This document shows positions 1 to 64,000 of a stretch of 64,000 nucleotides of DNA, piece by piece. The DNA is from Paenibacillus sp. CAA11 (GTDB lineage Bacteria > Bacillota > Bacilli > Paenibacillales > Paenibacillaceae). Each line of letters opens with the position of its first letter. Positions within the stretch are counted from its first letter, which is position 1. The notes beneath the pieces were generated by a model. The model saw only the letters and a program-made list of their open reading frames with translations. It ran no database searches and was not told the origin of the DNA. The DNA lies in the NCBI RefSeq assembly GCF_003060825.1, contig NZ_CP028922.1:2525001-2589000 (forward strand), given 5' to 3'. The translations under genes were made by a program, and so were the position numbers.

Positions 1-615
1 AGTCCAAATTTGTATATCGCCAAAAATAACAACGGTATAGACGATGGATACGCCCTCACGATCGATGTACTTGAACAAGCCACAGGCAAGGTGTTGAAAA
101 CGCTGGAGTATCAGCCCGTTCAATTTGTCGAGAGTGAATCGGCCCAACTGGTTGAGAACACGGCGAGCAATTATTATTTCGTGAAGCGTGCACAAGAAGG
201 CGGAAGCATTCTAGGGGTCGTGCCGCATAACGCAGCTAACCACTCTGCCGCCGTGACTTCGTATAAATACGATTCAGAAATTACCGGAATTGAAGTCGCA
301 GAAAGCTATAATACCATCGTCATTAGTTTGGCTGACGGACGGCTCGTCTTAAAAAACACTAAAACAGGTAAAGATACAGTTACCAAATACAGTTCTAAAA
401 TCAGCCGGTTCGATATTCTATATAACACGATCGCGATCGGGCTGGCAGACGGACGAATGGTTGTGAAAAATATCAAGACAGGCAAGGATGCTGCGAGCTA
501 CAAACTGGGCTCCGGAAACTTCCTTGAGACCATGCACAACGAGAGTAACAGACTGATTGTCCAAACTGGCAGCAAACTTTACCTTGTTCCACTTCCGGCA
601 GGTTTGAAATTATAA
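1..615 (+). CDS. Beta-propeller-like protein, C-terminal part (cut by window edge)
   Basis: The reading frame is open to the first base of the window (agt cca aat ttg), so this is the C-terminal ~204 residues of a longer protein; no start is visible. Two consecutive blocks share the pattern YNTIxIxLADGRxVxKNxKTGKD (about 40 residues apart), which reads as repeated four-stranded beta-propeller blades of WD40/quinoprotein type. No catalytic motif or membrane segment is seen. A strong rho-independent terminator follows directly, so it ends its transcription unit. The function is unknown; a propeller fold is inferred from the repeats only. Confidence 0.6.
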   Translation, partial: SPNLYIAKNNNGIDDGYALTIDVLEQATGKVLKTLEYQPVQFVESESAQLVENTASNYYFVKRAQEGGSILGVVPHNAANHSAAVTSYKYDSEITGIEVAESYNTIVISLADGRLVLKNTKTGKDTVTKYSSKISRFDILYNTIAIGLADGRMVVKNIKTGKDAASYKLGSGNFLETMHNESNRLIVQTGSKLYLVPLPAGLKL

Positions 616-624
616 ACTCATCAC

Positions 625-661
625 AAAACCCCGCTCTTCCATTTCGGAAAGCGGGGTTTTT
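625..661 (+). terminator. Rho-independent terminator of the propeller gene
   Basis: An 11-bp perfect stem (aaaaccccgct / agcggggtttt) with a 14-base loop and a T run starts 10 bases after the stop codon. Confidence 0.9.
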
Positions 662-717
662 GGCCTCTCATTTTATCGGGCAAGTGATTGAGCGTTACAT
701 ATAAAATCGATATCATC

Positions 718-754
718 AAAAACTGCGTATAATTTATGTTATGCGCAGTTTTTT
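718..754. terminator. Bidirectional terminator-like hairpin
   Basis: The arms AAAAACTGCG and CGCAGTTTTT are perfect complements around an AT-rich loop, with T runs on both strands. It lies between convergent genes and could stop transcription from either side. A second hairpin, CCGCTAAGCC / GGCTTAGCGG at 806-838, has no T tract and lies just downstream of the DapA-like gene. Confidence 0.65.
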
Positions 755-868
755 GCTTCATTTTCTAGCTTAAAAGGGACGATAATAACCATTTAATGGA
801 GATATCCGCTAAGCCCTTGAATGCCTTAGGCTTAGCGGCATGTTTACCTGCTTATAGCTATCGTTACA

Positions 869-1762
869 TTAGTCAACAAGCTTCAACCTTTTAAGAATCT
901 CACAGAGGTGTTGTCGAGCTGGCCCGTTCAGCGCTTGCAGCGGCAACGGCAGGCAAGGACTGTCGACCGCCTCCTGTAATTCGGCTGCAGCTGCTATTAC
1001 CCTTAGGCTGCCATATTGACGAAACAGCTCCCATAATGGATTCAGTTGTGCGGATTGCTGTAGGACATCCTCTGAATCACCCGCCTGTGCAGCACGAATG
1101 ATGCTTAGACAAGGCTCGGGAAATAAGCCTCCAAGCGCCGAGTACCATATTTCACAACCAGCATTCAAGCCTGTTGCCGCAAATGGATCGCCGCTTATAC
1201 CGATCGTCACATGTGGTGGAATCTGAGCACGCAGTTCTTCTATCCGTACCTTTGCTTCTTCAGGATCAAGCGTGACTCCCGGTATCTTGATGGAACTGAC
1301 ATTGGGAAGCTGAGCGATCCGGCCAAGTAATTCGTCACTGAATTGAAAATGAGTCGTACCCGGATTATCATAAATGCACAGTGGTATGGATAGATTACGC
1401 GTCACGGTTTCGTAAAGCGAAAAAACCTCCACGTCGGTGAGCTTCTGATACGATACCGGAGCCAAAAGCACAGCGCTTGCTCCCGCTATTTGTGCATCCT
1501 CTGCTAGCCGAAGCACAGTGTGAGTAGTCAGTGCCCCAATACCAACCATAACCGGCGTTCCTTCGGCATTCTCTACGGCAAGCTGAGTGACACGCATTCG
1601 TTCATCCCGAGAAAGATATGCGTAGCTCCCGGTTGAACCCAATGCGCCAATGGAGTCCACTCCCGCTGAGACCAAGCGTTTAACGAGTCGCACGAATGCC
1701 TTTTCATCAATACCTGTTTCGTTCAACGGTGTAAGCGGAAAAGCAGATAATCCAGAAAACAT
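869..1762 (-). CDS. DapA/NanA-family aldolase (dihydrodipicolinate synthase family)
   Basis: This is a 297-residue class I aldolase/lyase of the DHDPS/N-acetylneuraminate lyase family, whose members form a Schiff base between an active-site lysine and a 2-keto acid. Visible family motifs are GSTGSYAYLSRDER (substrate loop), the YDNPG tyrosine motif and the Schiff-base lysine in SSIKIPG. The start at 1762 (MFSGLSAFPLTPLN) is chosen because AAAGGAGTG precedes it at the right spacing; the open frame extends 26 codons upstream without such a site. It is divergent from a MocR-type regulator 228 bases away, which may control it. Substrate cannot be assigned: no lysine or sialic acid pathway genes lie alongside, so true DapA is unlikely. 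Confidence 0.85.
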   Translation of the reverse strand: MFSGLSAFPLTPLNETGIDEKAFVRLVKRLVSAGVDSIGALGSTGSYAYLSRDERMRVTQLAVENAEGTPVMVGIGALTTHTVLRLAEDAQIAGASAVLLAPVSYQKLTDVEVFSLYETVTRNLSIPLCIYDNPGTTHFQFSDELLGRIAQLPNVSSIKIPGVTLDPEEAKVRIEELRAQIPPHVTIGISGDPFAATGLNAGCEIWYSALGGLFPEPCLSIIRAAQAGDSEDVLQQSAQLNPLWELFRQYGSLRVIAAAAELQEAVDSPCLPLPLQALNGPARQHLCEILKRLKLVD

Positions 1763-1990
1763 GTTTTTCACTCCTTTTATCCATTCTTCAATTTTAATGT
1801 TTAAACTTCCCCTTGGTTCCCTCTTTACTTTTTGCTTCATGAAAGATTAGACTTATTATAAAAATCATTTGGCCCCATTAAAAGATCCAGTTTCGAGTTA
1901 TTTGATGATGCCAGGTGACACTGTCAGATAAATTAGGAACCGTCCAAGGAAGCACCGCTTCCAAAACTTTATTTAGAAAGAGGAAGTATA

Positions 1991-3424
1991 ATGTTAGCGA
2001 TAATGCCAGCTCTAGATACAGCAAAAAAGGAACCTCTCTATACCCAACTCTACCGTTATATAAAAAATGAAATTCAAGCAAATAACATTCCCACTCACAG
2101 CAAGCTGCCTTCACAAAGAAAATTAGCAAATGATTTAAATGTAAGTCGGAACACGGTAGACGCTGCTTACCAGCAGCTGATTGCCGAAGGTTATCTTCGA
2201 AGTGAGGCAAGAAAGGGATTATTTGTTGTCGATATAAGAAGCGAACTCCTTCTTGCAGGCTCCTCCTCTAACACAGAAATGAAGAGAAACACCCGTCAAG
2301 AGAAAGAGTGTCAAGGATCCACGTCAACAGCTGATGAGTATAATTTCAAGTATGGGAATATAGATTTAATCCATTTTCCATATAAGTTATGGCGTCAAAT
2401 GACGATAAAAAGCCTAGCTTCAGGGCAAGATAGCCTACTATTGTATGGGGAACCGCAAGGAGAAATTGAACTTCGAAATCACATTGCAAGATACTTGTAT
2501 CAATCTAGAGGAGTTGAATGCTCAGCTGAGCAAATCGTCATTGGAGCAGGAACACAATATCTGTTAAGTCTAATATGTAAATTGATTGGCAGGGATTTCG
2601 TTTATGGCATGGAAGAACCGGGGTATGATCGTGTACGGCTTATATTAAAAGACTATGTGAGAAGAGTTGAGCCCATCCATCTTGATGAGCATGGCATTGA
2701 TGTAGCTAAGTTAACCCTTAGCGAAGCAAAGATCGTCTATGTTACTCCTTCTCATCAATTTCCATCTGGAATTGTAATGCCCGTTTCTCGGCGTTTGGAA
2801 TTAATCGAATGGGCACAGACAACGGGAGGATATATCATTGAGGATGATTACGACAGTGAATTCAGATATGAAGGAAAGCCTATCCCATCACTACAAAGCC
2901 TTGATCGGCATGGAAACGTTATATATATAGGGACGTTCTCCAAATCTCTTATCCCCTCTCTCTGTTTGGGCTACATGGTGCTTCCAAATAAGCTGTTAGT
3001 AAAGTATATAGAAAAGTTTGGTCGATATAAACAGACGACTTCCCGACTACATCAACATACGCTAAAGCTCTTTATCGAAAACGGAAAATGGCTAAAGCAT
3101 CTAAATAAAGTAAGAAATATTTATAGAAAAAGGCACCAGGCTTTACTTCAAGCGATTCAAATAAATATGAAAGATCGTGTCCGTATTTTGGGTTCAGATT
3201 CTGGTCTACACCTTCTTTTAGAACCAAGGAATAATATGTCAGAGGCAGAGCTTATCCGTGTCGCCAAGGAAAAAGGGGTTATAGTCTACCCCGTATCTCC
3301 ATTTTATGAGTGTTCGGCTCCTTCTCAGTATCCCCAAATTCTTCTTGGATTTGCCGGTTTAGATGAGAACAAGATTCACGAGGGTATCCATTTACTTTCT
3401 GAAGCCTGGTATAACGAAAACTAG
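1991..3424 (+). CDS. MocR/GntR-family transcriptional regulator with aminotransferase domain
   Basis: The 477-residue protein has an N-terminal GntR winged helix (about residues 15-80; LPSQRKLANDLNVSRNTVDAAYQQL is the DNA-reading helix region) fused to a fold-type I aminotransferase-like domain. That domain keeps the DDYDSEFRYEG motif and the PLP lysine segment GTFSKSLIPS. In this family (PdxR, GabR, TauR) PLP or its adduct is the effector. An AGGAAG site lies 6 bases before the ATG. It is transcribed divergently from the DapA-like gene, so the intergenic region at 1763-1990 probably carries its operators. The regulated metabolite is unknown. Confidence 0.9.
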   Translation: MLAIMPALDTAKKEPLYTQLYRYIKNEIQANNIPTHSKLPSQRKLANDLNVSRNTVDAAYQQLIAEGYLRSEARKGLFVVDIRSELLLAGSSSNTEMKRNTRQEKECQGSTSTADEYNFKYGNIDLIHFPYKLWRQMTIKSLASGQDSLLLYGEPQGEIELRNHIARYLYQSRGVECSAEQIVIGAGTQYLLSLICKLIGRDFVYGMEEPGYDRVRLILKDYVRRVEPIHLDEHGIDVAKLTLSEAKIVYVTPSHQFPSGIVMPVSRRLELIEWAQTTGGYIIEDDYDSEFRYEGKPIPSLQSLDRHGNVIYIGTFSKSLIPSLCLGYMVLPNKLLVKYIEKFGRYKQTTSRLHQHTLKLFIENGKWLKHLNKVRNIYRKRHQALLQAIQINMKDRVRILGSDSGLHLLLEPRNNMSEAELIRVAKEKGVIVYPVSPFYECSAPSQYPQILLGFAGLDENKIHEGIHLLSEAWYNEN

Positions 3425-3466
3425 AATGTTGAATTGCGGGTTGGACCTTCAAAACCAATCCAAAAA

Positions 3467-3495
3467 AAAGAACTTCCCCCGTAGAGGAAGTTCTT
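3467..3495. terminator. Bidirectional terminator between mocR-type gene and yidC2
   Basis: The stem AAAGAACTTCC / GGAAGTTCTTT has a short loop. It is flanked by A-rich DNA on the left (T run for the minus strand) and ends in TTT on the right. It separates two convergent genes. Confidence 0.85.
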
Positions 3496-3515
3496 TAGCT
3501 GAAAAAAAGATATGG

Positions 3516-4346
3516 TTATGCTTTAGCAATCTTGTCCTGAGTCGCCCGGTCTTGAGGTTCAACGGGTTCCACCGGATAGAGCTTGCGGAACAACAAATTC
3601 TGAAGCAGCAGGAAGGTTCCGCCCACCATCCAATAAAGAGGCAGCGCCGCTGGTGTATTGAATGAGAATACCAGCATCATGATAGGTGAGATATATCCCA
3701 TTAACGCTAACTGCTTCTGCTGCTCAGCAGGCATATTCTTCTGGGACAACTTAGTCTGAAGCAGGTAAATGACTGCAACGATTATCGCCAACATATGATC
3801 CGGTTTGCCTAATTGAAACCAGAGAAAAGAATGAGATGACAATTCTGGGGTTAGGCGAATAGCCGTATACATTCCTGATAAAATAGGCAGCTGTATTAAC
3901 ACCGGTAAGCATCCGATATTTAGCGGGTTGAACTGGTGTTTTTTATATACAGCCATCGTCTCTTCCTGCAGCTTAAGCTGCGCGTCACGGTCCTTCTTCC
4001 CTGCATATTTCTCCTTAATCCGGTCCAGATCAGGCTTCATCAAATTCATCGTTCTTCGCATCTTCTGCTGGTTCCGGGCTTGCTTCATCATCAAAGGCAT
4101 CAGGGCAATCCGTACCATCAGAGTGATTACCATAATAGCAAGCCCGTAGCTTCCGCCAAACCAATCCGCAAGATGCCGGACTAGATAGGACAGCGGAAAT
4201 ACTACATAATGATTGAAGAAACCAGGTGTATTTGAATCAATGACCTTCGTATTTGTGCCGCATGCCGACAGCAGAAGAACCAGCATTATGACACCGATAA
4301 GTCCAATAATCCGTCCCTTGGAAGTGAATCCTTTATTTGATCCCAT
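3516..4346 (-). CDS. yidC2: Membrane protein insertase YidC2 / Oxa1 family (lipoprotein type)
   Basis: This 276-residue insertase of the YidC/Oxa1/SpoIIIJ family inserts membrane proteins with or without Sec. It has an N-terminal signal with lipobox LLLSACG (Cys29), then hydrophobic segments around 66-88, 140-160, 184-200 and 215-250. The family-typical arginine of the hydrophilic groove is in TLMVRIALMP (Arg79), and the C-terminal tail is charged. The start is fixed by AGAGGAGGA 5 bases before ATG 4346. That Shine-Dalgarno is paired in a 12-bp hairpin, and the gene overlaps by 61 bases an upstream small ORF that resembles a translational sensor. Its expression is probably tuned by the state of membrane insertion, as for B. 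subtilis yidC2 under MifM. Confidence 0.93.
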   Translation of the reverse strand: MGSNKGFTSKGRIIGLIGVIMLVLLLSACGTNTKVIDSNTPGFFNHYVVFPLSYLVRHLADWFGGSYGLAIMVITLMVRIALMPLMMKQARNQQKMRRTMNLMKPDLDRIKEKYAGKKDRDAQLKLQEETMAVYKKHQFNPLNIGCLPVLIQLPILSGMYTAIRLTPELSSHSFLWFQLGKPDHMLAIIVAVIYLLQTKLSQKNMPAEQQKQLALMGYISPIMMLVFSFNTPAALPLYWMVGGTFLLLQNLLFRKLYPVEPVEPQDRATQDKIAKA

Positions 4347-4636
4347 GTAAATCCTCCTCTTGATTGTAGGTATAACTTCAACGAGGAGGAAGTACAGTCC
4401 GTATTGACATCTTCGTCAGGTGATTCTTTCCTTCGAATCATCCTTGACAGCCGGACCGGGCTCTCACACCGAATTATAACTACAATTGGCTGAGGATAAT
4501 CACTGTTCCAAAGACGCCCGCTTTCGATCCTGCATTCCTGTAGCCCACAATACAAATGGGCTATATAAGCATAGCTTACCGTACAGATCAAACCAATGGA
4601 GAATAAATAAGGAAGCATGTCGCTTAATTCAAACAA
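4286..4636 (-). CDS. MifM-like small membrane leader peptide upstream of yidC2 (candidate arrest peptide)
   Basis: This 116-residue ORF starts at TTG 4636, 8 bases after a consensus AAGGGAGG; a GTG at 4645 is in frame but overlaps that site. It encodes an N-terminal hydrophobic span (LPYLFSIGLICTVSYAYIAHLY), a soluble linker, then RLSRMIRRKESPDEDVNTD. I recall B. subtilis MifM as an N-terminal membrane span followed by an arrest stretch with an R-I-T-T-x-I-R-K core and an S-P...D-E-E-D stall zone, so the spacing and chemistry match. The DED codons (4417-4409) lie ~20 bases before a hairpin that hides the yidC2 ribosome site; a ribosome stopped there would open it. A promoter sits just upstream. 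The ORF runs 61 bases into yidC2 in another frame. Arrest function is inferred. Confidence 0.7.
   Translation of the reverse strand: MFELSDMLPYLFSIGLICTVSYAYIAHLYCGLQECRIESGRLWNSDYPQPIVVIIRCESPVRLSRMIRRKESPDEDVNTDCTSSSLKLYLQSRGGFTWDQIKDSLPRDGLLDLSVS
4352..4390 (-). promoter_or_regulatory. Hairpin sequestering the yidC2 Shine-Dalgarno
   Basis: On the minus strand TCCTCCTC-G-TTGA (4390-4378) is complementary to TCAAGAGGAGGA (4363-4352), giving 12 pairs with one bulged G and a 14-base loop. The 3' arm contains the whole yidC2 ribosome site AGAGGAGGA; the 5' arm is coding sequence of the leader ORF. Ribosomes pausing on the leader near codons 77-81 would reach the 5' arm and free the site. Confidence 0.8.
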
Positions 4637-4669
4637 AGGACTCACCTCCCTTCTAGATACTTAATCGTT

Positions 4670-4699
4670 ATTATATCAAATAACTATTCCTTGTTACAA
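4670..4699 (-). promoter_or_regulatory. Sigma-A-type promoter of the leader-yidC2 unit
   Basis: TTGTAA (4699-4694), an 18-base spacer and a perfect TATAAT (4675-4670) lie 34 bases upstream of the leader start, leaving a short 5' untranslated region. Confidence 0.65.
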
Positions 4700-4975
4700 A
4701 AAGAGCTATATACAGATAATCGTACTCTATGTGTCTGCAAATGATTCTAATAATACGAAGTTATACAAGGGTACCGTTTGGATATGCAAATTTCACCTCT
4801 CTCTTTAAAAGTCGATCTAATAGTTTACATAACTTTTATTCCGTAAACTATTGATGTCCTTTTAACACTTAGGTACGTATATTGTTTGGATTTGTAGATG
4901 TGATGATATATAGGAATATTATTTCTTTTGTGAATTTTTCATATGATGAATTAAGATAAAATATATCCTTATTGC
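4700..4975. other. AT-rich gene-poor stretch with repeat copy A
   Basis: No credible gene is seen. It holds the first copy of an imperfect direct repeat (4821-4948). On the minus strand a GAGAGGTGAAAT-TTG start could begin a 20-codon ORF near 4800, probably a relic. Codon-like structure is absent and the base composition is clearly more AT-rich than the neighbours. Confidence 0.5.
4821..4948. repeat. Imperfect direct repeat copy A with operator-like palindrome
   Basis: It begins with the palindrome TAGTTTAC-N14-GTAAACTA (4821-4850), passes a GTATATTGTTTGGAT stretch and ends with TGAATTTTTCATATGATG (4931-4948). The same order of elements, with the same N14 spacing and an identical 18-base end, recurs at 5630-5750 on the other side of a broken glycosyltransferase gene. 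Confidence 0.65.
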
Positions 4976-5520
4976 CTATCAAGCTTGAAAATCGCCAATT
5001 TCAACACATGTCTTTCGAATTGACGCATCTTTGAACACACGCTCCGCGGCTCTTTAAGATCTTTAGCGGTTAAGCTTCTGGATTCAGGTGGATACCTGCA
5101 CCGATTTCATCCACACACCGCGCAACAATAGGCTGGTCGGCGCTTTGAGGAAGTACAATCAGCGGCACACCATAATAAAGGCTTTCGCTGGTACTATTCA
5201 TGTCTCCATGTGTGATAAACAACTTGGCCTTCTGCAGTACTTCGAGTTGCGGCACGTAATTGCGGACAATAAAATTCGCAGGAATATCTTCGAAATCCGC
5301 AATCTCCGGGTATGTCTGTCAACAGATAGAATGACGGTGCATTCCGTTTCAGCGAACGCCGTAAAGCATAGCCTGTAAAAATCCAATGCTTGATTGAATA
5401 CCGTGCCTTGACTCGACGCGATCACGAAACTGATCCATTTTAAAGTAAACCACCTCGCCCTCAGCTGATTTTTCACGTAGGCCCATAATCCCATTTAAGA
5501 TCGTGTATAGCAACTGTTTG
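4976..5520 (-). pseudogene. Decayed MGT-family (macrolide/UDP-glycosyl) glycosyltransferase
   Basis: Three frames together give an MGT-like protein. An N-terminal scrap EGEVVYFKMDQFRDRVES runs abruptly into GTVFNQALDFYRLCFTAF, a domain normally ~200 residues later, implying an internal deletion. Around 5310 the frame shifts into FEDIPANFIVRNYVPQLEVL, followed by LFITHGDMNSTSESLYYG (family GGMNSTSEALYYG) and ADQPIVARCVDEIGAG. At ~5070 it shifts again into LTAKDLKEPRSVF and ends in a stop near 4976. At least two frameshifts and a deletion make it non-functional. Intact members transfer sugars to macrolides or flavonoids. It is flanked by two similar repeats, suggesting a duplicated regulatory region or a horizontally gained unit now decaying. 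Confidence 0.85.
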
Positions 5521-5907
5521 CCAATTCCATGCTTTTGTGAAAAGTGATTATACTCTGACTTTATATAGTATCGGTTCTGACCAATCCGAATGTAAAGTTA
5601 TCAAGTAGCATAGACAACACCTCTTCCGGAAGTTTACATAATTTTATTACTTTAAACTTACTTCTTTATACCTCTAGATTCGTGTATAGTTTGGATATGC
5701 ATTACGTATCTAGATATAATTTATTTCTATTATGAATTTTTCATATGATGGCTTTTGAGAACATTGTAGCGTTCTTCTTTATATCATATGAATTCTTTTG
5801 AAATTTGTTTACATAATTAAATTATTGTTACTATAAAATACAATCCCTTCATCCGTATAGCGGGTGACTTTATGTTTCGCGCGTTTACGCGCTCAACTGA
5901 CTAAAGC
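5521..5907. other. Gene-free AT-rich stretch with repeat copy B
   Basis: No intact gene. It contains the second repeat copy (5630-5750) and a third, weak TTGTTTAC motif at 5805. On the minus strand a GAAGAGGTG ribosome site precedes ATG near 5612, opening a 16-codon ORF that hits a stop. This is plausibly the ruined start of the adjacent glycosyltransferase. Confidence 0.45.
5630..5750. repeat. Imperfect direct repeat copy B with operator-like palindrome
   Basis: AAGTTTAC-N14-TTAAACTT (5630-5659) has the same arm length and spacing as copy A. It is followed by GTATAGTTTGGAT and the identical end TGAATTTTTCATATGATG (5733-5750). The conserved palindrome with diverged surroundings suggests a regulator binding site. 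Confidence 0.65.
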
Positions 5908-5909
5908 CT

Positions 5910-5940
5910 AAAAAAAGCATGGCCTTTAACAGACCATGCT
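5910..5940 (-). terminator. Terminator of the aldo/keto reductase gene
   Basis: On the minus strand AGCATGG / CCATGCT forms a stem with an 11-base loop followed by a run of T (A run at 5910-5915 on the plus strand), 17 bases past the stop. Confidence 0.85.
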
Positions 5941-5956
5941 CATTGAACAAATTTAT

Positions 5957-6850
5957 CTAAGTAAGCCCAATCCAATCCGACTTAGCTATCTCATGCCACC
6001 GCTGTCTTATTGCACGGTATTCTTCAGCTGACAACAGACCTTTCTCCAATAGAGCTGCATTTTGACGCCAGCGATCCGGATTCTGTGTGCCTACGATAGC
6101 GGTATCCACACCTGGAACAGTCAAGGTAAATCTTAAAGCTTGGCTTACAGAAACAGATACATCATCCCGCAAAAACTCATACTCCAGCTCCTGTAGCCTT
6201 TTCCAGTACGAATATGCATAGTCATTTCGATCTACATTCTCCTTGGTCCAAGCTACATTTGCTACAGGTCTTTTGGCGATAATGCCCATCCCCTTCTTCT
6301 TAGCCTCAGGAATCGTCAGCTCCACCGCTTCTTGATCTGCTATGTTTAGCGAAGTTTCAAAGCTGTCGAACACACCTGTAGCAATCGCATATACGGCCGC
6401 CGTGCTATCACCGCTGTAACCGATAAATCGGGTTTTGCCCTTCTCCTTCGCCCGCTGCAGCACTCCAATTACATCCCCCTGCCGGAGGATTTCCTCAGAA
6501 CAGCTATGCAGGTGGATAACATCCACATAGTCTGTTTGCAGTCTTTGCAGGCTTCGGTCAATGGTCTTCTCCAGCAGCTTCGGCTCCCAATCATCCAGTT
6601 CCATGCCTGAGGCATGTCCGCATTTGGTAAAGAGATAGTAATCTTGCCGGCGATGAGCAAGAACCCGGCCGATCAGTTCTTCACTCTCTCCATAACATTC
6701 CGCCGTATCAATAACGTTAAGACCTGCATCCAATGCCGAGCCCAGCAGTTTATCCACTGCTAAAGCATCTGTTCCGCGCCCGATCTCAGCCCCACCGAAC
6801 CCCAGCATACTTACCTTCATTCCTGTACGCCCAAATTCCCGCTGTTCCAT
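5957..6850 (-). CDS. Aldo/keto reductase
   Basis: This 297-residue NAD(P)H-dependent oxidoreductase has the AKR (beta/alpha)8 barrel. Motifs include the opening REFGRTGMKVSMLGFGG, the catalytic aspartate and tyrosine in IDTAECYGESEELIG (Asp48, Tyr53), the catalytic lysine in FTKCGH (Lys76), a histidine in DVIHLHS (113-115), and a cofactor-binding GTQNPDRWRQN near the C-terminus. The start at 6850 is set by AGGAGG 8 bases upstream; the longer open frame lacks a site. It is monocistronic with its own terminator. Substrate is unknown. Confidence 0.9.
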   Translation of the reverse strand: MEQREFGRTGMKVSMLGFGGAEIGRGTDALAVDKLLGSALDAGLNVIDTAECYGESEELIGRVLAHRRQDYYLFTKCGHASGMELDDWEPKLLEKTIDRSLQRLQTDYVDVIHLHSCSEEILRQGDVIGVLQRAKEKGKTRFIGYSGDSTAAVYAIATGVFDSFETSLNIADQEAVELTIPEAKKKGMGIIAKRPVANVAWTKENVDRNDYAYSYWKRLQELEYEFLRDDVSVSVSQALRFTLTVPGVDTAIVGTQNPDRWRQNAALLEKGLLSAEEYRAIRQRWHEIAKSDWIGLT

Positions 6851-6963
6851 TCTTTCAGCCTCCTGTCCAGGTGATTGTTGGTTCATGCATGTAAAAGAGC
6901 AGCTTTCTATGAACGCCAACTATTCTACTATAATTTGGGACGGCATGAAAGCGATCACACACT

Positions 6964-7455
6964 CTATCCTTCGGACCTGAACAACTGAATGATATTGCCG
7001 TTCTCTTCTCTTGTCTTTTCTACATACCCTTCAGGGGCAAATTCTTCGATTGTCTTTCTCCAGAACGCTTGGGCAGGGATATTTTTGGGGATTTGCTGTA
7101 CTATCCACCTTCCTTCATATTTCCGGAACAGCTCATGTGCTGCAGCCTTTCCTACTCCCGATCTGCGAAACTTGCGAAGCACAAAAAATTCTGTGACATA
7201 ATAGTCGCCATCCGGGTGACCGTTCAAGGCTTCTATTAACGCAAATCCAGCAAGCTCTCCTTTACATTTTATGAAATAGGCGTGCTTAAGCTGAGGCTCC
7301 TGACCCCAGAAGGCGTCAAGCGGATAGTTCGCAAACCTTCCATCATATTCAACACGGAGGTCTAAGTAATCCGTAAAATCATAGATGTAGAACTGCAATA
7401 AATTCTCAAGCACTTTGCGCTCAGATTCCTGTACCGGTTCTAGCCACTTCGTCAT
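6964..7455 (-). CDS. GNAT-family N-acetyltransferase
   Basis: The 163-residue protein has a single GNAT fold. The acetyl-CoA pyrophosphate loop is FFVLRKFRRSGVGKAAAHELF (R/Q-x-x-G-x-G/A type), followed by VQQIPKNIPAQAFWRKTI and a C-terminal strand ending in QLFRSEG. AAGGAG 6 bases before ATG 7455 defines the start. It lies 113 bases upstream of the aldo/keto reductase on the same strand and is divergent from the recombinase gene. The acyl acceptor cannot be predicted. Confidence 0.85.
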   Translation of the reverse strand: MTKWLEPVQESERKVLENLLQFYIYDFTDYLDLRVEYDGRFANYPLDAFWGQEPQLKHAYFIKCKGELAGFALIEALNGHPDGDYYVTEFFVLRKFRRSGVGKAAAHELFRKYEGRWIVQQIPKNIPAQAFWRKTIEEFAPEGYVEKTREENGNIIQLFRSEG

Positions 7456-7540
7456 GTTATTCTCCTTCCATCCGTTCAAAGGTTCATTTGCTATGATACA
7501 ATAAGAGATATTGCAGAAGTCATAGGGAGTGGAATCTCAC

Positions 7541-8623
7541 ATGAATATACAAAAAGAAATCGACCGAAAGAAACTCGATGAACGTGCCCCTCTTATGCCC
7601 TGGTTCGTTCAGCAGTTTATTGACTATAAACTGCCTGATCTATCCCCTTCCACACTGCTAGAATATATCAGGGATTATGAGCAGTTTTTTAATTGGCTTC
7701 GTGCCGAGGGGCTCAGCAGAGCGGGAACTAACCAAGATGTTACCCTGGAGGAGCTTGAGGTTCTGCATATGGAGAGCATCGTGGCTTACCGACTGTATCT
7801 TACAACGCGTACAACCGGCACGAATTCACGGATAACCGTATCCCGTAAGCTTTCTTCCTTACGCTCATTATTCCATTATTTAAGTCAAATTGCGGAAGAT
7901 GAGAATTTCTATCCCCTGCTCAAGCGCAATATTATGGCCAAGGTGGAGATCAAACGAATCCACAAACCGAAGGACACAGCCGCCAAGCTGAAAGGGAAAA
8001 TTCTTGAGGAAGATGAGCTGGTTGATTTCATCCACTACATTCACGAAGGCTATGGACAGGATGTTGCGAGCAACAAGCAGGCCTTACACGCTTTTGAGCA
8101 AAACAAGGTAAGAGATGCCTGTATTGCCAGCCTAATTCTCAATTCTGGGCTTCGCGTATCCGAGGTGGTAAATCTCAATGTCAATGACCTTGACCTGGCG
8201 AACAAAATGCTCTATGTATACCGTAAAGGCAACAACGACGAGACCTTTAAGGCACCGGTTTATTTTCGCGAACAAGCCAAAGATGATCTGGCCGAATATT
8301 TAACGTTAAGAGATTCAAGATACCGGACACCAAAGCGTGAAAAGGCGCTATTCGTAGCCCTGCCGAACGGCCAACAAGAAGGCAAACGGATGACCAAACG
8401 GGCGATTCAGGCCATGATCATTAAATATGCCAAACGGTTCGGCAAGCCTTACTTAACGGTACATAAGCTGCGTCACTCGTTCGCTACAGATTACTATTTG
8501 CAAAATGATATCTACAAGACCAAAGAGCAGCTCGGACATGCTTCTACAGAAACCACTGAAGTATACGCCCATCTAACCGATAAGACCATGTCTGAGGCGA
8601 TTGAGCGCCGACTTGAACAATAG
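7541..8623 (+). CDS. xerS: Tyrosine recombinase, XerS-type
   Basis: The 360-residue phage-integrase-family recombinase has an N-terminal SAM-like core-binding domain (~20-120) and a C-terminal catalytic domain. All catalytic residues are present: Arg205 (SGLRVSE), Lys229 (YRKG), His308/Arg311 (HKLRH), His333 (GHAST) and nucleophile Tyr342 (EVYAHL). Length and the long inter-domain linker resemble XerS, the single-recombinase dimer-resolution enzyme of streptococci that also has relatives in Paenibacillus. ATG 7541 is preferred, with GGGAG 11 bases before; a GTG at 7529 overlaps that site. No attachment sites, integrated element or obvious dif were seen nearby, so a housekeeping role is more likely than an integrase. 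The symbol is by resemblance. Confidence 0.85.
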   Translation: MNIQKEIDRKKLDERAPLMPWFVQQFIDYKLPDLSPSTLLEYIRDYEQFFNWLRAEGLSRAGTNQDVTLEELEVLHMESIVAYRLYLTTRTTGTNSRITVSRKLSSLRSLFHYLSQIAEDENFYPLLKRNIMAKVEIKRIHKPKDTAAKLKGKILEEDELVDFIHYIHEGYGQDVASNKQALHAFEQNKVRDACIASLILNSGLRVSEVVNLNVNDLDLANKMLYVYRKGNNDETFKAPVYFREQAKDDLAEYLTLRDSRYRTPKREKALFVALPNGQQEGKRMTKRAIQAMIIKYAKRFGKPYLTVHKLRHSFATDYYLQNDIYKTKEQLGHASTETTEVYAHLTDKTMSEAIERRLEQ

Positions 8624-8630
8624 CTAAGTT

Positions 8631-8653
8631 GCGCCCCGTAAGGGGCGCGTTTA
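8631..8653 (+). terminator. Terminator of the recombinase gene
   Basis: GCGCCCC / GGGGCGC with a 4-base loop, followed by GTTTAGTTT, begins 7 bases after the stop. Confidence 0.75.
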
Positions 8654-8668
8654 GTTTATAAAATAGGA

Positions 8669-9220
8669 TTAATCCTGCTCAAAATAATCCATCGTCCACT
8701 TGATCCATCCGCCCTGGTCCTCCATATCAAATAGCGGCAATCCACCAGCACCTAGTAATTCACGTACCTCGGCTTCAGCCTCAGCCTTAGCTTGCTTCCA
8801 ATAAATTATGCCAGCAGGCTGTTTAAGACGAAGCAGCTTCTTTATATCCCCCGGCTCTCTAACCAGCAGCAGCTTGGGATAGTCTTCTTCTTTGAAACCT
8901 TCGACCAGAATGAGGTCAAAGGTTCGGAATTGACCAACAAGGGAATCCAGGGAGCTCTCTTCTTCCCTTATGACTGCGGTTCGCTGTCTTGAAGTGATCG
9001 CGACTGCAGCTGCTCCTGCTTCGGTAAACCGAAATGTATCGGTCCCCTCATGATCCATTTCGAACTCATGTCCATCATGCTTGATCACGGCTACCCGAAG
9101 ACCCCTACCCTTATAATGCTCGACTAGCTTTCGAACTACAGTGGTCTTGCCACTGTTCTTGTAACCTACAATTTGCAGCACCGGCGGAATGCGCAAATCC
9201 AAATCCAGTCTTTCACTCAT
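8669..9220 (-). CDS. mobB: Molybdopterin-guanine dinucleotide biosynthesis protein MobB
   Basis: This 183-residue P-loop GTPase supports attachment of GMP to molybdopterin to form the bis-MGD cofactor. The Walker A motif is GYKNSGKTT (19-27), followed by AVIKHDGHEFEMDHEGTDTFR and the LILVEGFKEEDYPKL region characteristic of MobB. Its ATG overlaps the moeA stop by one base (TGATG), so the two are translationally coupled. MobA and the molybdopterin synthase genes are not in this window. Confidence 0.92.
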   Translation of the reverse strand: MSERLDLDLRIPPVLQIVGYKNSGKTTVVRKLVEHYKGRGLRVAVIKHDGHEFEMDHEGTDTFRFTEAGAAAVAITSRQRTAVIREEESSLDSLVGQFRTFDLILVEGFKEEDYPKLLLVREPGDIKKLLRLKQPAGIIYWKQAKAEAEAEVRELLGAGGLPLFDMEDQGGWIKWTMDYFEQD

Positions 9221-10491
9221 CAGGCAGGAGTTCCAGAAAGCTTCAACACCTGAACAGACTCTCCCGCAGTCACACCGTTGGTTGTAGGCGGAATAACGAT
9301 CAGGCAGTCGCTATCCTTAATGGTGATCATTACACTGGACTCATCCAAAGCAGCAGGGTATACATAAACTTTCCCTTCTTGAATCTCTGTTCTGCCTCGT
9401 ACAAATCTTGTAAAGTTATTCACCTTGTTGTAATCTGACCCTAGTATCGCCTCAAAGCTCGTCAGATAAGGAGTAACAGAACCCATCATCGTCTGAATTG
9501 CGGGTCTGACAAACAGCTCGAATCCGACAAAGCAGGCTCCAGGATTGCCTGAGAGAGCAAAAAGCAACTTCCCGTTCTTAACAGCAGCTGTAGTGACACT
9601 GCCTGGGCGCATGGCAATTTTGTTGAACAGCAGCTCAACACCATCTTCCCGCACCAGATCCGCCATAATATCGAAGTCCCCTACCGACACGCCTCCTGTT
9701 GTGATCACAAAATCATATTCCGCTAACGCTTGCTCCACACGCCCTTTGGCCAGAACGAGATCGTCTTCAATGGCTTCGAGCATGAACGGTTCGGCTCCGG
9801 CTGCTCGAACCTGCGCTGCTAAAGTATAGGTGTTGCTATTGCGGATTTTCCCATCCTGGAGAGGTTCATCTACCCGAAGAAGCTCTGATCCCGTTGAGAA
9901 AATAGCAACTCTTGGTTTTACTGCTACTTGCACATTAGCAATTCCAAAAGTTGCGAGAACCGAGATCTCGCCAGCAGAAATTGCCCGGCCATGGTCCAGG
10001 ATCAATTCCCCCTGTGCCAATTCTTGTCCGACAGGAGTAACATTCTTTCCAGCCTCGATCTCCCGTTTGAGTCCAATAAAGGTTCCGCCGCTCTCGCGGG
10101 TTTCTGTCATTTCCAGCATAACAACCGCATCTGCTTCATCGGGAACCTTCGCGCCTGTCATGATCCTAGCGACCATACCTGGCTTAAGAACTACTGACGG
10201 AAGCGATCCGCAAGGGATTTCGTCAACGACTTCAAGCCAGACCATTTCCTCGCTGCTTGCCCCCTTGGTATCTTCACTGCGAAGTGCAAATCCATCCATA
10301 CCGGATCTGCGGAAGTGCGGATAAGGATGAGGAGCTATTACTTTCTCAGCCAGGATTCTGCCCTGAGCTTCTATAAGATTCACCGTTTCTACTGCCGCTC
10401 TTGGAACCCGGGGTAAAATTAATTGCTGTGCATCTGCAACCTGCAGAGCAGTACGCCGAAATTTAGATGATGAATTACTTGCTGCGTTCAC
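9220..10491 (-). CDS. moeA: Molybdopterin molybdenumtransferase MoeA
   Basis: The 423-residue enzyme inserts molybdate into adenylylated molybdopterin. Motifs are FRRSGMDGFALRSED near residue 60, the MoCF-biosynthesis domain with FSTGSELL and TTGGVSVGDFDIM, and ALSGNPGACFVGFELF. The C-terminal beta domain completes the normal length of about 400-420. It is first in a two-gene operon with mobB. An AT-rich upstream region at 10492-10580 should carry the promoter. Confidence 0.94.
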   Translation of the reverse strand: MNAASNSSSKFRRTALQVADAQQLILPRVPRAAVETVNLIEAQGRILAEKVIAPHPYPHFRRSGMDGFALRSEDTKGASSEEMVWLEVVDEIPCGSLPSVVLKPGMVARIMTGAKVPDEADAVVMLEMTETRESGGTFIGLKREIEAGKNVTPVGQELAQGELILDHGRAISAGEISVLATFGIANVQVAVKPRVAIFSTGSELLRVDEPLQDGKIRNSNTYTLAAQVRAAGAEPFMLEAIEDDLVLAKGRVEQALAEYDFVITTGGVSVGDFDIMADLVREDGVELLFNKIAMRPGSVTTAAVKNGKLLFALSGNPGACFVGFELFVRPAIQTMMGSVTPYLTSFEAILGSDYNKVNNFTRFVRGRTEIQEGKVYVYPAALDESSVMITIKDSDCLIVIPPTTNGVTAGESVQVLKLSGTPA

Positions 10492-10579
10492 TGTTATGCC
10501 TCCTGTTATCGTTGATCAGCATCATATCTACCATGGTATAGCACTTTTTCTCTTATTGGCAAATGGAATTTTAATTATA

Positions 10580-10616
10580 AGAAAAATAGACATGCTCAAC
10601 AAAACAGCATGTCTAT
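10580..10616 (-). terminator. Terminator of the pspA operon
   Basis: ATAGACATGCT / AGCATGTCTAT with a short loop, followed on the minus strand by TTTTTCTT, lies 21 bases beyond the DUF4247 gene. Confidence 0.9.
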
Positions 10617-10637
10617 CCCACTTAAGCTAAATTTCCA

Positions 10638-11399
10638 TTAACGTCGGCTTCGCCTAGAAATCCCGCCGCGACCTGATCTGGTCTTTGGCTTCGTGATCGA
10701 CCTCTTTGGCTTAGAATAGCTCTTACTACTTGAGCTTCCATCCTTGTTTCGCGATATACTGCCTTTGCTGCTGCTTCCGGAATCCGAAGAGCCGCCGCCA
10801 AACCAGCTTGAACCACCGCTATCCGTACTTGTTTTGCCGCGCCGCGTAATGCTCCCCTTCTTCTCAACCGTTAAAGGAGGAGCCGCTTTCTTATCCTCTT
10901 GGGTAGGTGTTCGGTAGCTCTTCTCAGGATGATAGGTATCCCTGCTGCTATAACCTCGATAGCTGCCGCCTCCATAACCTCCCAGACTATCAAATAAGCT
11001 GCCGATCAGCGTGGCTGTCAGGTATCCCTGAAGAAAGCTGGAGTCGTAATTATTGCGAACGTACTCCTCCGAGTCCACCTCAATCAGGGTGTCCTCTGGT
11101 TTGGCCGTATCCTTCTGCAGATGATAATATTCCTTATCATAGACGAGGAACATGCGTTCATCGCTTTCGGCAGACATTTCCTTCGGCTTCTTCTGATCTG
11201 CCAGCTTGGCTGCTACCTCTGGAACGGTCTCGTTCACGGCGCGGTACACGTATGATGTCGAATTCCCCTCACGGTTTACGGATTCCAGCGGGTAGCTTTC
11301 CTTCACATTAGGCCCGCTGCCCCCACATCCGCTCAGCAATCCGACCACCAGACTCAGTACCAGAACGATCTTAAGATATAATGCAGGGCCTTTCTTCAT
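10638..11399 (-). CDS. DUF4247-type lipoprotein
   Basis: This 253-residue secreted lipoprotein has signal peptide and lipobox VGLLSGCGG (Cys ~25). A globular part follows with the stretches TSYVYRAVNETVPEVAAKLA and ERMFLVYDKEYYHLQKD, a pattern I associate with the DUF4247 family. The last ~120 residues are low complexity: Gly/Tyr-rich, then Ser/Gly, ending in a strongly basic Ser/Arg/Lys tail that may bind anionic wall polymers. The start at 11399 has AGGAGTG 7 bases upstream. It is third in the unit pspA-DUF4178-DUF4247. Role in envelope stress is inferred from neighbours. Confidence 0.75.
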   Translation of the reverse strand: MKKGPALYLKIVLVLSLVVGLLSGCGGSGPNVKESYPLESVNREGNSTSYVYRAVNETVPEVAAKLADQKKPKEMSAESDERMFLVYDKEYYHLQKDTAKPEDTLIEVDSEEYVRNNYDSSFLQGYLTATLIGSLFDSLGGYGGGSYRGYSSRDTYHPEKSYRTPTQEDKKAAPPLTVEKKGSITRRGKTSTDSGGSSWFGGGSSDSGSSSKGSISRNKDGSSSSKSYSKPKRSITKPKTRSGRGGISRRSRR

Positions 11400-11410
11400 T
11401 CCTATCACTC

Positions 11411-11917
11411 CTAGGTAGAGCGGATAACTTGAACGTCTCCTGAGATCACTTTTGCTCCTTCATACAGCATGAATCTGCCGTCCTGCCATTCTACTCGCAG
11501 AAGGCTGTTATCATCAGCCTGGAACTGCCAAACGTGCTGCTCACCGCCTTGACGAAACGGAGTTCTCCCGTTGATCGTCACACGGCCCTCATACTCCTCT
11601 TCCAGATAATAAGCTTTATCATCCAGAACCAGCTCGGTCGGTACTTCACTAGGATTGTCAAGTCTCCCGTCAATATCATCATATAGTGCATATTGAAGCA
11701 GTTCCCGCTCTTCAATATGCAGGTATTTAATTTCATTGCCATCCTGTAAAGACAGTACTACCGCATTTCTGCTTGGATTACGTACACTTCCTACAACCTG
11801 ATAAGTAACAAGGGATACCTCACAAATATCCCCAGGTCCCAAATCCAGCATGCTCTTTTCTTTCACAGGTGGCTCCTGCTTCGCAAATAAACGACCGATT
11901 CGTTTCATTAGACCCAT
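11411..11917 (-). CDS. DUF4178-type protein of the pspA operon
   Basis: The 168-residue soluble protein has repeated beta-rich segments (LGPGDICEVSLVTYQVVGSV; ELLQYALYDDIDGRL; EYEGRVTINGRTPF) typical of DUF4178, which is often found beside PspA/IM30 genes. It has no signal peptide or membrane span; a basic amphipathic N-terminus (MKRIGRLFAKQ) could contact membranes. It sits 99 bases after pspA and 11 bases before the lipoprotein gene. Function is not established; association with membrane-stress protection is by context. Confidence 0.75.
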   Translation of the reverse strand: MGLMKRIGRLFAKQEPPVKEKSMLDLGPGDICEVSLVTYQVVGSVRNPSRNAVVLSLQDGNEIKYLHIEERELLQYALYDDIDGRLDNPSEVPTELVLDDKAYYLEEEYEGRVTINGRTPFRQGGEQHVWQFQADDNSLLRVEWQDGRFMLYEGAKVISGDVQVIRST

Positions 11918-11965
11918 ACCAAATCACGCTTCTCCTTTCACCCGCAAGGGATCACATACGATAGA

Positions 11966-11998
11966 AGAAGGAGAAACGCTAAGGCGGTTTCTCCTTCT
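11966..11998 (-). terminator. Hairpin after pspA (partial terminator or mRNA stabiliser)
   Basis: AGAAGGAGAAAC / GTTTCTCCTTCT is a perfect 12-bp stem with a 9-base loop between pspA and the DUF4178 gene. The minus-strand tail has few T residues, so read-through to the downstream genes is likely. Confidence 0.55.
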
Positions 11999-12016
11999 AA
12001 GTCATACGTGCATCGA

Positions 12017-12688
12017 TTAAGATTGTTTGTCGTACTGCTTCATCAAGGCAGCCAGTTCATCCTCAACCGCCTTATCCTTGTTCAGCTCGGCAAACTCCTC
12101 ATCAAGAGATTTCGCTTTGGCACTCATCTCACCGGAAGCTTCCGCCTGGGCTTCCATTTGTAGCATTTTCTCTTCCATACGCTTCAAACCTGCAGAAGCG
12201 GAATCAGAGCCAAGTCCGGAAATCGCTTTGTTGATTTCATTCTGTGCTTTTGCAGCATTATAGCGGGCAACCAAAGTTTCGCGCTTATTCTTAAGCTCTG
12301 TCAGCTCTTTCTTCATTTGAACAAGCTTCGTGCGAAGAGTATCGGCTGCAGTCTTATTCTGCTCATAGCTTGTTTTGTACTGTGTCAGCTTCTCCTCTGC
12401 CGCTTTCTTCTCTTCCAGCGCACGGCGGGCAAGGTCTACATTTCCAGCCTGTGCTGCGGAATGTGCCTGTTCATTACGGCGGTTCACCAGTTCTTCCTGT
12501 TCTTCATACAACAGCTTGAATTTCTTCTCAATTGCGATCTGAGCGGCAACCGCCTTCTCAGCATCGTCTAGATCCTCTTGCATGTCACGGATGTACTGGT
12601 CCGTCAGTTTGATCGGATCTTCTGCTTTATCAATCAGTGCATTAATATTAGACATAGTCAGGTCACGCAATCTCTTGAAAATGGACAT
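12017..12688 (-). CDS. pspA: Phage shock protein A homologue (PspA/IM30 family)
   Basis: This 223-residue, almost wholly alpha-helical coiled-coil protein belongs to the ESCRT-III-like PspA/Vipp1 family, which coats and stabilises damaged membranes. It opens with the amphipathic helix MSIFKRLRDLTMSNINALIDKAEDP and continues with heptad-rich Lys/Glu helices. An acidic C-terminus ends in DELAALMKQYDKQS. The upstream region carries an ECF-type promoter resembling the sigma-W promoter that drives pspA in B. subtilis. It is first gene of a unit with DUF4178 and DUF4247 proteins. Confidence 0.93.
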   Translation of the reverse strand: MSIFKRLRDLTMSNINALIDKAEDPIKLTDQYIRDMQEDLDDAEKAVAAQIAIEKKFKLLYEEQEELVNRRNEQAHSAAQAGNVDLARRALEEKKAAEEKLTQYKTSYEQNKTAADTLRTKLVQMKKELTELKNKRETLVARYNAAKAQNEINKAISGLGSDSASAGLKRMEEKMLQMEAQAEASGEMSAKAKSLDEEFAELNKDKAVEDELAALMKQYDKQS

Positions 12689-12731
12689 TTTTTAGTTCCT
12701 CCCAGAATCAAATATGTTTTATGATCATGTT

Positions 12732-12758
12732 TACGTAGTGAATTCACAGAACGTTTCA
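12732..12758 (-). promoter_or_regulatory. ECF sigma (sigma-W-like) promoter of pspA
   Basis: TGAAAC (12758-12753), 17 bases, then CGTA (12735-12732), preceded by an A/T tract, ~45 bases upstream of pspA. Sigma-W promoters use TGAAAC-N16-CGTA; the spacer here is one base longer. A GTGAATTCAC palindrome lies in the spacer. Confidence 0.65.
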
Positions 12759-12875
12759 TTTTTTTATAAAAAAATTATAATGTGCCTCTGCTACGTATAT
12801 TCACGCATCATATTGTTGATTCTGTTCTGGTTCTATTACTGGCCCTATTTCTGGCTATAAAGTAACGGTATTGCC

Positions 12876-13196
12876 TTAATTCATGAGATAACCATTCATA
12901 AGCTCTGCCGTTCGCCAAGCGATCTCCTCAATATCATCCATGCCTAAATGATCGTAATGAATCCCCATAATTACAGTTACGGTGGTTCCCAGAGCTGAAG
13001 CAGCCTTACGGGCTAGCTCTGCAGTTAGCGTATACTCTTTATGACCGGGAACAGAGCTTGTATGTACATGAACAACCCCGTCCGTTAAGTATGCAGTTGT
13101 TGCTGCCCCAATATGGGACTTGCCTCCCGTCAAAAGAAATAACATATCCTGCCCTACCTGGTGAACTTCAAGCTTCAAATCCTCGAATCGGCTCAT
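12876..13196 (-). CDS. LpdD-like protein (prenyl-flavin chaperone domain)
   Basis: A 106-residue protein from ATG 13196 (MSRFEDLKLEV, after GGGGGCG); an in-frame TTG at 13241 overlapping the pyrD end is also possible. The pattern VGQDMLFLLTGGKSHIGAATTAYL...VHVHTSSVPGHKEYTLTAELARKAA...VTVIMGIHYDHL resembles the small LpdD/gallate-decarboxylase-subunit-D domain proteins linked to UbiD decarboxylases and prenylated FMN. No UbiD or UbiX gene lies here. Instead it is coupled to pyrK-pyrD, encoding a flavoenzyme, so a flavin-related role is an inference worth noting. Confidence 0.65.
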   Translation of the reverse strand: MSRFEDLKLEVHQVGQDMLFLLTGGKSHIGAATTAYLTDGVVHVHTSSVPGHKEYTLTAELARKAASALGTTVTVIMGIHYDHLGMDDIEEIAWRTAELMNGYLMN

Positions 13197-13233
13197 GATC
13201 ATCGCCCCCATCTTATCCATACGCTGAAAATTC

Positions 13234-14169
13234 TTAGACAATTCCCCGAATTTCCTTCAATGAAGAGATGCCTAATTGCCTCATTAGATTCTCTAAGTCC
13301 CGGCTAAGATTCTCGCCAGCCCTCAAATCTACGAAGTTATGCGTGCCTACCTGCACGACTTCCGCCCCTGCCATAATAAACTCCAGAATATCCTCTGCAC
13401 TGCTAATCCCGCCAAGCCCCATTACCGGGATGTGCACGCTTTGGCAAACCTGGTGCACCATTCGAAGGGCAATCGGCTTGATGGCTGGACCTGAAAGGCC
13501 CGCATAGCTGTTCTCAAATACACTTCTGCGCTTGTAAATGTCAATTTTCATTGCTGAAAAGGTGTTGACCAGTGAAACGGCTTCTGCTCCCTCCTCCTCA
13601 CACATAAGCGCCATGCTTACAATGTCTTCAGCATTTGGCGACAGCTTTACAATCAGCGGCAGGGTGGTAGCTTTGCGGACAAGCCCCACTACCGTTCTTG
13701 CTGTCTCTGTCTGAATCCCATAGGCCATTCCACCCGCCTTCACATTTGGGCAAGAAATGTTCAGCTCGATCATATCGACAGCCTTCTTCCCTCTCTGCTG
13801 TCTATGCTTATAATCCTCTTCGATCAGTGCAGCTCCTCGCTCATAATCCTCCAGGCTGCTTCCGCCGAGATTCAAGATCCGCACAACATCATAGTTCTCC
13901 CATCGCTCAGCTTCCGTGGAGAGAAAAGCGGGAATCCCCGGATTCTCGAGGCCTACACTATTCAGCATACCGGCTGCCGTCTCCCAGGAGCGCAGACCTT
14001 CATTCCCGCTCTTCGGATGCAAAGTAAGCCCTTTTCCAGAGAATCCTCCTATCCGATCTAACGGATAGAACCTGTTATATTCATGACCAAATCCGAAGGT
14101 GCCTGATGCCATAACAATAGGATTTCTAAAGGCAATTCCAGCTATATGACAGGTTGTATCCATCACCAT
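13234..14169 (-). CDS. pyrD: Dihydroorotate dehydrogenase B, catalytic subunit
   Basis: The 311-residue class 1B FMN enzyme oxidises dihydroorotate to orotate in UMP synthesis. It shows [25 protein letters not shown] and [12 protein letters not shown], the catalytic cysteine in [14 protein letters not shown] (Cys140), and the phosphate site [25 protein letters not shown] precedes ATG 14169, and the gene overlaps pyrK by 7 bases, so the subunits are co-translated. The pair stands apart from any other pyr genes in the window. Confidence 0.95.
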
Positions 14170-14855
14170 GATTTCACCTCCTCCACAGCGAACACCGGGC
14201 CGTCAACACAGGACTTCTTCCTCCCGCCCGTTGTTCCTACACTGCAGACCAGGCAGGCTCCCACTCCACAGGCCATCCGGTTCTCCAGCGAAACATAAAC
14301 CTTGTTGCGTCCGCTCCATCGCTCATTCAGGCGCTGAGCTGCTTGCATCATGGCATTCGGTCCACATACAAATATCGCGTCATAAGCTTCATAATCAACG
14401 AGGTCAAGAATATGTCCGCCGACATTTACTGTAACCCGATCCGTTATCCTTTTGAAATGATCGACTTCGTAAGGCTTTTGACTGAAACCTAAGTATACAT
14501 CCGCCTGAGGAAGACTTTGCAGCGCATAATAAAAAGGGGCGATGCCAATGCCTCCACCCACAAGCGCAACTTTTCCATTCAATTCCGGGAATCCGTTCCC
14601 AAACGGTCCCTCCAGTGTAATTTCGTCTCCAGCTTGGAGCATGGACAGAATTCGAGTTCCTTCACCGACGACCTGATACAGAAAGTGAATTTCTTCGGCG
14701 TCCAGGCTGTAAATACTGATAGGTCTTGATAATAAGGGAGTCTTGTCCCATGCACGCAGCATATAGAATTGCCCCATCTTCCCCGCGTATGCTCCAGCCA
14801 CTGACATACGGAAGATGCCAGGAGCAACTTGAATATTAGCCGTTATTTCCGCCAT
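14163..14855 (-). CDS. pyrK: Dihydroorotate dehydrogenase B, electron transfer subunit
   Basis: This 230-residue FAD/[2Fe-2S] protein passes electrons from PyrD to NAD+. The FAD site is in [10 protein letters not shown], the nucleotide site in [16 protein letters not shown], and the iron-sulfur ligands are Cys196, Cys201, Cys204 and Cys216 in [10 protein letters not shown]...SCVDGPVF. It is first gene of pyrK-pyrD-LpdD-like. This partner defines the neighbouring PyrD as the NAD-linked 1B type. Confidence 0.95.
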
Positions 14856-15002
14856 GCTCTCTCTCCTCTAAATATGTGCTTCATCTAAAATGCCGTTTTT
14901 CCCGGCTTATAGCTGTGAGCAATATCACTCATATAAAGGGATAATTTCATCAAAAGGAGGAAATACCAAGGAAACATGAGTTATGTAAAGGAGCCCTCAC
15001 CC

Positions 15003-15857
15003 ATGAGAAGACACCCTCAAATTATCAAGACCGTATTAATCCTGCTGTTCACGCTCTTTCTAAACAGTGTTGGCTGGACAGCTTCAGTTGATGCCGGCAC
15101 CAGCACTGTAGAAGAAACCATACATATCAAGCAGAGCAGCAAACCCGCTAGTAAGGATGAGACGTCCAGCCCCTCCTCCCTATCGCTCGGAGAACTCCGG
15201 CGCAAATACAAACAGACCTTCAAGTTTAAAGGCCCCCATGTCAAACAAGTGGCTTTAACCTTTGACGATGTTCCGGACCCGCGCTTTACTCCACAGGTAC
15301 TTCAGGTACTCCGCAGCAAGGGAGTCAAGGCAACGTTCTTTATCGTGGGCAACAGAGCCGTTAAGCATCCTGATCTGGTTAGGCAAATCAATAATGAAGG
15401 ACATGCGCTCGGCAACCACTCCTATTCCCATCCGGTGCTTAAAAAGATGAAGCTGGAGCAATTTATGCAGGAAATCTTAAAGACGGAAGATATCATTTAC
15501 CGCCTGACGGGTAAACGTCCAAAAATAATTCGGCCCCCCTATGGGGAAGTGAATGAAGAGGAAGTTAAATGGGCCAAAGATCATCATTACATGATTGTGA
15601 ATTGGAATGTAGACTCATTGGACTGGAAAGGGCTAGACCAAGAGAAAGTTAAGAAGAATGTATTAAGCGAGGTTGGTCCTGGAGCGATCGTGCTCCAGCA
15701 TGCCGGCGGAGGAACCGGGTCAGATCTAACCGGGACGATCAAGGCGCTGCCCCAGATTATTGATCAATTGCGCTCAGAAGGCTACACCTTTGTAACCGTG
15801 CCTGAACTGCTGGGGATCCCTTCTCTGCGGGTTGATACAGGAGTAGACGGCCCCTAA
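15003..15857 (+). CDS. Polysaccharide deacetylase (NodB domain), secreted
   Basis: The 284-residue CE4 deacetylase acts outside the cell on N-acetylated glycans such as peptidoglycan. It has an N-terminal signal/anchor (RHPQIIKTVLILLFTLFLNSVG), a Ser-rich linker and a NodB domain with all five motifs: LTFDD (Asp88-Asp89), the zinc histidines in HSYSHP (139, 143), RPPYGE, a DSLDW motif and LQHAGGG. ATG 15003 is preferred (AAGGAG 9 bases upstream); another ATG at 14976 adds 9 residues. No terminator T run is clear downstream. Fine substrate is unknown. Confidence 0.9.
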   Translation: MRRHPQIIKTVLILLFTLFLNSVGWTASVDAGTSTVEETIHIKQSSKPASKDETSSPSSLSLGELRRKYKQTFKFKGPHVKQVALTFDDVPDPRFTPQVLQVLRSKGVKATFFIVGNRAVKHPDLVRQINNEGHALGNHSYSHPVLKKMKLEQFMQEILKTEDIIYRLTGKRPKIIRPPYGEVNEEEVKWAKDHHYMIVNWNVDSLDWKGLDQEKVKKNVLSEVGPGAIVLQHAGGGTGSDLTGTIKALPQIIDQLRSEGYTFVTVPELLGIPSLRVDTGVDGP

Positions 15858-16027
15858 TTACCTTCTTGCCTAACATGAAGGTTGTCCCAAGATAAACTTT
15901 GGAACTAAGGAGCATCTTACGAACATCTCGGGCTATGGTACACTGCGGCTTTAGAAGACATTCCCCACACCTTGCGCTTTAGAATATTCACATAAATTGC
16001 TGTAGCTGTACCATTACACTTGAAAAT

Positions 16028-16046
16028 GAAAAGAGGGTCGTCCCTC
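16028..16046 (-). terminator. Terminator of the chemoreceptor gene
   Basis: On the minus strand GAGGG-ACGA-CCCTC is followed by TTTTCATTTTC. The remaining 15858-16027 shows no gene or conserved element. Confidence 0.6.
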
Positions 16047-16083
16047 GATCATCTATGATGACTTCTGAGACACCCTCCATCAT

Positions 16084-17787
16084 TTAAACCTTAAACACGG
16101 ATACCGTTTGATTCATTTGCTCTGCCCTCTTGGCAAGCATGTTGGCCCCGGCGGAAACTTCCTCCATGGAAGCAGTAGTCTGCTCGACAACGGCGGCTAC
16201 TGTTTGCGTTGCATCCGCAGCACGTTCGGAGATTTCGGCAATTTTCTTCATAGATTCCACCATAGTAACGGTTCCTCCGCTTACGGCTTTTGCCTCCATA
16301 GCAGCATTGTCCACCTCACCGCTCACCTCTTCTACAGCATCGACAATCTCGGAAAATACGGTACCCACCTCTTCAACAAGCACCATGCCTTCATTCAGAG
16401 AATGAACCCCTTCATTCATCGAGATCACAACTTCGTTTGTTCTCAACGTAATTTCGTTGACCAACGAAGATATTTTGCCCGTCGCTTCGCCTGCCTGCGT
16501 CGCCAGGTTGCGTACTTCACTGGCAACGACGGCAAATCCTTTTCCGTGCTCCCCTGCCCTTGCGGCTTCTATGGCTGCATTTAAGGAGAGCAAATTGGTT
16601 TGGGCCGCTATATCCTTGATCATAGCTGAAATTTGACTGATCTCGGCTGATTTTTTCCCCAAAATATTCACGACTTCCGCAGATTGCGTTACCTTGCTAT
16701 GAACATCCCTGATTTGGGAAACTGTAGACGTGATTATGGCCTGGCCATTATGAGCCTTCTCCTGGGCTTGAGCGGAGAGACCGGCCACATTGCCAACCCG
16801 CTCGGTGATTTTCTCGACACTGCCGGAAACGTCTACCGTAATGTTCAACGTCTCGGCTATACCCGCTAATTGGGTTTGCGATCCCTCTGCGACTGAAGTC
16901 GCGCTTACAGCAATCTGCTCGGAAGCTGTACTCGTCTGCTCTGCACTCGCTGTCAACTGCTCTGCCGTAGAGGCAACTAGCAACGAATTTTCCACCACTT
17001 CATTCAAAAGGACACTCAGTGACTCGCACATGACATTGAAGTCCGCGGCCAGTTCCCCAACCTCGTCTTTGGAGCGAACCTGGAGCGGTTCGACTTGCAG
17101 GTTGCCCTTGGTTACGAGTTTCACTTGGCTCGCAATTTTTAAGATAGGCTTTGTGAACGATTGGGCCAATAAGAGCGAGCCGATAATTCCGAGGATCGTA
17201 CTTATGATGGCCAAGGATATCATTAATACTTTGCCCGAGCGGTAAGACCGACTCGACAGGTCAGCCGCATCTATAGCATACTGCTCGTTAAGAGCCCGCA
17301 ACTGATTGACATTATCCAAGGCTTTCTGATAAACAGCCGTATTTCCTTGGATAATCATGGTTGCCATGACTTTGTTGTTTTCCTCCATCGCCGCGGAAAC
17401 CACGTTTAGATACCGGTGATACATCGACCACTGGCCGTAAAAGTTGGTGAACAGCTCCTTTTCCTTGACGGTGGAGGCTAGGTTTTGATATTGGTTTACG
17501 CTCTTTTCCATGGAAGTGATCGCTTTTTTCAGTTCATCCTGATCTTTTTTTCGAGCCTCAGGCTCCTCTTCAAGAATCATCCGTACTGTGAGTCTGTCGA
17601 TTTCCGTAATCTGCTTATCCAACCCCTGAAGCAGAATTAGGGCCGGCAAGGAATGGTTATTGACATGATCCGAGGCTTGCCCCATTTCCGACATTTTAAT
17701 GATGCCTACCACACTTGAAAGCGACAAAACGATAACCAGTACGAGCGCCGCGCTGATTAATTTTTTCTTTAACGTTAATTTAAACAC
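16084..17787 (-). CDS. Methyl-accepting chemotaxis protein
   Basis: The 567-residue transmembrane chemoreceptor has TM1 (~10-30), a four-helix-bundle-type extracellular sensor (~31-185), TM2 (~188-210), HAMP (~211-265) and a long cytoplasmic signalling domain. The conserved hairpin tip is [24 protein letters not shown] 17787 has AGGGGGG upstream. It lies 30 bases after a solute-binding lipoprotein gene, so its periplasm-equivalent domain may sense the loaded binding protein rather than a free ligand. Confidence 0.93.
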
Positions 17788-17817
17788 CGTTTATCCCCCC
17801 TATGTCCGATCTCGCTG

Positions 17818-19092
17818 TCAGCGTTGGGCTTTCCAGTAAATGCGTATTTGATTCAACAATTCGGCCGAATCGATTTTTCCGCGGATATAGCTTTGAATAG
17901 AAGCTCCGGTAATGGCCCAATGATCGGGAGGAAGAGTTGTCATAAACGGCAGGGTCTTGCCAGCCGAGATATACGCTTTGATCGATTTACCCAAAGGATC
18001 GGCAGGTTCTAAAGCAATATTCTTAAACGCGGGGATCGTGTTCGTCTGATTGACCAGAAACTCCTGTCCGGACTTATCGAATACAAGCCAATCAAGAAAC
18101 TTCTTGGCTTCCTCCTGCTGCTTGGGCGTGGTGGTCGTAGAGTCGATAAGTATATACTTGGTTACACCAACCGTAATTTTGGCATTAATAGGGTCCTCCG
18201 TATCATCGTTCAACGGTAACGGCAAGAAACCGTACTCCCCATTGGCTTTATCATTGCTCTTAATTACATCCCAAGCCCAGTTGCCCATAAACCAAAGCCC
18301 TACTTTTCCTTCTCCTAAAGCCTTGGCTCCGTCTTCCAAGGTGCTGCTCATCGGCGAATTTTTGTTGATATTGTTCTCTTTAAGCAAATCCAGGGTTTGA
18401 ACCCACCCGTTCATCACATCATTTCGGGACATTTCTATGGAGCTGTTCTGCATGTCCTTAACAAACTTGGAGCCCCCTCCGGGTTGAACGGCGTAAGATA
18501 CCGTTAAAAGATGGGAACCGAGCGACCAGTCCATCGGGGAGAGCATAACGGGTTCTACACCCGTCTCCTTGATTTGGTTCATTAACAAGTTTAAACTGCT
18601 TCGGCTTTTTACCGAGGAAGGATCGAATGAGCCTCCAACCGCCTTGTCGAGCACCTTCTTATTGTAAATTAATCCGTACCCTTCAACCGCGAACGGAAAA
18701 CCAACCATAGATTCGTTCTTCTTCACGGCGTCCAATCCATTGTCTATCGTTTCATCCACCCATTTTTCTTGGCTTAGATCAACTGCCTTATCCAGAAACT
18801 GTTGAGCGTCCCCAGGATCGAGCATCGACAGGGTTGCCGCACTTCCCGAGCCATACATTGACATCAGCTTTTGATAGGCTGAAGTCCCTTCCGGTGCAGT
18901 TATAATCTCCAAAGTTACTCCGGGATGCGCTTGGTTGTATTGTTTCGCCATTTCCTCCATTTGAGCTTTTATCTCGGTTTTGGAATTCAGAAAGGTGATC
19001 CGGGTTGTTTGCTCTGTACCTGGAGAAGTTGAACATCCCATAACCATCAATAAACATACCAGCGAAAGTACCATCTTCAGCTGTCTCCTCAT
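17818..19092 (-). CDS. Sugar-type extracellular solute-binding lipoprotein (no permease nearby)
   Basis: A 424-residue family-1 (MalE/UgpB-like) solute-binding protein with lipobox LMVMGCSTS (Cys20). The body shows AKQYNQAHPGVTLEIITAP, VGFPFAVEGYGLIYNKKVLDK, GKVGLWFMGNWAWDVIK and a C-terminal ASIQSYIRGKIDSAELL, all typical of carbohydrate ABC-importer binding proteins. No permease or ATPase genes flank it; the next gene 30 bases on is a chemoreceptor. This suggests it either feeds a transporter encoded elsewhere or serves as ligand adaptor for chemotaxis. Confidence 0.88.
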   Translation of the reverse strand: MRRQLKMVLSLVCLLMVMGCSTSPGTEQTTRITFLNSKTEIKAQMEEMAKQYNQAHPGVTLEIITAPEGTSAYQKLMSMYGSGSAATLSMLDPGDAQQFLDKAVDLSQEKWVDETIDNGLDAVKKNESMVGFPFAVEGYGLIYNKKVLDKAVGGSFDPSSVKSRSSLNLLMNQIKETGVEPVMLSPMDWSLGSHLLTVSYAVQPGGGSKFVKDMQNSSIEMSRNDVMNGWVQTLDLLKENNINKNSPMSSTLEDGAKALGEGKVGLWFMGNWAWDVIKSNDKANGEYGFLPLPLNDDTEDPINAKITVGVTKYILIDSTTTTPKQQEEAKKFLDWLVFDKSGQEFLVNQTNTIPAFKNIALEPADPLGKSIKAYISAGKTLPFMTTLPPDHWAITGASIQSYIRGKIDSAELLNQIRIYWKAQR

Positions 19093-19128
19093 TAAGTTTC
19101 CCTCCGCATTGTCAGCAAATTTGTATTA

Positions 19129-19140
19129 TTTGTGCACAAA
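19129..19140. promoter_or_regulatory. Palindrome upstream of the binding-protein gene
   Basis: TTTGTGCACAAA is a perfect 12-bp palindrome 37 bases before the start codon at 19092, next to a second TGCAC (19141-19145). Possible operator of the SBP-chemoreceptor unit. Confidence 0.4.
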
Positions 19141-19346
19141 TGCACACTCTTAATATATCGGTATAATCTTATGAAGAGATGAGAATCTTACCGTGGTAAT
19201 TATTGGGGGAGTCCAGATCGAACGGCGAGGAGATTATGGAGGTCCCAGGGCACGGTTGGGAATGACGACAGCGATTATCATCCGATGAAGTCAGCTCCGT
19301 GACGTCCCTCTCTCAAATGGATTTCTAAACATATATCCGGAAAATC
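19141..19346. other. Intergenic stretch without a recognisable gene
   Basis: Between the binding-protein promoter and the LysM-3D terminator no gene is supported. A GCGAGGAG site precedes ATG 19236, but that ORF has only nine codons. The sequence is less AT-rich than a usual intergenic region, so it may be relic coding DNA; I cannot identify it. Confidence 0.4.
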
Positions 19347-19383
19347 TAAAAAAAAGCCCCCGCGTCTTCTTTGGGACGCGTGG
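19347..19383 (-). terminator. Terminator of the LysM-3D gene
   Basis: On the minus strand CGCGTC / GACGCG with an 8-base loop, then GGGGGC and a run of nine T. It lies ~180 bases beyond the stop; the intervening 19384-19564 holds nothing recognisable. Confidence 0.75.
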
Positions 19384-19564
19384 ACTTTTGGTTTCTAAAA
19401 AAACATATGGACATGCGCGGCTGAACAAGCGCTCCATTTTCGAAGAAAGAGTAAAAATAAAACAGCAATGGGGTATGGATCTAGCATCGATATAACGGAG
19501 CCCCAGCTCTGAGAATTTACTCGTGTGTACCCCCTTAATATCTCGGAGGACTAATTTACATCAT

Positions 19565-20248
19565 CTAATTTAAAACATACAGCTTTACATCCTGGAAGCC
19601 AAACTGGCTGGCGGACTGCTGCGAACCTGGAATGAAAATATCAATTCGCTTGCCCTTAATCGCACTCCCCTGATCTGAAGCCGTAGCAACAAATGCCTGT
19701 TTAGGGAGGCCGGGATGACTATGCCCAGTTACCAATACTTTAGTGCCCATTGGAATTACAGCAGGATCAACAGCAATTGTCCCGAGACTTAGTGGTTTTC
19801 CATAATAATCAACAGCGCCCCACTGCCCGTTCTCGCTGGCTGCCGCCGAATAAGCAGTAGCTACAACATTAATCGTATTAGAGTAGTTAAAGGTTTTCCC
19901 CCAAGCTGTGACCTGATGGCTGGATGCTGAAGCATTCAGCAGCTTAACAGCCTCAGTGGAAGAGGCCTCCAGCTTAGCCGCATTTTCTCCCGGAATTTGA
20001 ATAGACAGGCCTGCATAAATATTGTTTGCCTTAACGCTAGGATTTGCGCTCATCAGCTGATTTACCGATACTCCATACTGCTTGGCCAGCAGATAAAAAG
20101 TGTCTCCTTCCTTCGCCGTATGCACAGTGCCCGCAGCATAAGCAGACGCACCCTGCAGGGCGGCAGCAAGAGTAAGTGTCAGTGCCGCAGTCTTCAATAC
20201 AAACGGCAATTTGTTAACATTTTTGTTTTTTCTGAAAGCAAATTTCAT
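19565..20248 (-). CDS. Secreted LysM - 3D domain wall protein
   Basis: The 227-residue exported protein has signal peptide 1-39, LysM 41-86 (HTAKEGDTFYLLAKQYGV...IQIPG), a linker, and a C-terminal 3D domain (~125-227). The 3D domain resembles lytic transglycosylase MltA/resuscitation-factor enzymes, with the three conserved aspartates Asp161 (AVDPAVIP), Asp192 (ASDQGSAIKG) and Asp203 (RIDIF). It probably binds and remodels peptidoglycan. It is preceded by a c-di-AMP riboswitch; genes of this class are the usual targets of that switch, so c-di-AMP should lower its expression. Confidence 0.9.
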   Translation of the reverse strand: MKFAFRKNKNVNKLPFVLKTAALTLTLAAALQGASAYAAGTVHTAKEGDTFYLLAKQYGVSVNQLMSANPSVKANNIYAGLSIQIPGENAAKLEASSTEAVKLLNASASSHQVTAWGKTFNYSNTINVVATAYSAAASENGQWGAVDYYGKPLSLGTIAVDPAVIPMGTKVLVTGHSHPGLPKQAFVATASDQGSAIKGKRIDIFIPGSQQSASQFGFQDVKLYVLN

Positions 20249-20254
20249 ATGTAA

Positions 20255-20405
20255 TCCTCCTTCGAATTGCCTCCGAGGTTAGTTGTCGGATTCGGACCCA
20301 AGGATGGCCCGGCGCTAAGAGTAAAGCGCTTCACCCCAAGAAGATAAACGTTCATCTTCGGAAAAATCATCCCCCGTTCCCTGCTGTATAGGGATTCGGC
20401 ACTCC
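20255..20405 (-). ncRNA. Cyclic di-AMP riboswitch (ydaO-yuaA type)
   Basis: Reading the minus strand: CCGAATCCCT...CAGGGAACGGGGGA, then TTGGGGTGAAGCGCTTTA, GCCGGGCCATCC, GGGTCCGAATCCGACA and CTAACCTCGGAGGC, directly before the ribosome site of the LysM-3D gene. The blocks GGGGUGAA, GGGUCCGAAUCCGACA and CUAACCUCG are hallmarks of the ydaO/yuaA leader that binds c-di-AMP and usually turns expression off. Exact borders are approximate. Confidence 0.9.
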
Positions 20406-20464
20406 CCAAATATATCACAAATTTGTAACCTTTGATTCAGGTAAGTGTTACCACCTATGGAACA

Positions 20465-20502
20465 GCAAAAAACACGACATGGAACATGCCGTGTTTTTTG
20501 CC
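20465..20502. terminator. Bidirectional terminator
   Basis: GCAAAAAACACG...CATG / CATG...CGTGTTTTTTGC is a long stem with a 3-base loop and T runs on both strands, just past the amino-acid ABC ATPase gene. Confidence 0.9.
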
Positions 20503-20513
20503 TAAATATGAAG

Positions 20514-21236
20514 TTACAGCACCTTGCTCAAGAAGTCCTTGGTTCGCGGGTGCTGAGGGGAGCTAAAGACCTGCTCTGGTGTCCCCTGCTCTACAATGAG
20601 CCCTTGATCCATAAAGAGAATACGGTCGCCTACTTCACGGGCAAATCCCATCTCATGGGTAACGATGACCATCGTCATCCCTTTCTCTGCCAACCTCTTC
20701 ATAACGTCAAGCACTTCCCCGACCATTTCGGGGTCCAATGCCGAAGTAGGCTCATCAAATAGCATTACGTGCGGCTCCATCGCAAGCGCACGAGCGATTG
20801 CTATCCGCTGCTTTTGCCCGCCTGATAGCTGAGAAGGATACGCATTTTTCTTATCCTCAAGACCAACCGTTCTTAGAAGATCCGTAGCAATTTGCTCTGC
20901 CTTTACCTTATCCAGACCTTTAACCTTCATCGGAGCCAAGGTAATGTTCTTCAGCACCGACTTGTGCGGGAATAGGTTGAAATGCTGGAACACCATTCCC
21001 ATTTTCTCCCGAGTAGCATTAATATCATGCCTCTTATCTGTTATGGATTTGCCTTCAAATAATATTTCACCGTCTGATGGCGTCTCCAGGAGATTTAAAC
21101 AGCGAAGGAATGTACTTTTTCCCGAGCCGCTGGGCCCAATCAATACTACGACCTCTCCCTGCTTGATTTCAAGGTCAATCCCTTTGAGAATATGGAGCTG
21201 GCCGAATTTTTTGTTTAGTCCTTTAACGCTGATCAC
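20514..21236 (-). CDS. Polar amino-acid ABC transporter, ATP-binding protein
   Basis: The 240-residue GlnQ/HisP-type ATPase has Walker [10 protein letters not shown]-loop [10 protein letters not shown], signature LSGGQKQR, Walker [15 protein letters not shown] and switch histidine THEMGFA. It overlaps the permease gene by 14 bases. With the permease and binding protein it makes a complete importer of the glutamine/arginine/cystine class. The specific amino acid cannot be told. Confidence 0.94.
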
Positions 21237-21885
21237 GGCTCATCAACTTCCTTTCGAACACGCCCAAAATTTTGGACAAAATAAAGGTTAGAATAAAGTA
21301 CATTACGGCAATAATCAAGAATGGCGTCATTCCATCATAGGTCATCGACATGATGCTATTCGCTTGAAACATCATTTCCGATACCCCGATAACATACACA
21401 ATGGACGACTCTTTGATAATGGTAATGAACTCATTACCGATGGCCGGAAGCACATTCTTAACTGCCTGGGGCAAAATGATATGACGCATGGCCATACTTT
21501 GTGTCATGCCTAGGGAACGAGCAGCCTCCGTCTGTCCGCGTTCCACTCCCTGAATACCGGCCCGGAATATCTCAGCCAAGTACGCGGAACTGTTAATCGT
21601 AAGCGTAATCGCACCCGATTGAAGGGCGCTGAATTTCAAATCAAATGCGGTTGCGAATCCATAATGAATGATTAAGAGCTGAACCAACATCGGCGTCCCG
21701 CGCAGGAACTCCACCCACACCGAGCCGATAAACCGAAGGACTTTCCATTTTGACATTCTGAGCAGGGCTACAAGCATTCCCAGTATGAATCCGCACACGA
21801 CCCCGATCGCCGCGAGCAGCAGGGTGTATTTTACACCGTCCAGAAAATACTGCCTGTAATCCCAGAACATATTAAAAAATTGCAT
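21223..21885 (-). CDS. Polar amino-acid ABC transporter, permease
   Basis: This 220-residue inner-membrane protein of the HisM/GlnP type has about five hydrophobic spans and the ATPase-docking EAA loop [22 protein letters not shown]. The segment [19 protein letters not shown] is family-typical. The start at 21885 ([13 protein letters not shown]) has AGAGGAG directly upstream; the open frame extends 13 basic codons further without a site. A terminator-like hairpin separates it from the upstream binding-protein gene. Confidence 0.93.
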
Positions 21886-21929
21886 TCTCCTCTTCCTCTC
21901 CTTCCGCATGAAGGTCTGCCGCAAAAAAA

Positions 21930-21961
21930 CAGAAAATAGCGAAGTTCTTCGCTATTTTCTG
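21930..21961 (-). terminator. Intra-operon attenuating terminator
   Basis: CAGAAAATAGCGAA / TTCGCTATTTTCTG is a perfect 14-bp stem with a 4-base loop, followed on the minus strand by seven T. It lies between the binding-protein gene and the permease gene, so it should let through only part of the transcripts, favouring excess binding protein. Confidence 0.8.
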
Positions 21962-22011
21962 CGAGGGCCATCCATCATGCTTAGATCCTTAACAGGCAGG
22001 GCAAGCTTCGC

Positions 22012-22830
22012 TTACTCTTCTGCTAATGTACTAGCCTTTTGAACAAATTGATCAATCAGATTGTCCTTCTTCAAGCGATCCAGTGTCGTATTTACTTGAT
22101 TCAGAAGTTCTGTATTGTCCTTCTTCACACCAACAACATAGCCTTCATCTTCAGTAACCGGCTTGGCATCTGCAATCGAAATGCCCTTCACGTTCTTGAC
22201 AAAGGATTCTGCTACAGGACCTTCAATGATAGCTGCATCTACGCGCCCGGAATTTAGCTGCATAATAATATCATTAATCTTCGGCAGCGAAGTCAGCTTC
22301 GCTCCTTTAATCTCCTTAGCAATGCCCTCTTGAATGGAACCAGTCTGTACGCCGATGCTCGCATTCTCCAAAGATTTCAAGGTGCTGAACTTCGCTTTGT
22401 CTCCCTCGCGAACCACAACGGCCTGCTCAGCTTTATAATAGATGTTAGACAAGCCCACTTGCTTTGCGCGATCAGGTGTAGGACTTAGTCCGGAGATAAC
22501 CATATCAATCCGTCCGCTATCCAATTCATTCAGCAGGGAGGAGAAGGTCATATCCTTAATCTCAAGCTCCGCTCCTGCATCCTTGGCAATTTCTTTGGCA
22601 ATATCTACATCGAACCCGACAATTTCAACCTTACCGTTTTCTGTTTTCTTGAATTCATAGGGCGGGAAGTCAGCGCTCATGCCAACGATGAGTGTCTTCT
22701 TACTTCCTGTATTTCCCGATGCTTGATCGTTTCCGCTTGCGCTCTCTTTATTGTTCTTGTTCTGTCCGCATGCTGCCAGCAAGCTTGCTGTCATCACCAT
22801 GCACACCAGTAATATACCCCATTTTTTCAT
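22012..22830 (-). CDS. Polar amino-acid ABC transporter, substrate-binding lipoprotein
   Basis: The 272-residue family-3 binding lipoprotein has lipobox LLAACGQN (Cys ~21), an Asn/Ser/Gly linker, then KTLIVGMSADFPPYEF, VGFDVDIAKEIAKDAG, MVISGLSPTPDRAKQVGLS and VGVQTGSIQEGIAKE-type strands of the SBP_bac_3 fold. The Arg of SPTPDR usually contacts the amino-acid carboxylate. GAGGAGAG sets the start at 22830. It is first gene of the importer operon, with a good sigma-A promoter and a palindrome upstream. Confidence 0.93.
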   Translation of the reverse strand: MKKWGILLVCMVMTASLLAACGQNKNNKESASGNDQASGNTGSKKTLIVGMSADFPPYEFKKTENGKVEIVGFDVDIAKEIAKDAGAELEIKDMTFSSLLNELDSGRIDMVISGLSPTPDRAKQVGLSNIYYKAEQAVVVREGDKAKFSTLKSLENASIGVQTGSIQEGIAKEIKGAKLTSLPKINDIIMQLNSGRVDAAIIEGPVAESFVKNVKGISIADAKPVTEDEGYVVGVKKDNTELLNQVNTTLDRLKKDNLIDQFVQKASTLAEE

Positions 22831-22875
22831 TTTATCTCTCTCCTCGTTCTGTTCATATTCCAAATGACTGGACTA

Positions 22876-22904
22876 ATTATAAATCAAACTGCATGAATAT
22901 GCAA
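22876..22904 (-). promoter_or_regulatory. Promoter of the amino-acid importer with embedded palindrome
   Basis: TTGCAT (22904-22899), 17 bases, TATAAT (22881-22876). The perfect inverted repeat TGCAT-ATTC-ATGCA (22903-22890) overlaps the -35 box and spacer and could bind a repressor. The rest of the intergenic region to 23127 shows no other element. Confidence 0.65.
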
Positions 22905-23127
22905 AGAGTTTTGTAACAAATCATCAACTTCCAATTTCAAACATCATCTTCAGCTAGGAACATCATCCCTGCATTCTATGTATTCGCCCAGCCTATGGTG
23001 ATTTAAAACATTGATCTTAATTTTAGCCGCAGGCACTGGAACAAAGCCCATGCATAGTGGGTATACTGATTCATATAGCAAGTACTCAGGGTAATGAATG
23101 GCTATAATCCTTGCTGGAGGTGGTTTC

Positions 23128-24873
23128 ATGCTGCTTGAAGCTTTTTATCACGTCCCGCGGGATAAGTGGGCCTATGCATATGATGCTGAAACAATTCATT
23201 TGCGGGTACGCACTCAACGGGACGATGTGGAACAGGTTTTTGTGTGGACGGGGGACAAATACAATTGGGATGGAACTTTCGCCGAGATCCTCATGGAGAA
23301 GGTCGCGCATGATCACATGTTCGATTTCTGGGAAGTCGAAGTCAGCCCCAAATTCAAACGTTTGTCCTACCTGTTCAAACTTGTGAAGGGCGATGAGATC
23401 GTCTATGCAACCGATAAGGGAATCAGTCATGATACCCCTTACCCGCCTGGAGGCAATTATGAATTTGCCTACATACATGAGATCGACGTATTCAAAGTTC
23501 CTGAGTGGGCAAAAGAAGCGGTCTTCTACCAGATTATGCCTGAGCGGTTTGCCAACGGCGACCCTTCAAATGACCCTAAGGGTGTACAGCCATGGGGCGG
23601 CAAACCTACAAGAGAGAACTTCTTTGGCGGTGATCTCCAAGGGGTTCTGGATCACCTTGATGATCTCGTGGACCTTGGCATTAATGCAATTTACTTTACT
23701 CCTTTGTTCAAAGCTCCATCTAACCACAAATATGACACGGTCGATTACAAGAATGTCGATCCGCATTTTGGGGATAACACGCTGCTCAAGAAAGTCGTGG
23801 ATGCCTGCCACGAACGAGGCATTCGCGTAATGCTGGATGCTGTGTTTAACCATTGCAGCGAGCAGTTCCCTCCTTTCCAGGACGTTGTGAAGAACGGCCC
23901 GAACTCTAAATACAAGGACTGGTTCCATATCAACGACTATCCGCTGGAAGTACGAGATGGGATACCGACGTATGATACCTTTGGCTTTTTCGCTAATATG
24001 CCCAAATTTAATACCGCCAACCCGGAAGTCAAGCAGTACTTGCTCGGCGTTGCTGAATATTGGATCAAGGAAATCAAGCTTGACGGTTGGCGCCTTGATG
24101 TCGCAGATGAGATCGACCATCACTTCTGGCGGGATTTCCGCCAAGTGGTCAAAGCAGCGAACCCTGAAGCTTACATTGTCGGAGAAGTATGGAGTGATTC
24201 TCTGAACTGGCTGCTTGGGGATCAATTCGACTCCGTCATGAACTATCCTTTTGCCGATAAGGTGCTTGAGTTTTTCAACGGAGGTATGGATGGCTACGGG
24301 TTTGCCAACTCCATGGGAGCCTTAATCATGCGCTATCCGCAGCAGACGAATGAAGTCATCTTCAATCTCCTCTGCAGTCATGACACCCCTCGCTTACTAA
24401 CCCGATTGGGCTGTGACAAGCGCAAGCTGAAGCTGTCGGTTGTGTTCCTGTTTACCTATATGGGTACACCTTGTATCTTCTATGGAGATGAAGTAGGCAT
24501 CCGAGGCGAGGGTGATCCGGATTGCAGACAGTGTATGGTTTGGGATCCTGCCAAACAGGACCGGGAGCTGTATGACTTCTATAAGCTCATGATTGCGCTG
24601 CGCAAGAAGCACCCTGCCCTTAGAAAAGGAAGGTTCCGCTTCCTGCAGGCTGAGGAGAACAACCCCTGCATTATTTATGAAAGAGCAGACAATCAGATTC
24701 ACTTTACGATATGGATGAATAATACAGATCAGCATCAGACCCTCTCTCATCCTATGGAGACTAATGACTGGCGGGATGCGTTAACAGAGGAACCTGTAAA
24801 GCCTGAGAAAGGAATCATGAATATTGGGCTGGATCCTTACGGATACCGGATTCTATATCGTCACTTGAAATAA
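23128..24873 (+). CDS. Neopullulanase / maltogenic amylase-like GH13 enzyme
   Basis: A 581-residue alpha-glucan hydrolase of GH13 subfamily 20 type: an N-terminal CBM34-like domain (~1-120) precedes the barrel, a feature of cyclomaltodextrinase/neopullulanase/maltogenic amylase. Catalytic residues are nucleophile Asp324 (GWRLDVADE), acid/base Glu353 (GEVW) and Asp419 (CSHDTPR). There is no signal peptide, so it acts in the cytoplasm on maltodextrins. GGAGGTGG before ATG 23128 fixes the start. It is next to the glycogen genes and probably contributes to glucan breakdown. Confidence 0.92.
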   Translation: MLLEAFYHVPRDKWAYAYDAETIHLRVRTQRDDVEQVFVWTGDKYNWDGTFAEILMEKVAHDHMFDFWEVEVSPKFKRLSYLFKLVKGDEIVYATDKGISHDTPYPPGGNYEFAYIHEIDVFKVPEWAKEAVFYQIMPERFANGDPSNDPKGVQPWGGKPTRENFFGGDLQGVLDHLDDLVDLGINAIYFTPLFKAPSNHKYDTVDYKNVDPHFGDNTLLKKVVDACHERGIRVMLDAVFNHCSEQFPPFQDVVKNGPNSKYKDWFHINDYPLEVRDGIPTYDTFGFFANMPKFNTANPEVKQYLLGVAEYWIKEIKLDGWRLDVADEIDHHFWRDFRQVVKAANPEAYIVGEVWSDSLNWLLGDQFDSVMNYPFADKVLEFFNGGMDGYGFANSMGALIMRYPQQTNEVIFNLLCSHDTPRLLTRLGCDKRKLKLSVVFLFTYMGTPCIFYGDEVGIRGEGDPDCRQCMVWDPAKQDRELYDFYKLMIALRKKHPALRKGRFRFLQAEENNPCIIYERADNQIHFTIWMNNTDQHQTLSHPMETNDWRDALTEEPVKPEKGIMNIGLDPYGYRILYRHLK

Positions 24874-24882
24874 TCGGAATGT

Positions 24883-24924
24883 AAAAAAGGCAAAGCTCTA
24901 TGTTCATAGAGCTTTGCCTTTTTT
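24883..24924. terminator. Terminator of the neopullulanase gene
   Basis: A perfect stem of AAAAAAGGCAAAGCTCTAT and its complement with a 3-base loop has T runs on both strands. Confidence 0.93.
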
Positions 24925-24942
24925 AATATCCCCGAATAAATA

Positions 24943-24976
24943 AAGGTGCCCTTCGCAATTAGCGAAAGACACCTTG
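24943..24976 (-). terminator. Terminator-like hairpin after glgA
   Basis: AAGGTG...TTCGC / GCGAA...CACCTT forms an interrupted stem, and the minus strand continues TTTATTTATT. It lies ~36 bases beyond the glgA stop. Confidence 0.65.
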
Positions 24977-25011
24977 GCTCAATCAAATGAAAGAGAGTTT
25001 ACATCTAGTTC

Positions 25012-26442
25012 TTAGTTCTGAATCCGTTTATAAATCTCCGTATATTCTTCCGCAGATACACTCCAGCTGTAATCTCCGCCAAACGCGTTCTTCGTAATCA
25101 CCTTCCAATGCTTTGGCTGGTGATAAAACTGAACAGCCCGGCGAATCGTATACAGTAGATCATGGGCGTTGTAGTTCGTGAACGTGAATCCGTTCCCCTC
25201 TCCCGTGAATTCATTGTAGGCCTGGACTGTATCGTTAAGCCCTCCAGTTTCGCGAACGATGGGGATGCTTCCATACCGAAGTGCGAGGAGCTGGCTGATC
25301 CCGCACGGCTCAAACCGGGAAGGCATAAGGAACAAATCACTGCCGGCATAAATTCGGCGGGACAATCCATCACTGAACTTGATCTGTGAGGACAGCTTCT
25401 GCGGCTGGCGTGAGGCTGCCTCTTTGAACCAATGCTCATAGTATGCATCTCCAGTACCGAGAACGACCACCTGTACATCATCGAAATACAGCAGCTCATC
25501 CAAAATCCGCATTACCAGATCCAGTCCCTTTGGCTCAACTAGCCGGGTCACCATGGCAATCAGCGGCACATCGGATTGAACAGGAAGCCCTATCTCCTTC
25601 TGCAGCGCCGTCTTATTCTCTCGCTTCTTGGTCAGGCTGGCCCTATACTTGGTCTTGAGAGCCTCATCCGTTGCCGGATTATAGAGCTCCGTATCAATTC
25701 CATTGACAATCCCGGATAAGCGGCTGCCCAGAGAGCGGAGCAACCCATCGAGCCCATAACCGTAATGAGATGTCTGAATCTCTTCAGCATAGGTTGGACT
25801 CACCGTGGTCACATGATCTGAATAAACCAGCCCGGCCTTCATAAAACTAACATTTCCGTAATATTCTAGCCCTTCGTATGTAAAATACTCGTCAGGCAGA
25901 CCCAGCAAATCATACAGCGTTTCATAAGGGAAAATCCCTTGGTACAGCAAATTATGCACTGTAAAAACCGTCTTGATGTCCTTGTAGAATGGATCATGTA
26001 AATAATGATGCTTCAGCAGGACGGAGATGGGCCCGGTATGCCAGTCATGACTATGAATGACATCTGGTCGGTAATCAATCAGCGGGAGCATTTCAAGTAC
26101 CGCACGGCTGAAGAAGGCAAAGCGTTCTCCGTCATCCATATAACCATAAATGCCATCTCTCCCAAAATACTGCTCATTATCAATAAAATATACGGGAATT
26201 CCCTCAAAATTCAGCTGCTGGATTCCGCAATACTGATTGCGCCAGCCAACAGGAACATTGGTTATATGCACAGGAACCATCTGCTCCTTATAGATATCTG
26301 GGATGGTATGGTATTTAGGCAGGACAATCCGAATGTCATGCCCTTGAGCATACAGTGCCTTGGGCAGGGCTCCGATCACATCGGCAAGCCCACCTGTTTT
26401 TACAAATGGAATCCCCTCTGCGGCAGCGAACAATATATTCAT
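25012..26442 (-). CDS. glgA: Glycogen synthase GlgA
   Basis: This 476-residue GT5 enzyme transfers glucose from ADP-glucose to the growing alpha-1,4-glucan. It carries the N-terminal ADP-glucose loop VKTGGLADV (Lys15), HSHDWHTG, TVHNLLYQG, KAGLVYSDHVTTVSPTYA, the C-terminal MVTRLVEPKGLDL and the donor-site SRFEPCGISQLLALRYG...RETGGL. Length is normal. It is second gene after glgB with an 83-base gap, and completes glycogen synthesis with glgC divergently transcribed upstream. Confidence 0.96.
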   Translation of the reverse strand: MNILFAAAEGIPFVKTGGLADVIGALPKALYAQGHDIRIVLPKYHTIPDIYKEQMVPVHITNVPVGWRNQYCGIQQLNFEGIPVYFIDNEQYFGRDGIYGYMDDGERFAFFSRAVLEMLPLIDYRPDVIHSHDWHTGPISVLLKHHYLHDPFYKDIKTVFTVHNLLYQGIFPYETLYDLLGLPDEYFTYEGLEYYGNVSFMKAGLVYSDHVTTVSPTYAEEIQTSHYGYGLDGLLRSLGSRLSGIVNGIDTELYNPATDEALKTKYRASLTKKRENKTALQKEIGLPVQSDVPLIAMVTRLVEPKGLDLVMRILDELLYFDDVQVVVLGTGDAYYEHWFKEAASRQPQKLSSQIKFSDGLSRRIYAGSDLFLMPSRFEPCGISQLLALRYGSIPIVRETGGLNDTVQAYNEFTGEGNGFTFTNYNAHDLLYTIRRAVQFYHQPKHWKVITKNAFGGDYSWSVSAEEYTEIYKRIQN

Positions 26443-26525
26443 TCTATAGTTCCTCCTTGAACTAAGTATGCAGCCAGTTACAGGCTGATATTTCTCTCCT
26501 GGCTCCTTTGATCCTTAAGACGGCA

Positions 26526-28511
26526 TCAGACTTTCGCTTTCCTTGAAGTCCGCTTCGTGCTCTGAGCTGGCTTATCCGCAGCTTTCGCAGCGGCTGAAGT
26601 TGCTCTCCCCTGCTTCTTCCAAATCGTCACACTAAGCGGAGCAAGGGACAGCTCTATACTGTGCGTCTGATCGTGCCAAGCAAGCTTTTCGGCCTTGATT
26701 GCGGCCTGATGCACACGTCCAGATCCACCGTATTCAAGCTGATCGCTGTTAAACACTTCTTCGTAATTCCCCGGTCTTGGCACACCAATGCGGTAGCGTT
26801 CTCTTGTGACAGGCTGAAAATTAATGACCACAAGCAAGGTGTCTCCAGGCTTTCTCCCTTTCCGCATAAAGGCAATGACGCTTTGCCTTGCATCATGCGG
26901 CGTCAACCACTGGAACCCATCCATGGAATGGTCAAGCTCCCAAAGCGCCTTCTCCTTGAGGTAGAAATGATTCAGGGCCGCTGAGTAATCCTGCAGCTTC
27001 CGGTGTGACTCATATTCGAGAAGGAACCAGTCAAGCTGTCCCTGGTCCCGCCATTCAATGAATTGACCAAATTCGCCTCCCATAAAGAGCAAACTCTTCC
27101 CCGGAGAGGTAAGCTGGTAAGCAAGCAGAACCCGAAGACCTGCAAATTTCTCCTCATAGCTGCCCGGCATCTTATCCAGCAGTGATTTCTTCCCATGCAC
27201 TACTTCATCGTGAGACAAGGGTAGCGTGAAGTTCTCGGAGTAGGCGTAGACAATGGGAAACGTGAGAAGATTATGCTTCTCAGGACGATGATAAAAAGGG
27301 GTTTCTATGTACTCCAGCGTGTCGTTCATCCATCCCATATTCCACTTATAGTTAAAACCTAGTCCTCCCTCATGAACCGGAGCCGTTACAAGCGGCCATG
27401 CACTGGATTCCTCCGCCATCATCAGGGCATGAGGATGGTATTCAAAGACCCGGCTGTTCAGCTCCTGAAGAAAAGAAATCGCTTCGAGATTCTCGATTCC
27501 GCCATGGAGATTGCGCCGATATTGACCTTCAGACTTCTCAAAGTCCAGTCGGATCATACTGGTTACAGCGTCTACCCGCAACCCGTCGAAATGATACATA
27601 TCCATCCAGTACAGCGCGTTAGAGATCAGGAACGATCTTACCTCTGGCTTACTGAAGTCGAAGCTCAGCGTGCCCCAACCTGGCTTATCTGCAAGAAGCG
27701 GATCTCCGTACTCGAAGAGTGGTGTCCCATCAAATAGTCGAAGACCATGGCTGTCTCGGGTAAAGTGACCCGGTACCCAATCCAGCACAACTCCAATTCC
27801 TGCCTGATGGCATTGATCCACAAAATACATCAGGTCTTTGGGCTGTCCGTAGCGGCTTGTCGGAGCAAAATACCCGGTCGCCTGATAACCCCATGATAAA
27901 TCGTATGGATGTTCGGTTAACGGCATGATCTCAATATGGGTATAGCCCATCTTTTGCACATAAGGAATCAGCTCATCTGCCATTTCGCGGTACGTATAGA
28001 AGGAACCGTCTTCCTTCTGTTTCCAAGTTCCAAAATGAATTTCATAAATATTAAGCGGCTTCTGATAAGGAGCTCTCTGCTTCCGTCTCCAAATCCCGTC
28101 ATTCCACTTATAGTCATCGACCGAGGCCACAACAGATGCGGTTGCAGGACGAACTTCTGCGCTAAAGCCGTAAGGATCTGCCTTTAAGAAGACGGCGCCA
28201 TCAGGACCCATGATTTCATACTTGTAAAATGTTCCTTCTTCAATATCAGGGAAAAAACGACTCCAAATTCCCGAATCGGGTATCTTATATAATAAATCAC
28301 TCTCTCCCCTCCAACCGTTCCAATCCGAAGCAATTCCGACCCGCTGCGCATGCGGTGCCCATACCGTAAAGCGAACGCCGCGGCGTCCTTCTTCTTCACA
28401 TAGATGAGCTCCGAACGAACGGTAGCTGCGGCATAATGTACCTTCATGGAAGAGGTAGATATCTTGGGCCGAAATTCCGGCTTTCGGCTCATTCATATGC
28501 AGTTCTGGCAA
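26526..28511 (-). CDS. glgB: 1,4-alpha-glucan branching enzyme GlgB
   Basis: The 661-residue GH13 enzyme makes alpha-1,6 branches in glycogen. It has an N-terminal CBM48 (GVRFTVWAPHAQRVGIASDWN), a catalytic barrel with nucleophile aspartate in GLRVDAVTSM, acid/base glutamate in MMAEESSAWP and LSHDEVVHGKKSL, and a C-terminal domain. The tail ends in a basic, Ala-rich extension (SAAAKAADKPAQSTKRTSRKAKV region) not needed for the fold. TTG 28511 follows AAGGGTG; an ATG five codons later lacks a site. It is first gene of glgB-glgA. Confidence 0.95.
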   Translation of the reverse strand: MPELHMNEPKAGISAQDIYLFHEGTLCRSYRSFGAHLCEEEGRRGVRFTVWAPHAQRVGIASDWNGWRGESDLLYKIPDSGIWSRFFPDIEEGTFYKYEIMGPDGAVFLKADPYGFSAEVRPATASVVASVDDYKWNDGIWRRKQRAPYQKPLNIYEIHFGTWKQKEDGSFYTYREMADELIPYVQKMGYTHIEIMPLTEHPYDLSWGYQATGYFAPTSRYGQPKDLMYFVDQCHQAGIGVVLDWVPGHFTRDSHGLRLFDGTPLFEYGDPLLADKPGWGTLSFDFSKPEVRSFLISNALYWMDMYHFDGLRVDAVTSMIRLDFEKSEGQYRRNLHGGIENLEAISFLQELNSRVFEYHPHALMMAEESSAWPLVTAPVHEGGLGFNYKWNMGWMNDTLEYIETPFYHRPEKHNLLTFPIVYAYSENFTLPLSHDEVVHGKKSLLDKMPGSYEEKFAGLRVLLAYQLTSPGKSLLFMGGEFGQFIEWRDQGQLDWFLLEYESHRKLQDYSAALNHFYLKEKALWELDHSMDGFQWLTPHDARQSVIAFMRKGRKPGDTLLVVINFQPVTRERYRIGVPRPGNYEEVFNSDQLEYGGSGRVHQAAIKAEKLAWHDQTHSIELSLAPLSVTIWKKQGRATSAAAKAADKPAQSTKRTSRKAKV

Positions 28512-28699
28512 TTCATCACACCCTTTTTAAAGATGATTCACTTAGTCCATTACCCCATTATTTCAATTTTGAACAGCGAAAATGCCGCTGAAAAATAAAA
28601 ATGTAATTTTTCAGTTAATTCCCAATAAACTGGTTTCAACAACAGTATATCTCGTTTATGTATAGACTACACTGACAAATTCATTGGGAGGGAAACGAC

Positions 28700-29920
28700 A
28701 TGAGTAAAAAGGAATGTATTGCCATGCTGTTGGCGGGAGGGGAAGGTCGCAGACTGTCTCCGCTTACGTCAAAGCAAGCGAAACCGGCCGTGCCGTTTGG
28801 CGGTCACTATCGTATTATCGATTTTCCTCTCAGCAACTGCGTGAATTCCGGAATCGATACGATCGGCGTATTAACCCAATATGAAGCAGAGTCCCTGCAT
28901 AATCACATTGGAGATGGATCGGCTTGGGGACTCGGACGCAGCGAGACTGGAGGCATTGCTTTGCTTCCATCTTACAATACAGGTTCTGATGAGTATTTAG
29001 GCACCGCTGATGCCATTTATAAGAATATCGAATACATTGATTCCTATGCTCCGGAGAATGTCCTCATCTTGTCCGGGGACCATATTTACCATATGGATTA
29101 TCGCGAGGTACTTGATTTCCATGTGAACTCGCAGGCCTCTGCAACGATCTCCGTGATGCCCGTTCCTTGGGAAGAGGCTCATCGCTTTGGCGTTATGGTT
29201 GCAGACGATAACTTCAAAATTACAGAATTTGAAGAAAAGCCGGAAAGTCCGAAGAGTAACCTGGCTTCCATGGGCATTTATATGTTCAGATGGGACTTCC
29301 TGAAGAAGCATCTGCTGATGGATGCTGCAAACGAAAGCTCCAGTCATGACTTCGGCAAAGATGTTATTCCTGCCATGCTGGCTGGCGATCTCCCGCTCTA
29401 TGCCTACCCGTTCAAGGGCTACTGGAGAGATGTCGGCACAGTCTCCAGCCTGTGGGAGGCCCATATGGATATTCTAGCCGAGGATTCTGACTGGAAGCTC
29501 CACAATCCAAGCTGGCCAATGTACACCAACGAATGGGAGACCACGCTTAACGAGACGAAATTCCGCGGAATTCCTGCGAAGGGGTCCATGATCCATGATA
29601 CTTGTGCTTTAGAAGGGTATGCAGAGCGCTCTGTTATCTTTGGAGGTACAGAGATTGGGCGGTTTGCCAAGATCAAAGATAGTGTGGTTATGCCAAATGC
29701 CAAGATTGGACGGAACGTACTCATCGAATGTGCGATCATTGGAGAAGGAGCCGTTATTAAGGATGGGGCAGTCATCAAGGGAGCCGCGAACGAAGTCATC
29801 GTGATCGGACCGAATGAGACCGTTCTGGCTAAGCCTGCCGTTCGTCCTCAGCCTTCCCGTATGCTTAAAGAAGTGTATGACAAGTCCACCAGATTGCGTG
29901 CTGGAGGCATGTCTTCTTAA
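28700..29920 (+). CDS. glgC: Glucose-1-phosphate adenylyltransferase GlgC
   Basis: The 406-residue ADP-glucose pyrophosphorylase makes the sugar donor for GlgA. The N-terminal nucleotide-binding motif is [26 protein letters not shown], with [13 protein letters not shown], a FEEKP substrate motif and a C-terminal left-handed beta-helix with hexapeptide repeats (~295-370). GGGAGGG precedes the ATG. It is divergent from glgB. No GlgD follows; instead a group IIC intron lies between its stop codon and its terminator. Confidence 0.95.
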
Positions 29921-29932
29921 ACTAATATATGA

Positions 29933-31833
29933 ATCGAGTAGGAGGCTATTCATTAGATGAGTAGCCGACCTCTCACACCACCGTACGTACCGTTCGGTAT
30001 ACGGCGGTTCAACCGCATAAGTGCAATTTACGTAAACGCTCGTATTGCGCAGGAAAGTCATAATATCCTGCCTGTACGAGCTTTTTGTTTGTTATGGAAC
30101 GAGACAACACTGGACTTCCGGCGATGCGCCAGTACCCGAGACGGGAATTGCCCCACTGGTAAGCCTGCCATTCCGGTATCCCCAGCTTCCGCAGGTTTTG
30201 TACTTTTGTTCGCGGCTTTTTCCACTGTTTCCAGATGTACATCCGCAGTCGTCTTCGCAACCATTCGCTCCAGCTTTGCAGGATCCGTTTCATGTCGGCC
30301 ACATAGTAGTAACCAATCCATCCCCGAATGTAGACTTTTACCTTTTCCATGACTTGGCGAACATTTCTGCCCTGGCTGCGACTTGTGAGTTCTTTCAACT
30401 TCTTCTTCGCTTTTGCGAGGGATTGTCCATGGGCACGGATATACATGCCGTTCTTGTTCTTTCCCAGGGCAAAGCCGAGAAATTTGAAGTGCTTTCGAGC
30501 CACTACGCTACCGACCTTACTTTTCTGCGTATTGATCTGGAGTCTCAGTTTGGTCTCCAGGTACTTTCCGCAGGATTCCAGTAGCCGCACCGCTGCCCGT
30601 TTGCTTTTGGCAAGCACCACAATATCGTCCGCATAGCGGATGACGTTCACTCCGCGGCCTTTCATCTCTTGGTCAAATTCGTTCAGGTAGATGTTCGCCA
30701 GAAGCGGCGACAGGGGGCCTCCCTGAGGGGAGCCTTCTTCTGTTTTGCAGTGCACCCCGTTCTCCATAACCCCACTTTTCAGGTATCTCTTAATCAGTTC
30801 GGTTACGCGTCTGTCCTGAATTTGTTTGCGCAAAAGATGCATAAGCAGCTCATGATTCAGCGTGTCGAAGTATTTGGAGAGGTCGATTTCTACTGCGTAG
30901 CCGTATCCCTGTTCTGCATAGTCTTTCACCTTGCGAATGGCCTGTTGTGCGCTCCGACCGGGGCGGTAGCCATAGCTTCCCTCCGAGAAGAGCGGCTCGA
31001 ACAGGGGCTGGAGCTGCTGGGCGACTGCCTGCTGAATCACTCGGTCTACGACCGTGGGTATGCCAAGCTTCCGTACTCCGCTTCCATCTGCTTTGGGAAT
31101 TTCCTTGCGCCGTACTGGGCTGGGCTTGTATCTGCCTTCCCGGATCTTTTGCAACAGCTCGTCTCTATGTTCCTGCAGCCAGGGTAGCGCGTCTTCTACG
31201 GTCATTCCGTCGATTCCTGGCGCTCCATGGTTGCGTTTGACCTGTTTGTAGGCTCTGTTCAGATTGTCTCTGTCCAGAATCTGCTCCAGCAGGTCTGTTG
31301 CACCGCCTCTTTCTTTACGTTCCCGAGTACCGGCGCTCCGCACTCCCGCATGCTCTTCGCGTTCCACGCTATCCCTTTGCAGGTAGCCCTTTCGGTATTC
31401 TGCTTTCATCGCGTCAGCTCTCCTTTCGGTATGTACTCGAGACTTACGATTGTTCGGCCCTTCCCCGAAAAAAAAACCTTCCGGGTACTATGGCCTCTGC
31501 TGACTTCTCACAGCAAGCTTTACTCCGTCTTTCGGTTTTTTTTTCCTACTTGTCGTCTGTGAGACCTCCCCGGGTAAGAGCGATAACCTTCCCCTCATCT
31601 ATCTGCCACATTTACACCATGGGATTCGGGCAGTATTGGACTTTGCTTTGTAGTGCAAGCTCGTCCGTCCCATGATGCCTTCTATGTGATTTCTGTTCGT
31701 CAGACCGAGGGTTTGCCTCCGGCTTCCTTCAGATTCCGCCTCGCGGCGGACACCCTTGCCTTCAGCTAACAGTTCCTACTGCCAAGCCTGTAGCGGACTT
31801 TCACCGCCGAGTTATCGCCCATGCCGGGCGCAC
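29933..31833 (-). mobile_element. Group IIC (bacterial class C) intron
   Basis: About 1.9 kb on the minus strand. The 5' end GTGCGCCCGGCATGGG and the following AAGGGTGTCCG...GAATCTGAAGGAAGC block closely resemble the Oceanobacillus iheyensis group IIC ribozyme as I recall it. Domain IV holds the reverse transcriptase. Domain V (30010-29974: GAACCGCCGTATACC-GAAC-GGTACGTACGG) matches the same intron, and a domain VI hairpin GGCTA...TAGCC ends near CTACTCGAT. The 5' junction abuts a terminator stem (31837-31863), the target preference of class C introns. Borders are good to a few bases. It separates glgC from its terminator, in antisense. Confidence 0.92.
30009..31409 (-). CDS. ltrA: Group II intron-encoded reverse transcriptase/maturase
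   Basis: This 466-residue intron-encoded protein promotes splicing and retrohoming. RT blocks include GAPGIDGMTVED, RPLG-type IPTVVDRVIQQAV, GYRPGRSAQQAI, EIDLSKYFDTLNH, EGSPQGGPLSPLLANIYLNEFD and the active-site RYADDIV (~255). The maturase X domain follows (KVKVYIRGWIGYYYVADM). The C-terminus ends in YYDFPAQYERLRKLHL without an HNH endonuclease domain, as expected for class C. It appears intact. GGAGAG lies 8 bases before ATG 31409, and the stop touches domain V. Confidence 0.95.
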   Translation of the reverse strand: MKAEYRKGYLQRDSVEREEHAGVRSAGTRERKERGGATDLLEQILDRDNLNRAYKQVKRNHGAPGIDGMTVEDALPWLQEHRDELLQKIREGRYKPSPVRRKEIPKADGSGVRKLGIPTVVDRVIQQAVAQQLQPLFEPLFSEGSYGYRPGRSAQQAIRKVKDYAEQGYGYAVEIDLSKYFDTLNHELLMHLLRKQIQDRRVTELIKRYLKSGVMENGVHCKTEEGSPQGGPLSPLLANIYLNEFDQEMKGRGVNVIRYADDIVVLAKSKRAAVRLLESCGKYLETKLRLQINTQKSKVGSVVARKHFKFLGFALGKNKNGMYIRAHGQSLAKAKKKLKELTSRSQGRNVRQVMEKVKVYIRGWIGYYYVADMKRILQSWSEWLRRRLRMYIWKQWKKPRTKVQNLRKLGIPEWQAYQWGNSRLGYWRIAGSPVLSRSITNKKLVQAGYYDFPAQYERLRKLHLCG

Positions 31834-31836
31834 ACT

Positions 31837-31866
31837 AAGAGCGGACCTTATGGGTCCGCTCTTTAA
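31837..31866 (+). terminator. glgC terminator, displaced by the intron
   Basis: AAGAGCGGAC / GTCCGCTCTT is a perfect stem with a T-rich tail (TTAACATTTTT) on the plus strand. Without the intron it would stand ~15 bases after the glgC stop. The intron 5' junction is 4 bases from the stem. Confidence 0.85.
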
Positions 31867-31884
31867 CATTTTTGAATAGATATG

Positions 31885-32964
31885 CTATTGATATAAGTTC
31901 CAGCTGTTGCGGTCGATGCTCATAAGAAGAAGCTCTTCTTCCTTGTCTCCGAACTGGACAGTCATACGTTGGTCATCCTGCTCTTGCAGTCCTGCTGAGT
32001 GAAAGGATCGGATTGCGCGCTGATTCCATGCAAAGACACGTAGAGATATCTTATTCAGCTTAAGGATGTCGAAGGCGATGCGCAGCATCTCGCGGACCAT
32101 GCGCTCCCCAAGTCCTTTTCCCCGAAAAGCCGCACTGCCGATAATAACCTTTCCGATCCAGCCTTCCCCTGTCTCGCGATTTAGATCCTCCAGGCTAATG
32201 TGACCGATTCGCTGGCCGCTTGCACGATGGATCACCGTATAGATGAGCCGATCGGATTTCCAAGGGAAGTTGGCTCCTGATAGGTATTCATCCAGCTGTT
32301 CATCTTGAAGCGGGTACTGCCAGTGTGGACCGGCCCATCCCAACAGAAACTCAGGAGAACCCGCCCATTGCTGAATCGCATCATAATCCCATTTGCCAAA
32401 ATACACAAAATCGAGATCATCTTCTTCTTGGCCTGTCGTAAACCATTCATATAAGTTAAACTGGCGGTCTCCGTTATAACGAGTAGCCATGTAGCGGAAC
32501 CCTAAGCTTTGATATAGCAGGTTCAAGTTCAAATTGGTGGATACGCAGTCCAATCTAATTCCCTTTTTCCCATCCTCCAGGGTTTTCTGAATCGCCCATT
32601 TCATCATCTGTTCCGACAATCCCATTCTCCGATACTTCGTTCGAACGTTAAGGCGATGCAGATAATAATAATCAGGATCGTTCATTTCCCCCCAATAGGA
32701 AGGATCGCTCTCCTGCAAAGTAAACATCGCAGCAGGCTCATCCCCAGCAAACCCAAGGAAAATACGTCTGGAATCAAAATAGGAAGATACTTCCTCTCTA
32801 GTAAAACTCTCTGGACGCCATTGGTCGATGCCCTTCTGCACCATCCAATTCGCCGCTTCCACCAGCAGTTCACGGACGGCATCAGCATCCGAAGGCTTTG
32901 CTTCTCTTATGATCAACGAAGGGACATCAATCTCTGTCTCCCATTCATCTTGCCAGTCACTCAT
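31885..32964 (-). CDS. Tandem GNAT acetyltransferase
   Basis: The 359-residue protein has two GNAT domains. The N-terminal one (~18-175) has LHRLNVRTKYRRMGLSEQMMKWA as acetyl-CoA loop. The C-terminal one (~185-355), RimJ/L-like, has IGKVIIGSAAFRGKGLGERMV and LRVFAWNQRAIRSFHSAGL. The ATG overlaps the stop of the sensor-kinase gene (ATGA), so it is the last member of a five-gene unit and may be a target or effector of that signalling pathway. Acceptor is unknown. Confidence 0.88.
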   Translation of the reverse strand: MSDWQDEWETEIDVPSLIIREAKPSDADAVRELLVEAANWMVQKGIDQWRPESFTREEVSSYFDSRRIFLGFAGDEPAAMFTLQESDPSYWGEMNDPDYYYLHRLNVRTKYRRMGLSEQMMKWAIQKTLEDGKKGIRLDCVSTNLNLNLLYQSLGFRYMATRYNGDRQFNLYEWFTTGQEEDDLDFVYFGKWDYDAIQQWAGSPEFLLGWAGPHWQYPLQDEQLDEYLSGANFPWKSDRLIYTVIHRASGQRIGHISLEDLNRETGEGWIGKVIIGSAAFRGKGLGERMVREMLRIAFDILKLNKISLRVFAWNQRAIRSFHSAGLQEQDDQRMTVQFGDKEEELLLMSIDRNSWNLYQ

Positions 32965-34442
32965 GCCTGTCCCTCCTCTTCTGCAGTCATGTGTTGTCCG
33001 CCTGAGATTTGCTTAGAATGATCTGTCTGGTCGGTCTCCTCAGTACCTTTATAGAGAGGTAACTTTACAATCACTCTTGTGCCAACACCCAGCTCGCTCT
33101 GCATATCCATGATTCCCTTATGGAGCTCCACGAGTTGCTGAGTGATAGCAAGGCCAAGGCCTGTGCCCCCACCCTGGTGATTCACCTGGAAGAAGCGGTC
33201 TTTCACCTTCCGCAAGTGTTCTTCACTAATGCCAATTCCGGTGTCAGTCACTTCGGCCACCCCATACTCGCCCTCAGTCCGGATAGTCAGTGCAATAGTC
33301 GAGTTCTCATGCGAGAACTTGGTCGCATTATCCACCAGGTTGAGAAAGACCTGCTTGAGACGGTTAGGATCTCCATATACCCTGACTGGCTCCCCCGTCT
33401 GATTATCTAGCTGAAGCTGGATCTGCTTCTGTTCGGCTTTTACCCATACATTCAGCATGGTCTCTTGAAGAATTTCTACTAAATTCACATCGGATAGCAC
33501 CAGCTTCATCTCATTCTGCTGCAGCTTCGAGAAGTCGAGCATTTCTTCCACCAGGCCGATCAGTCTATCGGTCTCTTTAGCAATAATCTGCATTCCAAGC
33601 TTCGTCTCTTCCGGATCGAACCCGCCAGAGGTCAAAGTTTCGCTCCATCCTTTAATTCCTGTCAAGGGGGTACGAAGCTCATGCGAAATGGATGTAATGA
33701 AATCATCCTTAATCTGATTGCTTCTTACGATTTCCTGAGCCATAAAGTTCAGTGTAGAGGCAAGCTGCCCCAACTCATATTTGTAGTCCCCTTTTACCCG
33801 AACATCAAACTTGCCCCTCGCCATCTGAGAGGAAACCGCCTGTATATTGTTGATTGGCTTCACAATGGAATTGGCCAGACCCATACTAAACAGAAGCACA
33901 ACCGTTAACACAGCAACACCAACGCCGGAGGATACTAAAGAAATGTTCAGGACTTTGGCATTCACCTTGTCCAATGAGGTGACGTAACGAACGATATATT
34001 TAACTTCTCCGCTGACCTCGAACGGACTGGATACAGCCATAACCGATTCGCCGGTTCCCGGCTGACGGCCGATCCATTTGCTGATATTTCCCGCTAGCGC
34101 CTGGGGAACATCACTCGTCTGTATCGGTTTATCCACGATAAAGTTGGTGCTGTTTATAAGCACATGCCCCTCCCGATCAAGAATTTGCAGCTCGGCGTAC
34201 TTTGAGCTATAGCTTTGGAGCATGACCGGCAAATAGTCCGAATCCTTATCCGAGCTGACTTTAAGTACGGTCTCAAAGTAACGATCAGCCGTTTCGATGT
34301 CACTCTTAAGCGTGTCATAGACACTATCGTAGTAGTATGTCCGGATGGCAAAAAGAAAGATGATTTCCACCATCAGCAGCGTAACAAACACTACAATAAA
34401 GTAGTGCAGCACGATCTGCCGGCCGATCCCTTTCTTAATCAT
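32961..34442 (-). CDS. Sensor histidine kinase (HAMP-HisKA-HATPase)
   Basis: The 493-residue kinase has TM1 ~10-32, an extracellular sensor ~33-165 (dCache/PhoR-like length), TM2 ~170-195 and HAMP. HisKA has its phosphate acceptor in FITSISHELRTPL, and the ATPase has N box NLVDNATKFS, G1 DTGIGIS and G2 GGGTGLGLAI. It is translationally coupled to the response regulator (ATGA overlap at 34439-34442). GCGAGGG precedes ATG 34442. The stimulus is unknown; an FG-GAP lipoprotein and a lone ABC ATPase in the same unit may help sense envelope state. Confidence 0.92.
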   Translation of the reverse strand: MIKKGIGRQIVLHYFIVVFVTLLMVEIIFLFAIRTYYYDSVYDTLKSDIETADRYFETVLKVSSDKDSDYLPVMLQSYSSKYAELQILDREGHVLINSTNFIVDKPIQTSDVPQALAGNISKWIGRQPGTGESVMAVSSPFEVSGEVKYIVRYVTSLDKVNAKVLNISLVSSGVGVAVLTVVLLFSMGLANSIVKPINNIQAVSSQMARGKFDVRVKGDYKYELGQLASTLNFMAQEIVRSNQIKDDFITSISHELRTPLTGIKGWSETLTSGGFDPEETKLGMQIIAKETDRLIGLVEEMLDFSKLQQNEMKLVLSDVNLVEILQETMLNVWVKAEQKQIQLQLDNQTGEPVRVYGDPNRLKQVFLNLVDNATKFSHENSTIALTIRTEGEYGVAEVTDTGIGISEEHLRKVKDRFFQVNHQGGGTGLGLAITQQLVELHKGIMDMQSELGVGTRVIVKLPLYKGTEETDQTDHSKQISGGQHMTAEEEGQA

Positions 34443-35137
34443 TGTCCCTCGCCTTTCCACTTATAACCGTGTCCCCATACGGTTTGTAAAAAGGCCGGTT
34501 CGGAGGGGTTACTCTCAATCTTTTGGCGGAGTCTGCGGATATTCACATCGACAATTTTAGGGTCGCCCATATATTCCTTGCCCCATACATGATCCAGCAG
34601 AACATCGCGGCTCAGCGGCGTATTTTCCTTCTCCAGGAAATACTGAATCAGTGAGAATTCGGTCGGCGTCAGCTCAATTGGCTGTCCATTCTTTTTGAAC
34701 TGCTTCGTAATCAAATCCAGGGTGAACGGTCCGGAGGCGAATGAAACCTTAGCGCTGCTCTCCCGATAGACATTTACGCGTCTAAGAAGAGACTGGATGC
34801 GAGCAATAAGCTCTGTCGGACTGAACGGCTTGCTTACATGATCATCCGCACCCACAGACAAAGCATACACCTTGTCCTGCTCCTGTACTTTTGCCGTCAA
34901 AAATATGATGCCGATCCGCTCATTGGTCTCCCGAACTCTGCGGCAAACCTCAAAGCCGTCTATCCCCGGAACCATGACATCAAGCAGTGCAATATCAATG
35001 TCGGGTACGCTTGTCAGCTTGCTCAGCGCCTCATTGCCGTCAGCTGCCTCCAGAACTTCAAAGCCGTTGCGCTTCAGATTGATGACAATAAAACTGCGAA
35101 TGGACTCTTCATCTTCCAAAATCAATACTTTACTCAA
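34439..35137 (-). CDS. OmpR-family response regulator
   Basis: The 232-residue regulator has a complete receiver domain: acidic pocket ILEDEES, phosphoacceptor Asp53 (IALLDVMVPG), Thr in FLTAKV and Lys in VSKPFSPTEL. A winged-helix DNA-binding domain follows (ELTPTEFSLIQYF, VDVNIRRLRQKI, WGHGYKW). It is paired with the following kinase gene, 29 bases downstream of the FG-GAP lipoprotein gene. Confidence 0.94.
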   Translation of the reverse strand: MSKVLILEDEESIRSFIVINLKRNGFEVLEAADGNEALSKLTSVPDIDIALLDVMVPGIDGFEVCRRVRETNERIGIIFLTAKVQEQDKVYALSVGADDHVSKPFSPTELIARIQSLLRRVNVYRESSAKVSFASGPFTLDLITKQFKKNGQPIELTPTEFSLIQYFLEKENTPLSRDVLLDHVWGKEYMGDPKIVDVNIRRLRQKIESNPSEPAFLQTVWGHGYKWKGEGQ

Positions 35138-35166
35138 ACTAACCCTTCCTTTCCTAAGGTGTACGA

Positions 35167-36438
35167 TCAGCGTTTGACCTCTTTCTCGCTTTTGCCCACC
35201 TTCAACTCGTATTTACTACGGTAACCGATCACTTTGTCATTGGTTCGGCTCAGCTCTTTCCAATCCTCACGGGCCCGATCCCACTGGGATAGGGTGAAGA
35301 ACTTGATCTCGGTCACAGTCTCTCCATTGTCAATCCGTACAAACTTCAAATACTGATCCTTCTCAGACTTAGTATCTACTGTTATATTACCGTTCAGCTC
35401 ACTCGGGAACGTGTAATAGAATCGTCCCTCTTGATCCATGTACTGCTGCATTACAAATTTCAATCCCTGTTTCTCATCATATTGGAAGTAGGAGAAGAAC
35501 CACGGAATATCATCGAAAGAAAATCCATCCCATCCTTGGGGCTTCTGCTGGATGCCAATTTCCAGAATGCCATCCCGGTTCACATCACCACTAGAAATTA
35601 TAAAGTCCTTCAGCGCCGCATCTTGAGAAAGCTTCTGAACAAGCTTTCCCTTCTCCATCACTACAAGAATAGAATAGGCGGAGTGCTGGGCCAAGGAAGC
35701 ATCTAGAATAATTCCCCGCTGCTTGCCTTCTGAGATTCTTCCGGACACCACATTATAGTAATCATTCACATTTGCATCCAGCTCAAGCTGGTCAAGCTGT
35801 ACAAATGAACCGTCCTTATACTGATATGTGGTTAGTGTTGAATATTCATTCTTCTGGAATGTAAGTATGGAGATATCCATCTGCCCATCCCCATTGAGGT
35901 CGTCAATGACATAGTGCGTATATGGCAGCACCAGCGCTTTCTCCACGGTCTTGTTATGGAAGGAATATATAGTCAGGCCTTGCTGCACCTGCTTATCCGA
36001 ATTTGAATAGCCAACGACAATTTCCGTCTTTCCGTCATTCTTCAAATCACGCAGATCAACCGACTCAAGAACCTGGCCTTCAACATCGAAATTAGTAACG
36101 GCTGTCCATGTATCTCCTTCGGTCGTGAAAATAACACCGTGAATACGAACCGCATCATCCGGGGTTTCGTAAAAAACAACAGCCTCGGACTTCCCATCAT
36201 TATCCAAGTCCCTGACACGGATTGAGCTTGCATCGCCCAGCTCACGGGGCTTGATGATCGAACCGCCGTTAGGAAGCCGGCTTAAGTAAGCGTTGACTAC
36301 ACTCTTCAGCGATTCTTTATCTGATGATAGTAATGGTGGTGATATCAGCTGCTTTGGATCCTGAATAAAAGTACAGCCGCTGAGCAATACAATCGTAAAA
36401 CAGGAGGTGACCATAAGCAGCCGTTTTAAGCTTTTCAA
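35167..36438 (-). CDS. FG-GAP/VCBS-like repeat lipoprotein
   Basis: A 423-residue lipoprotein from TTG 36438 (AGAGGGG 7 bases before), with lipobox VLLSGCTF (Cys22). At least four calcium-loop motifs recur: DLDNDGKSE (~77), DLKNDGKTE (~131), DLNGDGQMD (~180) and DVNRDGILE (~280). These D-x-D/N-x-D-G loops are those of FG-GAP/VCBS beta-propellers. It is anchored outside the membrane next to a two-component system, so it may act as an accessory sensor. The frame extends upstream into the ABC ATPase gene, but no good start is there. Function is unknown. Confidence 0.8.
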   Translation of the reverse strand: MKSLKRLLMVTSCFTIVLLSGCTFIQDPKQLISPPLLSSDKESLKSVVNAYLSRLPNGGSIIKPRELGDASSIRVRDLDNDGKSEAVVFYETPDDAVRIHGVIFTTEGDTWTAVTNFDVEGQVLESVDLRDLKNDGKTEIVVGYSNSDKQVQQGLTIYSFHNKTVEKALVLPYTHYVIDDLNGDGQMDISILTFQKNEYSTLTTYQYKDGSFVQLDQLELDANVNDYYNVVSGRISEGKQRGIILDASLAQHSAYSILVVMEKGKLVQKLSQDAALKDFIISSGDVNRDGILEIGIQQKPQGWDGFSFDDIPWFFSYFQYDEKQGLKFVMQQYMDQEGRFYYTFPSELNGNITVDTKSEKDQYLKFVRIDNGETVTEIKFFTLSQWDRAREDWKELSRTNDKVIGYRSKYELKVGKSEKEVKR

Positions 36439-36458
36439 GTACAGCCCCTCTTTTCGTC

Positions 36459-37184
36459 TTAAATGGAATTCTTCTCGGCACTTGTCAGTCTTCTTCCTGT
36501 AATGTCCCACAATAACCGCCCTTCTTTGATTCCCCACAATCTTGTGCACCAGCGTTCTGCCAAGTCAACCGGAAGCACGGTAATTACAGTCTTCCCCTTG
36601 TTCTGACAAAGCGATTTCAGCTCGGACAGCACTTTATCTGCAGTCTGCGGGTCCAGGCCGACTACCGGTTCATCTGCGGCAAGAACGTTTGCTCCGTGCA
36701 CCAGCGCCCGGCTAATCGCTACGCGCTGCTTCTCGCCACCGCTAAGCTTCCCCGCAGGCAGCTTGGCTTTATCCAGCAAGCCAAACCGCTCCAGCTCATC
36801 CATAGCCCCCATGTAATCATCGGAGCGAACCATCCCCGTCAGTCTACGCCACCAAGGCGTTTGTCCCTTTTGACCGATCAGTACATTCTTAAGTGCTGTC
36901 TTCTCTCCATACAACTCGGGATTCTGCTCTAAATAAGCAAACTGGGATCTATATTTCATAGAGGCTCGCCCGCCTCCATTAATGATAATCTGCTCATCCA
37001 TCTTAAACGTACCGCTTGTCCAGCTCTCACGCAGTGAGAGGCACCGAAGCAGCATACTTTTGCCGCCACCGCTTGGCCCCACTACGCCAACAAATTCACC
37101 CTGCTCAAATTCAAGATGAATATCCTTCAGTACCGTCTTCTTATCCTCTGGCAATGTAAGACTCAGATCTTTAATGATGAACAT
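36459..37184 (-). CDS. Lone ABC transporter ATP-binding protein (PhnC/MetN-like)
   Basis: The 241-residue ATPase has Walker A GPSGGGKS (36-43), Q-loop region QFAYLEQNPELYGE, signature LSGGEKQR, Walker B VLAADEPVVGLDP and a D-loop. The usual switch-histidine region reads VITVLPVDLAERW, with no histidine, so hydrolysis may be altered. No permease or binding-protein gene is adjacent. It heads the unit ATPase - FG-GAP lipoprotein - response regulator - kinase - GNAT, with a 20-base gap to the next gene. It may energise an outside permease or act in sensing. Confidence 0.85.
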   Translation of the reverse strand: MFIIKDLSLTLPEDKKTVLKDIHLEFEQGEFVGVVGPSGGGKSMLLRCLSLRESWTSGTFKMDEQIIINGGGRASMKYRSQFAYLEQNPELYGEKTALKNVLIGQKGQTPWWRRLTGMVRSDDYMGAMDELERFGLLDKAKLPAGKLSGGEKQRVAISRALVHGANVLAADEPVVGLDPQTADKVLSELKSLCQNKGKTVITVLPVDLAERWCTRLWGIKEGRLLWDITGRRLTSAEKNSI

Positions 37185-37264
37185 AGCTAATCTCCTTCTC
37201 TCCCGCCATCTCTACTCTTTAGTGTAGGGTAAAAAGTGCATAAAATCCATGCGAACAATCGTTC

Positions 37265-38449
37265 TTATTCTTGGCTAGCTGACTTCCTTCTTGAGAGAAA
37301 ACCGGATGCGGCGAAAAGCGCATAAGAAGCTCCCATAAAGATGAACAAGCTGCTCGCTGCCCCAAGTTCCATCGCGGCTCCGCTCAAATTAGGACCGACA
37401 ATGGAGCCTATGCTGAAATGGAACGAAGCAATTACATTTGCCGCTGGAAGCAATCCCTTCGGAAGAATATCTGCCGCATAGGCAAGTCCCAGGGAGAAAA
37501 ACGAACCGACCAGCCCGCCGGCTACCATAAAGACGGCCAGTAAGGCCCCCATATGGGTACCGCACAAAGGCACTATAAGAAACAGAATTCCACCAAGCAT
37601 CCCGGCAGCCATGAGCACTTTCTTCCGGCCAATCCGGTCACTCAGCAGTCCCAGTGGAAGCTGGAGAATGAGCCCCCCAACGCCAAAGAACGGCAAGAGG
37701 GTCGAAATTTCACTCGGACTAAGACCGATCCGAAGTCCATAGATTGGAAAGCTGCCGTTCATTCCGGCCTCTAAATAACCATATAAAAGTGCCGGAATAA
37801 GCGCAAACCAGGCCATACGGTAAATCGCCATATATTTTCTATGACCCTGCTCAGCTCCAGGTTGCTGCTTCTCCGGAAACGCCGCCCGCAATTTGAAGCA
37901 GACAATGAGAAGCATAATCAGGATGAAAATCGCTAATAATGCAAAAGGAGCCATATGTCCAAAATGAAGGAGCTTAATGCCTAGCGGGCCTGCGCTGAAG
38001 CCTAGCCCATAGAACATGCCATAGAGTGAGATAATTTTTCCCCGCTGGGCAGGCGGGGTAACCAGCAGCAGCCACAGCTGTGCGGCAAAGTTAATTGCAC
38101 TGTCACCTATACCTACAATCAACCGCAGAATAAACCAAAGACTTAGATTCGTAAACAATGGGAAAAGAGGAAGCGCTACCGTCACCATCACCAAACCGAC
38201 AATTAACAGCTTTTTAAAGCCCATTCGATCCAGCAGCCGCTCGGCCACCAGCGACATGGCGAAGGAGCCGATATAGAGAGCCGTTGCATGCAGGCCATTG
38301 ACCGATGAGGATATCCCCCTCTCCTCCATAAATATAGATAAAACCGGAAGTAACAGCCCTTGGCTAAGCCCTGCCACCACCACAATAGAGATAAGAATAA
38401 ACACAGGAGCCTTGGCGCTTTTTGTAAGCGAAGATGTAATTGACAACAT
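37265..38449 (-). CDS. Major facilitator superfamily transporter
   Basis: The 394-residue protein has twelve predicted hydrophobic spans in two halves. The MFS motif A loops are present after TM2 (AERLLDRMGFKKL) and after TM8 (GLLSDRIGRKKVL). The best matches in character are drug/solute efflux members. It lies 80 bases upstream of the ABC ATPase gene on the same strand and could be co-transcribed. It is divergent from an ArsR-like regulator. Substrate is unknown. Confidence 0.9.
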   Translation of the reverse strand: MLSITSSLTKSAKAPVFILISIVVVAGLSQGLLLPVLSIFMEERGISSSVNGLHATALYIGSFAMSLVAERLLDRMGFKKLLIVGLVMVTVALPLFPLFTNLSLWFILRLIVGIGDSAINFAAQLWLLLVTPPAQRGKIISLYGMFYGLGFSAGPLGIKLLHFGHMAPFALLAIFILIMLLIVCFKLRAAFPEKQQPGAEQGHRKYMAIYRMAWFALIPALLYGYLEAGMNGSFPIYGLRIGLSPSEISTLLPFFGVGGLILQLPLGLLSDRIGRKKVLMAAGMLGGILFLIVPLCGTHMGALLAVFMVAGGLVGSFFSLGLAYAADILPKGLLPAANVIASFHFSIGSIVGPNLSGAAMELGAASSLFIFMGASYALFAASGFLSRRKSASQE

Positions 38450-38591
38450 AATTCCTCCAAATCTTCCATACCAAAATAGATGCTACCAGAATGTGATATG
38501 CTCAAACTAAGACATTATAGTGGACAACAGAGCTTCCTACAAGCCATAATGGAAAAAGAATGCAGTGCTTTTTTAGGAGGTTAACTCTTAT

Positions 38592-39509
38592 ATGTCCTTT
38601 AAATTGAACATAGATGCTTCACCGATTTACGAGCTTCTCAGCAGCTTCATGATTTACACCACCAGACGCTGGATTGCTAATCTGGATCTCACTTCAGCAT
38701 GGATTGACGACATCGAAGCCCTGCTTGAGCCTGGTGAGCTTGAAGTTCTTCAACCTGCGGCCCAGTGGCCATTCAGCGATTACGATATTCTCTTCGCATG
38801 GGCCATCCATAGACAAGCCGGGGTTTCTGTTGAAAAATTTTTGGATGACTTGGAGCATACTCCAGCCGCTGAGCTGACTGAGCGGATCTCTACCTTGCTC
38901 CCAAGCTTGACTGCAAAAGAGGCGGAAATGATCCGCTCCCGTTATTTGCCTCTGCTTCGCCTATGGCATACCCGCTATTTTTCCGGCATAGCCCGCGAGA
39001 TGGAGACGGCTCTTCTTGAAGATGCCGAGGACAAGCGTTCGCTCCTGTCCAAGATGGAGCCTTCAGCCTTTATAGAGTATGCTACAGGCGGGCTCGTTAT
39101 GGATGCCAAACTGCACATGAAAGAGGTCATTTTGCTCCCGACAGTTCATTTTAAGCCGCTGAACACTTACTGCTTCTATAACGAACTGTTGTGCATTCAA
39201 TACCCGCTCGATGAATCTGAACCCAGTGGCAAGGAACCTCCAAGCATCCTGCTTAGACTCACCCAGGCGCTTGCCTCATCAGAAAGACTGCGCCTGCTGC
39301 GCATTGTCGCGGAAGGCCCTAAAACCTTGGACGAAATTCAGGCCGCCGCTTATATGCCTGAAGAGCTTGTCCGGCAGCATCTGATGCAGCTGCGTTCCGC
39401 GGGACTCCTGCGCATTCATCTGGAGGGACCGGACAGCGAACGAATCGGCATACGCCGCGATGGGGCCGCCGAGCTGCAAATTTTCTTGGAAACCTATATT
39501 GGTTTGTAA
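38592..39509 (+). CDS. ArsR-like winged-helix regulator with N-terminal sensor domain
   Basis: A 305-residue protein. The N-terminal ~210 residues form an alpha-rich domain of unknown ligand. The C-terminal ~215-300 resembles an ArsR winged helix (ALASSERLRLLRIVAEGPKTLDEI...MPEELVRQHLMQLRSAGLLRI). AGGAGG lies 11 bases before the ATG. It is divergent from the MFS gene, which it might regulate, and 49 bases upstream of a HAD hydrolase gene on the same strand. Confidence 0.8.
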   Translation: MSFKLNIDASPIYELLSSFMIYTTRRWIANLDLTSAWIDDIEALLEPGELEVLQPAAQWPFSDYDILFAWAIHRQAGVSVEKFLDDLEHTPAAELTERISTLLPSLTAKEAEMIRSRYLPLLRLWHTRYFSGIAREMETALLEDAEDKRSLLSKMEPSAFIEYATGGLVMDAKLHMKEVILLPTVHFKPLNTYCFYNELLCIQYPLDESEPSGKEPPSILLRLTQALASSERLRLLRIVAEGPKTLDEIQAAAYMPEELVRQHLMQLRSAGLLRIHLEGPDSERIGIRRDGAAELQIFLETYIGL

Positions 39510-39558
39510 TTGAAACCGTGCAAAGTGGAAAGGCAAACTGAAGGAGTGAACACCCGTT

Positions 39559-40326
39559 TTGAAAACAACAGGATTAAAACAACAAATTATTTTTGATATG
39601 GATGATACGCTTGTGTACTGCAACAAATATTTCGATCAGGTGCTTGCAGAATTCGCAAACCAACTGCAGGAATGGTTTGGCGCCGAGCGGCTATCCGAAC
39701 AAGACATACGCTCCAAGCAAATCGAAATCGACGTAGCCGGCGTTCATCAAATCGGCTTTACCAGCTCTCATTTTCCTCAATCCTTGGTCGATACGTACCG
39801 TTATTTTTCACATGCACTGAACCGCCCGGCAAACGATCTCGAAGAGCTTAGGCTCACCAAGCTAGGCTTAAGCGTCTATGAACAGAAGGTGGAGCCTTAC
39901 CCCGGAATGGTAGAAACCCTGGAAATTCTAAGCCATCAAGGGCATGAGCTGTTCTTATACACCGGAGGTGAGAACGAAATCCAGCAACGCAAGATCGATC
40001 AGATGAAACTGAGCGCATATTTCAAAGACCGGATTTATATCCGGAGGCATAAGAATGTTCAGGCGCTGGAGGAGATTTTAGGTTTCCATTCTTTTGACCG
40101 CAATGTAACTTGGATGATCGGCAACAGCCTGCGCACTGACATTGAGCCTGCCCTACAGGCAGGCATCAACACCATATATATTAAGCGTCCCGATGAATGG
40201 GTCTACAATATGATCGAACTCAAGAACAACCCGGATGCAGTTATGTACACTGTCTCTTCCCTGGAAGAAGTTCCGGGGATTATTGCAGAGCATATGTCTC
40301 TTAAAGCTTTCAAACGGACCCTCTGA
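39559..40326 (+). CDS. HAD-superfamily hydrolase
   Basis: This 255-residue phosphatase-like HAD protein has motif I IIFDMDDTLVY (nucleophile Asp and general acid Asp), motif II LFLYTGG, motif III lysine in the KNVQALEEIL region and motif IV MIGNSLRTDIEPALQAG. An alpha-helical cap lies between motifs I and II. TTG 39559 is the start with AAGGAG 12 bases upstream. Likely co-transcribed with the preceding regulator, and ended by a strong terminator. Substrate is unknown. Confidence 0.88.
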   Translation: MKTTGLKQQIIFDMDDTLVYCNKYFDQVLAEFANQLQEWFGAERLSEQDIRSKQIEIDVAGVHQIGFTSSHFPQSLVDTYRYFSHALNRPANDLEELRLTKLGLSVYEQKVEPYPGMVETLEILSHQGHELFLYTGGENEIQQRKIDQMKLSAYFKDRIYIRRHKNVQALEEILGFHSFDRNVTWMIGNSLRTDIEPALQAGINTIYIKRPDEWVYNMIELKNNPDAVMYTVSSLEEVPGIIAEHMSLKAFKRTL

Positions 40327-40343
40327 GGGTCCGTTTGTGTTTT
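40312..40343 (+). terminator. Terminator of the HAD gene
   Basis: AAACGGACCCTC / GAGGGTCCGTTT with a minimal loop and GTGTTTTTTT. The 5' arm overlaps the last codons of the gene. Confidence 0.92.
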
Positions 40344-40355
40344 TTTGTGCAACAT

Positions 40356-42614
40356 TTAACTTCGTTCGAGAGCGAGCTTCCCACTGGCCTTATCCGTCAA
40401 AATAATCCGGGCCTTATAATCACCGGAGGCCGAATCTTTGAAGGTGAGCAGCTGGGTGTTACCCTTTGTCAGCAAAGCCGTCAGCATCGTCTCAGTAATC
40501 CGCTTGCCAGCGAATTCCTTCCAGATCACAAAACCGCAGCCCTGCTTAAAATGAGTGCAGCCATATCCCTTCTTCCCTTCAATCATCTGCCCCCCGCAGC
40601 CTTCTCTTGGACAGGACCCTAACAACTTACGTTCGGAAGAAGATGAAGAGTTCCTCCCTGCGGTATTACGGGGCATAGATTTCTGTTCTCCTTCTGAACG
40701 CTGTCTTCCCGCACTGCTCCTGGCCCTGCCGCGCCCGGATGGCTTCTCCTTGGCAGAGGCTTCAAATAGGGAAGCATCCGCCTTCGGCTGGGTGCGAACC
40801 TTCTCGATAATGGAAACGGTGAACCTCTTCACATTCTCCATGAATTTATCGCCGCCCGCTTCCCCTTTCGAGATCTGGTACAACCTGCGTTCCCACTGGC
40901 CCGTCATTTCCGGCGAGGTTAGCAGTTCAACACCGGCATGCCGAATCAGCTCGATCGCAGCTCTCCCCTTCGTCGTAACGGTAATCTTCTTACCCTGCAT
41001 AGAGATGTAGCCGACCTTCTTCAGGCGCTCAATCGTAGCTGCTCGGGTGGCAGGTGTACCTAATCCCGCATCCTTCATTACCTCACGCAGCTCCTCATTT
41101 TCCAGCTGCTTGCCGGCACTTTCCATAGCTTTGAGCAGCGTGCCTTCCGTATAAGCTTTAGGAGGCTTGGTCGCCTTCTCTTTCGCTTCCGCTGCCGTAC
41201 ATTTTACCGGAAGATTTCGCTCCAGCGAGAAAGGATCGCTAACCAGCTCTTCGTCCTCCTCGTCGTCCTTCTTCCTGCCCCGACTTCCGGATTTGGCTCC
41301 GCCTGAAGTCTCCTCTGTACTCTGACATACCTTCCAGCCCAGAGACAGGAGCTCCTTAACATTCGTCTTGAACCGCTCCTTCTCCACTTCGGTCATGACG
41401 GTATGCTGCTTGTATTCTGCTGGCGGATAGAAGTGCGATAGGAATCTTCGGATGACAAGGTCATATAAATTTTGCTCATCCTTGCTCAGGGTGCCCGGCC
41501 GCTTCAGCGTGGGCAGGATCGCATGGTGGTCTTCCACACGCTCAGGGTTACAAACAGACTTATTCCCTTTATGCACCCTGCGTGAATCGGCGCCATTAGC
41601 CAAATCCCGATAATCGGTAGATTTCAGCATATGGAGCGCCTTCTGCATGCCGTCGATATTTTGCTCGGTAACATAGTTGGAGTTCGTCCGGGGATATGAG
41701 ATGACCTTATGCTTCTCATACAAAGCTTGAGCAAGATCCAAGGTCTTCTTGGCGGAGTAGCCGTACTTGGCGTTAGCCTCCCGCTGAAGCAAGGTTAAGT
41801 CATACAGTTTAAAAGGATATTCCTTCGTTTCTTTCACTTCATACTCTACAATCCGTCCTTCTTGACCGTTAACCTTGTCCGCTATAGCTGCAGCTTTCTG
41901 CGGATCAGTTAATCGGTCACCCTGCCAGGTTCCGCTGTACTTCCGGTCATTCTGGTTAAATGCCGCCTTTACCTCATAGAAGGTCTGAGATTCAAAGGAC
42001 TCTATCTCCTTCTGACGGTCGTAAATGAGCGCCAGCACGGGAGTCTGAACTCGTCCTACGGACAGCAGCTCCCGGTGCTTGGTCGTAAACGCTCTGGACG
42101 CATTCATCCCAATCAGCCAATCCGCCTCACTGCGGGCACGTGCAGCGAGCGTCAAATTGTCAAACTCCCGGCTGTCTCTTAGACTTTCAAATCCCTTGGC
42201 AATACTCTCCGCCGTCAGATCTGATATCCACAGCCGGCGAACCGGCTGCGTTAACTTTAACTGCTGCTGAATGAGTGCAAAAATATACTGCCCCTCCCGC
42301 CCGGCATCACAGGCATTAACGATCTTGTCACACCGTTTGGACAGCTCTCCAATCGTCTTTAGCTGGTCCTTTGTCTTAGGATTGGGAACGATCTTAAAGC
42401 TCTCAGGCAGAATTGGCAGGTCTGAGAAATTCCATCTCTTATATTTCGGATCATATGCATCTGGCTCAGCCAATCCGAGCAAATGGCCAATCGCCCAGGT
42501 GATGATATAATTCTCACCCTCTAAATAGGAACGGTTATTCTTCGCCCGCGGTTCAATCACAGCGCTAATCGTCCGGCCCATATCTGGCTTCTCGGCAATA
42601 ACGAGCGTTTTCAA
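40356..42614 (-). CDS. topB: DNA topoisomerase III
   Basis: The 752-residue type IA topoisomerase decatenates single-strand-containing DNA. It has a Toprim domain 1-135, catalytic Tyr307 (VISYPRTNSNYV) and GLGTPATRAATIERL in domain IV. A charged Ser/Arg/Gly-rich tail is followed by a Cys4 zinc-ribbon-like element (LGSCPREGCGG...YGCTHFKQGCGF). The Toprim metal motif reads DAGREGQ (103-109): the second aspartate is Gly and the last Glu is Gln compared with DxDREGE. TTG 42614 has GAGGGG 8 bases before. A perfect 17-bp hairpin precedes the ribosome site. Confidence 0.94.
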   Translation of the reverse strand: MKTLVIAEKPDMGRTISAVIEPRAKNNRSYLEGENYIITWAIGHLLGLAEPDAYDPKYKRWNFSDLPILPESFKIVPNPKTKDQLKTIGELSKRCDKIVNACDAGREGQYIFALIQQQLKLTQPVRRLWISDLTAESIAKGFESLRDSREFDNLTLAARARSEADWLIGMNASRAFTTKHRELLSVGRVQTPVLALIYDRQKEIESFESQTFYEVKAAFNQNDRKYSGTWQGDRLTDPQKAAAIADKVNGQEGRIVEYEVKETKEYPFKLYDLTLLQREANAKYGYSAKKTLDLAQALYEKHKVISYPRTNSNYVTEQNIDGMQKALHMLKSTDYRDLANGADSRRVHKGNKSVCNPERVEDHHAILPTLKRPGTLSKDEQNLYDLVIRRFLSHFYPPAEYKQHTVMTEVEKERFKTNVKELLSLGWKVCQSTEETSGGAKSGSRGRKKDDEEDEELVSDPFSLERNLPVKCTAAEAKEKATKPPKAYTEGTLLKAMESAGKQLENEELREVMKDAGLGTPATRAATIERLKKVGYISMQGKKITVTTKGRAAIELIRHAGVELLTSPEMTGQWERRLYQISKGEAGGDKFMENVKRFTVSIIEKVRTQPKADASLFEASAKEKPSGRGRARSSAGRQRSEGEQKSMPRNTAGRNSSSSSERKLLGSCPREGCGGQMIEGKKGYGCTHFKQGCGFVIWKEFAGKRITETMLTALLTKGNTQLLTFKDSASGDYKARIILTDKASGKLALERS

Positions 42615-42641
42615 ACAAACTTCCCCTCTTTCGCTTGTCCA

Positions 42642-42683
42642 CAGAAGAGGACTTTCGCCAACAAGCGCGAAAGTCCTCTTCTG
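42642..42683. terminator. 17-bp perfect hairpin upstream of topB
   Basis: CAGAAGAGGACTTTCGC pairs fully with its complement around an 8-base loop. No T run follows on the minus strand, so termination efficiency is doubtful; it may separate the small upstream gene from topB or shape the topB leader. Confidence 0.55.
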
Positions 42684-42771
42684 CCATGCTTATAACACTA
42701 CTATATCACAATTCTGCCGAACCCGGCTAAACCTTAGGAGGCCTCATTTTGACCATTCACTACTCTAAGGC

Positions 42772-43011
42772 CTACTCTTCTTTTCTAAACTCTATGTAGT
42801 CTACCTTCTGCAAATTAACAACAAACAGCTTATTCTCACCTGTAGTCGTTTTGAAGGCACCGGGTTCCCCTGCTTTAAAGGCCTCGTAAAACACCTCTGA
42901 GAACTCCTCGATCGTCTCATCAATCTCGGCTTCCGTCATTCTGAACTCCTGCTTGATCTCTACCTCTTTCTTACCGCCCCCGGTAAAGTAAAAATCAAAA
43001 AATAGTCTCAT
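42772..43011 (-). CDS. Small hypothetical protein
   Basis: A 79-residue acidic protein with an excellent ribosome site (GGAGGAGG before ATG). It has no signal peptide. The sequence MRLFFDFYFTGGGKKEVEIKQEFRM suggests a beta strand pair, followed by an acidic helix (TEAEIDETIEEFSEVFYEAF) and a final strand (KLFVVNLQKVDYIEF). I do not recognise the family. It is the only gene between gltD and topB, transcribed in the same direction. Confidence 0.7.
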   Translation of the reverse strand: MRLFFDFYFTGGGKKEVEIKQEFRMTEAEIDETIEEFSEVFYEAFKAGEPGAFKTTTGENKLFVVNLQKVDYIEFRKEE

Positions 43012-43147
43012 ATCACGACCTCCTCCTCCATTAGACTTTGAATGATTCTTCTATATAGATTGATCTAAAGTTTTACATTGACCTTTCTATTTATATTAAT
43101 ACGGCCCTATAACATTCATCGCTTTAGTTCATTCTATATAACTAACA

Positions 43148-43209
43148 AAGCTTGTGCCCCCTCCCAGCAGCTGCCTTCATGACGTCTGGTATGGAAAAAG
43201 CACAAGCTT
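43148..43209 (-). terminator. Possible gltD terminator with long loop
   Basis: AAGCTTGTGC / GCACAAGCTT arms are perfect but separated by 42 bases; the minus strand continues TTTGTTAG. The rest of 43012-43147 is AT-rich and holds the promoter region of the small gene. Confidence 0.5.
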
Positions 43210-43236
43210 AGTAATCATATGAAAAATTAATAGGAC

Positions 43237-44724
43237 TTAGACCAAAACCGTAGCGCCTGTCAAAAATTTGTCAACCTCACGAGCGGCTTCGCGTCCCTCG
43301 TGAATTGCCCAAACTACAAGACTCTGGCCGCGGCGCATATCTCCAGCTGCGAACACTTTGTCCACGCTGGTCTTAAATTTACCGTATCCCGCTTTCACAT
43401 TGGTCCGGCGATCCGTTGCAAGACCCAGCTGTTCCACCAAAGTTTGCTCCGGTCCGTCAAAACCAATGGCGATCAGCGCTAGCTGAGCTGGGAAAACCCG
43501 TTCAGTCCCTGGGACAGGCTGATAAATCTTGCGTCCGGTCTCATCAACGGTACGCTGAATTTGAATGGTATGCAGCTCCTTGAGATTGCCATTCTCATCC
43601 CCAACAAATTTAGTAGTCATAATAGAGAACTCACGCGGATCTTCACCATAAAGTGCTTTGGCCTCTTCCTGCGCATAATCCAATGTGTACACGTTCGGGA
43701 ATTGCGGCCAAGGATTCTGAACCTGGTCCCGCTCGAGTGGAGCCTTGGCATGTGTACCGAACTGGGTAACACTGCGGCAGCCATGGCGAAGCGCTGTAGC
43801 TACACAGTCTGAACCAGTGTCTCCGCCTCCGATCACAATGACATCTTTGTCCTTGGCAGACAAGTAGCTGCCATCTTCCAGACCGCTGTCAAGGTAACTC
43901 TTAATCGTGCCGTTCAGATAAGGCATTGCATACTGCACCCCGTTCAAGTCACTGCCTTCAATATTGAATTCACGCGGTTTGGTTGCGCCTCCGCACAGTA
44001 CAACCGCATCAAATTCATCCACCAGCTGCTTCGCAGGTATATCTTTGCCGATCTCCGTATTTGTGATGAACTTAACTCCTTCAGCAGCCAGCAAACCTAC
44101 TCTGCGCTGAACTACAGCCTTGTCAAGCTTCATCGTAGGGATACCGTAAGTAAGCAGTCCGCCAATCCGGTCCGCTCTCTCATAGACGGTTACCTCGTGA
44201 CCAGCTTTATTCAGCTGTGCTGCACAGGCGAGACCAGCAGGTCCAGAGCCGACCACGGCCACTCTTCGGCCCGTCCGTTTCTCAGGCGGGTTAGGCACGA
44301 CCCATCCCTCTTCGAATCCTTTATCAATAATCGCTTGTTCAATTGTCTTAATCGTAACAGGCTGTCCAATCAAGCCTACTGTACATGAGCCCTCGCAAGG
44401 CGCCGGACAGACACGTCCAGTAAATTCCGGAAAGTTGTTCGTCTTATGCAGACGATCAAGCGCTTCCTTCCACTGATTACGGTAAACTAGATTATTCCAC
44501 TCTGGAATCAGATTGTGTACAGGACATCCCGAGGTTCCTCCCGTCATATCCATGCCTGTATGGCAATAAGGGGTACCGCAATCCATACAACGGGCTCCCT
44601 GCGTACGCAGTTCTTCTTCCGACATATGTTTGTGGAATTCTTCCCAGTCTTTAATCCGTTCCAATGGACTCCGATCTGCTGGCAGCTGGCGCTTGTATTC
44701 CATAAAACCCGTTGGTGTAGACAT
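43237..44724 (-). CDS. gltD: Glutamate synthase small subunit (GltD-type)
   Basis: The 495-residue flavoprotein provides NADPH electrons to glutamate synthase. The N-terminal iron-sulfur part has CMDCGTPYC and [12 protein letters not shown] binding is in [22 protein letters not shown] binding in [15 protein letters not shown], and the C-terminal FAD contact is [18 protein letters not shown]. Length matches GltD. No gltB lies next to it, although bacterial gltB and gltD are usually adjacent; gltB must be elsewhere, or this works with another partner. Confidence 0.92.
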
Positions 44725-44846
44725 TTACTTTCCCCCATCTCTCTTGCTTGTTTACTGATCTGGTGTCGATGTTTCAAATAGTTTAGCACCTGCGAAGAGC
44801 TTAGTTTAATGGACTATTCCATTAAATATTTGCACTATTATACATA

Positions 44847-45335
44847 TTAAAAAATTCGATCATACGTTAAAAATCTGTAATCATAGGGATTTTTCTCATC
44901 ACGAACTCCCTGTTTTTCATCCGTAAGCTCAAATTTTGAGAGGTCAAAATCAGGCATCACCACATCGCCTTCAATCTCTTCATTGATGAGAGTCACTAGG
45001 AGACGGTCCGCCAAAGGCAGGAATAGCAAGAAAATTTCACTTCCGCCAATGATCATGACCTCCTGCTCCTTGCTTAATTCCAGAACCTGTTCTATGGAAT
45101 AAATTGCTTCAGCGCCTTTCGGCTTAAACGCTTTATCGCGGGTAAGCACCAGGTTTGTACGGTTTGGCAGTGGTTTGCTTCCCATTGACTCCCATGTCTT
45201 ACGCCCCATTACGATGATTTTGCCTGTGGTTTGCGCTTTAAAAAAGGCTAAATCCGAAGGCAGTCTCCAAGGAAGCTTATTATCGCGCCCGATCACGCGG
45301 TTTTTGGCCATGGCCCATATCAGAGTGAGGCTCAT
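44847..45335 (-). CDS. dfrA: Dihydrofolate reductase
   Basis: The 162-residue enzyme reduces dihydrofolate with NADPH. Motifs are IWAMAKNRVIGRDNKLPWRLPSDL (catalytic acid in the DLAFFK helix), IVMGRKTWESMG and MIIGGSEIFLLFLPLADRLLVT. ATG 45335 is preferred (GGAGGAG at ~10 bases); an ATG two codons earlier is too close. It directly follows thyA, whose reaction makes its substrate. Confidence 0.95.
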   Translation of the reverse strand: MSLTLIWAMAKNRVIGRDNKLPWRLPSDLAFFKAQTTGKIIVMGRKTWESMGSKPLPNRTNLVLTRDKAFKPKGAEAIYSIEQVLELSKEQEVMIIGGSEIFLLFLPLADRLLVTLINEEIEGDVVMPDFDLSKFELTDEKQGVRDEKNPYDYRFLTYDRIF

Positions 45336-45372
45336 AGTCATCTCTCCTCCACATCAAAGTATCAACCCATCA

Positions 45373-46167
45373 TTAAATGGCTATCGGGGCCTTAATGCCA
45401 GGGTGATGCTGATAGTTTACAAACTCAAAGTCCTCATATTTATAATCGAAAATAGAATCCGGTTTCCGATTGATTTTTAACTCTGGCAAATCATAAGGTT
45501 CACGGGCTAGCTGGGTCTTCACCTGCTCCAAATGATTGCTATATATATGCACGTCTCCTCCAGACCAAATTAGCTCACCGACCTCCAGTTCACATTGCTG
45601 AGCTATCATATGGGTGAGCAAAGCATAACTCGCAATATTAAAAGGCAGGCCTAGGAACGTATCAACGGAGCGCATATTGAACATACAAGATAACTTCCCA
45701 TCGGCCACATAGAATTGGAAAGCAAAATGGCATGGCGGCAGCTGCATCCGATCTACTTCCGCAACATTCCATGCGCTGACCAGATGGCGTCTAGATTCAG
45801 GGTTACGCTTAATTGAATCGATCACTTTTGTAATCTGATCAATAACCTCTCCATTAGCTCCTTGCCACGAACGCCACTGTGAGCCGTACACCGGTCCCAA
45901 ATTGCCATTCTCATCTGCCCATTCATCCCAAATGGTAACCCCGTTTTCTTGGAGATACGCAATATTGGTCTCACCGCTGAGGAACCACAGCAACTCATGA
46001 ATGACTGATTTAAGATGGATTCGCTTCGTGGTAATCAGCGGGAATCCTTTAGCAAGATCAAATCTCAGCTGGCGGCCGAATACGGAAATTGTTCCCGTAC
46101 CAGTTCGATCTCCTCTTTCGGTCCCATGTTCCAGAATATCTTCAAGTAAATTCAAATAGTTTCTCAC
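45373..46167 (-). CDS. thyA: Thymidylate synthase ThyA
   Basis: The 264-residue enzyme methylates dUMP with methylene-tetrahydrofolate. Motifs are [36 protein letters not shown], nucleophile Cys in [32 protein letters not shown] and [15 protein letters not shown] 46167 is chosen, with GAGGTG 5 bases before; the ATG four codons earlier has no site. It forms an operon with dfrA (37-base gap). No terminator is obvious between them. Confidence 0.95.
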
Positions 46168-46314
46168 GTTACACCTCATCCGACTAAAATAGCATTGTAA
46201 AGCAGTTTATCGTTAATTATAACAAAGTATGTGACATTTATATATACAGCCTCTGAACAGAAAAAGGCAGGCACACTGATAAGCAATTCCTATTGGTAAC
46301 CTACCAGATTTTAA

Positions 46315-46356
46315 ATAAAAAAAACAAGCAAAGGCGCAGCAGCACCTTTGCTTGTT
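46315..46356 (-). terminator. Terminator of the pdh operon
   Basis: AACAAGCAAAGG / CCTTTGCTTGTT with a 10-base loop is followed on the minus strand by at least seven T, 15 bases after pdhD. Confidence 0.93.
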
Positions 46357-46371
46357 CTAAGTAACGATATA

Positions 46372-47787
46372 TTAGCGAGAAATCACGTGAATAGGGTGAC
46401 CTTCTACCAATTCGGCAGCTTCCATCACGATTTCGCCCAGGGTAGGGTGAGCGTGAATAGTCAAGGAGATATCCTCCAAGGTAGCGCCCATTTCAATCGC
46501 CAGGCCCAGCTCAGCAATCAGGTTGGAGGCTTCAATACCCACAACTTGAGCACCAATCACTACATGGTTATCCTCATGAGCAATCAGCTTGATGAAGCCA
46601 TCTGGTTGATTCAGGGACAAAGCGCGGCCGTTACCTGCAAATGGGAACTTGCCAGCTTTAACTTTGTATCCTTTGTCTTTAGCTTCCTTCTCAGTGTAGC
46701 CTACGCTAGCACATTCTGGATCCGTGAAGCAAACAGCAGGAATAGCTTTGTAGTCTACTACAGAAGGCTGACCAGAGATCGCTTCAGCAGCTACCTTACC
46801 TTCATAAGAAGCTTTGTGTGCAAGCGCTGGTCCTGCAACTACATCGCCAATTGCGAAGATATTCGGGTTGGAAGTACGGCCTTGGTGGTCGACTTCGATC
46901 AGACCGCGCTCACCAACTTTAACGCCCGCAAGCTCAAGTCCAAGATCTCCGTCTGTGTTAGGACGACGGCCAACAGTTACGAGCAGATAATCTGCAGTGA
47001 TCTCTTTGCTCTCACCATTCACAGAGTACTTAACTGTAACTTCTTTATCGTTCTGTTCAGCACTTTCAGCCTTAGCGTTAGTGATGATCTCGATATTTGT
47101 CTTCGCCATGTTCTTGGCAACCAGACGAGTCATATCCTTGTCAAATCCAGGCAGGATGCTGTCCATACCTTCAATGATGGTTACCTTTGTACCAAATTTG
47201 GAGTACATTTGGCCAAGCTCGGCACCGATGTATCCGCCACCGATCAGCACGAGGCTTTTTGGAATTTCTGGCAGTTCCAAAGCTTCGGTAGAAGACAAGA
47301 TGCGTCCGCCGAATGGGAATGGCTTAAGCTCAATCGGACGGGAACCCGTAGCGATAATGCAGTTCTTGAAACGGTAGCGAGGGGATTCATGCTCGTTAAA
47401 GCAGCGCGCCTCGTTCTCGTTAATGAACATGCACTCACCGTTGAATACTTCAACCTTGTTGCCTTTGAGCAGACCAGCAACGCCGCCAGTCAGCTTTTTA
47501 ACAACACTGTTCTTAAATTCTTGAGTTTTGCCAAAGTCCACTTTGACATTCTCAGCAGTAACACCGAATGCACTTCCATGCTGTGCAGACTCATATTGAT
47601 GAGCAGCTGCAATCAGTGCTTTAGATGGGATACATCCGCGGTTCAAGCACACGCCGCCCACTTCGGATTTATCTACAATCAGAACCTTTTGGCCCAGCTG
47701 AGCGGCACGGATTGCCGCTACATAACCACCAGGACCTGCACCAATGACTAATGTATCGATATCAAGAGAAGCGTCTCCTACTACCAT
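46372..47787 (-). CDS. pdhD: Dihydrolipoyl dehydrogenase (E3)
   Basis: This 471-residue FAD disulfide oxidoreductase reoxidises lipoamide in the pyruvate dehydrogenase complex. FAD site is [20 protein letters not shown], redox disulfide [16 protein letters not shown] site [17 protein letters not shown], second FAD site [17 protein letters not shown], and the C-terminal His-Glu pair is in [23 protein letters not shown] lies 6 bases before ATG, 3 bases after pdhC. Last gene of pdhABCD. Confidence 0.97.
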
Positions 47788-47790
47788 TGA

Positions 47791-49401
47791 TTACACCTCC
47801 ATAACAAGCAGCTCAGGGTTAGCGAGCAGTTGTTTAATGTAGTTCATGAAGTTTTGAGCAGTTGCGCCATCGATCAAGCGGTGGTCAAAGCTCAACGAAA
47901 GAGCCATTACAGGTGCTGCTACGATCTCACCGTTCTTCACAACCGGTTTCTCGGAGATGCGTCCAGTACCCAGAATTGCAACTTCAGGATAGTTAATAAT
48001 TGGAGTAAAGAACATACCGCCAGCAGAACCGATATTAGTGATGGAGATCGAGCTGCCCTTCATTTCAGCAGGGCTCAGCTTACCGTCACGGCCGCGAGCA
48101 GCCAGGTCACGGATTGCATCAGCGATCATCCAAATGCTCTTACGGTCTGCATCCTTGATCACAGGAACGATCAAACCGTTGTCTGTATCTGTAGCAATAC
48201 CGATATTGTAGTACTTCTTGTAAACAATTTCGTTGTTCTCTTCGTCAATAGATGCGTTAAGCGCAGGGAATTGACGGGAAGCAGCAACGAGTGCTTTAAC
48301 GATGAATGGCAGGTAAGTTACCTTAACGCCTTTCTTCTCAGCGATCGGCTTCATGCGGGTACGGAACGCTACAAGCTCGGTTACGTCAACTTCGTCCATG
48401 ATCGTAACGTGAGGAGCTGTATAAGCGGATTTAACCATAGCGTTGGAAATCGCTTTGCGGATACCCTTGAATGGTACGCGTTCTTCTTCCCCATTAGCCG
48501 CAGGAGCAGAAGCCGCTGGTTTAGAAGCAGCTGGAGCGGAAGCCTTAGGAGCTTCTTGTGCTGCCGGAGCTGCTGGAGCCGCAGCGCCGCCTTTCTTGAA
48601 GGCTTCTACGTCTTCTCTAGTGATCTTGCCAGCTTTGCCGCTGCCCTTCACTTGTGCCAGGTCTACGCCTTGCTCACGAGCAAATTTGCGGACGCTTGGA
48701 GTAGCCAGTACTTCTGCATTTGGAGCACCCGGAACGGTACCTGCAGTGTTAGCTCCGCCCTTAGCAGCGTCAGCTTCTTGTGCTGCAGCTTGTGCAGGCG
48801 CGGACTCTTGCTCAGGCACATCACCTTCAGCATCAATAACAGCCACAACCTGACCCACGCGGAAGACAGCGCCGTCTTTACCGAACACTTCAAGCACTGT
48901 ACCGTTGACTGGACAAGGAACTTCAACTACAGCTTTATCGTTTTGAATTTCCATGATGATGTCCTCATCGGTTACTTTATCACCTGGTTTAATATGCATT
49001 TTGATAATTTCGCCTTCATGCAGACCTTCACCAAGTTCAGGGAACAAGTACTGGAATTTGGTAGAACCCGCTGCAGCAACAGGTGCTGGCGCAGCTTCAG
49101 CTGCCGGAGCTGCAGGCTCGCTATGGGATTCTGGAGCAGCTTCTTGCTCAGGAATGTCGCCTTCAGCCTCAATTACGGCTACGACTTGACCCACGCGGAA
49201 TACTGCGCCATCCGTACCAAATACTTCTTGTACTACACCGTTCACAGGACAAGGAACTTCAACAACAGCCTTGTCATTCTGTACTTCCATAATAATATCT
49301 TCGTCGGTTACTTTATCGCCCGGCTTGATATGCATTTTGATGATCTCGCCCTCGTGCAAGCCTTCGCCCAACTCGGGAAAGCGATATTCAAACTTTGCCA
49401 A
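47791..49401 (-). CDS. pdhC: Pyruvate dehydrogenase E2, dihydrolipoyl acetyltransferase with two lipoyl domains
   Basis: A 536-residue core protein: lipoyl domain 1 (4-90, lysine 44 in QNDKAVVEV), Ala/Pro linker, lipoyl domain 2 (116-202, lysine 156), second linker, peripheral-subunit-binding domain (~228-265, TPSVRKFAREQGVDL), third linker, and a catalytic domain with the active-site motif LSFDHRLIDGATAQNFM. Two lipoyl domains rather than one is unlike the classical Bacillus E2, and they are nearly identical, indicating recent duplication or gene conversion. It is placed between pdhB and pdhD. Confidence 0.96.
   Translation of the reverse strand: MAKFEYRFPELGEGLHEGEIIKMHIKPGDKVTDEDIIMEVQNDKAVVEVPCPVNGVVQEVFGTDGAVFRVGQVVAVIEAEGDIPEQEAAPESHSEPAAPAAEAAPAPVAAAGSTKFQYLFPELGEGLHEGEIIKMHIKPGDKVTDEDIIMEIQNDKAVVEVPCPVNGTVLEVFGKDGAVFRVGQVVAVIDAEGDVPEQESAPAQAAAQEADAAKGGANTAGTVPGAPNAEVLATPSVRKFAREQGVDLAQVKGSGKAGKITREDVEAFKKGGAAAPAAPAAQEAPKASAPAASKPAASAPAANGEEERVPFKGIRKAISNAMVKSAYTAPHVTIMDEVDVTELVAFRTRMKPIAEKKGVKVTYLPFIVKALVAASRQFPALNASIDEENNEIVYKKYYNIGIATDTDNGLIVPVIKDADRKSIWMIADAIRDLAARGRDGKLSPAEMKGSSISITNIGSAGGMFFTPIINYPEVAILGTGRISEKPVVKNGEIVAAPVMALSLSFDHRLIDGATAQNFMNYIKQLLANPELLVMEV
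48796..49392 (-). repeat. Tandem duplication encoding the two lipoyl domains
   Basis: Residues 4-90 (49392-49132) and 116-202 (49056-48796) of PdhC align without gaps and differ at only about ten positions; the offset is 336 bases. Confidence 0.9.
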
Positions 49402-49429
49402 TGAAAAGACCTCCTCTGGTTTGTATAAA

Positions 49430-50407
49430 TTAAAATTCGAGAACTTTATTGACAGCGGCTACGACACGTGCCGGAGACGGAAGCCACTGATCTTCGATTT
49501 GTGCGAACGGATAAACAGTATCCGGACCAGTAACACGCAGAACAGGTGCTTCCAGGTGCAGGATTGCTTTTTCGTTGATTTGTGCAATAACTTCAGCAGC
49601 GATCCCAGCAGACTTTTGCGCTTCTTGAACCACAATTGCGCGGTTTGTCTTCTTAACGGAAGCTACAATTGTATCAATATCAAGCGGCACGAGTGTCCGC
49701 AGGTCAATCACTTCAGCTTTGATTCCGTTCTTCTCCAGCTCATCAGCAGCTTTTTGCGCTGTGTGAACCATCAGACCGTAAGCAATAATCGTTACGTCAG
49801 AACCTTCACGAACGACATTTGCCTTACCCAGCTCAACGGTATATTCACCGTCTGGCACTTCTGTACGGAAAGCATGGTACAGGTTCAAGTGCTCCATGAA
49901 GAAGACAGGGTCGTTATCACGGATGGCAGAGATCAAAAGACCTTTAGCATCATAAGGGTTGGAAGGCACTACCAATTTAATACCCGGAGTTTGGGCAATC
50001 AAACCTTCCAATGAGTCGGTGTGAAGCTCAGCCGCTTTTACACCGCCGCCGAACGGAGTGCGGAATACGACTGGCGCATTGTAACGGCCGCCGGAACGGA
50101 AGCGCACACGAGCTGCTTGAACCAGGATTTGGTCCAATGCTTCAAAGATAAAACCAACAAATTGGATTTCAGCGATCGGACGGAATCCTTGAATCCCGAG
50201 ACCAAAAGCCAAACCGCCGATTGCGGATTCAGCCAGCGGTGTATCAAATACACGCTCTTCCCCAAACTCTTTTTGCAGACCTTCTGTTACACGGAATACA
50301 CCGCCTACATGGCCTACGTCTTCCCCGAAGATCATGACATTCGGGTCGCGGTTCAATTCCACACGCATTGCGTCGCGGATCGCTTCTTTCATATTCATCT
50401 GTGCCAT
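49430..50407 (-). CDS. pdhB: Pyruvate dehydrogenase E1 beta subunit
   Basis: The 325-residue beta subunit of the thiamine-diphosphate E1 has [53 protein letters not shown] and VFRTPFGGG. The C-terminal transketolase-C domain carries [15 protein letters not shown] and [15 protein letters not shown] lies upstream of ATG. It is second gene of the operon, 74 bases after pdhA. Confidence 0.97.
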
Positions 50408-50481
50408 TGCTATTACTCCTCCTTAACAATTTCCAGTTCACGTCCGGATGGACTTATCTATTTGAAGCTAATAACGATCAA

Positions 50482-51591
<1,110 letters not shown>

Positions 51592-51601
51592 TTATAGAAT
51601 T

Positions 51602-51631
51602 ATTATACATCTGTTTCACCGTTGAAGTCAA
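51602..51631 (-). promoter_or_regulatory. Sigma-A promoter of the pdh operon
   Basis: TTGACT (51631-51626), an 18-base spacer and TATAAT (51607-51602), ~55 bases upstream of pdhA. Confidence 0.75.
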
Positions 51632-51801
51632 AGGATATACTACAAAATGTATTAATAATCTTGTTTTGTATGTATAACAGCGTTTCAAAAATAGTATAAC
51701 AACAGTGATCATTGTCACAGTGTATGGGCTGTCCAATACATGGTTATCTTAACTGATCGCGTTATCAAATGCAAAACGGGAATGGGAGAGTGACGAGCGT
51801 C

Positions 51802-52530
51802 ATGACGGATTCAAGATACTTGAAACGAACCGTGGTCAAAGAGGAAATCGAAAGTGCTTATTTGGGTGAAAAACGAAAGCTGCGCATTTATCTGCCCCCC
51901 GGCTATAACGATGTGCTGAGTTACCCGGTTGTCTACTGTCAGGATGGTGAAGAGTTCTTCAATTTTGGTAGAATTGCAACCCATGCCAACCGCCTGATCC
52001 TTGACGAGGATATTGAGCCATTCATTATTGTTGGTGTTGAAGTCAACACCTCTGTACGCACTGCGGAATATGCTCCTTTCGGCAATCGATTTAACGCCTA
52101 TACATCATGCTTCACGGAAGAAATTATACCCTACGTAGAAAAAAATTATCCGGTTCGTCAAAACCGTGAGGAACGCATCTTGGCTGGAGATTCTTTAGGA
52201 GGCTCGGTCTCGCTCCATATCGCCATGAAACGGCCTGACCTTTTCTCCAAAATTATTAGCTTGTCTGGGGCCTACTACATTCCTTCACAAGAAATGATTG
52301 CAGCGGAGACAGATTTGTCGGGTCTTTCCTTATATATGGTTGTTGGATTGCAAGAGCGCGATTATCAAACGGATACAGGAATCTATGATTTTGTGGCGCT
52401 GAACCGTTCGACGAAAGAGCTGCTTGAGAAGCGCGGCGCAAAGGTCGTCTATTTCGAAAAGGACGGCAAGCACTTATGGGGCTTCTGGCAGCAGGAGCTG
52501 CCGGATGCGCTGAGCTACTTCTTGAAATAA
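51802..52530 (+). CDS. Esterase-D/enterochelin-esterase-like alpha/beta hydrolase
   Basis: The 242-residue putative serine esterase has the oxyanion/lead motif RIYLPPGYNDVLSYPVVYCQDGEE, nucleophile elbow AGDSLGGSVSLHIA, an acid in a late loop and histidine in EKDGKHLWGFW. ATG 51802 is preferred (GGGAG 13 bases before); ATG 51769 and GTG 51790 are in frame alternatives. No signal peptide. It is monocistronic with a strong terminator. Confidence 0.88.
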   Translation: MTDSRYLKRTVVKEEIESAYLGEKRKLRIYLPPGYNDVLSYPVVYCQDGEEFFNFGRIATHANRLILDEDIEPFIIVGVEVNTSVRTAEYAPFGNRFNAYTSCFTEEIIPYVEKNYPVRQNREERILAGDSLGGSVSLHIAMKRPDLFSKIISLSGAYYIPSQEMIAAETDLSGLSLYMVVGLQERDYQTDTGIYDFVALNRSTKELLEKRGAKVVYFEKDGKHLWGFWQQELPDALSYFLK

Positions 52531-52535
52531 ACATA

Positions 52536-52573
52536 AAGGAGGGAGACTCATTTCTTGAGCCTCCCTCCTTTTT
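52536..52573 (+). terminator. Terminator of the esterase gene
   Basis: AAGGAGGGAG...CTC / GAG...CTCCCTCCTT with T6 follows within 6 bases of the stop. Confidence 0.9.
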
Positions 52574-52576
52574 TCA

Positions 52577-53236
52577 CTAGCCTGCTTTCCTTGATTTCAT
52601 CAAGGCTTGATCCGACTGCGGCTGAGCAGGAACCACCTTCAGAGAGCGTCTTGGCAGCTTCCAGCGATAGTGTACGGAGAACATCCGAAAAATCACCACT
52701 GCAGCAAACAAAACAATGAGCTCAACATTGCTCTGAGTCCATCCTAAGCCGACGATTGCCCCTGCCAGCATAGCCCAAACCGCATAAATCTCATCCCGCA
52801 GGACAAGCGGCTTTCTGCCGGCAAGCAAGTCCCTTATGATCCCCCCACCGATTCCTGTCAGAACCGCGGCTACAATAACCGCGCTGATGGGATGCTTCAT
52901 TTGTGTCGCATACAGCGCCCCTTGGATCGCAAAAGCCGACAAGCCAATAGCATCAAACAGGACCTCCGTCCTCTTCCAATGCTTGATCCAGGACATAGGC
53001 AGGACAAAAGCTGCGATTACTGAGAAAATAGCCAGCATAATCAATGGACCCTGGCTCCATAGCGTGGTTACCGGTACCCCGATTAACACATTGCGGACAA
53101 TTCCTCCACCAAATGCTGTTGCCAGGCCCAGCACCATAATTCCTAAGATGTCGTAATCTTCCTCCATGGCTACAAATGCGCCGGACATCGCGAAGGCAAT
53201 CGTACCAATAATGCTGAAAATGTCAAAGATATGCAT
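52577..53236 (-). CDS. UPF0126/TRIC-like membrane protein
   Basis: A 219-residue protein of about seven membrane spans made of two homologous halves. Each contains a glycine-rich GGGIxRDL-type motif (ATAFGGGIVRNVLIG and TGIGGGIIRDLLAG), the signature of the YadS/YvgT UPF0126 family related to TRIC cation channels. The start MHIFDIFSIIGT at 53236 is favoured over an upstream in-frame start. Transport of monovalent cations or amino acids has been proposed for relatives; the substrate here is open. Confidence 0.88.
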   Translation of the reverse strand: MHIFDIFSIIGTIAFAMSGAFVAMEEDYDILGIMVLGLATAFGGGIVRNVLIGVPVTTLWSQGPLIMLAIFSVIAAFVLPMSWIKHWKRTEVLFDAIGLSAFAIQGALYATQMKHPISAVIVAAVLTGIGGGIIRDLLAGRKPLVLRDEIYAVWAMLAGAIVGLGWTQSNVELIVLFAAVVIFRMFSVHYRWKLPRRSLKVVPAQPQSDQALMKSRKAG

Positions 53237-53394
53237 GATGTTCTTCGTCCTACCCTCTCTTCGTTCAAGCTGACCCACGATGTAAACATTGTATTCCTTC
53301 CCGCTTCAATTGTGCAAGACATAAATCTGAACTATACTATTAGAAAGAAAATTGGGAATATACAATGTTCAATTAAAGAAGGAGATAACGAAAG

Positions 53395-54039
53395 ATGCGA
53401 CCATCCAGCAGAGTATTGATTTTTTCGGGAGGAAGCAACCATGCGGATCAGCTGAAGCACATCCAGCAGGGAGATTTCATTATTGGAGCTGACCGTGGAG
53501 CCCTGTTTCTGGTAGAGCATGGAATAGTCCCTGATATGGCCGTAGGTGATTTTGATTCTGTAACTATGGAAGAACTTGAAAAGGTAAAAGAAACGGGGCG
53601 CAAGCTCGTCACCTGTGATCCCGTTGATAAGAATCTGACCGATACAGAACTTGCTTTCGAAGTTGCCATGGATCAGCAGCCCGAAGAGATTCTGCTCTTC
53701 GGCGTGCTCGGCTCAAGGTTCGACCATTCTTTTATCAATATCCAGCTTTTAATTAGAGCTATGCAGCATCAAGTCAGCTGTGCCATTTTGGATCAAAATA
53801 ACTATATTACTTTAACAGGTTCCACATGTACGGTTCACGATAGAGGATTTTCGTATGTGTCCCTGCTTCCCATCACTGCCGAAGTAACGGGAATTACACT
53901 AAGTGGCTTTATGTATCCACTGGACAAAGCAACCCTGAAAATGGGGCAATCTCGTGGAATCAGCAACAAACTTCTCGGCGAAGAAGGCACTGTTCAGATT
54001 GAGAGCGGTCTGCTGCTCGTCATTCAAAGCAAGGATTAA
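53395..54039 (+). CDS. thiN: Thiamine pyrophosphokinase
   Basis: The 214-residue enzyme converts thiamine to thiamine diphosphate. Motifs are GADRGALFLVEHGIVPDMAVGDFDS, DKNLTDTELAFEVA and GVLGSRFDHSFINIQLL, with a C-terminal beta domain containing SRGISNKLL. AAGGAG precedes the ATG. It supplies the cofactor used by PdhAB nearby. It stands alone with its own terminator. Confidence 0.94.
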   Translation: MRPSSRVLIFSGGSNHADQLKHIQQGDFIIGADRGALFLVEHGIVPDMAVGDFDSVTMEELEKVKETGRKLVTCDPVDKNLTDTELAFEVAMDQQPEEILLFGVLGSRFDHSFINIQLLIRAMQHQVSCAILDQNNYITLTGSTCTVHDRGFSYVSLLPITAEVTGITLSGFMYPLDKATLKMGQSRGISNKLLGEEGTVQIESGLLLVIQSKD

Positions 54040-54088
54040 TAATTACATTTATGTAACCAATCCTGCGTCAAGCCCGACCTCAGATTCA

Positions 54089-54126
54089 GTCCTAAACCCT
54101 TGTTATGACAAGGATTTAGGACTTTT
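54089..54126 (+). terminator. Terminator of thiN
   Basis: TCCTAAA-CCTTGT / ACAAGG-TTTAGGA around a short loop, then CTTTTTATTTG. Confidence 0.85.
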
Positions 54127-54305
54127 TATTTGTTCAGAATTCTGGAGATTTTCTTAATTTTTTGTAAACTTTAATCGTTTTTTAATAATCAGGCCCAAAC
54201 CTATGTGGGCCGTAAGTTTGCTGCAGCTGTGGAAAAATATAGGCCTTATCAAACCTGTTATACTTCAGTCATCCGAACACAAAACATTTTGGAGGTATAA
54301 CAACA

Positions 54306-54821
54306 ATGACAATGCAACGCAGATATATCCAAAAGGTAATGGCAGTAGGACTGGCAACTACAATTGCTTTCACAGCATTCGCCGCAGTCGGCCAACAAAC
54401 CGTTCATGCACAAACAACAGCGCAGAGCACCAGCGTGTCCAAAGGACAGCAAATCATCAACTATGGCAAGAAGTTCTTAGGTAGACCTTATAAATTTGGT
54501 GCATCTACATCAACCACTAAAAATTTTGATTGCTCCTCTTTTACAAAATACGTCTTTAAGCATTATGGAATTACCCTTCCACGTACTTCCGCTCAGCAAT
54601 CTAAAGTAGGTAAATTTGTATCTAAAGCCAGCCTGCGCGTAGGGGATCTAGTGTTCTTCTCCAGCGGCAGCCGCGCGAACGGCCATAACGTTACACATGT
54701 AGCTATCTATGCCGGAAACGGTAAGATCTTGCACACTTATGGTAAGCCGGGCGTTACGATCTCCAATTTGAACAGCGGCAACTGGAAGAGAACTTATTTA
54801 AGTGCACGCCGCGTTCTTTAA
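54306..54821 (+). CDS. Secreted NlpC/P60 peptidoglycan hydrolase
   Basis: A 171-residue exported protein: signal peptide 1-35 (cleavage after VHA), short linker, NlpC/P60 domain ~45-171 with catalytic Cys76 (NFDCSSFTKYVF), His131 (THVAIYAG) and His143 (LHTYG). It likely cuts D-Glu to diamino-acid peptide bonds in the wall. No SH3 or LysM wall-binding domain is present, so it is a minimal form. TTGGAGGT lies 9 bases before the ATG. Confidence 0.93.
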   Translation: MTMQRRYIQKVMAVGLATTIAFTAFAAVGQQTVHAQTTAQSTSVSKGQQIINYGKKFLGRPYKFGASTSTTKNFDCSSFTKYVFKHYGITLPRTSAQQSKVGKFVSKASLRVGDLVFFSSGSRANGHNVTHVAIYAGNGKILHTYGKPGVTISNLNSGNWKRTYLSARRVL

Positions 54822-54844
54822 ATCATATTCCTAAGCACTCAAAT

Positions 54845-54880
54845 GAGGCCTTATCCAATTGGATAGGGCCTCTCTTATTA
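54845..54880 (+). terminator. Terminator of the NlpC/P60 gene
   Basis: GAGGCCTTATCC / GGATAGGGCCTC with AATT loop followed by TCTTATTA; on the minus strand it could also end the convergent regulator gene. Confidence 0.8.
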
Positions 54881-54888
54881 GGCAACAG

Positions 54889-55578
54889 TCACTCAAGTAA
54901 ATATCCTGTTCCCCGAACCGTGTGGATCAGTTTACGTGAACGTCCCCGATCTATTTTCCCCCGCAAATGTCTGATATAGACGTCCACTACGTTCGTCTCC
55001 ACATTAAACTCATAACCCCATACTTCCTGAAGCAGCACTTCTCGTGAGCAAACCCGGTGAACTCGATGAACGAGGAATACTAGCAGCTCATATTCCTTAG
55101 GCGTCAATTTGATTAGCTCTTCCCCGCGATAGACCTTGCGGTCATGTAGCCTTATACGCAAATCCTCATAGGCTAAGACAGACAATTCATCCAGCTGCAT
55201 CCTGCGAAACAAGCTGTGTAAATGACGCAGCCTGACCGCCAACTCTTCTACAGGTGCCCCTTTTCCCAAATAATCATCTGCTCCGGCCTCAAACGCTCTA
55301 GTCAGACTAGTTGTTGATGGACACCGTTCAACGACAATGACCGGAATTAGTATGTCATTAGCTTCTCTTCTAAACTGTGCAAGCCACCGTAGTCTAATAT
55401 CTTGATCGCAGTCTATCGCCAGAAGCAGGGCTATCGGCTTAGATTCCCTCAGCTGTTCCTGTACTTGTTCAGTTTGGTCTACAGTTAATACAGCCAATCC
55501 TTGTTCAGCCAGCTTTCGGGATATGATATAGGCGTATGTCGGGTCGGTATCCTTGATAAACAGAATATAATCCTCCAA
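54889..55578 (-). CDS. Orphan OmpR-like regulator with degenerate receiver domain
   Basis: A 229-residue protein from TTG 55578 (GAGGTGG 9 bases before). The winged-helix C-terminal half is normal (KLTPKEYELLVFLVHR, VDVYIRHLRGKID, TVRGTGYLLE). The receiver half keeps the fold and a lysine (YLGKGAPVEEL), but the acidic pocket reads FIKDTD, the strand that should end in the phosphoacceptor reads ALLLAIDCD, and the Thr/Ser switch position reads VVERC. Phosphorylation may be lost or altered. No kinase gene is adjacent. Confidence 0.85.
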   Translation of the reverse strand: MEDYILFIKDTDPTYAYIISRKLAEQGLAVLTVDQTEQVQEQLRESKPIALLLAIDCDQDIRLRWLAQFRREANDILIPVIVVERCPSTTSLTRAFEAGADDYLGKGAPVEELAVRLRHLHSLFRRMQLDELSVLAYEDLRIRLHDRKVYRGEELIKLTPKEYELLVFLVHRVHRVCSREVLLQEVWGYEFNVETNVVDVYIRHLRGKIDRGRSRKLIHTVRGTGYLLE

Positions 55579-55652
55579 GTTGAGCAGCCACCTCTTACCC
55601 AAATTCACGGTGCTTCTGCTTATTCTGCAACAGGAGGAATGACTTCATACCT

Positions 55653-56738
55653 CTAGCCGAAATAACGTGTATACAGAGTCTTAGCCTCCGCGATATTCTT
55701 CGTTCCATGAACTAACGCGCGTCCATCCTTAAATAGCACCATTCTGTGACCTCCAATGGAATAAGCGAGCAAGAAGGGATTGCGCTCGACCTTGCCTTCG
55801 CATAAGGCTTCAAGTTTTTGGGCAGCCTGAGACAAATCAATCTCCCGCCGGAACGGCGGCCTGATCTGAACCGTATCCCTGCCGCAGAGAACTTCACTTC
55901 GGGTTCGATTCTCTGCAGACAAATAAGGAAATACCGCGTTTGGCCCGCAGGAAGGACAATCCTCTTGCTTGGCATTCTCAACCTTAATTGAAGTTTGTTC
56001 ATTCCTCCACAGATCGAAGGACAGAAGGGTTCCACGCAGAGCAGCTTGCTGGCCGGTTAGCAGCTTAAAGGCTTCTGTTGTCTGATGGGCAACCACCGTG
56101 TGAACAGCCATAGGAATAATCCCCGCCGTATCGCAGGTATCCCCTCCGAAAGGAACGGAACGCAAGAGGCAGTTAAGACAAGGTGTATCACCCGGAAGAA
56201 CGGTAAAAGTCATACCATAGCTCCCTACACAGCCGCCATAAATCCAAGGAATCTGCCACTTTTGAGAAATATCATTGATTACTAATCTAGTCTCAAAATT
56301 GTCTGTAGCATCCATAATCAGGTCCACTTCCTTGACCAAAAGCTCAAGTTCCTCTGCCGTAACATCCATTACCCTCGCGTCTACCTCGACTTTAGAATTG
56401 ATGGCAGATAGTCTTTGCTTAGCTGCGATCGCTTTCGGTAGTCTCTCCTTCGCATCCGCTTCAGAGAATAGCTGCTGACGCTGCAGATTACTCCATTCAA
56501 CATAATCTCTGTCTGCGATCGTGAGCCTTCCTACGCCTCCTCGGGCCAGTGTTTCCGCAATTGCTGTTCCCAGTGCGCCCGCTCCAATAATAAGCACGTG
56601 GGATTGCAGCAGCTTTGCCTGGCCTTTGGTGCCGATCGGAGCGAATCGGATCTGTCTGGAGTAGCGCTCCACCTCTTCCTCAGGAACCTGAAGTTTTTTA
56701 TCATCTGTCTGTTCTACATTTACGTCGCTTTCTTGCAT
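55653..56738 (-). CDS. thiF: ThiF/MoeB-family adenylyltransferase
   Basis: The 361-residue E1-like enzyme adenylates the C-terminus of a ubiquitin-fold sulfur carrier. Motifs are RYSRQIRFAPIG, nucleotide site IIGAGALGTAIAETL, DRDYVEWSNLQRQQLF, MDATDNFETR, Zn cysteines CLNC and CPSC, and Cys in GDTCDTAGI. A ~90-residue C-terminal extension ends in ITRYFG-like YTRYFG. It lies 80 bases after thiS, under the TPP riboswitch, so ThiS is the probable partner rather than MoaD, although MoeA/MobB are also encoded in the window. Confidence 0.9.
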   Translation of the reverse strand: MQESDVNVEQTDDKKLQVPEEEVERYSRQIRFAPIGTKGQAKLLQSHVLIIGAGALGTAIAETLARGGVGRLTIADRDYVEWSNLQRQQLFSEADAKERLPKAIAAKQRLSAINSKVEVDARVMDVTAEELELLVKEVDLIMDATDNFETRLVINDISQKWQIPWIYGGCVGSYGMTFTVLPGDTPCLNCLLRSVPFGGDTCDTAGIIPMAVHTVVAHQTTEAFKLLTGQQAALRGTLLSFDLWRNEQTSIKVENAKQEDCPSCGPNAVFPYLSAENRTRSEVLCGRDTVQIRPPFRREIDLSQAAQKLEALCEGKVERNPFLLAYSIGGHRMVLFKDGRALVHGTKNIAEAKTLYTRYFG

Positions 56739-56818
56739 GAACTATTTCCTCCCTGCCGTACTATAACCCGTTACTCCAAACATTCTATCATAGCCTTTGC
56801 AGATAATTATTTTTATTT

Positions 56819-57028
56819 TTATCCGCCTCCGACAAAATGAATAATTTCTATGCGGTCCCCGTCCTGCAGCTGCTCCTTTGCCTGCTGCTCAATAGGCACA
56901 ATCTGATGATTGACCTCCACGACAACCGAGTTCATATGCAGCCCAATATATGTGAGCAGCTCCTTTATAGTCCTTGTTTTCCCAGAACAGGTAACGAGCT
57001 GTCCATTAATAGTTAATTTCATAGCCAA
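56819..57028 (-). CDS. thiS: Sulfur carrier protein ThiS
   Basis: The 69-residue ubiquitin-fold protein carries thiocarboxylate sulfur for the thiazole ring. It opens KLTINGQLVTC, has VVVEVNHQIVPIEQQ and ends in the required Gly-Gly (HFVGGG). AAGGAGG lies 6 bases before TTG 57028 and 12 before ATG 57022; either may be used. First gene after the TPP riboswitch. Confidence 0.92.
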   Translation of the reverse strand: MAMKLTINGQLVTCSGKTRTIKELLTYIGLHMNSVVVEVNHQIVPIEQQAKEQLQDGDRIEIIHFVGGG

Positions 57029-57079
57029 GCTGTTCCTCCTTCGTTCAAGTTAGCCAAGGAGGGGTTCTTGAATAACAAG

Positions 57080-57114
57080 CAAACAAAGAACCGCCTCCAT
57101 AAGGAAGCGGCTCT
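57080..57114 (-). terminator. Expression-platform terminator of the TPP riboswitch
   Basis: On the minus strand AGAGCCGC / GCGGTTCT with loop, followed by TTTGTTTG, lies between the aptamer and thiS. TPP binding should favour it. Confidence 0.8.
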
Positions 57115-57229
57115 ATTCTCGATATGGCTGCGTTCAGCAAGTCTTCACAGTGACTGTACTAAAAATCACCGTATTGTTCCGCTGATCATATTAATATACG
57201 CCGCAAAGGCCGTATGTCCATATCGAATA

Positions 57230-57322
57230 CCCACTTCCCTACGCTGGCATAATCCAGATCAGGTTGTAAGGGTCCGGCAGATTCATCCCCCGTCTCAGCC
57301 GCCTAATTCGCAGCTCCCCTAG
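57230..57322 (-). ncRNA. TPP (thiamine diphosphate) riboswitch
   Basis: Reading the minus strand: GGGGAGCTGCGAA, GGCTGAGACGGGGG, GACCCTTACAACCTGATCTGG, ATGCCAGCGTAGGGAAGTG. These are the conserved THI-box blocks, including CUGAGA and the ACCUGAUCUGG...UGCCAGCGUAGGGAA arm. It governs thiS-thiF. Confidence 0.96.
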
Positions 57323-57352
57323 TGAATAATTCAATTGTGTAACTGGAGTGAT

Positions 57353-58903
57353 TTAGTTATGTGTTGACCAAGCTTCAACATCCCATACCTTGGTTACCCA
57401 GTCTTCATAGAAATCAGGTTCGTGTGATACAAGCAGCACAGTACCTTTGAATTCCTTAAGTGCCCGCTTTAGCTCTTCCTTGGCGGCAACATCCAGGTGA
57501 TTCGTAGGTTCGTCAAATAGAATCCAGTTTGTCTCACGCATCATCAGCTTGCATAAACGTACCTTCGCCTGCTCGCCACCGCTTAGTGCACTGAGCTGAC
57601 GGGTAATATGCTCGTTCTTAAGACCGCAGCGGGCCAAGTGAGCACGAACCTCATGCTGATTCAGATGCGGGAATTCGTTCCATACGTCATCGATTGGAGT
57701 TAAATTCCCGGGACGCACTTCTTGCTCGAAGTAAGCAGGATACAGGAAATCGCCGGTGTATGTTTTGCCGCTAACTGGTGGGATTTTCCCTAAAATGGTC
57801 TTTAGCAGTGTTGATTTTCCCACACCATTACAGCCAACAATAGCTATCTTCTCGCCGCGTTCAATAGTCATACTCATCTTCGGCAGCAGGGCATGGGAAT
57901 AACCGATCTCAAAATCAATTCCTTCGAAAACCGTCTTGCCGCTGGCGCGAGATTCTTTGAAGCCGAATACAGGCTTAGCTGCTTCCTCCGGCTTATCGAT
58001 TCGCTCCAGACGGTCCAGCTGTTTCTCCCGGCTCTTAGCTCGGCCGGATGTTGAATATCTGGCCTTATTGCGCTGAATAAAATCTTCCTGTTTCTTAATA
58101 TACTCCCGCTGCTTCTCATAAGCATCAATATGCTGATTCTTATTGATATCAGCCATCTCAAGAAATTTCTCATAGTTGGCCGAATACCGGGTCAATTTAG
58201 CAAATTCTAAATGGTAAATGACCGAAACAACCTTGTTCATAAACTCTGTATCGTGAGAGATCAGAATGAAGGCATAAGGATATTCTTGAAGGTAATTCGT
58301 CAACCATTGAATATGCTCGACGTCCAGGTAGTTGGTTGGCTCATCAAGGAGAAGAACATTCGGCTTCTCCAGCAGAAGCTTGGCAAGCAGTACCTTTGTC
58401 CGCTGACCACCGCTCAGGGCGGACACGTCTCGATCTAAGCCGATAGCCGATAGCCCGAGACCATTTGCCATTTCCTCCACCTTAACATCGATAAGATAGA
58501 AATCTCCCAGCTCCAGCTGTTCCTGAATATCGCCCATCTGTACAAGAAGCTCTTCCAGCTCTTCCGGTGTGGCGTCACTCATTTTCTCTGTAATGGTCAT
58601 CATCTCTTGCTCCAATTCCAGCAGAGGAAGAAAAGCGTCTTTCAGGACATCGCGAATCGTCTTGCCTGGCGTCAATTTTGTATGCTGATCCAGGTAACCA
58701 TAACGTACCTTAGGCGTCCACTCTACCTTTCCGCTGTCCTTCAGCAGCTGTCCGGTGAGTATATTCATTAAGGTCGATTTTCCCACCCCATTCGCACCGA
58801 CCAAGCCTACATGCTCGCCTGCCAGTAAACGAAAGGATACATTCTTAAATAATGTGCGGTCTCCAAAATTATGAGACAAATTATCTACAGTCAATAAACT
58901 CAT
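57353..58903 (-). CDS. ykpA: ABC-F ATPase, YkpA/YbiT type
   Basis: The 516-residue protein has two ABC domains and no membrane spans. Domain 1: GANGVGKST, LSGGQRTKVLLAKLLL, LLLDEPTNYLD. A charged ABC-F linker follows (~235-310, KQREYIKKQEDFIQRNKARYS). Domain 2: GCNGVGKST, LSGGEQAKVRLCKLMM, LFDEPTNHLD. ABC-F proteins act on the ribosome E site. The closest type I recall is YkpA of B. subtilis, a housekeeping member rather than an antibiotic-resistance one. Monocistronic. Confidence 0.92.
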   Translation of the reverse strand: MSLLTVDNLSHNFGDRTLFKNVSFRLLAGEHVGLVGANGVGKSTLMNILTGQLLKDSGKVEWTPKVRYGYLDQHTKLTPGKTIRDVLKDAFLPLLELEQEMMTITEKMSDATPEELEELLVQMGDIQEQLELGDFYLIDVKVEEMANGLGLSAIGLDRDVSALSGGQRTKVLLAKLLLEKPNVLLLDEPTNYLDVEHIQWLTNYLQEYPYAFILISHDTEFMNKVVSVIYHLEFAKLTRYSANYEKFLEMADINKNQHIDAYEKQREYIKKQEDFIQRNKARYSTSGRAKSREKQLDRLERIDKPEEAAKPVFGFKESRASGKTVFEGIDFEIGYSHALLPKMSMTIERGEKIAIVGCNGVGKSTLLKTILGKIPPVSGKTYTGDFLYPAYFEQEVRPGNLTPIDDVWNEFPHLNQHEVRAHLARCGLKNEHITRQLSALSGGEQAKVRLCKLMMRETNWILFDEPTNHLDVAAKEELKRALKEFKGTVLLVSHEPDFYEDWVTKVWDVEAWSTHN

Positions 58904-59033
58904 TGTAATGAAACGGCTCCTATCACTATGATAATGAATGCCTTATCAGCCTCTATTTACGGCATTCCCTCTTATATTAACACAAGGAGCCATACTTCCG
59001 AAATATCGTGTTCATCCCTTAGCGAAATTAAAG

Positions 59034-60017
59034 CTATTTAGTCAGACAAGGAGCCTCAAAATATCCTCTCACCGCTGCTTCACGCTCATTCGTAAAAACT
59101 TCCTCAAGCTTATAGCTACCCTTACAAGACTCACGATAATAATATTTAATACCGCTGCTTAGATCGACACCTCCATAAATAACCTTCCGTTTGATCAGCC
59201 GTCCTCCCCCAAAGCTATAATTGTTATAATATTGCTCTCCCACCGGAATACCCTGCAGGAATACAAGTATTCCAACGTCTGCTAAGGTATTGTCCCAATC
59301 CTCATCAGGAATTGTTGGCAATGTGAACGTATATTTGAGTCCTGTCTGTCTAGCGTATGTATTGTGCTTATTAATAACCCCTGCCAGATCATCTTCTATG
59401 CAGCGGACAATTGTAGTCCTGCGAATATCATCAAAGCGGGCCTCCTGTTTAAGAATAGTGATATCCTGAGAAGCAGCCAGTTCTGCCCGCCTGCCGCGAG
59501 ACCATTGTCTTCTCTGCGAGTCTAAAACCTCTACTTGATCATCTAATGTGAGTCGGATTGCCTTTCCCTGCTCATCTATTAATGTGTAGGGCTTCTTCTC
59601 AGACCATAGATGCTGGATTTGCGGTTCGCCATTCTTACTTAATGTCTCCTGGGAAGAATAAATGTAGTATCCATCATAATCAATGACCAGAACCGCAGGG
59701 ATATATTGCAACAGCGCTTGTTGTGCTAAGGGATCGTCCACCACTCCGAAGTTAACATATAGCGTATTCAACAAGGCACTTAAAGCCCTCTCCTTGTTAG
59801 CTCTAAAATAACGCTCCGAGTCGTAGCCGGCTTCATACTTCTGCAGCTCGTTCTCATTCAGCCTGGTCGCTCCATCCTGAGCAGCAGTCCTAATTACGGC
59901 ATTATACCTTTGTTCAATCAAATAACCCGCCCTTTGCTGAGCAGCATGTAGATCTTCGGCCCAGAACAAGCCACTGAAGACCATCACAAAAATCATCGCC
60001 CAATTAGTAATCTTCAT
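59034..60017 (-). CDS. Secreted protein of the Tad-like cluster
   Basis: A 327-residue protein with N-terminal signal/anchor KITNWAMIFVMVFSGLFW; the body has AAQDGATRLNE, VLVIDYDGYYIYSSQETL and a C-terminal Cys pair. I do not recognise the family. It overlaps the preceding gene by 14 bases and is last in the cluster; its start is taken at ATG 60017. Likely a minor pilin-like or assembly component facing outside, judged by position only. Confidence 0.6.
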   Translation of the reverse strand: MKITNWAMIFVMVFSGLFWAEDLHAAQQRAGYLIEQRYNAVIRTAAQDGATRLNENELQKYEAGYDSERYFRANKERALSALLNTLYVNFGVVDDPLAQQALLQYIPAVLVIDYDGYYIYSSQETLSKNGEPQIQHLWSEKKPYTLIDEQGKAIRLTLDDQVEVLDSQRRQWSRGRRAELAASQDITILKQEARFDDIRRTTIVRCIEDDLAGVINKHNTYARQTGLKYTFTLPTIPDEDWDNTLADVGILVFLQGIPVGEQYYNNYSFGGGRLIKRKVIYGGVDLSSGIKYYYRESCKGSYKLEEVFTNEREAAVRGYFEAPCLTK

Positions 60018-60543
60018 TAAGCACCATGCCTCCATAAATGAGCGGGGATGCTAACATAGCCTGGCTCTCTCCGTACAGCAGCCGCTCAAGCGGCCCGGAC
60101 GACAATTCTCCTGAAGATTTAATCTGAACAGAAAAATAATCTCCGCTCTCAAGATAGTATCTTCTATCTCCGAAATTCGTTCCTGTCCCCTGCTGTCCAT
60201 ACATACTTTCTAAGATATCATCCGTATAAAAAGCCTCATCTACAACATTATATTGATTCAGAAATGTAGTGGGATCTGCTGTATCTGCATACTCAGGTTG
60301 ATACACCTTATGACGGTGCTCCATTTTCAGCTCATATCCATGAAGTGACAGCCCTAACTGGCGGTTGAATTCCTCATACATCCCCTGAGTGATATAACCC
60401 TTGGTTCGGACAGAGTCCACAAAGCGCTGCTGATCACGATATACGGACATTAGCGATAAGTCATCCTGCATCTTGGCGGTCTGCATCGTAGGATAGAAAT
60501 ATAGCAAGAGAACAGCAAGCAGGGCGGCCGTTATTTTGGACAA
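60004..60543 (-). CDS. Membrane-anchored protein of the Tad-like cluster
   Basis: A 179-residue protein with a single N-terminal hydrophobic span (ITAALLAVLLLYFYPT) and an outside domain with a tyrosine-rich middle. The start is uncertain: TTG 60543 is 17 bases from AGGAGGGG, while an in-frame CTG 12 bases earlier sits at the better distance. Family not recognised; the form suits a pseudopilin or pilin-like subunit. Confidence 0.6.
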   Translation of the reverse strand: MSKITAALLAVLLLYFYPTMQTAKMQDDLSLMSVYRDQQRFVDSVRTKGYITQGMYEEFNRQLGLSLHGYELKMEHRHKVYQPEYADTADPTTFLNQYNVVDEAFYTDDILESMYGQQGTGTNFGDRRYYLESGDYFSVQIKSSGELSSGPLERLLYGESQAMLASPLIYGGMVLNEDY

Positions 60544-60566
60544 AGCGTTTGTCAGTTGAACCCCTC

Positions 60567-60974
60567 CTACTCTCTTGTAAATTCTATCCGGGTTATGTTC
60601 CCTCGGTCGTTACGCTCATAACTGGCTCTATACTTTCCCGCAAGGTCAATCCATGGAACGGTAGATGCGATTATTTTATCCTCAGGCGCCTCCACAGCCT
60701 TTTCCAGCTTATGTCCATCCACCTCGATTTCCAAACTCTGTTCATAATGATCTCTCCATAAGTAGAAAATTTGAGTACCCAAGTAGATTTCAATGTCTGT
60801 AGTTAATGCAGTACTCTGGGTATTAATTATTCCTTTCTGATTCTGCTTGCTGACCTCTATACTTTGAAGTCCCTTCTTCGCTAAATCCAGTCCCTGTAAA
60901 GCATAGACAGCAGCTCCCACCCATAACGCTAACGATGCAGCGATCCAAAGCATCTGTTTGACATGCCCGCTCAT
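60567..60974 (-). CDS. Membrane-anchored protein of the Tad-like cluster
   Basis: A 135-residue protein: N-terminal hydrophobic helix (MLWIAASLALWVGAAVYAL), then a helix and a beta-rich domain. Its length and single N-terminal span resemble TadE/pseudopilin-like proteins. It lies 10 bases after the next upstream gene. Function inferred from cluster. Confidence 0.6.
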   Translation of the reverse strand: MSGHVKQMLWIAASLALWVGAAVYALQGLDLAKKGLQSIEVSKQNQKGIINTQSTALTTDIEIYLGTQIFYLWRDHYEQSLEIEVDGHKLEKAVEAPEDKIIASTVPWIDLAGKYRASYERNDRGNITRIEFTRE

Positions 60975-60984
60975 AGTTATCCTA

Positions 60985-61470
60985 TCAACGCACCGTTGTT
61001 TGCGTGAAAATTAAGCCGCGCACAACATTTGAGCTGTCCTTGATGACATTAGCCTTGAATTTCCCGCTAGGATTCACATACTCATTGTCTGCCTCATTCC
61101 AAGTGTTTGCTATATCCCCTCTTCCCTCGTAGAGCACCGAACCATAGTCCGGATTTCCGGCAGCCTGAACGGCAAGCTGATAACCATACCATTGTCCACC
61201 GATGTTTTTACCTGTTTTTACCTGGATGCCGAATTGATCCTTACCTTTGTATTTCCTTAGGGCATTAGTCACCTGGGAACCACTAATGGTCGTCTCGTCA
61301 TATACCGTAAAAGATGCTTGGGCCAGTTCAGTTTGAATATCCGAGAAATTGTTCTGTGCCGTCTTCGTAGCCTCCTGGGCTGAGATAAACAAGATAACTA
61401 CAATCGTGATTAGAGCAATCGTTAGAAATATACCTGCAGCGACCTTTAAAGCTGATGAAGCATTATTCAT
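60985..61470 (-). CDS. Pilin-like protein of the Tad-like cluster
   Basis: A 161-residue protein with N-terminal hydrophobic helix (LKVAAGIFLTIALITIVVILFI) and a globular C-terminal part with YGYQLAVQAAGNPDYGS. It directly follows the TadB/C-like gene (20-base gap). It probably is a structural subunit; no classical prepilin peptidase motif is obvious. Confidence 0.6.
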   Translation of the reverse strand: MNNASSALKVAAGIFLTIALITIVVILFISAQEATKTAQNNFSDIQTELAQASFTVYDETTISGSQVTNALRKYKGKDQFGIQVKTGKNIGGQWYGYQLAVQAAGNPDYGSVLYEGRGDIANTWNEADNEYVNPSGKFKANVIKDSSNVVRGLIFTQTTVR

Positions 61471-61490
61471 TCTTGAATCCTCCTTATAAG

Positions 61491-63545
61491 TTAGGAAATA
61501 TGCTGGATCTGTTCGTAATACACACCCATCTGATTAAAGCTCATCCATAATAGCGGAATCACAAGATAAAGGAACACTAGAGCATACATAGGCGTAAATC
61601 CGATCATTCTGCCCAGGTTCGCTTTACGATCTAGTAATTTCTCATATTCAAGCTTGCGTTGTTCGAAATAATAGCCCATCTCTTGATCCAGGTCATCAAA
61701 GGCTTTTCTTACCGGGAGCTTATCTACGGCGAGCATTAACTTATCTGTCAAAAGCTTAAATTCTACCAGCCCCACATCCTCTTTAAGCTCCTCAATCGCC
61801 TGAAGAGGGTTGTACTCATAGTTCAATAGGCATTTCTGAATTGGCGTTCTGAACATGATGGAATAGGAGTGCAGCCACTCCAGAATTTCTTCCGCAGAGA
61901 TCCGCTCTATTTCTTTCAATATGCCGATCATTGCATAAAATTGATACACCTCGTGCTTCATATCCATCGTTCGAACTCTTCTGTAGAAATAGAGCATCCA
62001 TAAAGGGGCATAGTAACCACAAAAGCCAGCCAAGAAGGCAACTAGCACCTCCCACCATTTCACATATTCGCTCTGATAACGCTTAAACTTAAATTCGAGA
62101 CGCTCCGCCCAAACTTCAAGCTCTTCTTCACTGGGATGATTCAAACCCTCAGCATCGTAATAGTGCTTTAACTCATTCCGATCTAGGGAACCAGTTCCTT
62201 GAATTTGCCTCATAGCCCGTTGGTCCAACCGCGCCTGCTCTTCAGCTCGTGCTTGATCCTCTTTGGTCATTGTTCCAAACAGAATATTTGTAGGTTCCGT
62301 CGTTACAATGCGGTCTTTAGCAAGCAGATGCAGAAGTACGGCGATAACCATAGCGGCTGCAAATCCGATAATAAAATATAAAAATCGTCTGAGATATAAC
62401 CACTCTACCTTCCAAGGAGTATCCGTATCTCTTATCAAAGCCTCGCTCCTGATATACGAAGATGATCCTCTTGCCGGCATCAGCTTTGAGACCACCCGTC
62501 TGATCCAGGACACGTTATACATCCTTTGTATCCACTCTCCCCGCCTGCCCGTCGCTTGGTAACCGGAATCATCCTCACTTCGCATACGTTTTAATAGGAG
62601 GTAAGCAATAAAGATAATAAGGTAGATTAAGATCTTGATAAGCATACCTGCTTTGCTTAAATAGAAGTCATTCATTAACGGGAAATTATTACGAGCCCAC
62701 ACCTCTACCGGTTTTGTAAAAAAGAGCGGGGCCAAAGCTATCACAGTTAAACCTTTAAGCAAATAATCCAACCGGGAGAGCCTTAGCAAATCAAGGTATA
62801 TCTCTTGCTTGAGCCCTGATAAGGCATGAAGAAAAACCGACTTGCCTTCTGCCGGCCGATCCCCATACTCCATAATGAGGTAGCACAGCCCTGCATAAGA
62901 TTTCAAATATCGTCCCGGTTGGGTCTCATAATACTGCTCCAAGGCTGCTTGCGTTCGTTCAGCCGACAGCGCTTCGGCAATAGTGTATGCATGCCTGGAA
63001 ATTTGATCCTCTGCCTCCTCAGCCGCTTCAAGCACCGCTTCTTCCACGATTCCGTGCCGCTGATACGCATGCCTGGTCAGAGATAACAACTCCGAGGTTT
63101 GCCTTAGCAAATGCCGCTGCAATCGGTTTATACAGCTGCCAAGTACAACTTGATCCATGATCACCGCCGTCAGCACCAGGACCAAGAAATAAAACCAATC
63201 GGGATTGAGCAGCAGGAGCAAAGCTATGACAGAACCGTATCCCCCTAACAAAAGGTACACCATTCCTGTTACATGCAGCCTCAGCTCATACTCATTTTGC
63301 AGTGATATATGCGAAATTGCTTTTCGAACATGCTTTACGTACGTTCGTAGTGGAGGAATTTGCATGAATAACAAGTAAGATTTCTGCAAATACCCCTGCA
63401 ACTTCCCTTTCAAGCTTTGTTGTTCGGAGATAAAAATAGCTTTTGTCCGAACGAGTCGCTGCTGCCGCTTTATGAGGAGAGCTGCAGCGATCAGCCCAGC
63501 TATCGCTACCGCTAAGATTAGAAACAATACCTCTTTAAGCCCCAA
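61491..63545 (-). CDS. TadB-TadC-like fused inner membrane platform protein
   Basis: A 684-residue membrane protein. The N-terminal half (to ~320) has spans near 5-25, 92-135, 262-280 and 298-318 and a T2SS-F-like helical region (LLRQTSELLSLTRHAYQRHGIVEEAV). The C-terminal half (~370-684) has spans near 385-410, 505-525 and 645-670, and a clear TadC/T2SS-F core (VYQFYAMIGILKEIERISAEE; EFKLLTDKLMLAVDKLPVRKAF). TadB and TadC are usually separate ~300-residue proteins, so this reads as a fusion. Overlaps the upstream ATPase gene by 11 bases. Confidence 0.72.
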   Translation of the reverse strand: MGLKEVLFLILAVAIAGLIAAALLIKRQQRLVRTKAIFISEQQSLKGKLQGYLQKSYLLFMQIPPLRTYVKHVRKAISHISLQNEYELRLHVTGMVYLLLGGYGSVIALLLLLNPDWFYFLVLVLTAVIMDQVVLGSCINRLQRHLLRQTSELLSLTRHAYQRHGIVEEAVLEAAEEAEDQISRHAYTIAEALSAERTQAALEQYYETQPGRYLKSYAGLCYLIMEYGDRPAEGKSVFLHALSGLKQEIYLDLLRLSRLDYLLKGLTVIALAPLFFTKPVEVWARNNFPLMNDFYLSKAGMLIKILIYLIIFIAYLLLKRMRSEDDSGYQATGRRGEWIQRMYNVSWIRRVVSKLMPARGSSSYIRSEALIRDTDTPWKVEWLYLRRFLYFIIGFAAAMVIAVLLHLLAKDRIVTTEPTNILFGTMTKEDQARAEEQARLDQRAMRQIQGTGSLDRNELKHYYDAEGLNHPSEEELEVWAERLEFKFKRYQSEYVKWWEVLVAFLAGFCGYYAPLWMLYFYRRVRTMDMKHEVYQFYAMIGILKEIERISAEEILEWLHSYSIMFRTPIQKCLLNYEYNPLQAIEELKEDVGLVEFKLLTDKLMLAVDKLPVRKAFDDLDQEMGYYFEQRKLEYEKLLDRKANLGRMIGFTPMYALVFLYLVIPLLWMSFNQMGVYYEQIQHIS

Positions 63546-63999
63546 GCTTCTCCCTCCAATAACAGCCTATAAATCGGCCAAACAATCCAGCATCAGCAGA
63601 GGTCATTTCTGACTTCATGGAAGAGACCGTTGACTCTGTCATTGCCCGAGCGGGTTCATAACGACCATCACGATAGACGATGATGTCACGTTGTTCGAAC
63701 AGAGCCTGACCACTCTCGCTCTCGCAAGGAATACATTCCGTGATCCTCTCGATATAGCGTTTGCCTGTCATATCATGCTTAAGATGAATGTCAAAATGAA
63801 TAACATCCACAACTTGCCGCTCAGCTATGCGTTCATCTCGGAACACGCCCGCCTTCAGCAGAGAGTTGCGAAGAGAATGAACTAACGAAGAGAAGGTTCT
63901 CGCGTGGTGTGTAAACAAGGTAAACAAGCTGGCGACTTGGGCGGTCTGAATCATCCAGGCAGCCACCTCATCTGTAGCTACTTCCCCCAGAATATTCAC
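63535..63999 (-). CDS. TadA/CpaF-like secretion ATPase, C-terminal part (cut by window edge)
   Basis: The last ~155 residues of a protein that continues beyond the right edge. VNILGEVATDEVAAWMIQTAQVASLFTLFTHHA corresponds to the Walker B/His-box end of CpaF-type ATPases (normally GEVRG.EA...H), followed by a C-terminal helical part. It is the first visible gene of the cluster and would energise pilus assembly by the TadB/C platform. Confidence 0.7.
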   Translation of the reverse strand: MNILGEVATDEVAAWMIQTAQVASLFTLFTHHARTFSSLVHSLRNSLLKAGVFRDERIAERQVVDVIHFDIHLKHDMTGKRYIERITECIPCESESGQALFEQRDIIVYRDGRYEPARAMTESTVSSMKSEMTSADAGLFGRFIGCYWREKLGA

Positions 64000-64000
64000 A

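Follow-up and report, generated by a model that had tools for sequence, protein, structure and literature searches.

The window (the whole 64,000-nt stretch of Paenibacillus sp. CAA11 analysed here) carries a small open reading frame (ORF) in front of a second yidC gene, and the question that it raises is whether this leader monitors YidC activity by arresting its own ribosome, in the manner of MifM, and, if so, whether by descent or by convergence. We consider it highly probable that the leader is a MifM-family arrest peptide that monitors YidC and switches on yidC2, and we infer the arrest, its response to YidC and the purpose of reading on into yidC2. The testable sequence-level elements of the known MifM scheme are all present at the locus, which forms a transcription unit on the minus strand with the following parts, in order:

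4670..4699, minus strand: promoter-like site TTGTAA, 18 nt, TATAAT, with TG before the second hexamer (consensus scan)
4645..4651, minus strand: leader Shine-Dalgarno (SD) sequence AGGGAGG, 8 nt before the TTG (sequence)
4286..4636, minus strand: leader ORF, TTG at 4636 to stop at 4286, 116 codons, probably of MifM type (sequence and aligned relatives)
3516..4346, minus strand: yidC2, second YidC/Oxa1 insertase gene, 276 aa (PF02096, 148.5 bits)
3467..3496, minus strand: intrinsic-terminator-like hairpin after yidC2 (sequence scan)

The promoter-like site is a consensus match, not proof of a promoter, and its function is putative. TTG 4636 is a likelier leader start than the upstream GTG 4645, because the latter overlaps the end of the SD; a similar purine-rich SD precedes the assigned start in relatives. 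Assigned by sequence pattern, the starts of 79 leaders (the window and L018 included) are TTG in 71, ATG in 4 and CTG in 4, so that a weak start codon seems to be kept, as far as assignments of this kind can tell. The sequence-only reading had placed a small ORF upstream of yidC2, and it had the coordinates and the start right; the ORF is, however, not only upstream, since it overlaps the first 61 nt of yidC2 in another frame. Of the two PF02096 matches in the genome (a single contig of 4,888,410 bases), one is yidC1, near 4.88 Mb, and the other is the yidC2 of the window. Elsewhere in the window, several short overlapping ORFs at 5070-5513 resemble the remains of one broken gene, which we take to be UDP-glycosyltransferase-like, and the minus strand holds a c-di-AMP (ydaO/yuaA) riboswitch (20252-20411), group II intron matches (29933-31750; one Intron_gpII and two D1-D4 pieces) and a TPP riboswitch (57219-57330).

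The leader travels with yidC2. Among 195 genomes, the window's own included, a YidC2 match (E <= 1e-70) occurs in 58 and a match to the leader profile A2 (31 Paenibacillaceae leaders of 33 representatives, L092 and L108 being left out) in 60 at E <= 0.01; both are found in 57 genomes, and all 57 leader matches directly adjoin yidC2. One genome (G141) has yidC2 and no leader profile match, and G049, G051 and G162 have weak leader matches (7.2e-4 to 1.8e-3) and no yidC2 by the E cut-off; these are the 3 stray matches, best E 7.2e-4, among the 137 genomes without yidC2. By inspection, all 30 loci closest by yidC2 (the window and 29 others, of 58) carry the leader. A search of 5.8 billion proteins returned 43 leader proteins, and the names shown were hypothetical or uncharacterized protein; six leaders searched against Pfam matched no family, and NCBIfam gave a single chance-level match (L010, E 0.13). 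Within the window's own genus, yidC2 was found in one of the 40 genomes searched, that of the window alone, and the leader goes with it. This yidC2 may have been gained or may be a sole retention; in the tree it sits on a long branch beside the P. amylolyticus group with weak support (81/42). In one metagenome-assembled genome (L063, 4157-4360), the leader frame is interrupted some 11 codons upstream of the motif described below, and in the near relative L064 it is intact; the stop in L063 may be a sequencing error or may mark a lost span.

Two parts of the peptide stand out:

4550..4615, minus strand: hydrophobic segment, residues 8-29, presumed membrane span (hydropathy and dN/dS)
4394..4453, minus strand: RLSRMIRRKESPDEDVNTDC, residues 62-81, presumed arrest motif (dN/dS and profile match to Bacillales leaders upstream of yidC)

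Judged by hydropathy only, the leader has a single hydrophobic segment, at about residues 8-29, in agreement with the one N-terminal span first described; its Kyte-Doolittle maximum of 1.57 (residues 8-26) lies slightly below the usual cut-off of 1.6, and we presume an N-out/C-in orientation. The R...IRR...SPDED motif likewise reads as described, V61-RLSRMIRRKESPDEDVNTD-C81, and RLSRMIRRKESPDEDVNTDC is the presumed arrest motif, with a stall predicted at Asp80/Cys81 (4394-4399). From the end of the span, at about residue 26-29, to Asp80 there are 51-54 residues, and the soluble part exceeds 30 residues; the median span-to-arrest spacing of MifM is 54 residues in the available text of a published survey (PMC10987492). 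The same text looks for an acidic stretch between residues 70 and 100 with a local charge below -0.3 in 5 residues, and PDEDV (residues 73-77), read by eye, holds three acids in five. Cys81 has a counterpart in 29 of the 30 loci picked by yidC2 (L032 lacks it), preceded by Asp in 23. The position matching W73/I74 of MifM, residues that matter for stalling according to the part of PMC4423224 at hand, is a hydrophobic Leu in 31 of the 33 representatives, preceded by Trp in 12 of the 33.

Is this likeness due to descent? The sequence-only reading had offered either a diverged member of the MifM family or a convergent analogue; that pair of options holds, with homology favoured because a blind genome search with A2 and two linked profile comparisons point the same way. 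In hhalign both steps of the link were significant: A2 against A5 gave 97.3% (E 2.6e-11) and A4 against A5 gave 95.5% (E 1.6e-8), A4 being 11 sequences of the Bacillus subtilis group, several of them named MifM or regulator of OxaAB translation, and A5 being 13 of 24 loci of non-Bacillus-group Bacillales, picked by eye with 11 omitted as near-copies or for divergent motifs. A further alignment, A1, holds the leader of the window and those of 18 of the 29 relatives. In the blind search, A2 matched 93 of 249 Bacillales genomes at E <= 1, and its best 32 matches (E <= 0.0032) are each no more than 128 nt away from a yidC match; matches 33 to 38 are not beside yidC, the first off-target one having E 0.0044. 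The Bacillus subtilis group is absent from these 32 best matches. For the 249 genomes the order name Bacillales is inferred, as the leader of G256 and a protein from a named Bacillus share 94% identity.

An independent origin, in which the likeness would be convergence on a basic-then-acidic stretch, is improbable but has points in its favour: the direct comparison of Paenibacillaceae leaders (A2) with MifM of the Bacillus subtilis group (A4) is not significant (5.7%, E 0.0068; 25.5% in a one-sequence comparison), and CliM, another yidC arrest peptide, has no sequence similarity to MifM in the available text of PMC13183943. Against it, the Paenibacillaceae profile finds leaders adjoining yidC across Bacillales, among them the intermediate motifs RIVKRKEAPEDDAD (L127) and WLSKIIRRKDCPSDDGSD (L139), MifM in turn links to a Bacillales set, and the spacing from stall to start, given below, is the same. 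The window leader is thus probably a member of the MifM family, on a case that is indirect but well supported. The likeness to the MifM stretch itself was only partly as first drawn: the basic-then-acidic motif stands, but in the family alignment the S-P pair of B. subtilis MifM is shifted by one residue. An ungapped alignment of RKVKRKESPDDDTSNC with MifM RKVFRMNSPVNDEED, anchored on the S-P that both contain, was dropped as the main alignment, since the Bacillus-group S-P falls one residue out in both the Bacillales and the profile alignments. Under a loose leader rule, all 30 of the best Bacillales yidC2 loci (L119-L148) have a MifM-like leader; their motifs range between DDED and DDGSDH, and IKIDPGDED occurs as a variant.

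Selection on the leader was estimated with the Nei-Gojobori method in three clades of 23, 14 and 7 equal-length leaders, drawn from loci L033-L112, the best 80 of 91 that a scan for [RK]R[KR]E[AS]PD[EDG]D had preselected; the values sum all pairs and are estimates, not independent tests. In the span (codons 2-32), dN/dS is 0.04, 0.08 and 0.11, values that the preselection leaves unaffected, and in the linker it is 0.14, 0.20 and 0.33. From the motif up to the Cys it is 0.10, 0.02 and 0.03 (motif dS 0.42-1.79), although here the preselection helps for nine of the nineteen motif codons. Between the Cys and the ATG of yidC2, dN/dS rises to 1.18, 2.31 and 0.50, and in the part inside yidC2, which the yidC2 frame constrains as well, it is 2.63, 0.36 and, for want of any synonymous change, undefined. 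Constraint on the peptide therefore ends at the conserved Cys, being strong in span and motif and relaxed from there on; the low dS of the leader tail is put down to the SD and anti-SD. Amino-acid conservation in relatives, whose absence the sequence-only reading had named as counting against it, was thus tested and is present, with the leader in 57 of the 58 yidC2 genomes and dN/dS of 0.02-0.11 in span and motif. Invariance of R, E, P and D in L033-L112 was dropped as evidence because the scan itself had selected on those residues; conservation was judged on the loci picked by yidC2 and on dN/dS.

Three features go beyond the first description of the locus, namely the conserved Cys81, the overlap with yidC2 and a hairpin that would hide the SD of yidC2. 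The last of these is made of two strands:

4383..4390, minus strand: predicted anti-SD strand TCCTCCTC, codons 83-85 (RNA fold and covarying stem in relatives)
4352..4359, minus strand: SD arm of yidC2, GAGGAGGA, predicted to pair with 4383-4390; the leader frame reads Arg-Gly-Gly here

The window region folds at -25.6 kcal/mol (z -2.49, with 4 of 200 shuffles folding equally well), and its SD has an unpaired probability of 0.00, compared with 0.27 in shuffles, none of 60 being as low. Over 72 distinct regions, the mean unpaired probability of the SD is 0.20 compared with 0.34 when the upstream part is shuffled (single-base shuffles, 60 per region). Burial of the SD does not beat shuffles everywhere: in L105, 57 of 60 shuffles were at or below the observed value. 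Alignment A6 takes in 46 of the 55 loci whose motif lies 95 nt from the start; they give 41 distinct rows, and the window, at 98 nt, is not among them. Pairing of the stem holds in 93.4% of the cells of A6, compared with 84.0% in shuffles, and 38 cells show changes on both sides, compared with 13.1; neither value was equalled in 500 shuffles, although the stem was read from the same sequences that were tested, and rows that share ancestry may surpass shuffles even where no structure exists. Stems slid along A6 pair in only 28-70%. In the window, an outer stem joins the Cys codon to the A of the yidC2 start codon and the three bases that precede it; apart from this Cys codon, the motif lies outside the hairpin. 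These analyses predict a covarying hairpin that hides the SD of yidC2 and that a stalled ribosome would open.

The geometry agrees with such an opening. The leading edge of a ribosome lies about 15 nt past the P-site codon, and the anti-SD strand starts about 7 nt past the first base of the Cys codon, so that much of the strand would be covered with either Asp80 or Cys81 in the P site. When the fold of the 72 regions was scanned (positions counted from the first base of the Cys codon), the median unpaired probability of the SD rose from 0.20 to 0.49 once the leading edge passed +9; the SD of the window was freed only to 0.33. From the presumed stall site to the start of yidC2 there are 53 nt in the window (from Asp80), 52-60 nt in 79 Paenibacillaceae leaders with a mapped start (53 in 57 of them) and, in Bacillales, 52-58 nt in 24 of 25 loci and 45 in the other (25 of 30 loci entered). 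The distance from the motif to yidC2 is 94-102 nt in the 79 leaders and 98 nt in the window.

Downstream of the Cys, the peptide sequence is free to change but the frame stays open:

4286..4393, minus strand: leader tail, unconserved but open, running through the SD and start of yidC2 (dN/dS and stop counts)

In 31 representatives, the leader frame has no stop in 202 codons between anti-SD and SD, compared with 12 in 200 and 10 in 171 in the other frames, and between the Cys and the ATG it has a stop in 1 of 32 (L018), compared with 20 and 12 of 32; all three frames are subject to shared ancestry, and the stops counted are not independent of one another. Of the 30 loci picked by yidC2, 28 have a leader that extends past the start of yidC2, with an overlap of 31 to 163 nt; the two others, L018 and L030, stop 36 and 21 nt before yidC2. 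Likewise, of the 79 leaders whose yidC2 start was mapped, 78 overlap (from the window, 78 of the 80 scan loci and L018, which is the exception; L098 and L106 misfit the motif pattern, and L111 is without a mapped start). As an exclusive hallmark of Paenibacillaceae the overlap was ruled out, since Bacillales leaders overlap too: 3 of the 30 best loci chosen by Bacillus YidC2, where the other 27 stop 13-52 nt before yidC2 (loose leader rule), and 11 of the 19 assessable among the 20 leaders nearest A2 (L154 was not assessable), the two sets having three genomes in common (G714, G664 and G611). At the SD, the leader frame reads RGG in most leaders; as a peptide motif this was ruled out, being the SD of yidC2 read in frame, from which L024, L026 and L108 differ. 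These three leaders read the SD in other frames and still overlap the start, so the overlap survives changes of frame.

Two readings without arrest were weighed as well. That the leader is an ordinary small membrane protein, translationally coupled to yidC2, would accord with a membrane span under selection, but is very unlikely, given that protein-level selection ends at the Cys codon, right before the anti-SD strand, that the motif-to-yidC2 distance is held within so narrow a range in the 79 leaders, and that the ORFs of L018 and L030 end only 5 and 7 codons past the Cys. An RNA hairpin with an accidental open frame can be dismissed almost entirely, for although the hairpin by itself is strongly supported, constraint on RNA does not explain a motif dS of 0.42-1.79 with dN/dS of 0.02-0.10, in a motif outside the hairpin save for its Cys codon.

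For the arrest peptide that we favour, the following course of events can be proposed. In the known scheme, as far as the available texts give it, arrest opens the hairpin and turns yidC2 on, and insertion into the membrane releases the arrest (PMC6037786, PMC13183943). Here, the leader peptide would be targeted to the membrane by its N-terminal span and, at low YidC insertase activity, the basic-then-acidic motif would stall the ribosome when about Asp80/Cys81 has reached the peptidyl transferase centre; once stalled, the ribosome would cover the anti-SD strand, the hairpin would open and yidC2 would be translated. At sufficient insertase activity, insertion would pull on the nascent chain and release the arrest, upon which the hairpin would re-form and yidC2 would be turned off. 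The released ribosome would read through the SD and start codon of yidC2 and end 61 nt inside the gene. This read-through may keep slow termination away from the switch zone, in which a pausing ribosome would prevent the hairpin from closing, and therefore only the arrested state would switch yidC2 on.

More tentatively, and with the balance somewhat against it, the locus might represent a second architecture of arrest switches, in which the leader is kept open through the loop, the target SD and the start codon, and a near-invariant Cys marks a defined stall site. If so, what matters would be the passage of the released ribosome, not the amino acids of the tail, and the switch would have three states: stalled (target on), passing (start swept clear) and empty (hairpin shut). 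The Cys stall site would perhaps need Cys-tRNA in the A site, unlike the multisite arrest at the DEED cluster.

Compared with known systems, the leader is closest to MifM (YqzJ) of B. subtilis, the leader of yidC2/yqjG, which is likewise a leader ORF before a second yidC and shares an N-terminal hydrophobic segment followed, some 50-55 residues on, by a basic-acidic motif; in B. subtilis, too, a hairpin hides the SD of yidC2 in the available text of PMC6037786. In the Bacillus-group loci L119-L124 the yidC2 start follows the acidic end by about 53-57 nt, as it does in the window, but their mifM stops 27-33 nt before yidC2, whereas the window leader overlaps it by 61 nt. In B. subtilis the leader stop lies a few codons after the arrest site and before the SD of yidC2, which is not so in the window; an early leader stop is not among the criteria for classifying MifM in the part of PMC10987492 at hand. 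The window leader ends in PDED-VNT-D-C, where MifM has DEED-AG; in place of the essential DEED cluster of MifM it has DEDVNTD, its proline stands one position farther away from the Trp/Ile anchor, and its clade has, unlike MifM, a near-invariant Cys (29 of 30 loci). Many of the Bacillales leaders L125-L168 carry W[LI]x[KR]x[IV][RK]RKxxPxDDxxD beside yidC2, and several overlap it, although most of those chosen by likeness to Bacillus YidC2 (27 of 30 loci) stop before yidC2, unlike the window leader.

The available text of PMC13183943 counts three yidC arrest peptides: MifM, ApcA and CliM. CliM (uC_KYxIW) of Clostridia is also a leader that monitors YidC, and it too has a membrane span and a stem-loop that hides the SD (PMC13183943), but its arrest sequence is unrelated, with a KYxIW motif (PMC10987492, in the part available); by eye, the 116 residues of the window leader contain no K-Y-x-I-W. 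ApcA of actinobacteria also precedes a second yidC and has a membrane segment, in the available text of PMC7897499; its arrest motif is RAPG, and neither this nor any R-A/G-P/G-P-like motif of the RAPP/RAGP peptides (SecM, ApcA, ApdA, ApdP and RQH) was seen by eye in the 116 residues. The 2024 survey drew 572 MifM sequences from 592 Firmicutes genomes; Paenibacill is not mentioned in its main text, as available, and its supplementary list may include Paenibacillus members (PMC10987492). Literature searches, whose coverage leaves subscription journals outside, found no paper on MifM and Paenibacillus and, for arrest peptides and Paenibacillus, only a paper on motility by its title; by title and start of abstract, those on Paenibacillus and YidC2 included none on a leader, and no title among the matches listed concerned an arrest leader overlapping its target.

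Sensing of the MifM type is already known; what differs from the textbook case is a leader frame that runs through the SD and start of its target. On our reading, ribosome arrest would serve to sense YidC quality in Paenibacillaceae as well as in Bacillus, and dozens of natural variants of a single arrest motif share a tightly kept geometry of stall, hairpin and start. This set of variants is ready for dissecting how acidic arrest motifs work, and the overlapping layout allows one to ask directly if a ribosome, once freed from arrest, acts on the start site of the target.
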